Shown in pieces: positions 1-45,181 of a stretch of 45,181 nt of DNA (its first letter is position 1; every line of letters begins with the position of its first letter). Position numbers and translations under genes: made by a program. Where the stretch lies: assembly GCA_013373015.1 (NCBI GenBank), contig JABXIQ010000024.1:1-45181 (forward strand), written 5' to 3'. The notes beneath the pieces are model-generated. The model did not search any database, had not been told where the DNA came from, and worked only from the letters and a program-made list of their open reading frames with translations. The DNA comes from Kangiellaceae bacterium. GTDB taxonomy: Bacteria > Pseudomonadota > Gammaproteobacteria > Enterobacterales > Kangiellaceae.

Positions 1-189
1 CATATCTGAAGAAGCACAATAAAGTTCATTATTAATAAGATTGCAATTTGCTCCTTGAGCTTGTAATTCTTTTGAAACCATTGATAAATCATAGTGTCCT
101 GCAAGCTCTATTTTAACATCCAATTCAGCGTCACTCTTACAAGATATAAGAGCTATTAAAAAAATAATACACCAGTGTTTGTAATTCAT
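1..189 (-). CDS. Partial lipoprotein, N-terminal 63 residues
   Basis: An open frame begins at an ATG at 189, preceded by a GAGG ribosome binding site, and runs off the left edge with no stop. The visible N-terminus has a short hydrophobic segment ending in Leu-Ile-Ser-Cys (Cys17), which fits a type II signal peptide and lipid attachment. The mature part begins Lys-Ser-Asp-Ala and contains at least two further cysteines (about residues 49 and 58). I do not recognise the family. It is probably an envelope lipoprotein of unknown function. The Asp at +3 or +4 after Cys is not enough to predict the membrane it is sorted to. Confidence 0.65.
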   Translation of the reverse strand, partial: MNYKHWCIIFLIALISCKSDAELDVKIELAGHYDLSMVSKELQAQGANCNLINNELYCASSDM

Positions 190-206
190 TTTATATCCTC
201 AAAATA

Positions 207-230
207 ATTGGGGTCAGAATCAATTTATTC
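207..230. repeat. Possible REP-type GGGGTCAGA motif
   Basis: The gap between the partial lipoprotein and the DUF6122-like gene contains a GGGGTCAGAATCAATTTA word. From memory, near-identical words (GGGGTCAGAGTC...) are scattered in many proteobacterial genomes beside REP-associated (IS200-like) transposase genes. No transposase is present here and only one copy was noticed, so a solitary remnant or chance match is possible. Confidence 0.25.
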
Positions 231-255
231 TTTATCCGATCTAGTGAACCCAGCC

Positions 256-582
256 TTATACCACCCAGACACCATTGGTCACCTGGCAGTCAATAGAATC
301 TAAAACAATATGAATCATAAGCCCAACTCCTAACCAGCGAGTTGGTTTGAACAAACATAGGCCACTATAAATCAGTATAGGAACAAGAGTATGCAGGGGA
401 TGGAAACCTATGCTGCATCGCAAGGGGTCGTAGATTGGATAAGCAAACAAATGGTCAATATCAATCAACATTCCTGCCATCATAAGTAAATAAGCTTTTA
501 ACCATGCCTTTTTGTCGGAGTCAGACCTAAAGAATAACAATGAAACGATAAGCGGCACTAAAAAGTGCAAAATCAGATGCAT
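256..582 (-). CDS. DUF6122-like small integral membrane protein
   Basis: A 108-residue hydrophobic protein with about four membrane segments. It carries His/Asp motifs typical of a small membrane family I recognise as DUF6122: HLILHF near the N-terminus, DIDHL around residues 40-45, RCSIGFHPLHT around 55-65 and a C-terminal HIVLDSIDC. The spaced His and Asp residues within or beside membrane segments suggest metal binding, as in YdjM-like membrane hydrolases, but no activity is established. It starts 13 bp after the yciO stop on the same strand, so the two are probably cotranscribed. The family name is from memory; the membrane topology is read from the sequence. Confidence 0.6.
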   Translation of the reverse strand: MHLILHFLVPLIVSLLFFRSDSDKKAWLKAYLLMMAGMLIDIDHLFAYPIYDPLRCSIGFHPLHTLVPILIYSGLCLFKPTRWLGVGLMIHIVLDSIDCQVTNGVWVV

Positions 583-595
583 AACTTAGAAAGAC

Positions 596-1219
596 TTATT
601 CAAAAAGACTTGGATCGCCCGCCCCGTAACGCACCACCTCAGGATAGCCAGAAGTCATATCAATCACCGAGGTTTCTTGATGGCCACAGTAACCGCCATC
701 AATCACTGCATCTACACGGCCATCAAGCAATTCATAAATCTCATACGGTTCCAGTACGCGATCATCATCTTGCTGTGGCAACACTAAACTGGTAGTCATC
801 ATCGGCTCGCCCAATGCTTCCAGCATTGATTGGGCAATCACATTATCAGGAACGCGAATACCGATAGTCTTCTTTTTTGGGTGTTTTAGTCGATTAGGCA
901 CTTCTGCTGTCGCGCGCAAGATAAAGGTGTATGGCCCTGGAGTATTATTTTTGATCAAGCGAAAAGCCAAATTATCGACACGTGCATACACCGCTAATTC
1001 AGTTAGATCACGGCATAATAAAGTAAAATCATGATTTTTATCTAAATCACGAATGCGACGGATTTTATCCAGAACGGCTTTATCACCAATATGACAACCG
1101 AGCGCATAACCAGAGTCAGTTGGATAAACCACTAAACCACCGTTGCGCACAATCGCTACCACTTGATTGATTAGTCGTGGCTGAGGATTTTCTTTATGTA
1201 TTTCAATCAGTTGTGTCAT
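596..1219 (-). CDS. yciO: YciO, Sua5/YrdC/YciO family protein
   Basis: A 207-residue protein, the usual length for YciO. It has the YrdC-fold signatures: VYPTDSGYALGC near residues 31-42, KIRRIRD with the downstream DFTLLC segment, PGPYTFIL around 95-102 and GIRVPDN around 120. It also has the family's SVID...VRYGAGD C-terminus. YrdC/Sua5 enzymes make threonylcarbamoyl-AMP for tRNA t6A. YciO is the paralogue without the Sua5 extension, and its own role is less certain. It lies 24 bp downstream of rnm, and the rnm(yciV)-yciO pairing is common in gammaproteobacteria. Assignment to YciO rather than the essential TsaC rests on length, motif wording and this neighbourhood. Confidence 0.87.
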   Translation of the reverse strand: MTQLIEIHKENPQPRLINQVVAIVRNGGLVVYPTDSGYALGCHIGDKAVLDKIRRIRDLDKNHDFTLLCRDLTELAVYARVDNLAFRLIKNNTPGPYTFILRATAEVPNRLKHPKKKTIGIRVPDNVIAQSMLEALGEPMMTTSLVLPQQDDDRVLEPYEIYELLDGRVDAVIDGGYCGHQETSVIDMTSGYPEVVRYGAGDPSLFE

Positions 1220-1243
1220 GTTTATGGTATAAATTCAGTGTTT

Positions 1244-2095
1244 TTATGAGCTTGGATCCCACAAGTTCCACACTGGTGTCACCTCTTGTGGCATCGTTGG
1301 AAACTTGCCCAGTTGCGCCCAAGGCTTGTCCAAAGCATGAAAGTCAGAGCCTTGCGAGCCCAGTAGGTTATGCTTATTTGCCCAGTTTGCCAATAAGTTT
1401 TTTTGTCCAGGATTGATATTAGGATAACACACTTCTATGGCTTGACCGCCTGCTGATTTGAAGTCCACCACCAATTGTTGCAGTTTATTTGAGCTTAATT
1501 TATAACGCGTTGGATGCGCCAAAACCGCAACACCGCCTGCTTGACGGATTATGGCTACGGCATCTTCTAGCGCAAACCATTCATCAGGCACAAAAGCCTT
1601 AGCGCCTTTTGCTAAATACTGCTTAAAAGCATTAGCAAAACTATTCACCGCCCCCCGCTCAAGCAAATATTGCGCCAAATGGGTTCGGCACACCATATTC
1701 TGTTGATCAGCCATATATTCAATATCGGCAACAGAGCCCGTTAAACCCGACTGTTCCAGTTTATGCGCCATTTGCAAAGCTCTTTGTTGACGCTTGGATT
1801 TCTGTAGCTTAATAAAGCTGGTTAAGCCTGAGTGGCGCGGATCAATATTCAAACCCACGATATGAATGGTCTGCTTCGCCCAATTAGCCGACAATTCAAC
1901 GCCATCAATAATATTCAACGACCATTGAGCTTTATTAGCATGAATTTCCATCAAACCATCGACCGAATCGTGGTCGGTAATGGCGATTTCATCAATACCT
2001 TTTTCAACCGCCATATCCAATAAAGCAGCTGGCTCTAAAGAACCATCTGAAGCGAGGGTGTGATTATGCAGGTCGCGAAGCATTAGGACAGTCAT
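1244..2095 (-). CDS. rnm: PHP-domain 5'-3' exoribonuclease RNase AM (YciV/TrpH)
   Basis: A 283-residue PHP phosphoesterase. Metal-binding motifs appear in the family order: DLHNHT (residues 8-13), ITDHDSVDG (about 39-47), GVELS (about 65), HIVG, RTHLA, AHPTR and the C-terminal GSDFHA. This matches YciV/TrpH, shown in E. coli to be a 5'-3' exonuclease that trims the 5' ends of rRNAs. The protein is about the usual length and complete. An alternative ATG lies four codons inside, and neither start has a convincing Shine-Dalgarno sequence. It is divergent from yciB, so the roughly 75-bp gap must hold promoters for both. Confidence 0.88.
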   Translation of the reverse strand: MTVLMLRDLHNHTLASDGSLEPAALLDMAVEKGIDEIAITDHDSVDGLMEIHANKAQWSLNIIDGVELSANWAKQTIHIVGLNIDPRHSGLTSFIKLQKSKRQQRALQMAHKLEQSGLTGSVADIEYMADQQNMVCRTHLAQYLLERGAVNSFANAFKQYLAKGAKAFVPDEWFALEDAVAIIRQAGGVAVLAHPTRYKLSSNKLQQLVVDFKSAGGQAIEVCYPNINPGQKNLLANWANKHNLLGSQGSDFHALDKPWAQLGKFPTMPQEVTPVWNLWDPSS

Positions 2096-2170
2096 TTAAA
2101 AAATTCATAAGGTTAGTTTGCCTAGTTTTTGCTTTGCGGTAAACTTGAGCAGCGAATTTTGGAGCAGAAT

Positions 2171-2743
2171 ATGACATTTATTAAAGAAAATTACCCGATT
2201 GTGGGGTTTATTGCTGTTTATTTGATCACTAAAAACCTAGTTTTGGCCGCAGCAGTGTGGAGCGCAGGATCATTATTACAGATTTTAACTAGTGTAGTTA
2301 CCAAGCAACCTATAAAAAAATCACACATTGCCTATTTTATCGTCGGTTTAATTTTACTGGCTATGGCTTACTACTTTAACAATGAAAATTTTATTAAATG
2401 GAAAACCAGCATTATGGTTTGGGCTGGAGCTTTAGTTATTTTGTTTAGGCAATTATTCAATGGTAAATATGTCATTAAGGATTTAACTCAAGCCAACAAC
2501 TTAATTAAAGACACAGCACCGATACGAACTTTACAACAAGTGAATATCCTATGGATTGTTTTCTTGCTGCTATTTGGCTTACTCAATATTTATGTAGCCT
2601 ACAATTACAGTACTGATTTTTGGTTCTGGTTCAAAATGATTGGTCTGTTCGTTTCAACCATGGGACTATTTATTCTTAGTCTCGTGATGCTCAAAGAACA
2701 CCTTAATATGGATGATCAAGAACGAACTGATCAACAACAATAA
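2171..2743 (+). CDS. yciB: YciB inner-membrane septation protein
   Basis: A 190-residue polytopic membrane protein (about five segments) with the YciB/IspZ pattern: a charged N-terminus, KWKTSIMVW, FRQLFNGKYVIK and a final KEHLN tail. YciB interacts with division and elongation proteins and affects envelope synthesis in enterobacteria. The frame is open from 2129, but GGAGCAGAAT sits directly before the ATG at 2171, and the resulting N-terminus (MTFIKENYPI) suits the family, so I use that start. It heads a plus-strand group with yciI and bolA, an association common in gammaproteobacteria. Confidence 0.85.
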   Translation: MTFIKENYPIVGFIAVYLITKNLVLAAAVWSAGSLLQILTSVVTKQPIKKSHIAYFIVGLILLAMAYYFNNENFIKWKTSIMVWAGALVILFRQLFNGKYVIKDLTQANNLIKDTAPIRTLQQVNILWIVFLLLFGLLNIYVAYNYSTDFWFWFKMIGLFVSTMGLFILSLVMLKEHLNMDDQERTDQQQ

Positions 2744-2771
2744 GTTAACTTAACATAACTAGAGAATAAAA

Positions 2772-3071
2772 ATGCTATATGTCATTTTTTCACAAGATGT
2801 CGAAAACTCACTACCTTTGCGTCAACAAGCAAGACCTGCACACGTCGAACGTCTTAAGACACTGAAAGAGCAAGGTCGTTTAATCTTAGCTGGTCCCTGT
2901 CCAGCCATTGATACTGTCGATCCTGGAGAAGCAGGTTTCACAGGTTCTGTTATCGTTGCTGAGTTTACATCATTAAAAGAAGCACAAGTGTGGGCTGATG
3001 CAGATCCTTATATTGAAGCAGGTGTTTACCAGTCGGTTATCGTCAAGCCCTTTAACAAAGTGCTACCTTAG
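2772..3071 (+). CDS. yciI: YciI family protein
   Basis: A 99-residue protein of the YciI superfamily (ferredoxin-like fold). It shows the family pattern: MLYVIFSQD at the start, RPAHVERL with the conserved His near residue 24, [10 protein letters not shown] around 36-45, and [18 protein letters not shown] at the C-terminus. The His and the Asp of the DPY motif form the proposed active site. E. coli YciI has no settled physiological role. An AGAGAATAAAA ribosome binding region precedes the ATG. It lies 28 bp after yciB and 28 bp before bolA, so the three probably form one operon. Confidence 0.88.
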
Positions 3072-3099
3072 CACCTAATTTTTACTCAAGAGAAGAAAA

Positions 3100-3360
3100 A
3101 TGGATAACTCAAAGCGCATTGAACAAATGCAACAGTTATTAACAACAGCGTTTAATCCAAGCCAACTGGAAGTCATTGATGACAGCCATAAGCATGTCGG
3201 TCATGCCGGCGCTCGTGATGGTAAAGGCCATTTTACAGTCATTATCCAGAGCGAAGCATTAACAGGCAAAAGAATGGTGCAACAGCACAGAGCTATTTAC
3301 CAAGCACTTGGCGAAATGATGGAAACCGATATTCACGCCTTGGCGATTAAGGTTTTATAG
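3100..3360 (+). CDS. bolA: BolA family protein
   Basis: An 86-residue BolA-fold protein. The sequence LEVIDDSHKHVGHA, then GHFTVII, the helix-turn-helix-like RMVQQHRAIYQAL and the terminal IHALAIKVL match BolA more closely than its paralogue IbaG. BolA proteins pair with monothiol glutaredoxins in iron-sulfur handling and also act in morphology and stress gene regulation. The conserved C-terminal His (IHAL) is present. AAGAGAAG lies just before the ATG. It is the third gene of the yciB-yciI-bolA group. The shorter C-terminus compared with E. coli BolA (105 aa) is common in other gammaproteobacteria. Confidence 0.85.
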   Translation: MDNSKRIEQMQQLLTTAFNPSQLEVIDDSHKHVGHAGARDGKGHFTVIIQSEALTGKRMVQQHRAIYQALGEMMETDIHALAIKVL

Positions 3361-3370
3361 TATATTTATT

Positions 3371-3658
3371 ATGAAGTTATTACTTGCTTTAGGCCCTTAT
3401 TCCACCTTAATCGCTATTGTAATAGTTGTTTATAGCTATTTCTTTTCGGGCGGAACCAGATGGGTCGAATATTGGCAGGTCAACTTGTTATTGCTAGCAC
3501 CCGTTGTATTGCTTTTATGCTTGGTCTCATTTTTTACGACTCGTAAATATAAAGCGCTCAACCTCTACGAGCAAAGTTTAAAGTCTGGAAACACTCTTAT
3601 ATTAATACTTTTTGGTGCTTTTTCTTTATTTGCTATTTCAACTCTTTTTGCTTTTTAA
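3371..3658 (+). CDS. Small membrane protein of unknown function
   Basis: A 95-residue hydrophobic frame with about three predicted membrane segments (residues 4-26, 35-54 and 73-95) and a short basic loop, TTRKYKA. It begins 10 bp after bolA. No clear Shine-Dalgarno sequence is visible before the ATG, so it may be translationally coupled to bolA or start elsewhere. I do not recognise the family. It occupies the position next to nlpD where rpoS is found in many relatives, but it is on the opposite strand and shows no resemblance to a sigma factor. It converges on nlpD with a 26-bp gap. Confidence 0.55.
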   Translation: MKLLLALGPYSTLIAIVIVVYSYFFSGGTRWVEYWQVNLLLLAPVVLLLCLVSFFTTRKYKALNLYEQSLKSGNTLILILFGAFSLFAISTLFAF

Positions 3659-3684
3659 GCTTGCTGCTCTTTTCAGATTGCACA

Positions 3685-4758
3685 CTAACGCTTTGGCAAG
3701 TAACGCATAGGGTCAGTGGGCTTGCCTCGATAGCGAATTTCAAAATGCAGTTTAGGGATATCTGAATCAGTATTACCGATTTCAGCTATTTTTTGACCTG
3801 CTTTAATAATTTCGTTTTCTTTTACCAACAGCTTTTTATTATGGGCATAAGCGCTAATAAAATCATTGTTGTGTTTAATGATCACGAGATTGCCATAACC
3901 GCGTAGACCTCGACCAGCATAAACCACTCTTCCTGCCGCTGCAGCTCGTACTGGATCGCCCAAATTACCAGCGATATCAATACCTTTGGCCTTTTTTGCT
4001 GCTCCAGAAAAACGAGTAATAATCTGGCCCATAGCTGGCCACATCCAATATTTGACCGCTTGATTACCCAAGGAAGTATTGGCTACAGTTTGAATGGGTT
4101 GGGTCTGCTTTTTACTGGGTTGGCTATCATTATTAGCCGCATTATTAACGGCTTTCTTGTCAACGGGTTTTGCTGTCACCGTTGGCTTTGTAACATTAGT
4201 TTTGTTAGCAGTTTGAGTGACGGGCTTAGTTGCTGCCTGACGTTTCACCTCAGTTGGCTTAGTTGGTCTTTGAGTAGAGGTATTATTGGTGTTAGTAGTG
4301 GTGTTAGAAGGATCACTAGTATTTTTTGCCACCTGCGGATTTACGGTACTATCGTCATTAGAACCCGCAGTTTCACGTGCTTTTTGCAGATTAATTCTTT
4401 GCCCTGGATGAATGGTGTAATTGTTATCAATATGATTAACTTTCGCCAATGTTTTGAAATCCACGCCATAGCGAAAAGCAATCGAGTATAAGGTATCGCC
4501 TTTGCGTACTCGATAATATTGCTGACTATTATCAACCTCTGTTGGCGGGTAAAAACTTGAAGAAACAGCCTTTTGACCAGTGGCGTCACGCTCTTCGACG
4601 GGTGCTAACCTCTTATTACCACAGCCTTGCTGTAGATACACAACAAAAACAATGAGCACTAACCATAGAGCACGCAAAGCAGAACGCTTTAAAATACCTT
4701 TTAGGCTTGCGTCATCATTATCAGAATGATTATTGTTATGCTGCTTTTGCTGTTGCAT
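3685..4758 (-). CDS. nlpD: NlpD-like LysM/M23 amidase activator
   Basis: A 357-residue envelope protein: an N-terminal cytoplasmic stretch, one membrane segment (about 28-43), a LysM domain (about 81-125, RVRKGDTLYSIA), a Thr/Asn/Lys-rich linker (about 130-230) and a C-terminal LytM/M23 domain (about 240-355). The zinc site is degenerate: the usual HxGxD motif reads AKGID, so the first His is replaced by Ala, although LHFEIR is kept. This is typical of NlpD and EnvC, which activate amidases instead of cutting peptidoglycan. Cys46 follows Gln-Gln-Gly, a poor lipobox, so the anchor may be a transmembrane helix. The surE-pcm-yqaA-nlpD context supports the name. Confidence 0.85.
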   Translation of the reverse strand: MQQQKQHNNNHSDNDDASLKGILKRSALRALWLVLIVFVVYLQQGCGNKRLAPVEERDATGQKAVSSSFYPPTEVDNSQQYYRVRKGDTLYSIAFRYGVDFKTLAKVNHIDNNYTIHPGQRINLQKARETAGSNDDSTVNPQVAKNTSDPSNTTTNTNNTSTQRPTKPTEVKRQAATKPVTQTANKTNVTKPTVTAKPVDKKAVNNAANNDSQPSKKQTQPIQTVANTSLGNQAVKYWMWPAMGQIITRFSGAAKKAKGIDIAGNLGDPVRAAAAGRVVYAGRGLRGYGNLVIIKHNNDFISAYAHNKKLLVKENEIIKAGQKIAEIGNTDSDIPKLHFEIRYRGKPTDPMRYLPKR

Positions 4759-4799
4759 CCTGTTGCGCTATTTCCTAATCTTAAAATCCAATGAACAGT

Positions 4800-5387
4800 T
4801 TATTTGCTTAAATTATAAATAATATACGCCAAGACGCCTAACATTAATACGCCCCACCCAATCCACTCTACATATTGACGCAATTTATGCTCCATTTGTT
4901 CCCCACCCCACTTGATCAAGCCACCAATCAAGAAAAATTGAGCAGAACGAGCAACAATTGAAGCTATTAAGAATGGCAAGAAAGCCATGCCTAAAGCTCC
5001 TGCGGTCAAGGTGAATATTTTATAAGGTACTGGCGAAAAGCCAGCAATCAATACAACCCAAACACCATATTCTTCAAACCACGACAATGCTTTTTGGTAG
5101 GTTTCTTGGTAATGGAATTGCTCAATCAATGGCAAAACCCAAGACTCAAAAGCAACAGCACCAATCAAATAGCCAGCGACACCACCCAAAACCGAAGTAA
5201 TAGTGGCTAAAGCAGCAAGGCTTAACGCTCGATTAGGTCGCGCCAAAGCCATTGGCGCTAACATTACTGCGGTTGGTATTGGAAAAAAGATTGACTCAAT
5301 GAAACTGATAAAACCCAGGATATATACTGCATACTGATGTTTAGCCCAGCCAAGACAAGCATCATACAATTTAGTGAAAATTTTCAT
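4800..5387 (-). CDS. yqaA: YqaA family DedA-like membrane protein
   Basis: A 195-residue polytopic protein of the DedA/SNARE-associated (VTT) superfamily, YqaA branch. Visible hallmarks are ESIFFPIPTAVMLAPMAL (about residues 31-48), GGVAGYLIGAVAFE (about 68-81) and the re-entrant-type GFSPVPYKIFTLTAGALGM (about 116-134). DedA-family proteins are linked to lipid-carrier flipping and proton-motive-force homeostasis. The YqaA branch has no fixed function. It sits between pcm and nlpD, as in several marine gammaproteobacteria, with 36-41 bp gaps that suggest cotranscription. Confidence 0.85.
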   Translation of the reverse strand: MKIFTKLYDACLGWAKHQYAVYILGFISFIESIFFPIPTAVMLAPMALARPNRALSLAALATITSVLGGVAGYLIGAVAFESWVLPLIEQFHYQETYQKALSWFEEYGVWVVLIAGFSPVPYKIFTLTAGALGMAFLPFLIASIVARSAQFFLIGGLIKWGGEQMEHKLRQYVEWIGWGVLMLGVLAYIIYNLSK

Positions 5388-5423
5388 AATAATTCGCTAA
5401 TAGTTATAATTCTTAAGGGATGA

Positions 5424-6065
5424 TTAACGCTTGATCCCGCTGACAAGAGGCACAAATTTCACTTTTTCAATAAAGGTTTGTTTGACCTTGTTACCTTGCC
5501 TTTCAATCAACACCAGTTCTTGATTGGTTTCGGTGGCACCAATTGGAATAATCATTCTGCCACCGTCTTCGGATAATTGCATAATCAACTTTTCAGGCAC
5601 CGACTGAGGAGCGGCAGTTACAATAATGGCATCAAAAGGCCCATTCTGCGGCCAACCATTAAATCCATCAGCAAAAAGATATTGGATATTATGCAGGCCA
5701 AGTCCTGAAAGTGTTTTACGCGCTTGCATGTGTAACGCTCGAATACGTTCAATGGTAAATACTGTTTTACTGACTTTGGATAAAATTGACGTTTGATAGC
5801 CACAACCAGTGCCAATTTCTAGAACCTTGTCCATGCGCCCAGTTTGCAGCAATATCTCGGTCATTCGCGCAACTATGTACGGCTGCGAAATAGTCTGCCC
5901 CATGCCAATCGGCAAGGCGGTATCTTCATAAGCACGATGCGATAAACCTTCATCAATAAATAGATGGCGTGGCGTTTGGGCAATGATCTGTAGTATGTGT
6001 TGGCTAGTAATACCCTCAGCCTGCAAGCGCTCAACCAAACGGTTACGGGTGCGCTCAGAAGTCAT
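5424..6065 (-). CDS. pcm: Protein-L-isoaspartate O-methyltransferase
   Basis: A 213-residue SAM-dependent methyltransferase that repairs isoaspartyl residues in aged proteins. Family blocks are intact: PRHLFIDE, HRAYEDTALPIGMGQTISQPYIVARMTE, the SAM-binding VLEIGTGCGYQTSIL, and FDAIIVTAAP. The frame opens from 6092, but the N-terminus MTSERTRNRL at 6065 matches other gammaproteobacterial Pcm starts, and GGAATTGG precedes it, so I use the shorter form. It lies downstream of surE, its usual partner. Confidence 0.92.
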   Translation of the reverse strand: MTSERTRNRLVERLQAEGITSQHILQIIAQTPRHLFIDEGLSHRAYEDTALPIGMGQTISQPYIVARMTEILLQTGRMDKVLEIGTGCGYQTSILSKVSKTVFTIERIRALHMQARKTLSGLGLHNIQYLFADGFNGWPQNGPFDAIIVTAAPQSVPEKLIMQLSEDGGRMIIPIGATETNQELVLIERQGNKVKQTFIEKVKFVPLVSGIKR

Positions 6066-6147
6066 TCCAATTCCAGAAATATGTGCGTTCATAGGCTTTT
6101 TCGATGGTAAAACGATTAATCGTTAATTATTTTTTATCTTTATATGT

Positions 6148-6921
6148 TTAATTGTCATTGTATAAATCATTAAGCTTACTGTTTTGGATAAAGTCACTGA
6201 CTTCGTCAAAACTGTTGTAAGCTGTCAGATCCACATTGATTGGAGTAATAGAAACATAACCTTGCTCAATGGCATGAAAATCGGTTCCTTCTCCCACATC
6301 TTGCCCTTCTGGCAATGGCCCCAACCAATAGATTGGACGCCCTTTCGGATCTTTATCGGGGATAATAGTATCAGCCCGATGGCGATTTCCCAAGCGTGTT
6401 AGCTTAATTCCTTTAATTTCTTCGTAAGGTACGTCAGGTACATTAATATTGATCACACGATTTTTCTGGAATGGATGTTCGATAAGTTGTTGAATAATAT
6501 CTACAGCCACCCGAGCAGCTGTTGCATAATTCACGCAATTGTGGCCATTAAGCGAAACAGCAACCGCTGTATAACCCAATGCACGCCCTTCCATCGCTGC
6601 TGCAATAGTGCCTGAATATAAAGCGTCATCGCCCAAGTTAGCACCAGTGTTAATACCCGCCACCACCATATCTGGCTCAGAATCCATCAAATGGTGTGTC
6701 CCCAAATGTACACAATCGGTAGGAGTGCCAGTGACCGAATAAAACCCTCGTTCAGTATTATGCGCACGAATCGGTTGATCAAGCGTTAGAGAATTAGAAG
6801 CCCCGCTACGATTACGATCGGGCGCTACCACCGTCACGTCCGCGATAGTCGACAAACGATCGTATAATTCATTAATTCCGGGCGCGAAATAGCCATCATC
6901 ATTACTCAACAGTATTTTCAT
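6148..6921 (-). CDS. surE: 5'/3'-nucleotidase SurE
   Basis: A 257-residue SurE phosphatase (EC 3.1.3.5). It begins [16 protein letters not shown], containing the Asp-Asp metal site (residues 8-9), followed by [11 protein letters not shown] with the conserved Ser and Asn, [11 protein letters not shown] and [26 protein letters not shown]. Length is normal. The start overlaps the end of truD by 20 bp, consistent with translational coupling. truD-surE-pcm is the conserved gammaproteobacterial order. Confidence 0.95.
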
Positions 6922-8008
6922 TGTTTCTCACTATGTCTAACTCCACTAATTCGCGCAAAAAACTGGTTGCAAAAGCCCCTTTTGGCAAACTAAAACTTAA
7001 CTCTAAGCTGGTCTGATTGGCAGCTTCATTAATGGCATCATTATGCCACAAGACTTTGACATTTTTAGGAAAAATGCGAATTGCACGCCTTTCAGCATTC
7101 AAACCTTTGCGTTGAAGCTGTTCAATTATATCTCGATAAGGCGCCAATACCTCTTGTTCAAAAGCTAATACCTGATCACTGACATTCGAGCGCCCTCGAC
7201 CAGGCATTGGCGCTGTTGGATGAAGATCTTTTTGTTGGAAACGAGGAAGCTCATTGGCAAGTTCGGTAACCGTAAAACCGCTCTCAGAGCCATCTAATTG
7301 CACATAATCACCTGCAAAAAGCTCAGTGAAGCCATCGCGTTTTGCTCGCTCGGACAATACATGGTTAAACAAATAAGAGCGCACCGCAGAAAAAAGTAAT
7401 CCTTGTAAGTTTCTATTTTTTAGTCTTTTATTCGATTGCAGCAGTTCTAAGCCACGAGTTAAATTATCGCCATTATGACCAAATCGCTGTTCACCAAAGT
7501 AATTAGCAAAACCGTGTTGTTCAATCTGCTGTATTTTTTGCTCTACTCGCTCTTTATCGCCAACAAAGTCTCGCAAGGTAATCTTGAATTGATTATGCTT
7601 AACTGCGCCAATACGAAGCTTTTTATCATGACGAGTTGTCTTGAGAACCTGCACTTCATCATCATTAAAAGTTTGCCAGTCAATTTCTTGTAACAAGGGA
7701 AGCTGTACACTAAACCATTGTCTTGCAATAGCAAAACGATCTTTCTTACCCGCGTAACCAATATCGGTAGGTTTTACTTGGGCAAAACGTCTCAGCTTAT
7801 GAGTCACAATATCCGTATTAACATTACGCTTTTCAATATACAGTAGATGATGAGCGCCTTGGCCAGAAGGTTCAAAACGTAATGTTTCTTCGACTATAAA
7901 ATCATGAATAGATTGTCGAAAAATAGCCTTGCCAACGACAGAACCTGTGGTTCTAGCCCAATCATAAAGCTCAACAAACTTTTCAGCTACAGGGTTAACT
8001 GATTGCAT
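6902..8008 (-). CDS. truD: tRNA pseudouridine(13) synthase TruD
   Basis: A 368-residue pseudouridine synthase acting on U13 of tRNA-Glu. The catalytic loop reads [18 protein letters not shown], with the nucleophilic Asp in KKDR (about residue 91). NYFGEQRFG (about 178-186), GRGRSN and the C-terminal [14 protein letters not shown] are also family landmarks. GGAG lies nine bases before the ATG. The gene overlaps surE and follows ispF, the standard order. Confidence 0.94.
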
Positions 8009-8033
8009 GGACTAGCTCCATTCGCGAAATTGT

Positions 8034-8516
8034 TTAGTCATTATTCTGTTGCAAGATACAAACAGCATGAACAGCTATACCTTCTTTACGTCCCACAAAA
8101 CCCAGTTTTTCAGTAGTGGTTGCTTTAACATTGATTTGCCCAAGACCTGCATCGCAAATAACGGCGATGACAGCACGCATAGCATCTATTTTGCTAGCCA
8201 TTTTAGGTGCTTGAGCAATAATAGTGACATCCAAATTTCCCAACTGATAACCGGTATCTTTGACCATGCCCATAACATGAGTCAGCAACTGCTTGCTATC
8301 AGCGCCAGCAAACTCTTGGTCAGTATCTGGGAAATGATGTCCAATATCACCTTTCGCGATAGCTCCTAGCAATGCATCACAGACGGCATGAAGCACCACA
8401 TCACCATCGGAATGGGCAATTAAACCTTGCTCACCCTTAAATTCAACACCGCCTAGAATTAACGGCTTGTCGCCACCAAATTTATGGACGTCATAACCAT
8501 GACCAATACGAAACAT
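8034..8516 (-). CDS. ispF: 2-C-methyl-D-erythritol 2,4-cyclodiphosphate synthase
   Basis: A 160-residue MEP-pathway enzyme that forms the cyclic diphosphate in isoprenoid precursor synthesis. It has [12 protein letters not shown] (zinc-binding Asp and His), [31 protein letters not shown], and a C-terminal [26 protein letters not shown] at 8522 is in frame, but the GGGGA at eight bases before the ATG at 8516 and homology to MRIGHG-type starts favour 8516. Its normal partner ispD lies about 7.4 kb upstream, on the far side of the histidine operon. The 35-bp gap to hisD shows no obvious promoter or terminator, so at least part of its transcription may come from the his operon. Confidence 0.94.
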
Positions 8517-8551
8517 TCGCACATCCCCAGCTCAAAAAACATCTATCAAAG

Positions 8552-9766
8552 CTAGGATCTTACCTGCATACTACGTTTATGCCAAACCAATTGCTCGGCT
8601 TCAGCTAACCTTTCACCAATTTTGGCTAATTCTATACGCCCACGATCTGAAACCTGCTGAATCGATTGCTGCTTCATAAAGCTTAAAACACTCAAACCAC
8701 TTGAACGGTTTGCCGTGCCCATTGTGGGTAAAGTATGGTTTGGTCCAGAGCAATAATCACCAAAAGCCACTGCACTATTTTCACCAATGAATAAAGAACC
8801 ATAGTGAGTTAACTGCTGACTATCAATCCGTTCATCGGCTAATAACAAATGCTCTGGCGCATAACTATCAGAAAACTTAATCATTTGTTCAATATCATCC
8901 GCCTTCAATAAAACAATTTGACCAGTTGCTTGTAATTTGGCAATTTCTTGATTGCTTTGTATGGCAGATTTAACCTTAGATAAGGTTTGCTCGCATTCAG
9001 ATACCAGAATACTTACTGCTTGGGGGTCATGCTCTGCTTGAGCTGCCATATCCGCAATTATCCATTCATTATTGATATTCTTTCCTGCCAATATCAACAA
9101 TTCACTAGGCCCCGCCGCTACATCAATTGCCACTTTATTCTGTAGCAATTGTTTGGCAGCATTCACATATTGATTACCAGGACCTACAATCATTTGCACA
9201 GGTGTACAGGATTGATAACCATAAGCCAAAGCTGCAATAGCTTGCGCGCCACCTAAATGCAAAAACTCAGTAGCACCCGCCAAACTCGCCGCCGCCAAGA
9301 TGGCGGGATGATTTGATGGCGAACATGCAATTCGTTGTTCAGATCCCGCAATTCTGGCTGGTATCAGTGTCATCAATGCTGTAGAAATTAACGGATATCG
9401 CCCACCGGGTATATAGGCTCCAATGCGATTGATAGGCTTATAACAAAATCCGTAACGTCCTGTTTCATCTTCAAAATACTTATCTTCGAGCTGCTGCTTT
9501 TGAAAATGACAGAAAGTTTCAATACGTTGTGCAGCACTTTTAATGGACTCGGCTAGTTCATCACTCAGTGGATAATCTGCAAATGGTTTTAAGTGAATGA
9601 AACTCGGAGCAAAACCATCAAACTGTTGACTCAACTCATCTATTCTACTATCACCCTTTTGTTCAATTGTTTGCAATAGCTCAGCAACCACTTGTTTTGA
9701 TTGACTTTTCAGCTCAAGATCAGGGCGTTTCCACTGCAAACAATTAACAAATATCTCACCCTGCAT
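8552..9766 (-). CDS. hisD: Histidinol dehydrogenase
   Basis: A 404-residue HisD, catalysing the last two oxidations from histidinol to histidine with NAD. Landmarks: IGAYIPGGRYPL, the substrate-site VAAGPSELLILAG, MAAQAEHDPQA (zinc/catalytic region), YAPEHLLL, GDYCSGPNHTLPT and SVLSFMKQQS. It is somewhat shorter than E. coli HisD (434 aa), mainly at the N-terminus. AGGAGCAAGAA precedes the ATG. The start overlaps the hisA-IE gene by 11 bp. It is the last gene of the operon, whereas enterobacteria place it second. Confidence 0.93.
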   Translation of the reverse strand: MQGEIFVNCLQWKRPDLELKSQSKQVVAELLQTIEQKGDSRIDELSQQFDGFAPSFIHLKPFADYPLSDELAESIKSAAQRIETFCHFQKQQLEDKYFEDETGRYGFCYKPINRIGAYIPGGRYPLISTALMTLIPARIAGSEQRIACSPSNHPAILAAASLAGATEFLHLGGAQAIAALAYGYQSCTPVQMIVGPGNQYVNAAKQLLQNKVAIDVAAGPSELLILAGKNINNEWIIADMAAQAEHDPQAVSILVSECEQTLSKVKSAIQSNQEIAKLQATGQIVLLKADDIEQMIKFSDSYAPEHLLLADERIDSQQLTHYGSLFIGENSAVAFGDYCSGPNHTLPTMGTANRSSGLSVLSFMKQQSIQQVSDRGRIELAKIGERLAEAEQLVWHKRSMQVRS

Positions 9767-11024
9767 TTCTTGCTCCTAATTCATTAATGATCTGTTGAGC
9801 AGAAACTCCTTTAGCTTTGGCATTGACCAGTGCAAAATAAAGTACATCAGCTGCTTCCCAACGCACCTCATCACTATCAATCGCCTCAATCAATTCTTGG
9901 CATTCTTCATTCAATTTTTCTTGTTGCAACTGTGGTGAGTCGAATAACTTTTTTGAAAATGATTGCTTCGCATCACTTGTCATTCGAGAGTGTAATACTT
10001 TGTCTAAAGTATTTAAGTCAAACTTTGGGCTTTGCGTTGCGAAACAACTATAACGCTCAAAATGACAAGCATTACCATCTTGTTTAACTTTAAAAATCAA
10101 ACTATCACCATCACAATCATAATCAATATTAACTAATTGTTGTTGATTACCACTGGTCAACCCTTTTTGCCAGAGCTCTTGACGTGAACGACTGTAGTAA
10201 ACGCCTTTGCGCAACTTGATGGCCTGTTTCAAAGATTCTTGCGACGAATAGGCTAGCATCAGTATTTGCTGAGTGTCATTATCTTGAACAATAGTTGGTA
10301 TTAACTCTGATTTATTGGAAGCCAACTTACTTGAGCCTGACTTATTGAAATCCAAACACGCAAATAAAGCATCTGATAGCTTTAACTTTCCAGTATATAC
10401 AGACATACCTATCTGACTATTAGCGCCGAGTGTATTAATAAATTTGATATCATCTAAATCGGTAATCCCTCCAGCAACCGTAACTGCAATTTTTGATTTA
10501 TTGATAACTTGCTGAATACGATCGCGATCAAGGCCTTGCATCAATCCTTCTTTTTTAACTTGAGTATATAAAAACTCACTACAATTTCCTTGTAGCTCAT
10601 CAATAAGATCCAGTACTTTTATAGAGCCAGCAGACTTCCAACCGTGCGTGACCCATTCATCATCTTTAGCATCAATGGCAAATATTAATTGGCTTTTAGG
10701 AAGCTTTTTAACAAACTCCTTGCGGCAAGAAGTACCAATAATAATTTTTTTAGCGCCACTAGCAAGATAGTCTCTTGCGGTTTCGTAATCACGAATCCCA
10801 CCTCCTACGCGACAAGGATATTGAGCTATCAACTGTTTAATCAAACTTTTATTATCACCACGTCCCAAAGCAGCATTTAAATCAATAATGGCCACCTCAC
10901 CGTACAGTGAAAACTCTTCTAGCAATTCAAAAACATTATCACATTCAACAATTTTTTTGTCAGGATCACCTTGTTGTAACTGTACGGCTTTGCCATCTAA
11001 TAAATCAATTGATGGAATTAACAT
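9756..11024 (-). CDS. hisA-hisIE: HisA-HisI-HisE trifunctional fusion
   Basis: One 422-residue frame joins three histidine enzymes. Residues 1-about 230 are a HisA half-barrel isomerase (IPSIDLLDGKAVQLQQGD with Asp7; VGGGIRD; VAGGI). About 240-335 is HisI, PR-AMP cyclohydrolase (WQKGLTSG, DYDCDGD and the zinc cysteines in ACH and SCF). About 336-422 is HisE, PR-ATP pyrophosphohydrolase (EECQEL and EAADVLYFAL). The HisA second catalytic position, usually the Asp of an RDGT-like motif, reads KKEG (Glu159). A Ser/Lys/Asn-rich linker (about 227-240) separates HisA from HisI. The gene overlaps hisF and hisD by a few bases. HisI-HisE fusions are common; joining HisA in front is unusual to me. Confidence 0.9.
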   Translation of the reverse strand: MLIPSIDLLDGKAVQLQQGDPDKKIVECDNVFELLEEFSLYGEVAIIDLNAALGRGDNKSLIKQLIAQYPCRVGGGIRDYETARDYLASGAKKIIIGTSCRKEFVKKLPKSQLIFAIDAKDDEWVTHGWKSAGSIKVLDLIDELQGNCSEFLYTQVKKEGLMQGLDRDRIQQVINKSKIAVTVAGGITDLDDIKFINTLGANSQIGMSVYTGKLKLSDALFACLDFNKSGSSKLASNKSELIPTIVQDNDTQQILMLAYSSQESLKQAIKLRKGVYYSRSRQELWQKGLTSGNQQQLVNIDYDCDGDSLIFKVKQDGNACHFERYSCFATQSPKFDLNTLDKVLHSRMTSDAKQSFSKKLFDSPQLQQEKLNEECQELIEAIDSDEVRWEAADVLYFALVNAKAKGVSAQQIINELGARNAG

Positions 11025-11794
11025 ACTCTTACCTCAATATTATTTTTTAATAATTCTTGTTTAACTTGCTCTACACTGAACTCACCCCTATGAAACATTC
11101 CCGCAGCTAACGCAGCATCACTGCCCGCGTTGAAAGTATCCACAAAGTGTTCTGGAATTGCAGCACCACCCGATGCAATAACTTGAATAGAAAGTTGACG
11201 ACTTATTTTTTGCATTAAATCATTATCAAAGCCAGTACCCGTTCCATCCTTATGCATTGCAGTTAACAATACTTCTCCTGCACCTCTTTGTTGGATTTCG
11301 GTTAGCCATCTAAATGGCTCTAAATCAGTTTCTTTATGGCCTCCATTGATAAAAACCTTATAATCTCCATTTATTTTCTTATCCAAATCAACAGCCACAA
11401 CTAGAGATTGAGACCCAAAACCTAGACTGATTTGGTTGATTAAATCAGGATTGTTTACTGCAGCAGAGTTAAGAGCCACTTTATCAGCGCCAGCATTTAA
11501 GAAGTCCGAAACATCCTTATAACTATTGAGGCCGCCACCAACGGTAAATGGAATCGATAAATTCTTCGCTACTTCTGTTACGGTTTGCAAAGCGTTAGAT
11601 CGATTTTCCCTAGTTGCTTTAATATCAAGAAAAACAATTTCATCAGCCCCTTGCTGTTGGTAACGCAACGCAAGTTCAACAGGATCCCCCATATCTTTCA
11701 AACCTTTAAAATTTACGCCTTTCACCACTCGACCATTGGCTACATCCAGACACACAATAACTCTAGGCTTCAATCTATTTATTGAGTTAGACAT
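11018..11794 (-). CDS. hisF: Imidazole glycerol phosphate synthase cyclase subunit
   Basis: A 258-residue HisF barrel, which with HisH makes imidazole glycerol phosphate and AICAR. It has VIVCLDVANGRVVKGVNF (catalytic Asp near residue 16), FTVGGGLNSYKD, GADKVALNSAAV, the second catalytic Asp in MHKDGTGTGFD, and VIASGGAAIPEHF. Length is standard. It overlaps hisH by 16 bp and hisA by 7 bp, indicating tight coupling. The order hisH-hisF-hisA is reversed at the end compared with E. coli hisH-hisA-hisF. Confidence 0.93.
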   Translation of the reverse strand: MSNSINRLKPRVIVCLDVANGRVVKGVNFKGLKDMGDPVELALRYQQQGADEIVFLDIKATRENRSNALQTVTEVAKNLSIPFTVGGGLNSYKDVSDFLNAGADKVALNSAAVNNPDLINQISLGFGSQSLVVAVDLDKKINGDYKVFINGGHKETDLEPFRWLTEIQQRGAGEVLLTAMHKDGTGTGFDNDLMQKISRQLSIQVIASGGAAIPEHFVDTFNAGSDAALAAGMFHRGEFSVEQVKQELLKNNIEVRVC

Positions 11795-12378
11795 TGCTGT
11801 AAAATCTCCTCGCCTTGTGATCCTGATTTTTCGGGATGAAATTGAAATGCCATCAACCCTTTACTTTGGATTGCAGCCACAAATTGTTCTCCATAATAAG
11901 TTGTAGCAATTTCGTTTTCGGAACTTTTAACCGCATAACTATTAACAAAATATACCGTTTTTTGCTGTAACAAACTGATAGAAGCATCTATCTCGCACCA
12001 GCCTACCATTGGTTGCTTTGGACTTTTTAACTTAGTTACAGTTCCTTTTACTAGACCTAGCCCTCTTATGCCTAACCCATCGTTGTCCAAGTCTTCTGCT
12101 GACCATTCAAAAAATATTTGCATGCCCACACAGATGCCAATTATTTTTTTATCACTCTGATACCAATCAATAATCACTTTATCCAACTGTGAACTTCTCA
12201 AGTTGCTCATCACAGTCCCAAATCGACCTTGACCTGGAATAATCATTGCCACAAATTCTTTCTGCGATATTTGCTCTGCTGATTGAATGAGTTCAGGCTC
12301 AAATCCAATTCGTCTAACACAGGAAAAAATACTAAATAAATTGCCTGCTTTTGTATCTATAACAGCCACTTTCTTCAT
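11779..12378 (-). CDS. hisH: Imidazole glycerol phosphate synthase glutaminase subunit
   Basis: A 199-residue class I glutamine amidotransferase, supplying ammonia to HisF. The P-G-Q-G-R oxyanion segment, the nucleophile in GICVGMQIFF and the His/Glu pair in FQFHPEKSG complete the catalytic triad. The ATG overlaps the hisB stop as ATGA, and the 3' end overlaps hisF, so stoichiometric translation of the heterodimer is likely. Confidence 0.93.
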   Translation of the reverse strand: MKKVAVIDTKAGNLFSIFSCVRRIGFEPELIQSAEQISQKEFVAMIIPGQGRFGTVMSNLRSSQLDKVIIDWYQSDKKIIGICVGMQIFFEWSAEDLDNDGLGIRGLGLVKGTVTKLKSPKQPMVGWCEIDASISLLQQKTVYFVNSYAVKSSENEIATTYYGEQFVAAIQSKGLMAFQFHPEKSGSQGEEILQQCLTQ

Positions 12379-12968
12379 AGCACACCCTTTGAACTGTTAC
12401 TGACATCAACTACTTGCAAAGCTTCTTTCAAAGCAAATGCCAACCCTTTAAAGGCTGCTTCAATTAAATGATGATTATTATCAAAATATTCTGCCTTAAT
12501 ATGTAATGAACATTGTGCATTAATAGCAAAACTATAAAAGAAATGTTTCCACATCTCTGTCGCAACATTGCCTACTAGTTCACGAGTAAAAGGTAAGTCC
12601 GTAACAGAATATGGCCGGCCACAAATATCTACTGCCACCAAGATCAAACTGGCATCCATTGGTAACAACCTTTGTCCATAACGCTGAATTTTAGGTTGCT
12701 TACGCCATGCTTGATTAAGCGCCTGCCCCAAACAAATAGCGACATCTTCAATTAAATGATGATCATCCACCTCAATATCACCTTGTGCTTGCAAGTCCAG
12801 ATCCCAACCTGCATGCAAAGCTAATTGCGTCAACATATGATCAAAAAATGGTAAGCCCGTATTAATATTCAGCTTTTGTTGGCCGTATATGTTTAATTCC
12901 AATTGGATGCTGGTCTCTTTAGTAGATCGACTTAGTTCCACGATTTCTCTTGTTATATTGTTACTCAT
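12375..12968 (-). CDS. hisB: Imidazoleglycerol-phosphate dehydratase, monofunctional HisB
   Basis: A 197-residue IGP dehydratase. Manganese-binding motifs are present: PFFDHMLTQLALHAG, DDHHLIEDVAICLGQAL and the C-terminal NNHHLIEAAFKGLA. The protein is dehydratase only. The N-terminal HAD histidinol-phosphatase domain of enterobacterial HisB is absent, so that activity must come from elsewhere, most simply from the HAD domain fused to HisC immediately upstream. The start shares an ATGA with the hisC stop, and AGAGG precedes it. Confidence 0.94.
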   Translation of the reverse strand: MSNNITREIVELSRSTKETSIQLELNIYGQQKLNINTGLPFFDHMLTQLALHAGWDLDLQAQGDIEVDDHHLIEDVAICLGQALNQAWRKQPKIQRYGQRLLPMDASLILVAVDICGRPYSVTDLPFTRELVGNVATEMWKHFFYSFAINAQCSLHIKAEYFDNNHHLIEAAFKGLAFALKEALQVVDVSNSSKGVL

Positions 12969-14635
12969 ATCAGAACCTCTAATTGATTAATATTTTCAAG
13001 AACAATATCAGCGCCAGCATTGAGTAAACTGCTTCTTATCAACTCGCTAGTAGCTATGCCTATGGCTAGAACCCCTGCAAACTTGGCTGCTTGCATATCA
13101 TCTGGAGCATCACCAAACATCCAACATGTATCCGCTTGAAAAAAGTCTTTTGTTTTATTGATTCCTTCCGGTGAAGGCTTTGATTGGCTAACATCATCAT
13201 CGCTAATCAGGATCGTATTTTTTAATCCTAGTTTTTCTAAACCTTGAATGGCTTCTTGCTTTGGCCTGCCGGTCACTACAGCAGTATTCAATAATTTTGA
13301 TTTTGCGTTAAACAGACGATTGATTAAAGATTGCTCTATCAAAGGTTGTTCTTGCTCACACAAACCAGCTTTCTGTTTATTTCCAAGGTAGATATCTTGA
13401 AAAATACTGGTTACTTCATCTAACGAAATATCTGTGCCCAACTCTTTTATCAGTTGCCGCGTTAACTTCCAGTCATTATTAAAACCTCCTCGAGATCGAG
13501 CCTCTAAGATCATTTCAGGTTCAACAACTATCCCGGTAACTTGCTTTACTGTTTCAATAATGCACTGATCGTAGCTTTTACTGGTGTCAATTAGAACTCC
13601 ATCCATATCGAAACACAGTAGTTTTGGCCTTAATGCCAAGCGTAAGGCCTGCAGTAACCGTTCAAGATAAAATGGTATGCTTATTCGGATCGCCGCAATA
13701 GCTTTATTCGATGCAGTAAGTCCAACAAGAGCATCTTTAATTTGGATTGCATTGTTATTGCAAGCAGCCACAATCAATTGCAGTTTCAAAGGTTCTCCTT
13801 GCACAAACACGAAATTTCCCTGACTTTCTATAACAGATAATCCACTATCTTTTAGCATGTTGGTAATCAGCTCACGATTTAGAGCTATCTGACGAGAGTA
13901 ACTCTGCACTTCCAACTTAGCGCTTTCGGTAAACGCTTGTAGAGCGATAGTTAGATTGGCATTAGAAACATTAAAAGGCATAGCTAGTACTGAAAACTTC
14001 TTAATCAGCTTGCTACTTGCTAACAAATATCCAACTCTAATCCCTGCCAATCCATAGGCTTTAGATAGTGTTCTTAATAGAATAATGTTATCAAATTGCT
14101 CAATAAGCTTTAGAGAACTTATGCCATCAGTAGTGAACTCAATATAAGCTTGATCAAGAAACAACCATGCGTTTTTTTCTCTAACTTTTTGTGCTGCGGC
14201 TTCTATTTGCTCTATGCTTAAGGTTTCACCAGTAGGATTATTAGGACTGGTTAGTACAAGAATATCCCCATCCTTTACTGCATCCAAAGCTGCATCAAGA
14301 TCAATAGTTAAATCCTCTTGAGCTTCAATCAACTTAGTATCCAGTTGCCACAAATCTTTTCCTGACCAGTACTGACTAAATACAGGTAAAGGCATAACTA
14401 ACTGCTTGTTGTTCAGCTTTGCCAATTTAAACAACAATTCAATGGCTTCATCACCACCATTGGTAATAAGAAGTTGATCTTTATTTACCTTGAGTTGCTT
14501 AGTTATAGCTTCAACTAATAAACCTTTATCTGGATAAGACCATAGCTTTTGCTTATTAACTGCATTAGCATCTAACCAATATGGCACACTATCCGAGCGC
14601 TCATTAAAATCAAGTTTGAGTAATTTTGTATTCAT
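12965..14635 (-). CDS. hisC: HisC aminotransferase fused to HAD phosphatase
   Basis: A 556-residue fusion. Residues 1-about 332 are a histidinol-phosphate aminotransferase, with LDFNERSD at the N-terminus, SPNNPTG (130-136), DQAY, and the PLP lysine in TLSKAYGLAGIRVGY (Lys192). Residues about 338-556 are a HAD subfamily IA phosphatase with all four motifs: FDMDGVLID (Asp343, Asp345), Thr455 in VTGRP, Lys486 in SKPSP and FGDAPDD (Asp509, Asp513). A cap region contains SRGGFNNDW (about 381-389). The HAD half probably dephosphorylates histidinol phosphate, because HisB here lacks its phosphatase. AGGAG before the ATG at 14635 decides the start over an in-frame GTG at 14641. The fused phosphatase role is inference. 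Confidence 0.92.
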   Translation of the reverse strand: MNTKLLKLDFNERSDSVPYWLDANAVNKQKLWSYPDKGLLVEAITKQLKVNKDQLLITNGGDEAIELLFKLAKLNNKQLVMPLPVFSQYWSGKDLWQLDTKLIEAQEDLTIDLDAALDAVKDGDILVLTSPNNPTGETLSIEQIEAAAQKVREKNAWLFLDQAYIEFTTDGISSLKLIEQFDNIILLRTLSKAYGLAGIRVGYLLASSKLIKKFSVLAMPFNVSNANLTIALQAFTESAKLEVQSYSRQIALNRELITNMLKDSGLSVIESQGNFVFVQGEPLKLQLIVAACNNNAIQIKDALVGLTASNKAIAAIRISIPFYLERLLQALRLALRPKLLCFDMDGVLIDTSKSYDQCIIETVKQVTGIVVEPEMILEARSRGGFNNDWKLTRQLIKELGTDISLDEVTSIFQDIYLGNKQKAGLCEQEQPLIEQSLINRLFNAKSKLLNTAVVTGRPKQEAIQGLEKLGLKNTILISDDDVSQSKPSPEGINKTKDFFQADTCWMFGDAPDDMQAAKFAGVLAIGIATSELIRSSLLNAGADIVLENINQLEVLI

Positions 14636-14643
14636 AAGCACTC

Positions 14644-15492
14644 CTACAGCACCTTGCGAATTGGTGTTTCTAGGATGTCTGTAGCGCCCGCTGCTATTAG
14701 CTGCGGCAGTAGATCTTTGGTCAATCTGCGTTCAATCGCGGCTTTAATGGCAAAACCATCTGCGTTGTACAGTTGACTCACAGTTGGTGAGCGCATGGCA
14801 GGAAGTAACGAAACGATGGTATCGATATTATCTTGGCTACAATTCATTTCCAGCAACACACGCTTACGACCATTCAATACCCCACGCATCAATAATAATA
14901 AATCATCAATCTGTTTTTTCTTTTCAGGGTTGCTCAGTACCTGTTTATTAGCAATCAATTGGGTTGAACTTTGCATAACTGTACCAACAATTTTTAGTCG
15001 GTTAGCACGGATAGTTGATCCAGTACTGGTATTATCAATTACCATATCTGCATCTTCAGGCGGAAAGACTTCTGTCGCGCCATAAGCTCTGAACAGTTGA
15101 TAATCCAAGTTTTGAGAGTCTAAATAGCTGGAAGCAATTTTTTTATATTCTGAAGCAACGATGATTTTTCGTTGTTTGACCTGTTCCCAATCCCATTGCT
15201 CAGGGATACAGGCTACAATTTTGACAGGGTTAAAAGCCAAATCTTCGAGTATCTCAACGTCAGCACTTTGTTCCTCGATCCAGTCTAATCCTGCAAAGCC
15301 AATATCATGCTGTCCTAAAGCTACCATTTCAGGAATATTCTGACTTTTCAATAACTTAACCTCTATATCACAACCAAACAAAGCCGGTCTATAATTACGA
15401 CTATCCCCTACCAAAGTTAAACCAATATCCGATAATATTTCCGCAACATTGTCATAAAGCTTGCCTTTAGGAATTACCATTTTTAGTGCCAT
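14644..15492 (-). CDS. hisG: ATP phosphoribosyltransferase, long form
   Basis: A 282-residue HisG, the first and feedback-controlled enzyme of histidine synthesis. It has VIPKGKL at the N-terminus, DIGFAGLDW, and the PRPP-binding ADMVIDNTSTGSTIRAN (about 151-167). The ACT-like regulatory C-terminal domain characteristic of the long form follows from about residue 205 and ends in ATDILETPIRKVL. A TTG at 15504 is in frame, but GGAGA lies just before the ATG at 15492, so I use that. It is the first structural gene after two leader peptide/terminator units. Its wording is distant from E. coli HisG outside the active site. Confidence 0.93.
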   Translation of the reverse strand: MALKMVIPKGKLYDNVAEILSDIGLTLVGDSRNYRPALFGCDIEVKLLKSQNIPEMVALGQHDIGFAGLDWIEEQSADVEILEDLAFNPVKIVACIPEQWDWEQVKQRKIIVASEYKKIASSYLDSQNLDYQLFRAYGATEVFPPEDADMVIDNTSTGSTIRANRLKIVGTVMQSSTQLIANKQVLSNPEKKKQIDDLLLLMRGVLNGRKRVLLEMNCSQDNIDTIVSLLPAMRSPTVSQLYNADGFAIKAAIERRLTKDLLPQLIAAGATDILETPIRKVL

Positions 15493-15526
15493 TTTCTTCT
15501 CCAACTATTATTTAAAAACTTGTCAT

Positions 15527-15561
15527 AAAAAAACCCCGTTGTTCTTTCGAGCAACGGGGTT
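15527..15561 (-). terminator. his attenuator terminator 2 (proximal to hisG)
   Basis: A perfect 10-bp GC-rich stem (AACCCCGTTG at 15532-15541 pairing with CAACGGGGTT at 15552-15561) with a ten-base loop, followed on the minus strand by seven U. It lies between the 19-codon His leader and hisG, so it would stop transcription before the operon. The upstream arm can instead pair with CGACGGTGG at 15597-15605 (eight pairs around one bulged U), giving an antiterminator. Confidence 0.88.
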
Positions 15562-15593
15562 TATTGAGTTCGCTATCATACAGCCAATAGTCG

Positions 15594-15653
15594 CTACCAC
15601 CGTCGCTTGCGCAGTGAATGATGATGGTGATGTAAACTAATGCTGATATTCAT
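15594..15653 (-). CDS. hisL: Histidine operon leader peptide 2, 19 codons
   Basis: A 19-codon frame, MNISISLHHHHHSLRKRRW, with five consecutive His codons (CAT CAC CAT CAT CAT at 15618-15632). It ends 33 bases before the terminator stem in front of hisG. Stalling at the His codons when charged tRNA-His is scarce would free CGACGGTGG (15597-15605) to pair with the terminator's 5' arm. When translation is efficient, the ribosome reaches the stop codon, covers that segment and the terminator forms. A competing 1:2 stem is ATCACC (15626-15631) with GGTGGT (15596-15601). I see no strong Shine-Dalgarno sequence. The assignment rests on the His run, position and folding. Confidence 0.88.
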   Translation of the reverse strand: MNISISLHHHHHSLRKRRW

Positions 15654-15707
15654 AATCTGTAACTGTCTTGTATTGTTAATATGTAAAATAAACTATAGCC
15701 CAAAACG

Positions 15708-15738
15708 AAAAAAACCCCGCTTTTGGCGAGGCTTTTTT
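15708..15738 (-). terminator. his attenuator terminator 1 (distal)
   Basis: On the minus strand AGCCTCGC (15726-15733) pairs with GCGGGGTT (15713-15720) around a CAAAA loop, including two G-U pairs, and is followed by seven U. It comes after the 24-codon His leader and before the second leader. The A run on the other side makes it able to work in both directions. Its 5' arm can alternatively pair with GGCGGTGCT (15771-15779) with one mismatch, forming an antiterminator. Confidence 0.82.
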
Positions 15739-15757
15739 GTGAATTTTAAACTACAAA

Positions 15758-15832
15758 TTAAACACAATAGAGCACCGCCATCAAGTTCTTATGATGGTGG
15801 TTATGGTGTTTTTGCGTATTAATAGTATTCAT
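15758..15832 (-). CDS. hisL: Histidine operon leader peptide 1, 24 codons
   Basis: A 24-codon frame beginning MNTINTQKHHNHHHKNL, with five His codons within six codons (CAC CAT AAC CAC CAT CAT at 15791-15808). It is followed by its own terminator at 15708-15738. Three mutually exclusive stems can be drawn: CCATCA (15792-15797) with TGATGG (15778-15783); GGCGGTGCT (15771-15779) with the terminator's 5' arm; and the terminator itself. This is the standard his attenuator arrangement, complete and independent of the second one downstream. No Shine-Dalgarno sequence is evident before the ATG. Confidence 0.85.
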   Translation of the reverse strand: MNTINTQKHHNHHHKNLMAVLYCV

Positions 15833-15839
15833 GGTTTCG

Positions 15840-15868
15840 ATTAAAACGGATCTTATAACTAAGGTCAA
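15840..15868 (-). promoter_or_regulatory. Candidate his operon promoter
   Basis: On the minus strand TTGACC (15863-15868) and TTTAAT (15840-15845) are separated by 17 bp, each matching five of six sigma-70 consensus bases. Transcription would then begin only a base or so before the ATG of leader 1, making that leader nearly leaderless. An alternative -10, TATAAG (15852-15857), would leave about 13 bases of untranslated RNA but has a poorer -35. Either placement puts the promoter just after the ispD stop codon. Confidence 0.5.
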
Positions 15869-15910
15869 CAGTTACCATGAATATTTATTAAATCTATATA
15901 ACTATTGGTT

Positions 15911-16609
15911 TTATTGATTCAGCCAAATAGAAGCCAGCATCATATCTTCTGGTTCGGTAATTTTCAGGTTCTTGCGATTACCAATAACTAGGCTAGGACT
16001 AAACCCTTGTGCTTCCATAGCTGAGGCTTCATCAGTCACGAGCAAATCATTTTGTATTGCTAAATCAATGGCTTGCGCCAACTTTCCAATTTCAAAAAAC
16101 TGCGGGGTTTGTGCTAGCCAAATAGTTTCTCGAGGAATGGTTTTATCAATAGTTAGCCGTGCATTACTGACTTTTACTGTATCAACCGATGGAATGGCTA
16201 AAATAGCACCATCAGCTGAATTCTCTCTAGCACGAATCAAATTATCAATATGATGACTGGATAAACATGGTCGCGCTGCATCATGCACCATGACCCAGTC
16301 ATTCAAACCACCTTGCTCAATAATATAATTGAGCGCATTCAAAACAGAGTTGGCTCTTTCCTCACCACCAGCGACAGTAATAATTTTTTGATGAGAAGAC
16401 ACTTTCAACTTTGACCAATAGCGATCATTGGGATGTAAAGGAACGACAACTTTGTAAATTGAAGAATGTTCTAGAAAGTTACTTAAGCTGTGCTCGAGAA
16501 TGGTCTTACCGTCAACTTCTAAGTATTGCTTAGGAAGATCTGACTGCATACGCGAGCCAATCCCAGCAGCGGGAATGATAGCCCAAATTTTCTCAGCGGA
16601 CGTATTCAT
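15911..16609 (-). CDS. ispD: 2-C-methyl-D-erythritol 4-phosphate cytidylyltransferase
   Basis: A 232-residue MEP-pathway nucleotidyltransferase. It has AIIPAAGIGSRMQSDLPKQY (CTP-binding glycine-rich loop and Lys), VHDAARPCL, IPSVDTVK, PRETIWLAQTPQ and VTDEASAMEAQG. AAGGAA about nine bases before the ATG at 16609 favours that start over an in-frame TTG at 16618. It follows ftsB as usual, but its normal downstream neighbour ispF is displaced by the histidine operon. Confidence 0.94.
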   Translation of the reverse strand: MNTSAEKIWAIIPAAGIGSRMQSDLPKQYLEVDGKTILEHSLSNFLEHSSIYKVVVPLHPNDRYWSKLKVSSHQKIITVAGGEERANSVLNALNYIIEQGGLNDWVMVHDAARPCLSSHHIDNLIRARENSADGAILAIPSVDTVKVSNARLTIDKTIPRETIWLAQTPQFFEIGKLAQAIDLAIQNDLLVTDEASAMEAQGFSPSLVIGNRKNLKITEPEDMMLASIWLNQ

Positions 16610-16627
16610 GTTAACCAATTCCTTGTA

Positions 16628-16906
16628 CTATTGACGTGAATCCAAGATCCGAAAAAATGTTTCGCCTTCTTTAATCATACCCAATTGATAGCGCGCACGC
16701 TCCTCTATAGCATCAGTTCCACTACGAAGGTCATTGATTTCCGCAAGAATCTTTTGATTACGATTAATCAATTGTTGATTCTCGGTTTTGATTTGCTCAA
16801 CTTTAGCTTGTTGCTGTTTTATTTGCTGAAAAGAAGACTGCCCGAACCACATTCGGTACTGTAGAGCTACAAGTAGCGCAACTAAAATCAAAGCAATCCA
16901 TTTCAT
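16628..16906 (-). CDS. ftsB: Cell division protein FtsB
   Basis: A 92-residue bitopic protein: short N-terminus, one membrane helix (about 3-20), a coiled coil (about 28-62, rich in Gln/Glu/Lys/Asn) and the conserved IEERARYQLGMIKEGETFFRIL C-terminal segment. FtsB joins FtsL and FtsQ in the divisome and helps activate FtsWI. eno-ftsB-ispD is the standard order. It ends just before ispD. Confidence 0.93.
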   Translation of the reverse strand: MKWIALILVALLVALQYRMWFGQSSFQQIKQQQAKVEQIKTENQQLINRNQKILAEINDLRSGTDAIEERARYQLGMIKEGETFFRILDSRQ

Positions 16907-16973
16907 AAGCGTAACAATGCCAGAAAATTAAATTAATGAAAAGTCAAAGTTAAAATTTTTACATCCTTAAAAC

Positions 16974-16996
16974 TAAGGGCTCATGACGAGCCCTTA
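16974..16996 (-). terminator. Hairpin downstream of eno
   Basis: A perfect 9-bp stem, TAAGGGCTC (16974-16982) with GAGCCCTTA (16988-16996) and a five-base loop, lies 13 bp after the eno stop. On the minus strand it is followed by GTTTTAAGG, so the U tract is short. It probably terminates or attenuates transcription between eno and ftsB. Confidence 0.6.
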
Positions 16997-17009
16997 ATCA
17001 ATCAGTCAA

Positions 17010-18305
<1,296 letters not shown>

Positions 18306-18323
18306 CTAAAAATAACAATACGA

Positions 18324-19184
18324 CTACAATAAGTTACCACATCCAAAATTGGTGATACTATCTTCAACAAATCCAGCTTTTTTAACCACAGCATCTAACT
18401 CTTTCATTACAGTCAGCATTTCTTCAATGCGGTACATAGGGAATGAGTTGGGGCCATCACACTTAGCCACCGCTGGGTCGGGATGTGACTCCATAAAGAC
18501 ACCCGAAACTCCTGCCGCAATTGCCGCACGAGTTAATACGGGTATAACCTCACGTAAACCACCTGACGATAAACCTTGTCCACCAGGTAATTGGGCTGAA
18601 TGAGTTGCATCATAAACAATAGGACAACCCGTTTCGCGCATAATTGATAAAGAGCGCATATCCGAAACTAGATTGTTATAACCAAAAGAAACGCCTCGCT
18701 CGCACACCATTATCTGGTCGTTGCCAGTTTCGCGAGCTTTATCCACCACATTCTTCATATCCCATGGCGACAAAAATTGGCCTTTTTTGATGTTAACGGG
18801 TATTCCTGGTTCACACACTTTACGAATAAAGTTAGTCTGACGACATAAAAAGGCAGGAGTTTGCATGACATCAACTACAGCAGCAACTTCATGCATAGGC
18901 GTATCTTCATGAACATCTGTTAACACTGGAACGCCAACTTGATCTTTGACTTTCTGTAAAATCTTTAGGCCATTTTCTAAACCAGGGCCACGAAAACTTT
19001 TGCTTGACGAACGATTAGCCTTATCAAAAGATGATTTGTATATGTAAGGAATATCCAGCTTATCGGTGATTTCTTTCATATAACCTGCAGTATCAATGGC
19101 CAATTGCTCACTTTCAATCACGCAAGGGCCGCAGATCAAGAAAAAAGGTTTATCTAAGCCAACTTCCCAGTCCAATAATTTCAT
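18324..19184 (-). CDS. kdsA: 3-deoxy-8-phosphooctulonate synthase
   Basis: A 286-residue KDO-8-phosphate synthase, condensing PEP with arabinose 5-phosphate for lipopolysaccharide core synthesis. It has [84 protein letters not shown] and [22 protein letters not shown] before the ATG at 19184 favours it over a TTG at 19187. pyrG-kdsA-eno is a conserved gammaproteobacterial cluster. Confidence 0.95.
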
Positions 19185-19226
19185 CAAGTCACCTACTTTA
19201 ATCGTGCTTATCGCTACGTTAGTATC

Positions 19227-21152
<1,926 letters not shown>

Positions 21153-21659
21153 CTATTTACAACGATTAGGCCGAATGGTGGCACTCACTGGCGCACCAGC
21201 ACTGCCATCAGGACCTTGCGGTGTATACTGATACTTCACTTCTTCAAAGTTCAAAGTCACATTCTCAGTTAATCGACTTTCGCCGCCCGAACCACCTGTA
21301 CTTACGGAAGAAACATAAAGGTTTTTAAAGTCCAATATAATATATTCGAGACTAACACCACCACTCCGTCTAACAGTTAGCTTTGCGTTCGGATAAACGA
21401 CGCCATCAACATGCCCCATTAATAATTGAGGAGATGCTAAGTCAGCATATTTAACCAATGATATATCCTGAACGCAGGTAGAGCGACCATCAGATGATGA
21501 ACCCCAAGACCACGCTAACACATCAATTTCGTCTCGATGCCTTACATCCAAACTTTCCCCTTGTACTCCTTCAATTTTAAGGAACATGTCCACTGCTGCG
21601 ATAGATGGAGCCTGAAGAGCAAAGAATAGAACGCTAAATAAAGATAGTTTTTTCAACAT
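21153..21659 (-). CDS. Hcp-family protein with signal peptide
   Basis: A 168-residue protein. Residues 1 to about 22 form a clear Sec signal peptide (MLKKLSLFSVLFF..., cut near SIAA). The mature part begins VDMFLKIEGVQGESLDVRHRDEIDVLAWSWG, the opening of the Hcp family whose hexameric rings build type VI secretion tubes. True T6SS Hcp is cytoplasmic with no signal peptide, and no other type VI gene is in the window. This is therefore more likely one of the exported Hcp-like proteins of unknown role. Two mature cysteines, in STCVQD and the C-terminal NRCK, could form a disulfide. A Gly/Ser-rich loop (STGGSGGES) lies near residue 120. It is an accessory gene in the mazG-pyrG gap. Confidence 0.8.
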   Translation of the reverse strand: MLKKLSLFSVLFFALQAPSIAAVDMFLKIEGVQGESLDVRHRDEIDVLAWSWGSSSDGRSTCVQDISLVKYADLASPQLLMGHVDGVVYPNAKLTVRRSGGVSLEYIILDFKNLYVSSVSTGGSGGESRLTENVTLNFEEVKYQYTPQGPDGSAGAPVSATIRPNRCK

Positions 21660-21951
21660 AGTAAATCCTTTTGTTGGTCAGAGAGCTATCCAATCTACTC
21701 CTATTTTTGAACTTTAACCACTGTCACTATTCTTTACACAACTCCTATCAAAATCTGTTAGTAACTAGCACTTTTTGCTAGTTCAACTAATGTAAGTGCT
21801 TAGGTTTTAAGTGTCTACCACATGCTACAAATCTTTTACTATTCACAGATAATACTTTAAGAAACAACTCTTTACAGATTCCTGACAGCAAATAATTGCA
21901 ATAAAAGAAATAATAAATGCTAATTAATAGGAGTCTGAATCTGAGAAACTT
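21660..21951. other. AT-rich divergent intergenic region
   Basis: This separates the Hcp-like gene from the divergent LolA-like gene and must hold both promoters. The only structure I see is an 8-bp hairpin, AACTAGCA (21763-21770) with TGCTAGTT (21776-21783), without a U tract. No small gene or strong promoter pair could be supported. Confidence 0.4.
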
Positions 21952-22737
21952 ATGAAATTTATATTGTATATATTAATAGCTTTATCAGCATACGCAGCAA
22001 AAGCCGAGCCAGATTATAAATCAACTGAAACCAAGTTAATTATCAAAAAAATGATACAAGCTCATGGAGGCTATGAGAAGTGGAGCAAGGCGCCATCCAT
22101 TCGTTTTGATAACGTTATGCATAATAACTACCATCAAAAGGAGCAATTTGCCTGGTGGATAGCTCATGAAGTGATAGATCAAAAAATGCGACAAGTTTAT
22201 CAGGACTGGCCTATGGATAACGCAACAATAGGCTTTGATGGTAAGGCCGTTTGGCAAAAAAACTGGCAAAAAGGAAACCCGCCAGAGTTCATGGTTCATT
22301 TTTTCTATTATTTTGTGAACTTGCCTTGGATAACGCAAGATAACAATGTGGTTCTTTCTGCTGTTGATAAATTCAAATGGCCAGGCCAAGAAAAGGAGTT
22401 TTATCAAATCAAAATGACATTTAAGGGCGAAGCTTCAGTTGGCAAATCATTAAAAGACTACTTTGTGTTATACATTGACCCAGATACTTATTTATTGAGA
22501 GGTTATCAGTATGCAACCGGTTACGAGCCTTTTCTTGAGCTAATGGGGTTAAAAGGTAAGTATGAAGTATTCGGTCCTTTATGGAGAACAATAACCAAAT
22601 ACACTAATGTGGATGGATTAATTTTCCCTGCTGCATTTCGAACGATGCCAGAAGCTGATGAACGTATTGTCGGCAATCATGTAATCTTAAATATCGAAAT
22701 AGACAAACCTTTTGATTACTCCAAGGCTAAGCCTTAA
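21952..22737 (+). CDS. Secreted LolA-like protein of unknown function
   Basis: A 261-residue protein with a Sec signal peptide (residues 1-about 18, ending AYAAKAEP). The mature part begins with an IIKKMIQAHGGYEKWSKAPSIRF segment. Such AHGGxExW openings are typical of periplasmic proteins with a LolA/LppX-like half-barrel, including DUF6503-type families, and the alternating beta-rich body (FDGKAVWQ, FVLYIDPDTYLLRGY, FPAAFRT) fits. No catalytic residues are apparent. It may bind a hydrophobic ligand, but this is analogy only. Its last 11 bp overlap the end of the convergent msrA fusion. The AGGAG upstream is 19 bases from the ATG, so the start is not strongly supported. Confidence 0.6.
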   Translation: MKFILYILIALSAYAAKAEPDYKSTETKLIIKKMIQAHGGYEKWSKAPSIRFDNVMHNNYHQKEQFAWWIAHEVIDQKMRQVYQDWPMDNATIGFDGKAVWQKNWQKGNPPEFMVHFFYYFVNLPWITQDNNVVLSAVDKFKWPGQEKEFYQIKMTFKGEASVGKSLKDYFVLYIDPDTYLLRGYQYATGYEPFLELMGLKGKYEVFGPLWRTITKYTNVDGLIFPAAFRTMPEADERIVGNHVILNIEIDKPFDYSKAKP

Positions 22738-23569
22738 GCAAATGCTGATGCTCTTTGTGTCTTTGTAAATACCTCACAGTATATGTGCAAATGGGTTTAA
22801 CTTTTAATCCCATTTGTTCTATTTCTGTTAAAGTTAACTCCATCAAAACTGAGCCATAACCTTTTCCACGCAGTGCAGTAGGAACTTCGGTATAGTCCAA
22901 CGATAAATAATCGCCGTGATGGCTATAACGCAACATGGCGTATTGATTAGGTTCAACTTCTACCAAAAACTGTTCTTTATCCGCTTGATGTATAACGCGC
23001 GGTAACTCGGGTTTAACATTAGACTGAGCCTCGACAAGTTTATCCGCATGCTTTTGCCTGAGCTTTGCCAATTTAGGTTCAATAACAATAGAACAATAAC
23101 GATTTTCTGGGTTACGATTATAATAATCTTGATGATAAGCCTCAGCGGAATGAAAAATCTCCAATGGAGCTAACTCTGTAACAATCGCTTTATCAAATAA
23201 CGGCGCTAACTCTTCAATCAGTGCTTGCGCTGTGCTTTTCTGCTCATCATTATGATAGAGAATGATCGAGCGGTATTGAGTACCAATATCTGCACCTTGC
23301 CCATCTTTTTGCGTTGGGTTATGGCTGGTCATAAAGACTTCCAGCAGATCCTTATAACTTAGAATATCTGGGTTAAAGCTCACCTGAATGACTTCGGCAT
23401 GGCCCGTTGAACCACTACAAACCGAGTTGTAATTGGGTTCGGAGTCATGACCAGCCGCATAACCCGAAACCACCTTAGTCACGCCCTTGAGCTTTTGGAT
23501 AATGGCTTCCACACACCAAAAACATCCGCCACCAAAAGTGGCTTGCTGTATATTATCTGTTTCACTCAT
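22727..23569 (-). CDS. msrA: MsrA fused to NATD1-like GNAT domain
   Basis: A 280-residue two-domain protein. Residues about 8-175 are peptide methionine-S-sulfoxide reductase, with GGCFWC (catalytic Cys16), STGHAEVIQV, DIGTQYRS and EAYHQDYY. Residues about 190-280 match the small GCN5-related acetyltransferase family typified by NATD1: LDYTEVPTALRGKGYGSVLM (acetyl-CoA loop RGKGYG at 234-239), then GLKVKPICTYTVRYLQRHKEH. The fusion could couple repair of oxidised methionine with acetylation of a small amine or protein, but the acetyl acceptor is unknown. It overlaps the mazG stop by 8 bp and converges on the LolA-like gene. Both domains look intact. Confidence 0.88.
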   Translation of the reverse strand: MSETDNIQQATFGGGCFWCVEAIIQKLKGVTKVVSGYAAGHDSEPNYNSVCSGSTGHAEVIQVSFNPDILSYKDLLEVFMTSHNPTQKDGQGADIGTQYRSIILYHNDEQKSTAQALIEELAPLFDKAIVTELAPLEIFHSAEAYHQDYYNRNPENRYCSIVIEPKLAKLRQKHADKLVEAQSNVKPELPRVIHQADKEQFLVEVEPNQYAMLRYSHHGDYLSLDYTEVPTALRGKGYGSVLMELTLTEIEQMGLKVKPICTYTVRYLQRHKEHQHLLKA

Positions 23570-24404
23570 CAGAATTACCTTTCAAATGTTGTTTGGCTTG
23601 TTGCCATGCACTTTCTAACTGCTCTAAAGATGAATCAGAAAGAGATTTGTTACGCTCAGATAAGATCCTTTCAAGTTCCCGGAACCGTAATTCAAACTTT
23701 CGATTAGCTTTTCTTAAAGCACTTTCAGCATCGAACTCTAAATGTCGCGAAAGGTTAACAACCGCAAACAACAAATCTCCAAGCTCTTCTTCCATGTTAG
23801 CTTTATCTTGATTATCAATTGCCTGTTTCAACTCAGCAACTTCTTCTTCAATTTTTGCGATAACGCCATTAACATCTGGCCAATCAAAGCCATGGCGCCC
23901 AACTCGTTTTTGTATTTTCTGGGCAATGGATAAAGAGGGGAAGTTTATCGGCAAATCATCAAGCAAACTTATATTTTTCGAATTTTTTTTCGTGCGCTCA
24001 AGCCTTTTTTGTTCGCGCTCAAGCTGTTTTTGCCGCTCCCATTTGCGTTTTAATTCGTCATCAGAAGTATATTCTTGCTCACCAAAAACGTGGGGATGGC
24101 GCATTTCAAGTTTATCAGCCATCTTCTGTGCAATTGACTCAAAATCAAAGCGCCCTTCTTCTTGCCCAATTTGGGCATAAAACACAACTTGAAATAACAA
24201 ATCACCCAGCTCACCATGCAGTTCCTCGTAATCACCTTGCTCAATGGCATCTGCAACTTCATACGCTTCTTCTAAGGTATAAGGCACTATCGTTTCATAA
24301 GTCTGCTTGCGATCCCAAGGGCAGCCCGTTTCAGGATCGCGTAACGCTCGCATGATATTAAGTAAGCGCTGAGTTTGCGGCAGCTCTGTTAAAACCTTAA
24401 CCAC
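23562..24404 (-). CDS. mazG: Nucleoside triphosphate pyrophosphohydrolase MazG
   Basis: A 280-residue tandem-domain MazG that hydrolyses NTPs and dNTPs to monophosphates and can moderate ppGpp stress. Domain 1 has LRDPETGCPWDRKQT and EEAYEVADAI...ELGDLLFQVVF. Domain 2 has GFDWPDVNGVIAKIEEEVAELKQAI and EEELGDLLFAVVNLSRH. A Lys/Arg/Glu-rich linker separates them. No ATG exists near the N-terminus. I use the GTG at 24404, which has a distant GAGG and overlaps the relA stop by a few bases. A TTG at 24422 is the alternative. relA-mazG is the normal neighbourhood. Confidence 0.92.
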   Translation of the reverse strand: MVKVLTELPQTQRLLNIMRALRDPETGCPWDRKQTYETIVPYTLEEAYEVADAIEQGDYEELHGELGDLLFQVVFYAQIGQEEGRFDFESIAQKMADKLEMRHPHVFGEQEYTSDDELKRKWERQKQLEREQKRLERTKKNSKNISLLDDLPINFPSLSIAQKIQKRVGRHGFDWPDVNGVIAKIEEEVAELKQAIDNQDKANMEEELGDLLFAVVNLSRHLEFDAESALRKANRKFELRFRELERILSERNKSLSDSSLEQLESAWQQAKQHLKGNSDE

Positions 24405-26634
24405 GACGTCGAACCACCTCAAATACGTTCGGTAGCTGCTTTAATAGACTGGTGACTTTATGTAAATCATCAATTGCGCTTAACTCCACCTCTAAATTGA
24501 TTACCACTTTTTCATGATTTTTATGCGTGTTCATATCTGTGATCGCAGCCTTTTCATTGGATATGATGGTAGTAATATCTTTTAGCAACTCCCGTCTATC
24601 AAATGCGTGAATGGTCAAATCAACCGCATAATGATTGCCTGACTCAGCTTCCCACTCTACCGGTAAAATTCTCTCTGGCTTATCGTTAATAGCCTTTTTG
24701 GCATGAGTACAACTTTTGCTATGAATAACAATACCGCGCCCCTGTGTGATATAGCCGATGATGGCCTCACCTGGCACAGGCTTACAACACTTAGCAATAC
24801 TAGTTAACAAATCGCCCACTCCTGATACCGAAATATCCCCCATTGATTTACGCTTACTTTTTTTGCGTAAAACAGGAGTAATGTCTTGGCGTTTTGCTGT
24901 GTGCGGCTGCACGGCATCATGTAATTCTTGAGCACGATTGATAACTTGGTTAATGCCTAAATCACCCGTTCCAATTTTTGCCAACATCTCTATTTCAGCA
25001 GACAAATGTAGCTTTGCAGCCAGTTCCGCATAATCAATATTCCGTAAATCCGCGCGACTCAACTCCTTATCCAACAGCTCTTTGCCGGCATTGGCATTAT
25101 CTTCTTTATCGAGTTTATTAAACCATTGCTTAATCTTCGAGCGAGTACGGCTAGCCGCGATATAACCATTATAGGGCACCAACCAATCACGACTTGGCGC
25201 CTCATCTTTCTTGGTCATAATCTCAATCACATCACCACTTTGCACCTGATAAGTTAGTGGCACTATTCGACCACTGACTTTGGCACCAATGCAGCGATGC
25301 CCAATGGACGTATGAATACGGTAGGCAAAATCAATAGGCGTTGATCCTACGGGTAAATCCACCACCTTACCGCCTGGAGTAAAAGCAAACACTCGATCTT
25401 CAGACACAGATGTCTGAAATTCTTCCATCAACTCATCTGGATTTGCATCCGCCAATTCCGATTGCCATTCTAATAACTGGCGCATCCAAGCAATTTTCTC
25501 ATCTACGCCAACTTTAGCAAGATTTGCGCCTTCTTTATAAGCCCAATGAGCAGCAATACCTTTTTCCGCTTCTTCATGCATTTGGAAAGTACGTATTTGA
25601 ATTTCTAGCACATTACCTTGCGGCCCCAGAACAGCGGTATGGATTGAGCTATAACCATTCTCTTTTGGCGTTGCCACATAATCATCAAACTCTTTTGGAA
25701 TATGTTGCCATTCACCATGCACTATCCCTAATGCACCATAACAATCTTGTACGCGCTCAACTAAAATGCGTACCGCTCTAACGTCATAAATCTCTTCAAA
25801 CGGTAAATTTTTACGCTGCATTTTCTTCCAAATACTGTAAATATGCTTTACCCGCCCAGTCACCTCACCTTTAATGTGCTCTTGTTTGAGTTTATCGCTT
25901 AATATCTTAATTACTTCATCAATATACTTTTCGCGAGCAACACGTTTTTCTTTTAGGCTTTTGGCAATTTTCTTATAAGTTTCAGGCTCAAGGTAGCGAA
26001 ACGCCAAATCCTCAAGCTCCCACTTAAGTTGACCAATACCTAAACGATTAGCCAATGGGGCAAAAATATCTTTTGTTTCCTTAGCAAAGGCAAGCTGTAA
26101 TTCACGGCTCGAATTTTTGATATGACGCAAAGAAATCACACGGTCAGCAAGCTTTAACAACACTACGCGCGCATCATCAACCATCGCCAATAGCATTTTA
26201 CGCAAGCTTTCGACCTGCTGACTATCCTGCTCAGGATCATCTTGATGTTGCAATGACTCTTGCTGCAACGCACGAATAGCTTCCATTTGACCCGCACCCT
26301 GAACCAGATCAGCAATTGACTTGCCTACTTTATCTTTAATCGTCTCAACTTTAACCGCTTCAGCGATCACTGCTGGTAACAAAATAGCCGCAGTTAACGT
26401 ATCCGTATCAGCATTGAAATGAGTCAACACCTCAGCCAGCTCTAAACCCGTAGCCAAAGTATTTAACTTTAAAATCGGCGTTTTCGAAACATTCTTCTGC
26501 GCAAGCTCAACCGCTAAAGCCATCTTCTTAACGGCTTTGCTCGGTAGCTCTAATTGGTTTAACGCAAGCCAAGCCTCAAAATCAAACTCGCCCTGCTCCA
26601 CTAATTGAAAAATATCGTGATCTTTACGCTTCAT
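24397..26634 (-). CDS. relA: GTP pyrophosphokinase RelA
   Basis: A 745-residue stringent response synthetase making (p)ppGpp when uncharged tRNA enters the ribosome. The N-terminal hydrolase domain is degenerate (LLPAVIAEA where active enzymes have an HD motif), as in RelA but not SpoT. The synthetase domain has YDVRAVRILV, EFDDYVATPKENGYSSIHT (the EFDD acidic signature of RelA) and EIQIRTFQMHEEAEKGIAAHWAYK. TGS (about 400-465, VFAFTPGGKVVDLP), a conserved Cys/His region (IAKCCKPVPGE...SKSCTHA) and a C-terminal ACT domain follow. Length equals E. coli RelA. It is overlapped by mazG. Confidence 0.95.
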   Translation of the reverse strand: MKRKDHDIFQLVEQGEFDFEAWLALNQLELPSKAVKKMALAVELAQKNVSKTPILKLNTLATGLELAEVLTHFNADTDTLTAAILLPAVIAEAVKVETIKDKVGKSIADLVQGAGQMEAIRALQQESLQHQDDPEQDSQQVESLRKMLLAMVDDARVVLLKLADRVISLRHIKNSSRELQLAFAKETKDIFAPLANRLGIGQLKWELEDLAFRYLEPETYKKIAKSLKEKRVAREKYIDEVIKILSDKLKQEHIKGEVTGRVKHIYSIWKKMQRKNLPFEEIYDVRAVRILVERVQDCYGALGIVHGEWQHIPKEFDDYVATPKENGYSSIHTAVLGPQGNVLEIQIRTFQMHEEAEKGIAAHWAYKEGANLAKVGVDEKIAWMRQLLEWQSELADANPDELMEEFQTSVSEDRVFAFTPGGKVVDLPVGSTPIDFAYRIHTSIGHRCIGAKVSGRIVPLTYQVQSGDVIEIMTKKDEAPSRDWLVPYNGYIAASRTRSKIKQWFNKLDKEDNANAGKELLDKELSRADLRNIDYAELAAKLHLSAEIEMLAKIGTGDLGINQVINRAQELHDAVQPHTAKRQDITPVLRKKSKRKSMGDISVSGVGDLLTSIAKCCKPVPGEAIIGYITQGRGIVIHSKSCTHAKKAINDKPERILPVEWEAESGNHYAVDLTIHAFDRRELLKDITTIISNEKAAITDMNTHKNHEKVVINLEVELSAIDDLHKVTSLLKQLPNVFEVVRRRG

Positions 26635-26735
26635 CGCGCCAACTACTATTTATCTGCTTAGAATTATTGAACCATTTGTTTTAACAAAAAAACTAACCGA
26701 TGAACACACCCATAATTGATATATTTGTAACAATA

Positions 26736-26763
26736 TCGACATAAGCGCTAAAGTTAGTATAAA
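26736..26763 (+). promoter_or_regulatory. Candidate promoter for the 122-residue membrane protein
   Basis: TCGACA (26736-26741) and TATAAA (26758-26763) are spaced 16 bp, each five of six consensus bases. The expected start site is about 40 bases before an AGGAGG ribosome binding site and the ATG at 26812. Confidence 0.45.
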
Positions 26764-26811
26764 GTTATCAAAGATAAGCTATGACAAAAACTCATGTATT
26801 AGGAGGGAATC

Positions 26812-27180
26812 ATGGATAGAAAGTATCTAGTCACCGCTTTGGGCTATGCCATTTTAGGCATGGTTTTAGGGATCTATATGGCCAGCACCAAAAACCATAT
26901 CCAACACGTCACACACGCCCATATCTTACTGATCGGCTTCGTCGTCTCATTCGTCTATAGCGTCTGCTATAAACTTTGGATTAACGAAAACCACTCAAAA
27001 TTAGCTAGTATCCAATACTGGCTGCATCAAATCGGAACGCTCATCATCATTATAGGCCTTTATTTGATATATGGTAATCATGCCGCAGGCAATATTATCG
27101 GTCCAATCCTTGGCATTGGATCATTATCGGTATTGGTTGGAATGGTCTTAATGAAGGTTTTGGTGATAAAGAGTAAGTAA
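26812..27180 (+). CDS. Four-helix membrane protein with His motifs
   Basis: A 122-residue integral membrane protein with four predicted helices (about 7-24, 37-57, 66-84 and 94-117). The second helix begins HIQHVTHAHILLIGF, an arrangement of His residues recalling haem- or metal-binding helices of oxidase-like small proteins, and HQ and NH follow later. I do not know its function. A near-perfect AGGAGG precedes the ATG, suggesting strong translation. It stands between relA and rlmD, which are neighbours in many relatives, so it is an accessory insertion divergent from relA. Confidence 0.65.
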   Translation: MDRKYLVTALGYAILGMVLGIYMASTKNHIQHVTHAHILLIGFVVSFVYSVCYKLWINENHSKLASIQYWLHQIGTLIIIIGLYLIYGNHAAGNIIGPILGIGSLSVLVGMVLMKVLVIKSK

Positions 27181-27262
27181 GCATTAATTAAAAATAGCAA
27201 GCTCTAACTAAATTATTAATGATAATATAAATTACAAACCTCAATATTTAATCGAGACATTT

Positions 27263-27991
27263 ATGTTTTTAGATAGTTTTTTTATATTCTATTTCATAGG
27301 AATGGCACTAACAGCATTCCTTATTTTTCATTTTTATACAAAAAGCAAAAATAACACAAAAAAGAAACTGTCCGAAGAAAGCAACCGAATAATAAAGTAT
27401 ATCGCGGGAATTGAAGCAGTAGAAATTGCCGATCATCTTTATTTTTATGCTTATAGCCACTCCGATGACAAGGTAGTTTCGCCATTATTCAAAGATATCG
27501 GATCAATGGCAGAGTTTGCAAGTAAGAATCTATTGCAAAGAGATGGTGAGCATGATTATGACTATTGGTTGAAACTGTCAAAATTATCACAAGAAGAGTC
27601 AAACTTATCCACTGAAAGATATATAGTAACACAAAATGATATAAAGCAATTTAATATAGGTTTAAAGCAGGTTGAAAATACTGGCACTTTAAACCCTAAG
27701 TTGCCCCAAAATCCATTTTTCGAGTACATTTTGTTTGATTTGTGCAGAGAGAACTTACAAGTGGACATATTTGAACCTTTAGAAGAACATGCAAATAATA
27801 TCTCTCTAGATTTAGATGATATTAACGGCAGTGAAGTATTTGAATTATATGAATATATTAGCGGCAACGAATCCAATTACAACGGCATAAACCCTAAAAG
27901 CGCAGCGGCTGTTGTTAAAGGATTTATAAGCATAATACTTTCCAACTCTCAAAGTGGTTGGCAAACGACATTTAAATCATTGATTGATTAA
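27263..27991 (+). CDS. Orphan protein with N-terminal membrane anchor
   Basis: A 242-residue protein: one membrane helix (about 4-24), a basic stretch (KSKNNTKKK), then a soluble cytoplasmic-type domain rich in Asp, Glu, Asn and Ser. No catalytic motif or known family is recognised. It has an AT-rich codon pattern and a weak ribosome binding site (CGAGACATTT). It sits between the four-helix protein and a 100-bp nested palindrome, in a segment inserted between relA and rlmD. These signs suit recent acquisition but do not prove it. Confidence 0.55.
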   Translation: MFLDSFFIFYFIGMALTAFLIFHFYTKSKNNTKKKLSEESNRIIKYIAGIEAVEIADHLYFYAYSHSDDKVVSPLFKDIGSMAEFASKNLLQRDGEHDYDYWLKLSKLSQEESNLSTERYIVTQNDIKQFNIGLKQVENTGTLNPKLPQNPFFEYILFDLCRENLQVDIFEPLEEHANNISLDLDDINGSEVFELYEYISGNESNYNGINPKSAAAVVKGFISIILSNSQSGWQTTFKSLID

Positions 27992-28006
27992 GTTGAAAGG
28001 TGATAT

Positions 28007-28107
28007 AAATCCTTTAGTTCGAGGCAAAGCATCGCTAAAAAGCGGAGCTTACCTAATGGGTAAGTGAGCAAGTTTTAGCGATGCTTTAACAAAGAAATAA
28101 AGGATTT
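28007..28107. repeat. Nested palindromic element between convergent genes
   Basis: Three nested inverted repeats share one centre. The outer pair is AAATCCTTT (28007-28015) with AAAGGATTT (28099-28107). The middle is a perfect 15-bp pair at 28026-28040 and 28073-28087 (core AGCATCGCT). The inner pair is CTTACC (28048-28053) with GGTAAG (28059-28064). It fills the whole gap between the orphan gene and rlmD and overlaps the rlmD stop by one base. It could act as a bidirectional transcription stop or be a MITE/REP-like repeat. Confidence 0.7.
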
Positions 28108-29441
28108 TAGCCCTTTTCAAATAATGCTATGGATTCCGTATGCGAAGTATGCGGAAACATATCCATAACCCCTGCCTTCACCAACTTATAGCCTTTTTCC
28201 TTTAACTCACCAGCATCTCTTGCCAATGTCGCTGGATTGCAAGACACATAAACAATGCGCTCTGGGTTAAAGCGTGTAATGTTTTGCACCACATCTAAGG
28301 CACCGCTTCTTGGCGGGTCTATGAGAATTTTATTAAAACCTTGCTGTGCCCACTCTTCTTGAGTGAAATCGTCTTGTAGATTAGTCGCGTAGAACTCAAC
28401 GTTATCAAGTTTATTGTGCTTAGCGTTCATACCACCGCGCTCAACCATAGCTTCAGATCCTTCTACCCCCACAACATTTTGCGCAACGGTTGCTAACGGA
28501 ATGGTAAAGTTACCTAAACCACAGAATAAATCTAAAATTCGGTCTTCTTTTTTCGGTTCTAACCAGTCAATGGCCTTTTTGATCATTTGTTGATTAATGC
28601 TAGCGTTGACTTGGGTGAAGTCCATTGGATGAAACAATAATTCCACATCAAAAGCATCAATTTTATAAGACAACCATTCACGCTCATCTGGACCATACAG
28701 CAAATTAACCGTATCTGGGCCTTTCGGCTGTAAGTAAATATAAAGCCCATGTTGACGACCAAAATCAGTCCATAGCGTTTTATCTTTTTCAGTTAGCTCA
28801 ACTAAATGACGTACAACTAATGCTACCTGGTCATCACCCATAGCCACTTCTAGCTGCGCTGTTTTATCATTACTATCGAGTTCTGAAATCATGTCTCGCA
28901 ACGGACGAATTAACTGTCCTACACGCTCATCAAGCACTGCACAGGATTCTATTTGCGCCAAGAAATTGCTTTTCTTTTCACGGAAGCCCACTAATGCGCC
29001 GCCTTTTTTCGGCACAAATTTCACCCCTAAACGCGCTTTGCGACGGTAGCCTAAAACATCTGCTTGCATAGGCTCGACCAATTGATAGTCTTCTGAAGCT
29101 CCAAAATGCTTTAACTGCTCTACCAACACCGACTGTTTATGGGCAATTTGTGCTGGATTAGACATATGTTGCAAGCTGCAGCCGCCACAAATGTCCGCAT
29201 GAGCACAAGGAGGTTCGACCCGATCTGGTGAAGAGCTGTGAATTTCAATCGCCAGACCTTCATCAAATTTGCCACGCTTTTCGGTATAGATAAACTCAAC
29301 TTGCTCACCTTTAAGGGCGTTATCAACGAAGGTGGTTTTCCCCTCAATGGTACAAATACCACGTCCTTCGTGCGAAAAAGCATGAATTTCCGCCATTACA
29401 GGATCTTTCGGTAACGGCTTTCTACGACGTCTTCTTGCCAT
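28107..29441 (-). CDS. rlmD: 23S rRNA (uracil-1939-C5) methyltransferase RlmD
   Basis: A 444-residue rRNA methyltransferase. An Arg-rich start leads into a TRAM domain (about 14-70). The iron-sulfur cysteines are Cys79, Cys85, Cys88 (PPCAHADICGGC) and Cys167. The SAM-binding ILDLFCGLGNF (about 302-312) and the catalytic loop VSCNPATLARD (Cys401) follow. The substrate is U1939 of 23S rRNA. rlmD-relA-mazG with a divergent barA is the classical gammaproteobacterial neighbourhood. Here two extra plus-strand genes separate rlmD from relA, and an exonuclease gene and binding protein separate it from barA. Confidence 0.94.
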   Translation of the reverse strand: MARRRRRKPLPKDPVMAEIHAFSHEGRGICTIEGKTTFVDNALKGEQVEFIYTEKRGKFDEGLAIEIHSSSPDRVEPPCAHADICGGCSLQHMSNPAQIAHKQSVLVEQLKHFGASEDYQLVEPMQADVLGYRRKARLGVKFVPKKGGALVGFREKKSNFLAQIESCAVLDERVGQLIRPLRDMISELDSNDKTAQLEVAMGDDQVALVVRHLVELTEKDKTLWTDFGRQHGLYIYLQPKGPDTVNLLYGPDEREWLSYKIDAFDVELLFHPMDFTQVNASINQQMIKKAIDWLEPKKEDRILDLFCGLGNFTIPLATVAQNVVGVEGSEAMVERGGMNAKHNKLDNVEFYATNLQDDFTQEEWAQQGFNKILIDPPRSGALDVVQNITRFNPERIVYVSCNPATLARDAGELKEKGYKLVKAGVMDMFPHTSHTESIALFEKG

Positions 29442-29474
29442 ATATAATCTCTATTGTTGTGAAGTTGGCTGTGA

Positions 29475-30245
29475 CTATTCAGTCCAAGCCTCTAAGAATT
29501 CATTAAAGTGAGGCTGATTTTCTTGTTTGAGGTAATCACGCAGTTTGCTGGCTTCAAGCTGATAATCGGCCTCAGTCAAATTGCCACGCATGATCTCAAA
29601 ACGTAAATAAACGAGATAAGTATTCAGCACATCGGTTTCGCAATAGTCTCGAATAGACTTGAGATTACCTTCATTATAGGTTTCCCAAACCTTGGCACCA
29701 CTCATGCCCATTTTACCTGGATAGCCAAGCATCGAGGCAATTTTATCAAGTGGCGCGTTAGCACGACCATTATAAAGTGCCAATAAGTCCATTAAATCAG
29801 TGTGACGTGCTTGATAACGGTTAAGGTAGTTATTCCACTTAAACTGGCTATCAATTTCACCTTGATCCCAATATTTTTGCGCAACAACATTATGTTTCAT
29901 GGCGCGATAATGTAAAACAGGTAGATCAAAGCCTGAGCCATTCCACGACACTAAAGTCGGAGTGAAACGCTCGATACCATCAAAAAAGCGCTGAATTATC
30001 TCCTTCTCATCAGCGTTTTCATCACCTAGCGACCAAACTTTGACTTTATCGCCATAGCGAAACACTGCTGAAATCGCTACGATTTTATGTAAATACAGTG
30101 GCTGAAAAGTCGTTCCTGACTGCTGATAACGCATGTGCTCCATAGCAGCAACAGTATCTTCATCGGACAATCCATCGAAATCATTGAGCAAACGTCCCGT
30201 TTCAAAGTCAGGGATGGTCTCAATGTCAAATACAAAGATATTCAT
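29475..30245 (-). CDS. PolB-like 3'-5' exonuclease
   Basis: A 256-residue protein of the predicted exonuclease family related to the proofreading domain of DNA polymerase B. Exo motifs: FVFDIETIPD (Exo I, Asp and Glu), WNGSGFDLPVLHYRA (Exo II, Asp) and IRDYCETDVLNTYLVYLRF (Exo III, Asp). A KIASMLGYPGKMGMSGAKV stretch is also typical. The start is MNIFVFDIE at 30245, though an ATG six codons earlier (30263) cannot be excluded. It is probably a DNA repair nuclease. It is encoded just upstream of rlmD on the same strand and could be cotranscribed with it. Confidence 0.85.
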   Translation of the reverse strand: MNIFVFDIETIPDFETGRLLNDFDGLSDEDTVAAMEHMRYQQSGTTFQPLYLHKIVAISAVFRYGDKVKVWSLGDENADEKEIIQRFFDGIERFTPTLVSWNGSGFDLPVLHYRAMKHNVVAQKYWDQGEIDSQFKWNNYLNRYQARHTDLMDLLALYNGRANAPLDKIASMLGYPGKMGMSGAKVWETYNEGNLKSIRDYCETDVLNTYLVYLRFEIMRGNLTEADYQLEASKLRDYLKQENQPHFNEFLEAWTE

Positions 30246-30362
30246 AGTGGTAGCCAACCTCATTTACCGCTTTGCTTGCCTAAGTCAAACTGGCAAGGTA
30301 GATTATGCAAATTAGCTCGCTATTATAGCGATTTTGGCAAAAAAATCTTGGGGAAATAATAC

Positions 30363-31397
30363 TTGCGTGTCTTGCAATTGATTTTAGCAATTATGATGTT
30401 GATTTACTCGTCCATGATGATTGCGGCGAATGAACGCTATCAGTCTGTTAGACCAATCAAGATCGATGTGTTCAGCGATAATGCAAGCACCCAACAACAA
30501 GAACTACTCTATAGCCTTAAAAAAGTTTTGCTTGAACAGCACAATATCGAGGTGCAAGAAAACCTAATCTTCTGGAAACGACAAAACAATTGGGTTGCTC
30601 ATATCAATCGCTCTGAATCAGATTACATCATTACTCTTGGCCAAAACAGTCTTGAAATGGTGATGTTTCAAAGCCCCAACAAGCCAATTATCGCGCTAAT
30701 GGTCAACGCCGATACCCTAGATACCCTTAGCAGTAATCCGCATGGTGAAATCTATGCCATAACTCACCAGCAACCGCTATATCGATATTTTGCACTCATA
30801 AAAGCTCTAAATATCTTCCAAGCTAAAACAGGTACTTTCTTCAGTCATGTTAACCGTACGAAGAAAGCGCAATATATCAAGCTCGCAGACTTTTATAACC
30901 TGCCTTTTGAGCAGATCAATGTCAATCCGAAATATCAAGGCAAGGATGCTGTAGAGCACTTGGCCAACTGCTGTAAAATCTTATTGCATGATAGAGATAG
31001 CGTTTATCCCAATGGCAAAGCCAGAAAGTCCATTCTGATCAACAGCTACCGTCATCGCGTGGTAGTATTGGCTAATGCACCAACACTGTTAAAAGAAGGC
31101 GCAATGCTGGCATTATTCAGCCAACCCTATAAAATAGGCGAACAAGCTGCCAAAATGCTCGCCCAAATTGATAACAAGAGTCTTGAACACCCGTATCAAT
31201 ACCCTGATGATTTTGCCATTAAGATCAATCGTCGAATTGCAAAATTGTTGCTTAATCAAGAAATAAGCTTGGGTAAAATAATTGAAAACATTGAAACTCA
31301 AGAAGCTATATACAAACAACGATTTGAAGCAGCAACAGAACATCATTTACCAGTGGCTCAAGATATTAGCAAACTACACGATAAGAGTAAGCATTAA
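30363..31397 (+). CDS. Periplasmic ABC-substrate-binding-like protein
   Basis: A 344-residue exported protein with a signal peptide (about 1-22, ending MMIAANE). Its body resembles ABC_sub_bind-type binding proteins: a two-lobe pattern with DYIITLGQNSLEMVMFQSPNKPIIALMV in the first lobe and SILINSYRHRVVVLANAPTLLKEGAMLALFSQPYKIGEQAAKML in the second. The start is TTG at 30363, preceded by GGGGAAATAATAC. Internal ATGs would truncate the signal peptide. It ends 57 bp before barA on the same strand, which suggests it is a ligand-binding partner for that sensor kinase and not part of a transporter, since no permease is present. This partnership is inference. Confidence 0.72.
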   Translation: MRVLQLILAIMMLIYSSMMIAANERYQSVRPIKIDVFSDNASTQQQELLYSLKKVLLEQHNIEVQENLIFWKRQNNWVAHINRSESDYIITLGQNSLEMVMFQSPNKPIIALMVNADTLDTLSSNPHGEIYAITHQQPLYRYFALIKALNIFQAKTGTFFSHVNRTKKAQYIKLADFYNLPFEQINVNPKYQGKDAVEHLANCCKILLHDRDSVYPNGKARKSILINSYRHRVVVLANAPTLLKEGAMLALFSQPYKIGEQAAKMLAQIDNKSLEHPYQYPDDFAIKINRRIAKLLLNQEISLGKIIENIETQEAIYKQRFEAATEHHLPVAQDISKLHDKSKH

Positions 31398-31454
31398 CAC
31401 ATTTCACACTCAGGAAGAAAATACTTTGAAGGATTATTGATGAACGGAGAAAGC

Positions 31455-34298
31455 ATGAACAATTGGGGGATTAGCCGCCGAATATTAACCTTAGCCATTA
31501 CACCAACGGTTTTGGTGACGGTATTGCTGGGCGCTTTTTTTATCAACTCTCACATCAATAATAACAAAGAATCGTTACAAGCCCGCGGCAAAACCATTGC
31601 TACTCATTTAGCTTTAGCCAGCGAATATGGCTTGATTACCTTAGACGACAAAACTCTATTGGAAATGGCTCAAGCGGCTCGCGATAATGATAAAGATCTG
31701 ATTTCAGTTGCCATTTATGATCAAAATAATCGTATTGTAGCCTCGGTAGGTTCATCCGAATATTTGCAATCCATGAGCCTTGATAATCCCTTTTCATTGA
31801 CCCAGCTCGGAGCTTCAAATAACTTATTGCGCTATGCTCGAGTCAAAGATCATCAGCATGGGCAATTGTTTTATGCGCCAATCATTTCAAAATTCCCTGA
31901 AGAACACGAATCCTGGCAAAATATCAGCAACCATAAAACTCAAATTTTAGGTTATGTTTCGGTTCTAATGACCGATGAATTTTCAGCAGTAAGTCGTTAT
32001 AAAACCATTTTTACTACCTTTATCATCGCGATGATTGGCCTTTTAATTGGTGGTTTTCTTGCTCGTAGAATGTCTACCAGCGTTACCGTTCCGATCATGA
32101 AAATGGCGGAAGGTGTAAACAAGATTAAAGATGGCAACTTGCACACTCGCATTCAGTCTGAGGCCAGTGCCGAACTGCAAACCTTGCAAACGGGTATTAA
32201 CCTGATGGCTGAAAATCTTGAACATAGTCAAGAAGAAATGCAAGTCGCAGTCGAACAAGCTACAGAAGATCTTCGAGAGACGTTAGAAACACTAGAGGTA
32301 AACAATTTAGAGCTTGATATTGCACGTCGTCAAGCGTTAGAAGCAAGCCGAATCAAAACAGAATTTTTGGCCAATATGAGTCATGAAATTCGCACACCTA
32401 TGAATGGCGTTATCGGTTTTACTGACTTACTGCTCAAGACTGAATTAAATAATAAACAAAAAGATTTCTTATTTGATATCAAACGTTCGGCAAGCAGTTT
32501 ATTATCAATTATTGATGACATTCTTGATTATTCAAAAATTGAAGCGGGTAAAATGTCTTTGGAGCGCTATCCGTTTGACTTACGCGAATGTGTTGATGAT
32601 GTATTTAGAATTTTAGGTCCTAATGCCAACAAAAAAGGCTTAGAATTAGTGCCTTTGATATATTCCGATGTTCCTAAAGCACTGTTGGGAGACCCACTTC
32701 GAATTAAGCAAATTATTACAAATTTGGTTAATAATGCGATTAAATTCACCAAGTCTGGAAGTGTTGAGTTATATGCAGAAGTTGAATCTGAGAACAAGCA
32801 AGGACTTAAACTCAAAATTCAAGTAAAAGACTCAGGTATTGGTTTAAGTCAACAACAACAACAAAATTTGTTCAAAGCATTCAGTCAAGCAGATGCAACA
32901 ACCAAACGTGAGTTTGGCGGCACTGGTTTAGGTCTAGTGATTTCAAAGTCATTGGTTGAGAGAATGGGCGGAACCATTGGAATAAAAAGTGAAGTGGGCG
33001 AAGGCTCTACCTTCTGGTTTACCCTACAGTGTGAACAAGCAGAATCAACTCCAGAAGATGGGATTAGTAGTGAGTTCTTGTCTCGCAAATCTGTTTTGGT
33101 TTTCGACCCGCACCACGCCACACGTTTGGCAATGACTCAAATGCTCGAAGATTGGCAGATGCAAGTCAGCTCTTTTGACAAAATTGAGGATCTCATCACT
33201 GAGATTGACCTCTACACTCAAAGCGGCAAAAGTATCGAGCTAATCATTATTGGCGGACAGCGTTTCAGACGTCGTCAACAGCAGCTAGAATACATTTGTA
33301 ATATTGCTGACTCGCAACTTAACTGCCCAGTTATCAGCTATAGTATGGCTTCTGAAAGTGATTATCTTGAACAATTACAAAAGCTGGGAGTGTCGCGAGC
33401 AATGACCAAGCCTGTGACTCACCGCTCCTTATACAATGCCCTGATTGAATTATTGCGAAGCTCTTCAGCAGAGCTTCCAGAAACCGAAGAAAGCAAAACA
33501 ATTGATGCAAGCCAGTTACAAAACAGTTATGTATTAGCAGTCGATGATAACCCTGCTAACTTACGATTAGTTTCGACGCTACTAGAAGATCTGGGTATTA
33601 ATGTCGATACTGCTGAGAGCGGTATGCAGGCGGTTTCATTGAGCAAAGATAAGGTTTATGACGCCATCTTAATGGATATTCAAATGCCTGAAATGGATGG
33701 TTTAGAGGCAACCCGAACCATTCGTGCAAACCGTACCAATATCAAAACACCAATTATTGCATTGACCGCTCATGCGATGGCTAACGAGCGCGAGCAATTG
33801 TTAGAAGCGGGCATGGATGACTATATGACTAAACCTGTGTCCGAACAAGACTTGGTAAATATGCTTGTTAAGTGGACGCTTGCAACTAATGATCTTGATC
33901 CAGCTCCGCAAAAATCGCAAAAGAACCAACAAAAAGAGCAATCGTTAGATTGGGAGCTTAGTCTTAAATTAGCCAATAACAATAGTCAATTGGCAAAGGA
34001 TATGCTGCAAATGTTAGTCGAAACCAATCAAGAAACTAGTCAAAGCATTCACGCCGCTTATCAGGCGCAAGATTTCGAACAATTGCTTTATCATGTGCAC
34101 AAGCTACATGGTGCTAGTTGTTATGTAGGCACACCAAAACTAAAACATTTGAGTTATCAGTATGAAACCAAGTTGAAAAAACAACAATATAATCAACTAG
34201 AAACACTTCATGTTGATCTTTTAGAAGAACTGGATATTATCAACGAGCAATCTGCGGATTATTTAGCCCCTAAATCAAATGAAAATGCTGATTCCTAA
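31455..34298 (+). CDS. barA: Hybrid sensor histidine kinase BarA/GacS
   Basis: A 947-residue hybrid kinase. Two membrane helices (about 8-30 and 184-203) flank a periplasmic domain. HAMP (about 205-258), HisKA (phospho-His310 in NMSHEIRTPMNGV), an HATPase domain (NNAIKF, DSGIGL, GGTGLGL), a degenerate receiver (about 545-664), a true receiver (phospho-Asp741 in LMDIQMPEMDG) and an Hpt domain (His882 in HKLHGASCYVG) follow. It phosphorylates the UvrY/GacA regulator in the carbon-storage pathway. The ATG at 31455 with GGAG gives an N-terminus like E. coli BarA; an ATG at 31440 with AAGGA is an alternative. Confidence 0.93.
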   Translation: MNNWGISRRILTLAITPTVLVTVLLGAFFINSHINNNKESLQARGKTIATHLALASEYGLITLDDKTLLEMAQAARDNDKDLISVAIYDQNNRIVASVGSSEYLQSMSLDNPFSLTQLGASNNLLRYARVKDHQHGQLFYAPIISKFPEEHESWQNISNHKTQILGYVSVLMTDEFSAVSRYKTIFTTFIIAMIGLLIGGFLARRMSTSVTVPIMKMAEGVNKIKDGNLHTRIQSEASAELQTLQTGINLMAENLEHSQEEMQVAVEQATEDLRETLETLEVNNLELDIARRQALEASRIKTEFLANMSHEIRTPMNGVIGFTDLLLKTELNNKQKDFLFDIKRSASSLLSIIDDILDYSKIEAGKMSLERYPFDLRECVDDVFRILGPNANKKGLELVPLIYSDVPKALLGDPLRIKQIITNLVNNAIKFTKSGSVELYAEVESENKQGLKLKIQVKDSGIGLSQQQQQNLFKAFSQADATTKREFGGTGLGLVISKSLVERMGGTIGIKSEVGEGSTFWFTLQCEQAESTPEDGISSEFLSRKSVLVFDPHHATRLAMTQMLEDWQMQVSSFDKIEDLITEIDLYTQSGKSIELIIIGGQRFRRRQQQLEYICNIADSQLNCPVISYSMASESDYLEQLQKLGVSRAMTKPVTHRSLYNALIELLRSSSAELPETEESKTIDASQLQNSYVLAVDDNPANLRLVSTLLEDLGINVDTAESGMQAVSLSKDKVYDAILMDIQMPEMDGLEATRTIRANRTNIKTPIIALTAHAMANEREQLLEAGMDDYMTKPVSEQDLVNMLVKWTLATNDLDPAPQKSQKNQQKEQSLDWELSLKLANNNSQLAKDMLQMLVETNQETSQSIHAAYQAQDFEQLLYHVHKLHGASCYVGTPKLKHLSYQYETKLKKQQYNQLETLHVDLLEELDIINEQSADYLAPKSNENADS

Positions 34299-34330
34299 TC
34301 ACTGGTTAGGCTTCTCATATGCTAAACAAA

Positions 34331-35686
34331 TTATAGGCTTTTCACCGCTATAATTTCAGGCTGCTGCGACAATTGTTGCTCAGGTATTGGCTCGATAATT
34401 TTTCCCACTAAACAACTCTGCTCAGCATCCAGTGCGATTATTTCAGTTTTAAGAATAAGTCTTTCTGGTGACTTACCTCTCTCGATATCAACTGCAATTT
34501 TATGATAGTTTGGAGTATAACCATAATATCGCTGCAAGTTGGCATCGGATTGCTGTGAAGCACTTTCCCATAATACAGGTACAGTTTTTCCGACTTGAGC
34601 TTGTAACTCTTGTTGCTTTAATTGAGCTGCTAACAAGTGCAAGCGTTGGCTACGCTGCTTTTTTATATCTTTATTAATTTTGTTAGGTAAACGTGCGGCT
34701 TTGGTGCCTTCACGATCCGAATAACTGAAAATATGAATATGGCCAAACCCTAACTGCTCAATATATTGCATGGTTTGCTCAAACTCTTCGTCTGTTTCTC
34801 CTGGAAACCCCACAATGACATCGGTAGTCACATTAAACCCTGGCACTTGAGTTCTGGCTTGATTGACAAGGTGTGCGAAGTCCTCAGTACGGCAACGACG
34901 AGACATGCGTTTTAGCACCGAGTCGGCGCCACTTTGAATGGGCAAATGCATATGCGGCATTAATCGGGGATTAGTAAATAATTCAAAGAAATTATCGCCT
35001 AAATCCCAAGGTTCAACAGAGGCGAAACGTATCCTAGGTATCCCTGTTTGTTGCAAAATGCTTTGCACTAACTCATACAAACTGCTTTCGATATCTGAGC
35101 CATAACCACCCACATGTACCCCTGCCAAAACAATTTCTTGAATACCGTCAGCATGTAGTTGATTAATTTCATCAACCAGTTCTTGTACTGTGCGACTGCG
35201 CTCCTCACCACGAGCAACGGTTACGATGCAATAAGTACAACGGTATCGACAGCCATCTTGGATCTTAATAAATGCCCGCTCACGATTGCGCGCAAACAAA
35301 GCACTTTCACCTGGCTCTGTAGCGAATTCTGGCATCACAGGAATATCTAAAACCTGCTTAACCTTATCCACCAATACCTCTTTATCGCTATTGGCCACCA
35401 CCAAGTCAACACCCATAATTTTTTCGACTTCCTGCGGCTCAAGTGAAGCATAACAACCAGTCACTACCAGGCGAGCGGCAGGGTTCGAGCGATGAAAACG
35501 ACGCACCATTTGTCGTGATTTACGAGCAGCCTCAGAGGTAACCGCGCAAGTATTAAGCACAATTAAATTTGCTTCTTCAACTTTAGACGTTAAAGCATAA
35601 CCAATGCGCTGGAAAGATTGCGCCCAATTTTGCAATTCGGCTTCGTTTAATCGACAACCTAATGAACTTAAATGTACTTGCATCAT
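34331..35686 (-). CDS. mtaB: tRNA t6A37 methylthiotransferase MtaB
   Basis: A 451-residue radical-SAM methylthiotransferase adding a methylthio group to t6A37 in tRNA. The N-terminal UPF0004 domain has cysteines in LGCRLNEAE, NTCAVTSEA and TGCYASL. The radical-SAM cluster is CRYRCTYC near residue 151. GVHVGGYG, RFASVEPWD and TDVIVGFPGETDEEF are family signatures. A TRAM-like C-terminus (about 375-440) follows. LNEAE and the VHVGGYG wording place it with MtaB, not MiaB or RimO. MtaB is patchy in gammaproteobacteria. A second ATG lies one codon inside. The gene converges on barA with a 32-bp gap. Confidence 0.9.
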   Translation of the reverse strand: MMQVHLSSLGCRLNEAELQNWAQSFQRIGYALTSKVEEANLIVLNTCAVTSEAARKSRQMVRRFHRSNPAARLVVTGCYASLEPQEVEKIMGVDLVVANSDKEVLVDKVKQVLDIPVMPEFATEPGESALFARNRERAFIKIQDGCRYRCTYCIVTVARGEERSRTVQELVDEINQLHADGIQEIVLAGVHVGGYGSDIESSLYELVQSILQQTGIPRIRFASVEPWDLGDNFFELFTNPRLMPHMHLPIQSGADSVLKRMSRRCRTEDFAHLVNQARTQVPGFNVTTDVIVGFPGETDEEFEQTMQYIEQLGFGHIHIFSYSDREGTKAARLPNKINKDIKKQRSQRLHLLAAQLKQQELQAQVGKTVPVLWESASQQSDANLQRYYGYTPNYHKIAVDIERGKSPERLILKTEIIALDAEQSCLVGKIIEPIPEQQLSQQPEIIAVKSL

Positions 35687-35715
35687 TAACCTAAAATCAT
35701 TTCATTACACTGATA

Positions 35716-37524
35716 TTACTCAGCACTAGTAGCCTCCATTAAATCTTGGCCTGCCCAAGATTTGAAACGGGCGCTAATTGTACTGTCTAGACCTTCTTTT
35801 GGCACGATTTTTTGTTTAGGGAAAGGATTATTACTGAGTTGAAGGGTTGCTTTTTTCAAACGATTTTTACGGAAAAATTGTAATTCAACCCGATCTTGTT
35901 CTTTATAATCCGCAAAACGCTCTACTAGATCCGAGCCAGCTTTTTGATTTTGTTGGGAAATAATCAGATCACCACGAGCCAATCCTGCTTGCCAAGCAGG
36001 ACTATCCTTTTCAACAGAGCTTACTAATGCAAAACTATTGTGATTTGTAACGGTTAGCCCAGACCACGCCTTTAATGCATCTTTTTCTGGCTTAAGCTCT
36101 AACCCGTAAAAAGCCAATGTTTCAGACAAAGGCAGTTCATCGGTACCATGAACGTAGGCATACCAAAAATCATTAAAAGATGTACCTGTAATATCTGACA
36201 ACAATTTTAACAACTCTGACTCGCTGAAACCTTTGTGCTCTTTAGTGACTTTGGCATAAAGTGCACGATGCAAGTCCTCTAATGACTTTTTATTCTCCGT
36301 ACGTTTACGAATTTCATAATCAAGCACTAGCGTTGCTAACATACCTTCCTGATAAATACTTACTGTACTGTTGCTCATGTCATCGTTTTCATGACCAATC
36401 CAAGCATCAAAACTGGCGCGCGCCACGCTCATCTGTTTACGACCAGCTTTATGCATATAAGAGTTTATCGACTTAGCTAAAGCTGCTAAAAATTCTTTTT
36501 TCGTAATAGTGCCCGAGCGAACACCCAGCAACTGTTGGATATAGCTGGTACTACCCTCAGCGATCCACAAAGAAGGCGTGTAATTTTCTTGCTGATAGTC
36601 ATAACGCGCTATACCTACTGGGCGATAATGCTTCACGTTCCAAGTATGCACAAACTCATGTGCAGCGATCTGAGCAAAGCCTAGATAGTCTTTTCGCTTA
36701 GTGAACCGATAGGGTTCGCTATGAATAATAGTAGAGTTTAGATGCTCGGTCGCCCCACGCAATCCAGGAGCCACATGAACCATATACACATAACGCTTAA
36801 AAGGAAATTGTTGCCAAAAATCTTTAGCGGCACCGTCCAGTTTTATTAAATCCTTAGCAATCACATCGAGGTCATAGTTGCCATCACCCCAAACCACTAG
36901 CTCATACTGTCTATCCTCAACGGAAAACTGCTTAAACTTATGAATCCCAGACTCAATCGGTGAATCAACCAGCTGGTCATAATCTTTAGCCACAAAACTA
37001 TGAACACCAACCTTGTTCATGCCCGAACGAGATTTCCAAGCGCTTGGTACTTGTAAATCAACTTGCAAAGGACTCATACGATAGGTAGCGTTATAAACAA
37101 AACCAGCCGAAGCATCTAAAAATAAATGGCTATCATCAATATGACGCGCACGATCACTCAGTTGATTGGCATACAACTGATAACCAATCAAAACTGGCCC
37201 ACGTTTTTCAACATCAATTTGCCAACTGCTCTTATCAATTTTAGTTACTGACAACTGATGACCGTTTCCATCAAAAGCTTTGAAATGGCTGATGCCATTG
37301 GCAAGGTTTAATATTTTGTATTTACCTGTTCGCCAAGCAGGGAGTTGCACAACAAATTTACCCGGTGCAGTCTCAGGAAAACGCACCGAAACATCTGCTA
37401 AATGATGATTAGCATCTGTGACTTTTAAGGTGTATTTCACAGTTCCTTCATCAGCAGCCGATGATAAAGAACAAAAAATTAGCAGTAGGGTTAGCGTAAT
37501 TAATCTCATCATCATTTTTTTCAT
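35716..37524 (-). CDS. M61 family glycyl aminopeptidase with PDZ domain
   Basis: A 602-residue exported peptidase. It has a signal peptide (about 1-24, MKKMMMRLITL...SSAADE), an N-terminal beta domain with VQLPAWRTGKYKI, and the zinc site HEFVHTWN (His289, His293) with a downstream acidic ligand in WIAEGSTSYI (about Glu323). A C-terminal PDZ domain (about 475-550, SPAWQAGLARGDLIIS) follows. M61 enzymes cleave N-terminal Gly or Ala from peptides. The frame opens from 37563, but the extra 13 residues precede the signal peptide, so I start at 37524. It lies downstream of mscS but behind a terminator. Confidence 0.88.
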   Translation of the reverse strand: MKKMMMRLITLTLLLIFCSLSSAADEGTVKYTLKVTDANHHLADVSVRFPETAPGKFVVQLPAWRTGKYKILNLANGISHFKAFDGNGHQLSVTKIDKSSWQIDVEKRGPVLIGYQLYANQLSDRARHIDDSHLFLDASAGFVYNATYRMSPLQVDLQVPSAWKSRSGMNKVGVHSFVAKDYDQLVDSPIESGIHKFKQFSVEDRQYELVVWGDGNYDLDVIAKDLIKLDGAAKDFWQQFPFKRYVYMVHVAPGLRGATEHLNSTIIHSEPYRFTKRKDYLGFAQIAAHEFVHTWNVKHYRPVGIARYDYQQENYTPSLWIAEGSTSYIQQLLGVRSGTITKKEFLAALAKSINSYMHKAGRKQMSVARASFDAWIGHENDDMSNSTVSIYQEGMLATLVLDYEIRKRTENKKSLEDLHRALYAKVTKEHKGFSESELLKLLSDITGTSFNDFWYAYVHGTDELPLSETLAFYGLELKPEKDALKAWSGLTVTNHNSFALVSSVEKDSPAWQAGLARGDLIISQQNQKAGSDLVERFADYKEQDRVELQFFRKNRLKKATLQLSNNPFPKQKIVPKEGLDSTISARFKSWAGQDLMEATSAE

Positions 37525-37602
37525 ATTGTTGTATTTTGAAGTTTGCGTTGGAATACAGGTCATTATGCCTATTTTTATGGTTAATCACAAAATTGGTCAA
37601 AC

Positions 37603-37626
37603 AAAAAAGGCGCCATTGGGCGCCTT
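37603..37626 (-). terminator. Intrinsic terminator after mscS
   Basis: AAGGCGCC (37607-37614) pairs perfectly with GGCGCCTT (37619-37626) around a four-base loop. On the minus strand the stem is followed by six U. It lies 15 bp beyond the mscS stop and upstream of the M61 gene, so it should separate the two transcripts. Confidence 0.88.
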
Positions 37627-37641
37627 ATTCAAAAGTATCAA

Positions 37642-38481
37642 TTATTTTTCAACAGTATGTAAATGAACATCCGTTTGAGGGTATGGGATTGAAATATCAT
37701 TAGCATCGAGTGCTTTTTTGATCGCTTCTAAATTATCGAAATACACGCCCCAATAATCAGCTGATTCAACCCAAACGCGCAAAGTAAAGTTAACAGAACT
37801 ATCAGCTAACTCAGCAACCGCAATAAATGGCTCAGGATCTTTCAGAATACGCTGATCTTTATTAATAACCTCGATAATCACTTTTTTAGCCAAATCAATA
37901 TCATCGTCATAACCAATTCCGATAGCCCAATCAACACGACGTGTAGTTTGCGTGTTGTAATTAACCATAGAATCGTTAGCTACCTGGCCATTTGGAATAA
38001 TAATAGTTTTATTATCAGGTGTTTTCATGATGGTATTAAAAATTTGAATTTCCTCAACTTTACCCGTATGACCTTGAGTTTCAATCACATCCCCTACTTT
38101 GTAAGGACGGAAGATAAGTAACATCACGCCTGCTGCAAAGTTTTGCAAGGTGCCAGAAAGAGCCATACCAATTGCTAGACCCGCACCACCTAATAAAGCA
38201 ACGAAGGTGGTCATTTGCACGCCAAGCGTCGATATTACTGTGATAATTAATGCTGCTTTCAACAACATTCGAGTTAAGCTCAACAAGAAACGTTCGAGCG
38301 TTTCATCATAATCTTTTCTATCGAACAAACGCTTCATTGCGCCAGTAATCATACGAATAACGATTAAACCAACGATAAATATGACAATACCCATCGCCAA
38401 ACGCGGAGCATATCCTTTAACCATCTCCCAGCCTTGTTCGGCAAAGGTCATCACTTGTTCAGTATCTACTGGAAGTTTCAT
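37642..38481 (-). CDS. mscS: Small-conductance mechanosensitive channel MscS
   Basis: A 279-residue MscS channel, opening under membrane tension to release osmolytes. Three membrane helices are followed by the pore helix pattern LGGAGLAIGMALSGTLQNFAAGVMLLIFRPYKVGD (about 95-130), with the small-residue Ala/Gly packing typical of the heptameric pore. The cytoplasmic beta domain has IFNTIMKTPDNKTIIIPNG and the C-terminal cage ends IPYPQTDVHL. Length is close to E. coli MscS (286). Confidence 0.94.
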   Translation of the reverse strand: MKLPVDTEQVMTFAEQGWEMVKGYAPRLAMGIVIFIVGLIVIRMITGAMKRLFDRKDYDETLERFLLSLTRMLLKAALIITVISTLGVQMTTFVALLGGAGLAIGMALSGTLQNFAAGVMLLIFRPYKVGDVIETQGHTGKVEEIQIFNTIMKTPDNKTIIIPNGQVANDSMVNYNTQTTRRVDWAIGIGYDDDIDLAKKVIIEVINKDQRILKDPEPFIAVAELADSSVNFTLRVWVESADYWGVYFDNLEAIKKALDANDISIPYPQTDVHLHTVEK

Positions 38482-38654
38482 TCATACCTCAAAATATATT
38501 TAGCTAACTTAATTAAGTTGCACATTGTAATAACAGAGCATTGCGGTCGCAAGCACCACTTTACCTTTTACAATTATTGACGATAGAGTATCAAATCTTA
38601 CTCATTTTTCGTGCTAAACTCATGGAAAGTTAGTTTTAGCTAAAGGAACTCACC

Positions 38655-39068
38655 ATGAAGTCACAACTTAAAACATTAGCTTTAGCATGCTCTAGCGCTT
38701 TTATTTTAATAGCTTGCGCAAGCATACAACCCAATGAGGTTGATTCTAAGTTAGTCGCTTGGCAAGGTTCATCGATTGATACCTTAATCCAGACCTGGGG
38801 TTTGCCGACTCTTGAACGAGATATTAATGGCACCAAATATGCCGAATGGAACACCCGTGAAATAAAACGCCGCCCAGCAGTGAATATCGGTATTGGCGGA
38901 TTTGGTAGCCACATCTTCGGTAGTATTGGAACCACTATTTTCGGTGGCAACAAAGAAAGTCACTGCACAGTTCAGGTTGGTTATAATGTTGAAGGACGAG
39001 TAATTTCGACCAATTGGAATGGCGACCCAGATGCCTGCGATGCGGCAATACCTGAGCGCGCAGAATAA
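38655..39068 (+). CDS. Lipoprotein of unknown function
   Basis: A 137-residue protein with a type II signal peptide ending Leu-Ile-Ala-Cys (Cys21). The mature part has WQGSSIDTLIQTWGLPTLERDINGTKYAEWNTRE, a pattern seen in several small proteobacterial lipoproteins in which a short strand follows a G-x-P turn. A Gly/Ile/Phe-rich low-complexity stretch (about 78-98) and two more cysteines follow. The function is unknown. AAGGAACTCACC gives a good ribosome binding site. It is divergent from mscS and converges on recJ with a 14-bp gap. Confidence 0.7.
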   Translation: MKSQLKTLALACSSAFILIACASIQPNEVDSKLVAWQGSSIDTLIQTWGLPTLERDINGTKYAEWNTREIKRRPAVNIGIGGFGSHIFGSIGTTIFGGNKESHCTVQVGYNVEGRVISTNWNGDPDACDAAIPERAE

Positions 39069-39082
39069 AGATTTATATCAAC

Positions 39083-40810
39083 TCAATTAATACGCTCTAG
39101 GTATTGTATAATCAATTGTAATTCTGGAACGTTAAAATAATCGTTAATATCAGGCTTAAACACCGCCCGCACTTTATTAGCGGGCGTTTGCCACTGGTCA
39201 ATATCCACACGGAAAGCAATAGCCTGAATAGGCTCATCTCGTGATACTTTTCGCAATGTAAGTTTTAAGTGATTTTCTCCAACAAGCCGCTGTTGTAACA
39301 CTTCAAATTCATCGTCAAATGCTGGTTCAGGGAAGCCTTGGCCAAAGGGGCCAGCGTTAGCCAATTCGATTGCTGTTTCCAGAGAGTATTCCTCGGCAGA
39401 TAGTTCTCCATCCGTTTCGATCACGTTTTCAATATTATTACCACCTAGAATATCATTAACCGCTTGCTCAAAAGCCTGCCTGAAGTCATCAAAATTAGAT
39501 TTTGCCAAAGACAATCCCGCTGCCATCGCATGGCCACCGAACTTATAAATTAAATGGGGATGACGACTATCAACTAAAGCCAAAGCATCGCGAATATGCA
39601 CTTCCTTTACCGAACGCGCCGATCCTTTGATATGCTTATCATCTTCATTAGCAAACACTATACATGGTTTGCAAATACGATCTTTAATTCTTGATGCTAA
39701 CAATCCGACCACACCTTGATGCCAATGCGGCTCATACAAACACAAACTATTCTGACTAGCACAGGATTGTTGGTAGTCTTCAAGCTGCAACTTTTCCAAG
39801 GCTTCGTCTTGCATATCCTGTTCAACTTGCTGCCGATCAAGATTCAAACTATGCAAAATTTGGGCAAGTTCATCAGCTTGCGCCGAAGAATTTGCTAATA
39901 AACACTCAATACCTAAACTCATATCATCTAAACGTCCAGCGGCATTAAGTCGCGGCCCAACAGAAAACCCTAAATCTGAGGAGCTAACTTTATGAGGTAT
40001 TCGTTTAGCTATTTTTAGCAACGCCAAAATTCCTGGACGACATTTTTTTGCTCGGATTAAACGTAACCCGTAATGCACTAATAATCGATTGTTAGCATCT
40101 AATGGAACCACATCCGCCACTGTTCCTAAAGCAACCAAATCTAAATAATGTGCTAAATTAGGCATAGAAATATTATGTTGTTCAAACCATTGTTGTTGAT
40201 GCAAATAACTACGAAGTGCCAATAACAGATAGAAAACCACACCGACGCCAGCTAAATTTTTACTAGCAAAAGTATCACCTGGTTGATTAGGATTCACGAT
40301 AGCAGCTGCGTCTGGCAAGATGTCACCCGCTAAATGATGGTCAGTTATCAGCACTTTAATTCCAGCCTGATTTGCAGCATTGACTCCTGCAATACTCGAA
40401 ATACCATTATCCACCGTAATGATTAGATCAGGATTTTTTTGCTTGGCGACTTCTACCAGCTCTGGGGATAGGCCATAACCATATTCAAATCGATTTGGCA
40501 CCAAGTAATCAACATTTTGTGCACCGAAAGCCTTCAACACCAGCTTGGCTAAAGCACTACTGGTTGCGCCATCTGCATCGAAATCCCCTACAATCAAAAT
40601 GTTTTTTTGTTGCTTTAGCATTTGATAAAGCAACTCAACCGCTTGTTCTATATTTTTTAGTTGATCAAAAGGTAACAAGTTTGCCAACTGATAATCCAAT
40701 TCATCAGCTGACATCACACCTCGATTCGCATAAACCCTATTCAACACGGGGTTATTCGAAAGTAACAATGAGTTAGTTATTATTTGTCGGCGACGAATGA
40801 TTTTTTGCAT
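39083..40810 (-). CDS. recJ: Single-stranded-DNA-specific exonuclease RecJ
   Basis: A 575-residue 5'-3' ssDNA exonuclease of RecF recombination and mismatch repair. The DHH-family motifs are present: GDFDADGATSSA (about 75-86), ITVDNGI, TDHHLAGD (157-159 Asp-His-His), ALGTVADVVPL and the DHHA1 GGHAMAAGL near residue 430. The C-terminal OB-like domain (about 465-575) is complete. Length matches E. coli RecJ (577). xerD-dsbC-recJ proximity is conserved in gammaproteobacteria. Confidence 0.95.
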   Translation of the reverse strand: MQKIIRRRQIITNSLLLSNNPVLNRVYANRGVMSADELDYQLANLLPFDQLKNIEQAVELLYQMLKQQKNILIVGDFDADGATSSALAKLVLKAFGAQNVDYLVPNRFEYGYGLSPELVEVAKQKNPDLIITVDNGISSIAGVNAANQAGIKVLITDHHLAGDILPDAAAIVNPNQPGDTFASKNLAGVGVVFYLLLALRSYLHQQQWFEQHNISMPNLAHYLDLVALGTVADVVPLDANNRLLVHYGLRLIRAKKCRPGILALLKIAKRIPHKVSSSDLGFSVGPRLNAAGRLDDMSLGIECLLANSSAQADELAQILHSLNLDRQQVEQDMQDEALEKLQLEDYQQSCASQNSLCLYEPHWHQGVVGLLASRIKDRICKPCIVFANEDDKHIKGSARSVKEVHIRDALALVDSRHPHLIYKFGGHAMAAGLSLAKSNFDDFRQAFEQAVNDILGGNNIENVIETDGELSAEEYSLETAIELANAGPFGQGFPEPAFDDEFEVLQQRLVGENHLKLTLRKVSRDEPIQAIAFRVDIDQWQTPANKVRAVFKPDINDYFNVPELQLIIQYLERIN

Positions 40811-40837
40811 CTATAGTTTCTATATATCAGTCTTGTT

Positions 40838-42100
40838 TTAATCAGTGCGATAAACTTTTAGCGTCTCAAAGATCGATTCGGCAAAGCGCTGGCCTTTATA
40901 ACTCAAAAGTCGCTTCACCGCAAAATCAAATAAAATCGCGTTATACTCGCGCAATTCATTCAAAGGTTCGCGCCACTTATCATCAAGCAGTTCATGTTTA
41001 ACTAAACGCTTTAATGAAATCAAAGGCATGACCGAAGGAATTGGATAATCACTACAATTGACTAAGCGATGATTCCACGAAGTTTCACTGAGCAACGTTT
41101 TAAGTACCTGCGGATCACGATTTATCTGGGTTGTGGCGGATATATCTCCGAATAATAATCCTTCATATTGTTTATCAGCCATCATCCGAGTAAATAACTC
41201 AAAGTGACTAGTTGGCTTATTATTGTTGTCCATGTCAACATCATGGCCTAGCGAGGCACAGTGTGAAACCACGACCTTAACACCATGGTCAAGAGCTCGG
41301 CGTAAACGCAAAGCATTACCAAACTTTTGGGTATCAGACCCTTCAACCGCCTTTTCTTCCCCGGTATGACAAATCAAGGTCAGATTATGCTTTGCCATTA
41401 ACTTATAAAAATCATCACACTTAGCAGAAGCTGGATCGATATTTTGTGCTGGTGGTAACCATTTCACACCAACCGCACCGGCTTCAACGGCTTTTTCTAA
41501 TTGTTGCAAAGCATCTTTGCGGTATGGATGTACCGATGCTGCCCATTCGAATCGTTCAGGATATTGAGCTGCAATCTTTTGCGCATATTCATTAGGCACA
41601 TAAAATGTACTCGAGTCTGGAACCGCTTGACCATACTCATTATGATGATAATCAAAAGCCAACAAAGCCAACTTTACTCCCTGAGGCATATCATTAACTA
41701 ATGATAACAAGCGTTCAACATAGAGATTATCAACCGTTTGTCCAGCTTCTTGAATTTCTGCACAAGCCGCGTTCATATAAAAGTTATATTGCAAATGTTG
41801 CCAAGGATGCGACCAAGTCTCCATTTTTGGATTCGCCCATATACTGGGCTGCCCTTTATTTGGGCCAATCTTTGCGCTATCACCAGTTCCAGCAATATGT
41901 ACATGCCCATCCAACATCAAACTTGGATTGATGCCTTTCCAAATGGTCTTCCACAACTCACTGTTTTGAATATGTTGTGGCAAAGGACTCTGGCATGGGT
42001 TCAGCAAATAGCCATCCCATGACCGATGAAGCCACCAATATCCCGCTCCCGCAGCTGCGCCAAGCCCAATAACTCCTTTTAATAACCCTCTTCGTTTCAT
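40838..42100 (-). CDS. Tat-type exported amidohydrolase
   Basis: A 420-residue metal-dependent hydrolase of the amidohydrolase/TIM-barrel superfamily. The N-terminus MKRRGLLKGVIGLGAAAGAG has a twin-arginine-like signal or anchor. The metal motifs are DGHVHIAG (His66, His68), VKWLPPAQNI, CHTGEE, SHCASLGHD and NCSDYPIP. This fits a periplasmic or membrane-anchored amidohydrolase-2-like enzyme. The substrate cannot be inferred. It is encoded 27 bp upstream of recJ on the same strand, an association I do not recognise as conserved. Confidence 0.75.
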   Translation of the reverse strand: MKRRGLLKGVIGLGAAAGAGYWWLHRSWDGYLLNPCQSPLPQHIQNSELWKTIWKGINPSLMLDGHVHIAGTGDSAKIGPNKGQPSIWANPKMETWSHPWQHLQYNFYMNAACAEIQEAGQTVDNLYVERLLSLVNDMPQGVKLALLAFDYHHNEYGQAVPDSSTFYVPNEYAQKIAAQYPERFEWAASVHPYRKDALQQLEKAVEAGAVGVKWLPPAQNIDPASAKCDDFYKLMAKHNLTLICHTGEEKAVEGSDTQKFGNALRLRRALDHGVKVVVSHCASLGHDVDMDNNNKPTSHFELFTRMMADKQYEGLLFGDISATTQINRDPQVLKTLLSETSWNHRLVNCSDYPIPSVMPLISLKRLVKHELLDDKWREPLNELREYNAILFDFAVKRLLSYKGQRFAESIFETLKVYRTD

Positions 42101-42187
42101 GAATACCCTGCAACATCTATGAGCTTATTGTTGATTTGTGTATAACATCGCATAGCGCAGTAAAAATTTCTAGGTTAAAATCCCATT

Positions 42188-42553
42188 ATGCAAATTTCAC
42201 TCGACTCTTATTCTGCTAAATTTTTGATCCGCTCGTATCAAAACGGCACTTTTACCGTTAACGACCAACAATATCAATCAACTCTTCTTATCGACAACAA
42301 CAGCTTGAAAACTGATGAATTGCCGTTATTTTCTGAAGTAGATCAATCTTTTTTAAGTGATATTGGAATACAAAACTATGAAGTGGTTATATTAGGTACA
42401 GGAAAAGAGCTAACTTTCCCAGAGTGGGAAGTGATAGAACATGCTCAAATCCTAGGGACGCCTTTAGAAGTGATGGCAACTGATGCGGCTTGTAGAACCT
42501 TCACTGTGCTGGCCAGCGAAGGTCGTCAAGTACTTGCGCTTTTATACCCCTAA
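42188..42553 (+). CDS. Mth938-like (DUF498) domain protein
   Basis: A 121-residue protein of the Mth938/NDUFAF3-like family. Characteristic segments are FLIRSYQNGTFTVNDQQY, VVILGTGKELTFP and the DAACRTFTVLASEGRQVLALLYP C-terminus. Mitochondrial NDUFAF3 helps assemble complex I. The bacterial proteins have no settled role. It is divergent from the amidohydrolase and converges on dsbC with a 14-bp gap. Confidence 0.85.
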   Translation: MQISLDSYSAKFLIRSYQNGTFTVNDQQYQSTLLIDNNSLKTDELPLFSEVDQSFLSDIGIQNYEVVILGTGKELTFPEWEVIEHAQILGTPLEVMATDAACRTFTVLASEGRQVLALLYP

Positions 42554-42567
42554 ACGGGCTTTAAAAG

Positions 42568-43338
42568 TTATTTTGAAGCGGTTTGATTTACACGCAAACT
42601 ATCTAACTGTTTACGCATAACTTCTGCTGGCAAATAACCGCCGATCAAATCACCATTTTCCAAAATAATCCCTGGCGTGCCACGCAAACCAAACTTACGC
42701 ACCAAACTCATATGTTCTTCAAACGGGGTTTCACAACGCTCTTTTGAATACTTACGGTTCAACTTAGCATCCGTCATCGCTTGCTGACGATCAGTTGAAC
42801 ACCAAATACCTTCTAATTTCTCGGCCGAAGGCGACTTCAAACCTGCACGTGGAAAAGCAATGTAGCGCAATGTAATGCCTTGATCTAAATATTCTTGACG
42901 TTCACGATGAAGTTTTTGGCAGTAACCGCAGTCGATGTCAGTGAAAATTGTGATCACATGCTGTTCATTTGGCGCTTTGAAAATTACCATATCCTTTTCA
43001 GCAAGCTTTGCAATTTCAGCTTTACGTAGTGGTGATTTTAACTTTTCCAATTGAGCCATACGCTCACGAGACAAATTACGAATTTGCTCATTAGAAATAT
43101 CCAGCAATTGGCCTTTGATCAAATAATTACCATCTTTTGAAATGTAGTATAGATCACCTTCTAGCATGAAATAGTACAAGCTATCTATTTCAGCAATTGC
43201 GACATTTTGAATACTCGCTCCAGGAAATTTACTTTCTAGCAATTGAGTAATTTGCTTAGGTGATAAGCTCGTTGTCCCAGCAAATAGCAGTGGAGTCATT
43301 AGTAAAGTGGCTAAGGCCACAACAATTTTTTTCATCAT
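42568..43338 (-). CDS. dsbC: Thiol:disulfide interchange protein DsbC
   Basis: A 256-residue periplasmic disulfide isomerase. A signal peptide (about 1-20, ending LLFAG) is followed by an N-terminal dimerisation domain (about 25-80) and a thioredoxin-fold catalytic domain with FTDIDCGYC (Cys137, Cys140). The structural pair of cysteines lies in GIWCSTD and KERCETPF, and the cis-Pro loop reads RGTPGI. DsbD keeps it reduced. It has a second ATG one codon inside. It is encoded downstream of xerD, as in E. coli. Confidence 0.94.
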   Translation of the reverse strand: MMKKIVVALATLLMTPLLFAGTTSLSPKQITQLLESKFPGASIQNVAIAEIDSLYYFMLEGDLYYISKDGNYLIKGQLLDISNEQIRNLSRERMAQLEKLKSPLRKAEIAKLAEKDMVIFKAPNEQHVITIFTDIDCGYCQKLHRERQEYLDQGITLRYIAFPRAGLKSPSAEKLEGIWCSTDRQQAMTDAKLNRKYSKERCETPFEEHMSLVRKFGLRGTPGIILENGDLIGGYLPAEVMRKQLDSLRVNQTASK

Positions 43339-43680
43339 CTAACGGTACATCTCATTCATGTTTATTGTGTGCATTCGAATCTGTTTAGCTTACAACTAAA
43401 CCAGCTTAGCTATAACCGCCTAAACATCAATCGCCTGTTATAGTGCAGATTAGCGACGAATACAACCTTAAATCTAATGCTTAAATATAAAGTTACTCAA
43501 ACATTAGCTTAATAAAGATACTGAGCTTAACAAAATGTTACACTGAACCTCAGCAGCAAGAGTCATTCTAGCTGTGCTAAACCATAAATATAAGCCGATT
43601 TACAAAGCTTTACAGAGCAATTAAAACTGATTTTCTACTATTACGCATGAAAATTGCATGAACAGACAAAGAATTCAAGC
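43339..43680. other. Intergenic region between xerD and dsbC
   Basis: This 342-bp stretch shows no supportable protein gene in either direction. It contains a candidate minus-strand promoter for dsbC (given separately) and a weak hairpin, GTTTAG (43383-43388) with CTAAAC (43396-43401). No repeat or RNA gene could be recognised. Confidence 0.4.
43437..43465 (-). promoter_or_regulatory. Candidate dsbC promoter
   Basis: On the minus strand TTGTAT (43460-43465) and TATAAC (43437-43442) are spaced 17 bp, matching four and five of six consensus bases. The start site would lie about 90 bases before dsbC. Confidence 0.4.
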
Positions 43681-44577
43681 TCACCCTCTTGGATGATGTT
43701 TGCTATGCAATTGCTTTAGACGCTCTTTGGCAACATGAGTATAAATTTGAGTGGTTGATAAATCACTATGACCTAACAACATTTGTAGCGTACGTAAGTC
43801 AGCGCCATGATTCAATAAGTGAGTTGCAAAGGCATGGCGTAACGTATGTGGTGATAAGTGCTTGTTTATATTGGCTTTTAAGCTGTATTGCTTAATTCGA
43901 TGCCAAAAAGTTTGCCGCGTCATTTTCTGAGCTCTGGTGCTTAGGAATAGCCAATCCACAACCTTATCTTTAGCTAATTCTGGACGACCATGGCGAATAT
44001 AATCCGTCAAAGATTGCAAGGCCTCTTCACCAATCGGCACCAACCGCTCTTTATTACCTTTACCAATGACCCGCATCACGCCCTGCTGAAAACCAATTTG
44101 ATTAATTTCTACGCTGATCAATTCGCTTATCCGCAAACCACTGCTATACAATAACTCCAACATGGCTTTATCCCTTAAACCCAAGGCAGTCTCAGTATCT
44201 GGTTGCGCAAGCAGTTGATCAACCTCTGCTTCACTCAATGACTTAGGTACTGGCGGTTGAATTTTTGGACTTTCAATTTGCTCAGTTGGATTGGTTTTTA
44301 TTCGATTATTCTGCAATAAATACTGATAAAATTTTCGACTTGATGATAAAAATCGTGCAGTTGAGCGACTGTTGTATTTTTTTTGATAGCGAAAAGCCAA
44401 ATAAGCTTGAATATCCGAAGAGGAACACTCCATTAGCGATGAATGATTATTAGCTAACCATTCAGAAAACAATTTCAAATCTGTACGATAGCTGGATAAA
44501 GTTGCATCAGAAAGCCCTTGCTCCATCCAAATTTGATCGCAGAATTGTTCAATTAGTGAAATATCGTGATTGGCCAA
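43681..44577 (-). CDS. xerD: Tyrosine recombinase XerD, TTG start
   Basis: A 298-residue recombinase that with XerC resolves chromosome dimers at dif. The N-terminal SAM-like domain (about 6-90) precedes the catalytic domain. The catalytic residues are Arg149 (SGLRISEL), Lys173 (GKGNKERLVP), His244 and Arg247 (SPHTLRHAFATHLL), His270 (LLGHSDLSTTQIY) and Tyr279. Length equals E. coli XerD (298). No ATG or GTG is available near the N-terminus. AAGAGA precedes the TTG at 44577, giving MANHDISLIEQF, which aligns with the normal start. It sits beside dsbC as in E. coli, so it is the housekeeping enzyme and not an integrase. Confidence 0.95.
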   Translation of the reverse strand: MANHDISLIEQFCDQIWMEQGLSDATLSSYRTDLKLFSEWLANNHSSLMECSSSDIQAYLAFRYQKKYNSRSTARFLSSSRKFYQYLLQNNRIKTNPTEQIESPKIQPPVPKSLSEAEVDQLLAQPDTETALGLRDKAMLELLYSSGLRISELISVEINQIGFQQGVMRVIGKGNKERLVPIGEEALQSLTDYIRHGRPELAKDKVVDWLFLSTRAQKMTRQTFWHRIKQYSLKANINKHLSPHTLRHAFATHLLNHGADLRTLQMLLGHSDLSTTQIYTHVAKERLKQLHSKHHPRG

Positions 44578-44658
44578 AAGTATCTCTTAAACCACATGAT
44601 TACTGACTATAACTATATCAGCTCGTCTTCTAAAAGCCATCTAAACTATGGTCAGGTC

Positions 44659-44687
44659 AAAAAAAAGCAGCCATAAGGCTGCTTTTT
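44659..44687 (-). terminator. Intrinsic terminator after rplS
   Basis: GCAGCC (44667-44672) and GGCTGC (44677-44682) form a six-pair GC stem with an ATAA loop, flanked by eight A and five T. The flanks extend the stem and give a U tract on either strand. It lies 24 bp after the rplS stop and should end the trmD-rplS transcript before xerD. Confidence 0.9.
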
Positions 44688-44711
44688 CGAAAATTGGTTA
44701 GCAAATAACAA

Positions 44712-45077
44712 TTACTTGTTTTTACCTTTAAGATCCAACTTCTCTTTAATACGCGCAGATTTACCTGAACGCTCACGCAAGTAGTAGATTTTCGCTTTAC
44801 GAACATCACCACGACGCTTAACATTAATGCTTTCAATCATTGGGCTGTAAGTTTGGAATGTACGCTCAACGCCTACACCAGAAGAAATCTTACGCACTGT
44901 GAATGCAGAGTTTAAACCGCGGTTACGCTTTGCGATTACAACGCCTTCAAAAGCCTGTAGACGCTCACGTTCACCTTCTTTTACCTTAACTTGAACAACA
45001 ACTGTATCACCAGGTGCGTAGTTAGGTAGGTCTTTTTTCATTTGCTCTTCTTCAAGAGCCTTGATGATGTTACTCAT
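44712..45077 (-). CDS. rplS: 50S ribosomal protein L19
   Basis: A 121-residue L19. It has [25 protein letters not shown], the [33 protein letters not shown] core, [13 protein letters not shown] and [19 protein letters not shown]. The C-terminus is slightly longer than in E. coli (115 aa). AGGAA precedes the ATG at 45077; a TTG two codons earlier is ignored. It follows trmD in the conserved rpsP-rimM-trmD-rplS operon. Confidence 0.96.
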
Positions 45078-45118
45078 TTTCAATATTCCTAGAATAAACT
45101 GATACTAAATTTAATAGG

Positions 45119-45181
45119 TTACTGAGCTCGATATTCAGTGATGAATTCGGCTAGTAATTGTTCCTGTTCGTCAGTCAGAGC
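45119..45181 (-). CDS. trmD: Partial TrmD, C-terminal 20 residues
   Basis: The last 20 codons before a TAA (45119-45121) read ALTDEQEQLLAEFITEYRAQ. This matches the C-terminal helix of tRNA (guanine-37-N1)-methyltransferase TrmD, which ends in an ALTxEQxxLLxEF segment. The rest lies beyond the right edge. Its position directly upstream of rplS is the conserved ribosomal operon order. The fragment is short, so the call depends on both the motif and context. Confidence 0.8.
   Translation of the reverse strand, partial: ALTDEQEQLLAEFITEYRAQ

Follow-up and report, generated by a model that had tools for sequence, protein, structure and literature searches.

Genes and leader elements upstream of hisG

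The window (the whole 45,181-nt stretch of DNA analysed here) contains a his operon on the minus strand, for which Pfam domains gave the gene order hisG, hisC-HAD, hisB, hisH, hisF, hisA-hisIE, and hisD. Upstream of the operon ends a 235-aa frame that we take to be ispD, a name assigned without a search. Two attenuator units lie on the minus strand between ispD and hisG. The features of the locus are listed by position:

8552–14641, minus strand: hisC-HAD, hisB, hisH, hisF, hisA-hisIE, and hisD (Pfam domains; gene names assigned here)
14647–15492, minus strand: hisG (start at 15492), ATP phosphoribosyltransferase with a HisG_C domain, first gene of the his operon
15527–15562, minus strand: terminator 2, consisting of arms 3 and 4 and a U-run
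15594–15653, minus strand: leader peptide 2 frame, MNISISLHHHHHSLRKRRW, with five His and an internal start
15595–15608, minus strand: segment 2 of unit 2, AAGCGACGGTGGTA, with either ATCACC (15626–15631) or 15549–15561 as its partner
15708–15738, minus strand: terminator 1, consisting of arms 3 and 4 and a U-run; the antiterminator uses 15723–15734
15758–15832, minus strand: leader peptide 1 frame, MNTINTQKHHNHHHKNLMAVLYCV, with five His, predicted to be leaderless
15770–15781, minus strand: segment 2 of unit 1, ATGGCGGTGCTC, with either CCATCA (15792–15797) or the 5′ arm of terminator 1 as its partner
15840–15845, minus strand: predicted −10 element, TTTAAT, ending 7 nt before the AUG of leader 1
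15863–15868, minus strand: predicted −35 element, TTGACC; TTGACC-17-TTTAAT agrees with the consensus at 10 of 12 positions
ending at 15911: ispD (235-aa frame), upstream of both units

The HisG nearest to that of the window shared 87% identity with it. Within the operon, positions 12965–14641 encode a hisC-like aminotransferase with a HAD phosphatase-like domain fused C-terminally, and hisB comprises the dehydratase domain only; in E. coli, the phosphatase is fused to hisB. At 9756–11024, hisA and hisIE form one fused protein of 422 aa.

The first-pass annotation had described two short frames before hisG, each with five His codons and each followed by a terminator; the frames, their coordinates, and the minus strand were confirmed. 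The protector and antiterminator pairings it had drawn for both units were present in the sequence as well. In unit 1, the protector stem is formed by CCATCA and TGATGG, and the terminator's 5′ arm is the partner of GGCGG; in unit 2, the protector is ATCACC/GGTGGT, and the antiterminator joins GCGACGG with CCGTTGC. The conserved RRW end of leader peptide 2 is probably explained by the pairing bases CGACGG. Judged from the sequence, both units appear to combine the elements of a his attenuator, namely a frame with a His run, an intrinsic terminator (recognised by sequence and stem), and a competing antiterminator.

The his attenuator of E. coli and Salmonella is ribosome-mediated and consists of one unit with three competing stems. 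The locus described here resembles it in having a His-rich frame before hisG, three competing stems, and an intrinsic terminator, but it differs in having two units instead of one, in a first leader that is predicted to be leaderless, and in scoring below the gathering threshold (49) of the Rfam family RF00514 (His_leader), with 29.1 bits for unit 1 and 24.2 bits for unit 2. The match to RF00514 was weak and not specific, since it stayed below gathering and the Thr_leader model scored the units equally well (29.0 and 27.8 bits). No Rfam family reached its gathering score anywhere in the window.

Both strands of the window were scanned for units, a unit being counted when a frame of at most 45 codons held four or more His within 8 codons and had a terminator no more than 100 nt away. 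Exactly the two his units were returned, and none was found in ten dinucleotide-shuffled windows. Both terminators were detected by dedicated scanners and by RNA folding; a generic terminator scan of positions 15000–16500 listed neither of them and returned one site, on the other strand, vs. 1.2 in shuffles.

Conservation, predicted promoter, and competing stems in Kangiella

A hisG gene was found in 19 of the 20 Kangiella genomes examined, the genome lacking it being 55% complete, and both units were present at all 19 hisG loci. Conservation of both leaders in relatives, by which the first-pass annotation had proposed to check its reading, was thus borne out. Both leaders were His-rich throughout (3–6 His in 8 codons). 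Terminator 1 was detected at all 19 loci by the first scanner and terminator 2 at 15; at the remaining four (L011, L012, L013, and L016) terminator 2 was plain in the sequence and found in a second scan. Identity to the HisG of the window went as low as 72%. Leader 2 length, gap length, and spacing to hisG varied among the loci, indicating that the stretch as a whole is not simply frozen. The leader 1 peptide was variable except in the His run and the pairing segments (MNTVMTQI, MIILKAQN, MKTLLNTS). In L013, an in-frame TAG in leader 1 yields a shorter frame ending LAVS while the pairing segments are intact, which is what one would expect if nothing but the His run and the RNA pairing matters. 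No tandem leaders were seen at leuA, ilvB, or trpE in four Kangiella genomes, in which few leaders of any kind were detected.

A promoter-like sequence of the TTGACA-17-TTTAAT type ended 6–8 nt before the AUG of leader 1 in 18 of the 19 Kangiella loci; the other, L010, had a weaker match in register, judged by eye only. Over the 19 loci, the mean promoter score was 10.3/12 before leader 1 vs. 7.8 in shuffles, and 7.4/12 before leader 2 vs. 7.6 in shuffles, with no fixed register in the latter case. A single promoter before leader 1 is predicted. A transcript starting downstream of leader 1 had been named beforehand as evidence against two units in series; the prediction favours the series, the sole good predicted promoter being the one preceding leader 1. 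At the usual spacing between a −10 element and the transcription start, a −10 element ending 6–8 nt before the AUG places the predicted start 0–2 nt before that codon, so that leader 1, with a 5′ leader of 0–2 nt, is probably leaderless. A Shine–Dalgarno-like (SD-like) tetramer preceded leader 1 at none of the 19 loci, leader 2 at three, and hisG at all 19. Its absence alone says little, since such a tetramer is also missing from most single leaders of the order (present before only 27 of 121). Promoters scoring at least 10/12 were found before 5 of the 121 single leaders of the order and lay 28–55 nt before the AUG, unlike those of Kangiella.

These data bear on an arrangement in which each unit is a single attenuator with a promoter of its own: leader 2 would be the working one, and leader 1 with terminator 1 would give a separate short transcript or act as an insulator after ispD. 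Both units look complete, which agrees with this arrangement, and a 9/12 promoter-like match is found at 15679–15652 of the window. However, that match overlaps the start of leader 2, and promoter scores before leader 2 are at shuffle level, without a fixed register, across the 19 genomes. Moreover, only 21–25 nt separate terminator 1 from the AUG of leader 2 in 6 of the 19 Kangiella loci, a gap judged insufficient to hold a separate promoter clear of the hairpin. We consider the two-promoter arrangement unlikely.

The stems of the terminators were well conserved among the 19 Kangiella loci. In terminator 1 (9 pairs), 99.4% of cells were paired and two pairs had changed on both sides, which was matched by 3 of 500 shuffles. 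In terminator 2 (10 pairs), 97.4% of cells were paired, and one pair covaried, being C-G in 11 loci, A-U in 6, G-C in 1, and unpaired in 1. The seven cells with changes on both sides, all in this one pair, were matched by 0 of 500 shuffles; the number of pairs changed on both sides (one) was reached by 493 of 500 and the pair-type count by 204 of 500, and all of these shuffle counts are to be read as other than probabilities, as the shuffles ignore relatedness, which inflates the controls. Cross-pairing between terminators 1 and 2 was considered as a means of coupling the units and found no support, as the seven Kangiella loci in which the C-G pair of terminator 2 has changed (six A-U, one G-C) keep terminator 1 unchanged at the corresponding place.

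The five-pair core of the unit 1 antiterminator was formed in 15–19 of the 19 Kangiella loci and its ends in 3–17. The unit 2 antiterminator was 95.8% paired, with 7 of its 9 pairs formed at all 19 loci, including one that varied between G-U, A-U, and G-C; it was too invariant to give a covariation signal within Kangiella. Pairing of segment 2 with the terminator arm gave duplex energies that, compared with 200 base shuffles of the segment 2 region, were better than 95% of shuffles at 18 of 19 loci for unit 1 and at 19 of 19 for unit 2. RNA folding of the window with an assumed ribosome footprint gave the antiterminator in both units when the ribosome was placed on the His run and arm 4 had not yet been made, and the terminator in both when the ribosome was placed at the stop codon. 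When equilibrium folding was performed with a stalled ribosome and arm 4 in place, the antiterminator persisted in unit 1 of the window and unit 2 reverted to the terminator, as did both units of L003, indicating that the mechanism depends on kinetic order.

The same measurements weigh on the idea that one unit alone responds to histidine, while the leader of the other is decaying and its terminator works at constant efficiency. Such decay might be read from L002, whose unit 1 antiterminator did not outdo its shuffles (0.155), and from L017, whose leader 2 has just three His in 8 codons; against it, both units retain their His runs, terminators, and antiterminators over a range of HisG identities that reaches down to 72%, and we give this idea little credence.

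Leaders outside Kangiella

At 11 of 11 loci from other genera of Kangiellaceae, there was a single leader, with four or more His in a stretch of 8 codons. A survey of 136 further hisG upstream regions (133 from the order outside Kangiella and three from the family, after ten Kangiella matches had been dropped) gave no region with two complete units: 123 had one leader frame of this His density, 12 had none, and one (L172) had a second frame, which lacked both a His run and a terminator. When the bar was lowered to three His, at least two frames were found in 7 of the 136 regions and two terminator-bearing frames in none. This comparison rests mainly on the frames, because the terminator scanner misses some terminators of single leaders.

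Two units were found in 13 of the 68 named loci (L043–L110) that were read for His frames, namely L054 and L062–L073. These belong to 10 Marinicella genomes, two metagenome-assembled genomes (MAGs) whose names stop at class or phylum, and a MAG from Lysobacterales; both hairpins were found in all 13. The promoter-to-AUG spacing of Kangiella recurred before leader 1 in all 12 of the Marinicella-side tandem loci for which sequence was available there, and also before 13 of the 28 non-tandem leaders of the HisG tree (related genera). The antiterminator duplex was better than 95% of shuffles in 11 of 13 Marinicella-side loci for unit 1 and in 8 of 13 for unit 2. Between the groups, the antiterminator had changed on both sides: in unit 1, GGCGG/CCGCC in most Kangiella vs. 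AACGGGG/CCCCGTT in Marinicella, and in unit 2, GCGACGG/CCGTTGC in Kangiella vs. CAACAG/CTGTTG in L054.

A HisG tree of 60 rows was built, from which L031–L042, L081–L086, L089–L110, and the unnamed same-family loci except L024 were omitted as duplicates or as too distant. The 19 Kangiella sequences formed one clade, and no tandem was found in its sister clade of 19 (Pleionea, Aliikangiella, and relatives); on the Marinicella side, 13 sequences had the tandem and 9 lacked it. This distribution takes at least five changes on the tree, in which gain and loss are not distinguishable. Near kin of the tandem Marinicella-side genomes (L052, L058, and L059) had only a leader of the unit 1 type, directly before hisG, indicating that the second unit was gained or lost within this group.

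When the unit 2 model was applied to the 13 tandem loci, unit 2 scored above unit 1 in six, clearly so in L062, L065, L066, and L072 (48–52 vs. 31–39 bits), by less than 1 bit in L068, and also in L054; unit 2 scored below unit 1 in the other seven (L063, L064, L067, L069, L070, L071, and L073), and single leaders reach 50 bits with this model. A single origin of unit 2 in Kangiella and Marinicella is a possibility on these sequences. In six Kangiella loci, the model gave unit 1 20–47 bits, and it gave the single leaders of other genera 24–50 bits, which fits the view of the first-pass annotation that the two units are not a recent duplication. A unit 1 covariance model run class-wide over 369 genomes matched 249 at E ≤ 0.1; many of these matches covered the terminator end only, and they were excluded from all counts, for which the survey anchored on HisG was used instead.

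Two loci from another family of the same order (L271 and L273) have a single leader ending RRQRR or GPRR and a CCCCGTTGG terminator; by eye, these leaders resemble unit 2 more than unit 1. A His-rich frame before hisG was also seen in Melainabacteria and Obscuribacterales (Cyanobacteria-side MAGs; L092, L094, L100, L102, L103, L104, L105, L109, and L110), several of the frames having NHGHHHHHH near their end and each locus having a terminator-like hairpin before hisG. To judge by these sequences, this looks like a his attenuator far outside Proteobacteria.

Proposed mechanism and relation to known systems

With considerable confidence, we interpret the locus as one transcript that carries two consecutive ribosome-mediated his attenuators, with translation of the first leader starting leaderless and that of the second starting internally. 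RNA polymerase would begin on the leader 1 AUG or no more than about 2 nt from it, which would make leader 1 a leaderless message. With charged tRNA-His in ample supply, the ribosome would clear the His run and cover segment 2, terminator 1 would form, and the transcript would end after approximately 125 nt. Under a shortage of charged tRNA-His, the ribosome would stall on the His run, leaving segment 2 to pair with the terminator 1 5′ arm and letting transcription continue. At leader 2, where a second ribosome would load internally, the polymerase would face the same test again, and only polymerases that pass both tests would reach hisG.

We infer termination, stalling, the response curve, and the independence of the two tests from this anatomy. 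Should the two be independent of each other for any given tRNA charge, the probability of readthrough would be p1 × p2, which is arithmetic and not a measurement; log sensitivities would then add and the dynamic range would multiply, at the cost of a lower maximum. The multiplying, AND-like response put forward in the first-pass annotation would be a sound expectation for such a series, and two units in series should switch his expression more sharply than the textbook single unit.

Leader messengers of attenuators that start at the AUG have a precedent in trpL of Sinorhizobium meliloti, to which leader 1 is similar in its predicted start; trpL concerns tryptophan and, in the part of the source consulted, apparently has one leader peptide (PMC7298713). 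That leader 1 might be kept for a product of its own that acts in trans, be it a small leaderless messenger or a peptide, as described for rnTrpL/peTrpL of that species (PMC7298713), is highly improbable: the predicted RNA of ~125 nt, leaderless and ending at terminator 1, is indeed like rnTrpL, which starts at the AUG, but the leader 1 peptide varies outside the His run and pairing segments and is cut short by the earlier in-frame stop in L013.

For two his attenuators acting in series, the nearest relatives in the literature are arrangements with unlike signals or unlike sensors. Tandem attenuators are described for mgtCBR of Salmonella, the operon for MgtC and a Mg transporter, where they respond to two signals, ATP and proline, and are termed a singular example by the authors (PMC3641672). 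As far as the consulted part of that paper describes it, mgtCBR is similar in having two short frames in one leader that control readthrough; its frames serve different signals, whereas both Kangiella leaders carry His runs (19/19, by sequence) and each has its own terminator. Two further papers returned for tandem attenuators appear, in the parts consulted, only to cite mgtCBR (PMC8092293) or to mention Mg transporters (PMC4974804). Sensors in series on one leader are also known as tandem riboswitches, such as that at metE of B. clausii as recounted in PMC3641672, and as double T-boxes, as at the his transporter of Enterococcus (PMC9413887). In the accounts given there, these sense a metabolite or tRNA directly, in contrast to the present locus, where the sensor would be the translating ribosome. 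A second rimP terminator in tandem has also been described (PMC2965389). A histidine attenuator is among the entries in the consulted portion of a Shewanella survey, where the word tandem does not occur (PMC3223726). Searches of an open-access collection returned no case of serial ribosome-mediated attenuators that share one amino acid, tandem his attenuators included. Within what those searches covered, tandem attenuators with different signals and a leaderless attenuator messenger are known, and a pair in series for one and the same amino acid would be new.

According to the model of Elf and Ehrenberg, as presented in the sections consulted, the sharpness of attenuation is set by the race between ribosome and polymerase and by the number and fraction of regulatory codons, and synchronised starts of ribosome and polymerase are essential for it (PMC1183508). 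The leaderless start may help to synchronise ribosome and polymerase at unit 1. More tentatively, and perhaps somewhat short of an even chance, the locus could be an attenuator of two stages that both read the same tRNA charge but differ in their route of translation initiation, the first at a leaderless 5′ end and the second by internal loading. If so, the operon would open only with charged tRNA-His in short supply and both of these routes working, the dynamic range would be multiplied, and brief or partial starvation would be filtered out. Kangiella and Marinicella would represent a natural second solution to the problem of sharpness, consisting of two stacked sensors, for which the sister genera with a single unit would serve as controls.
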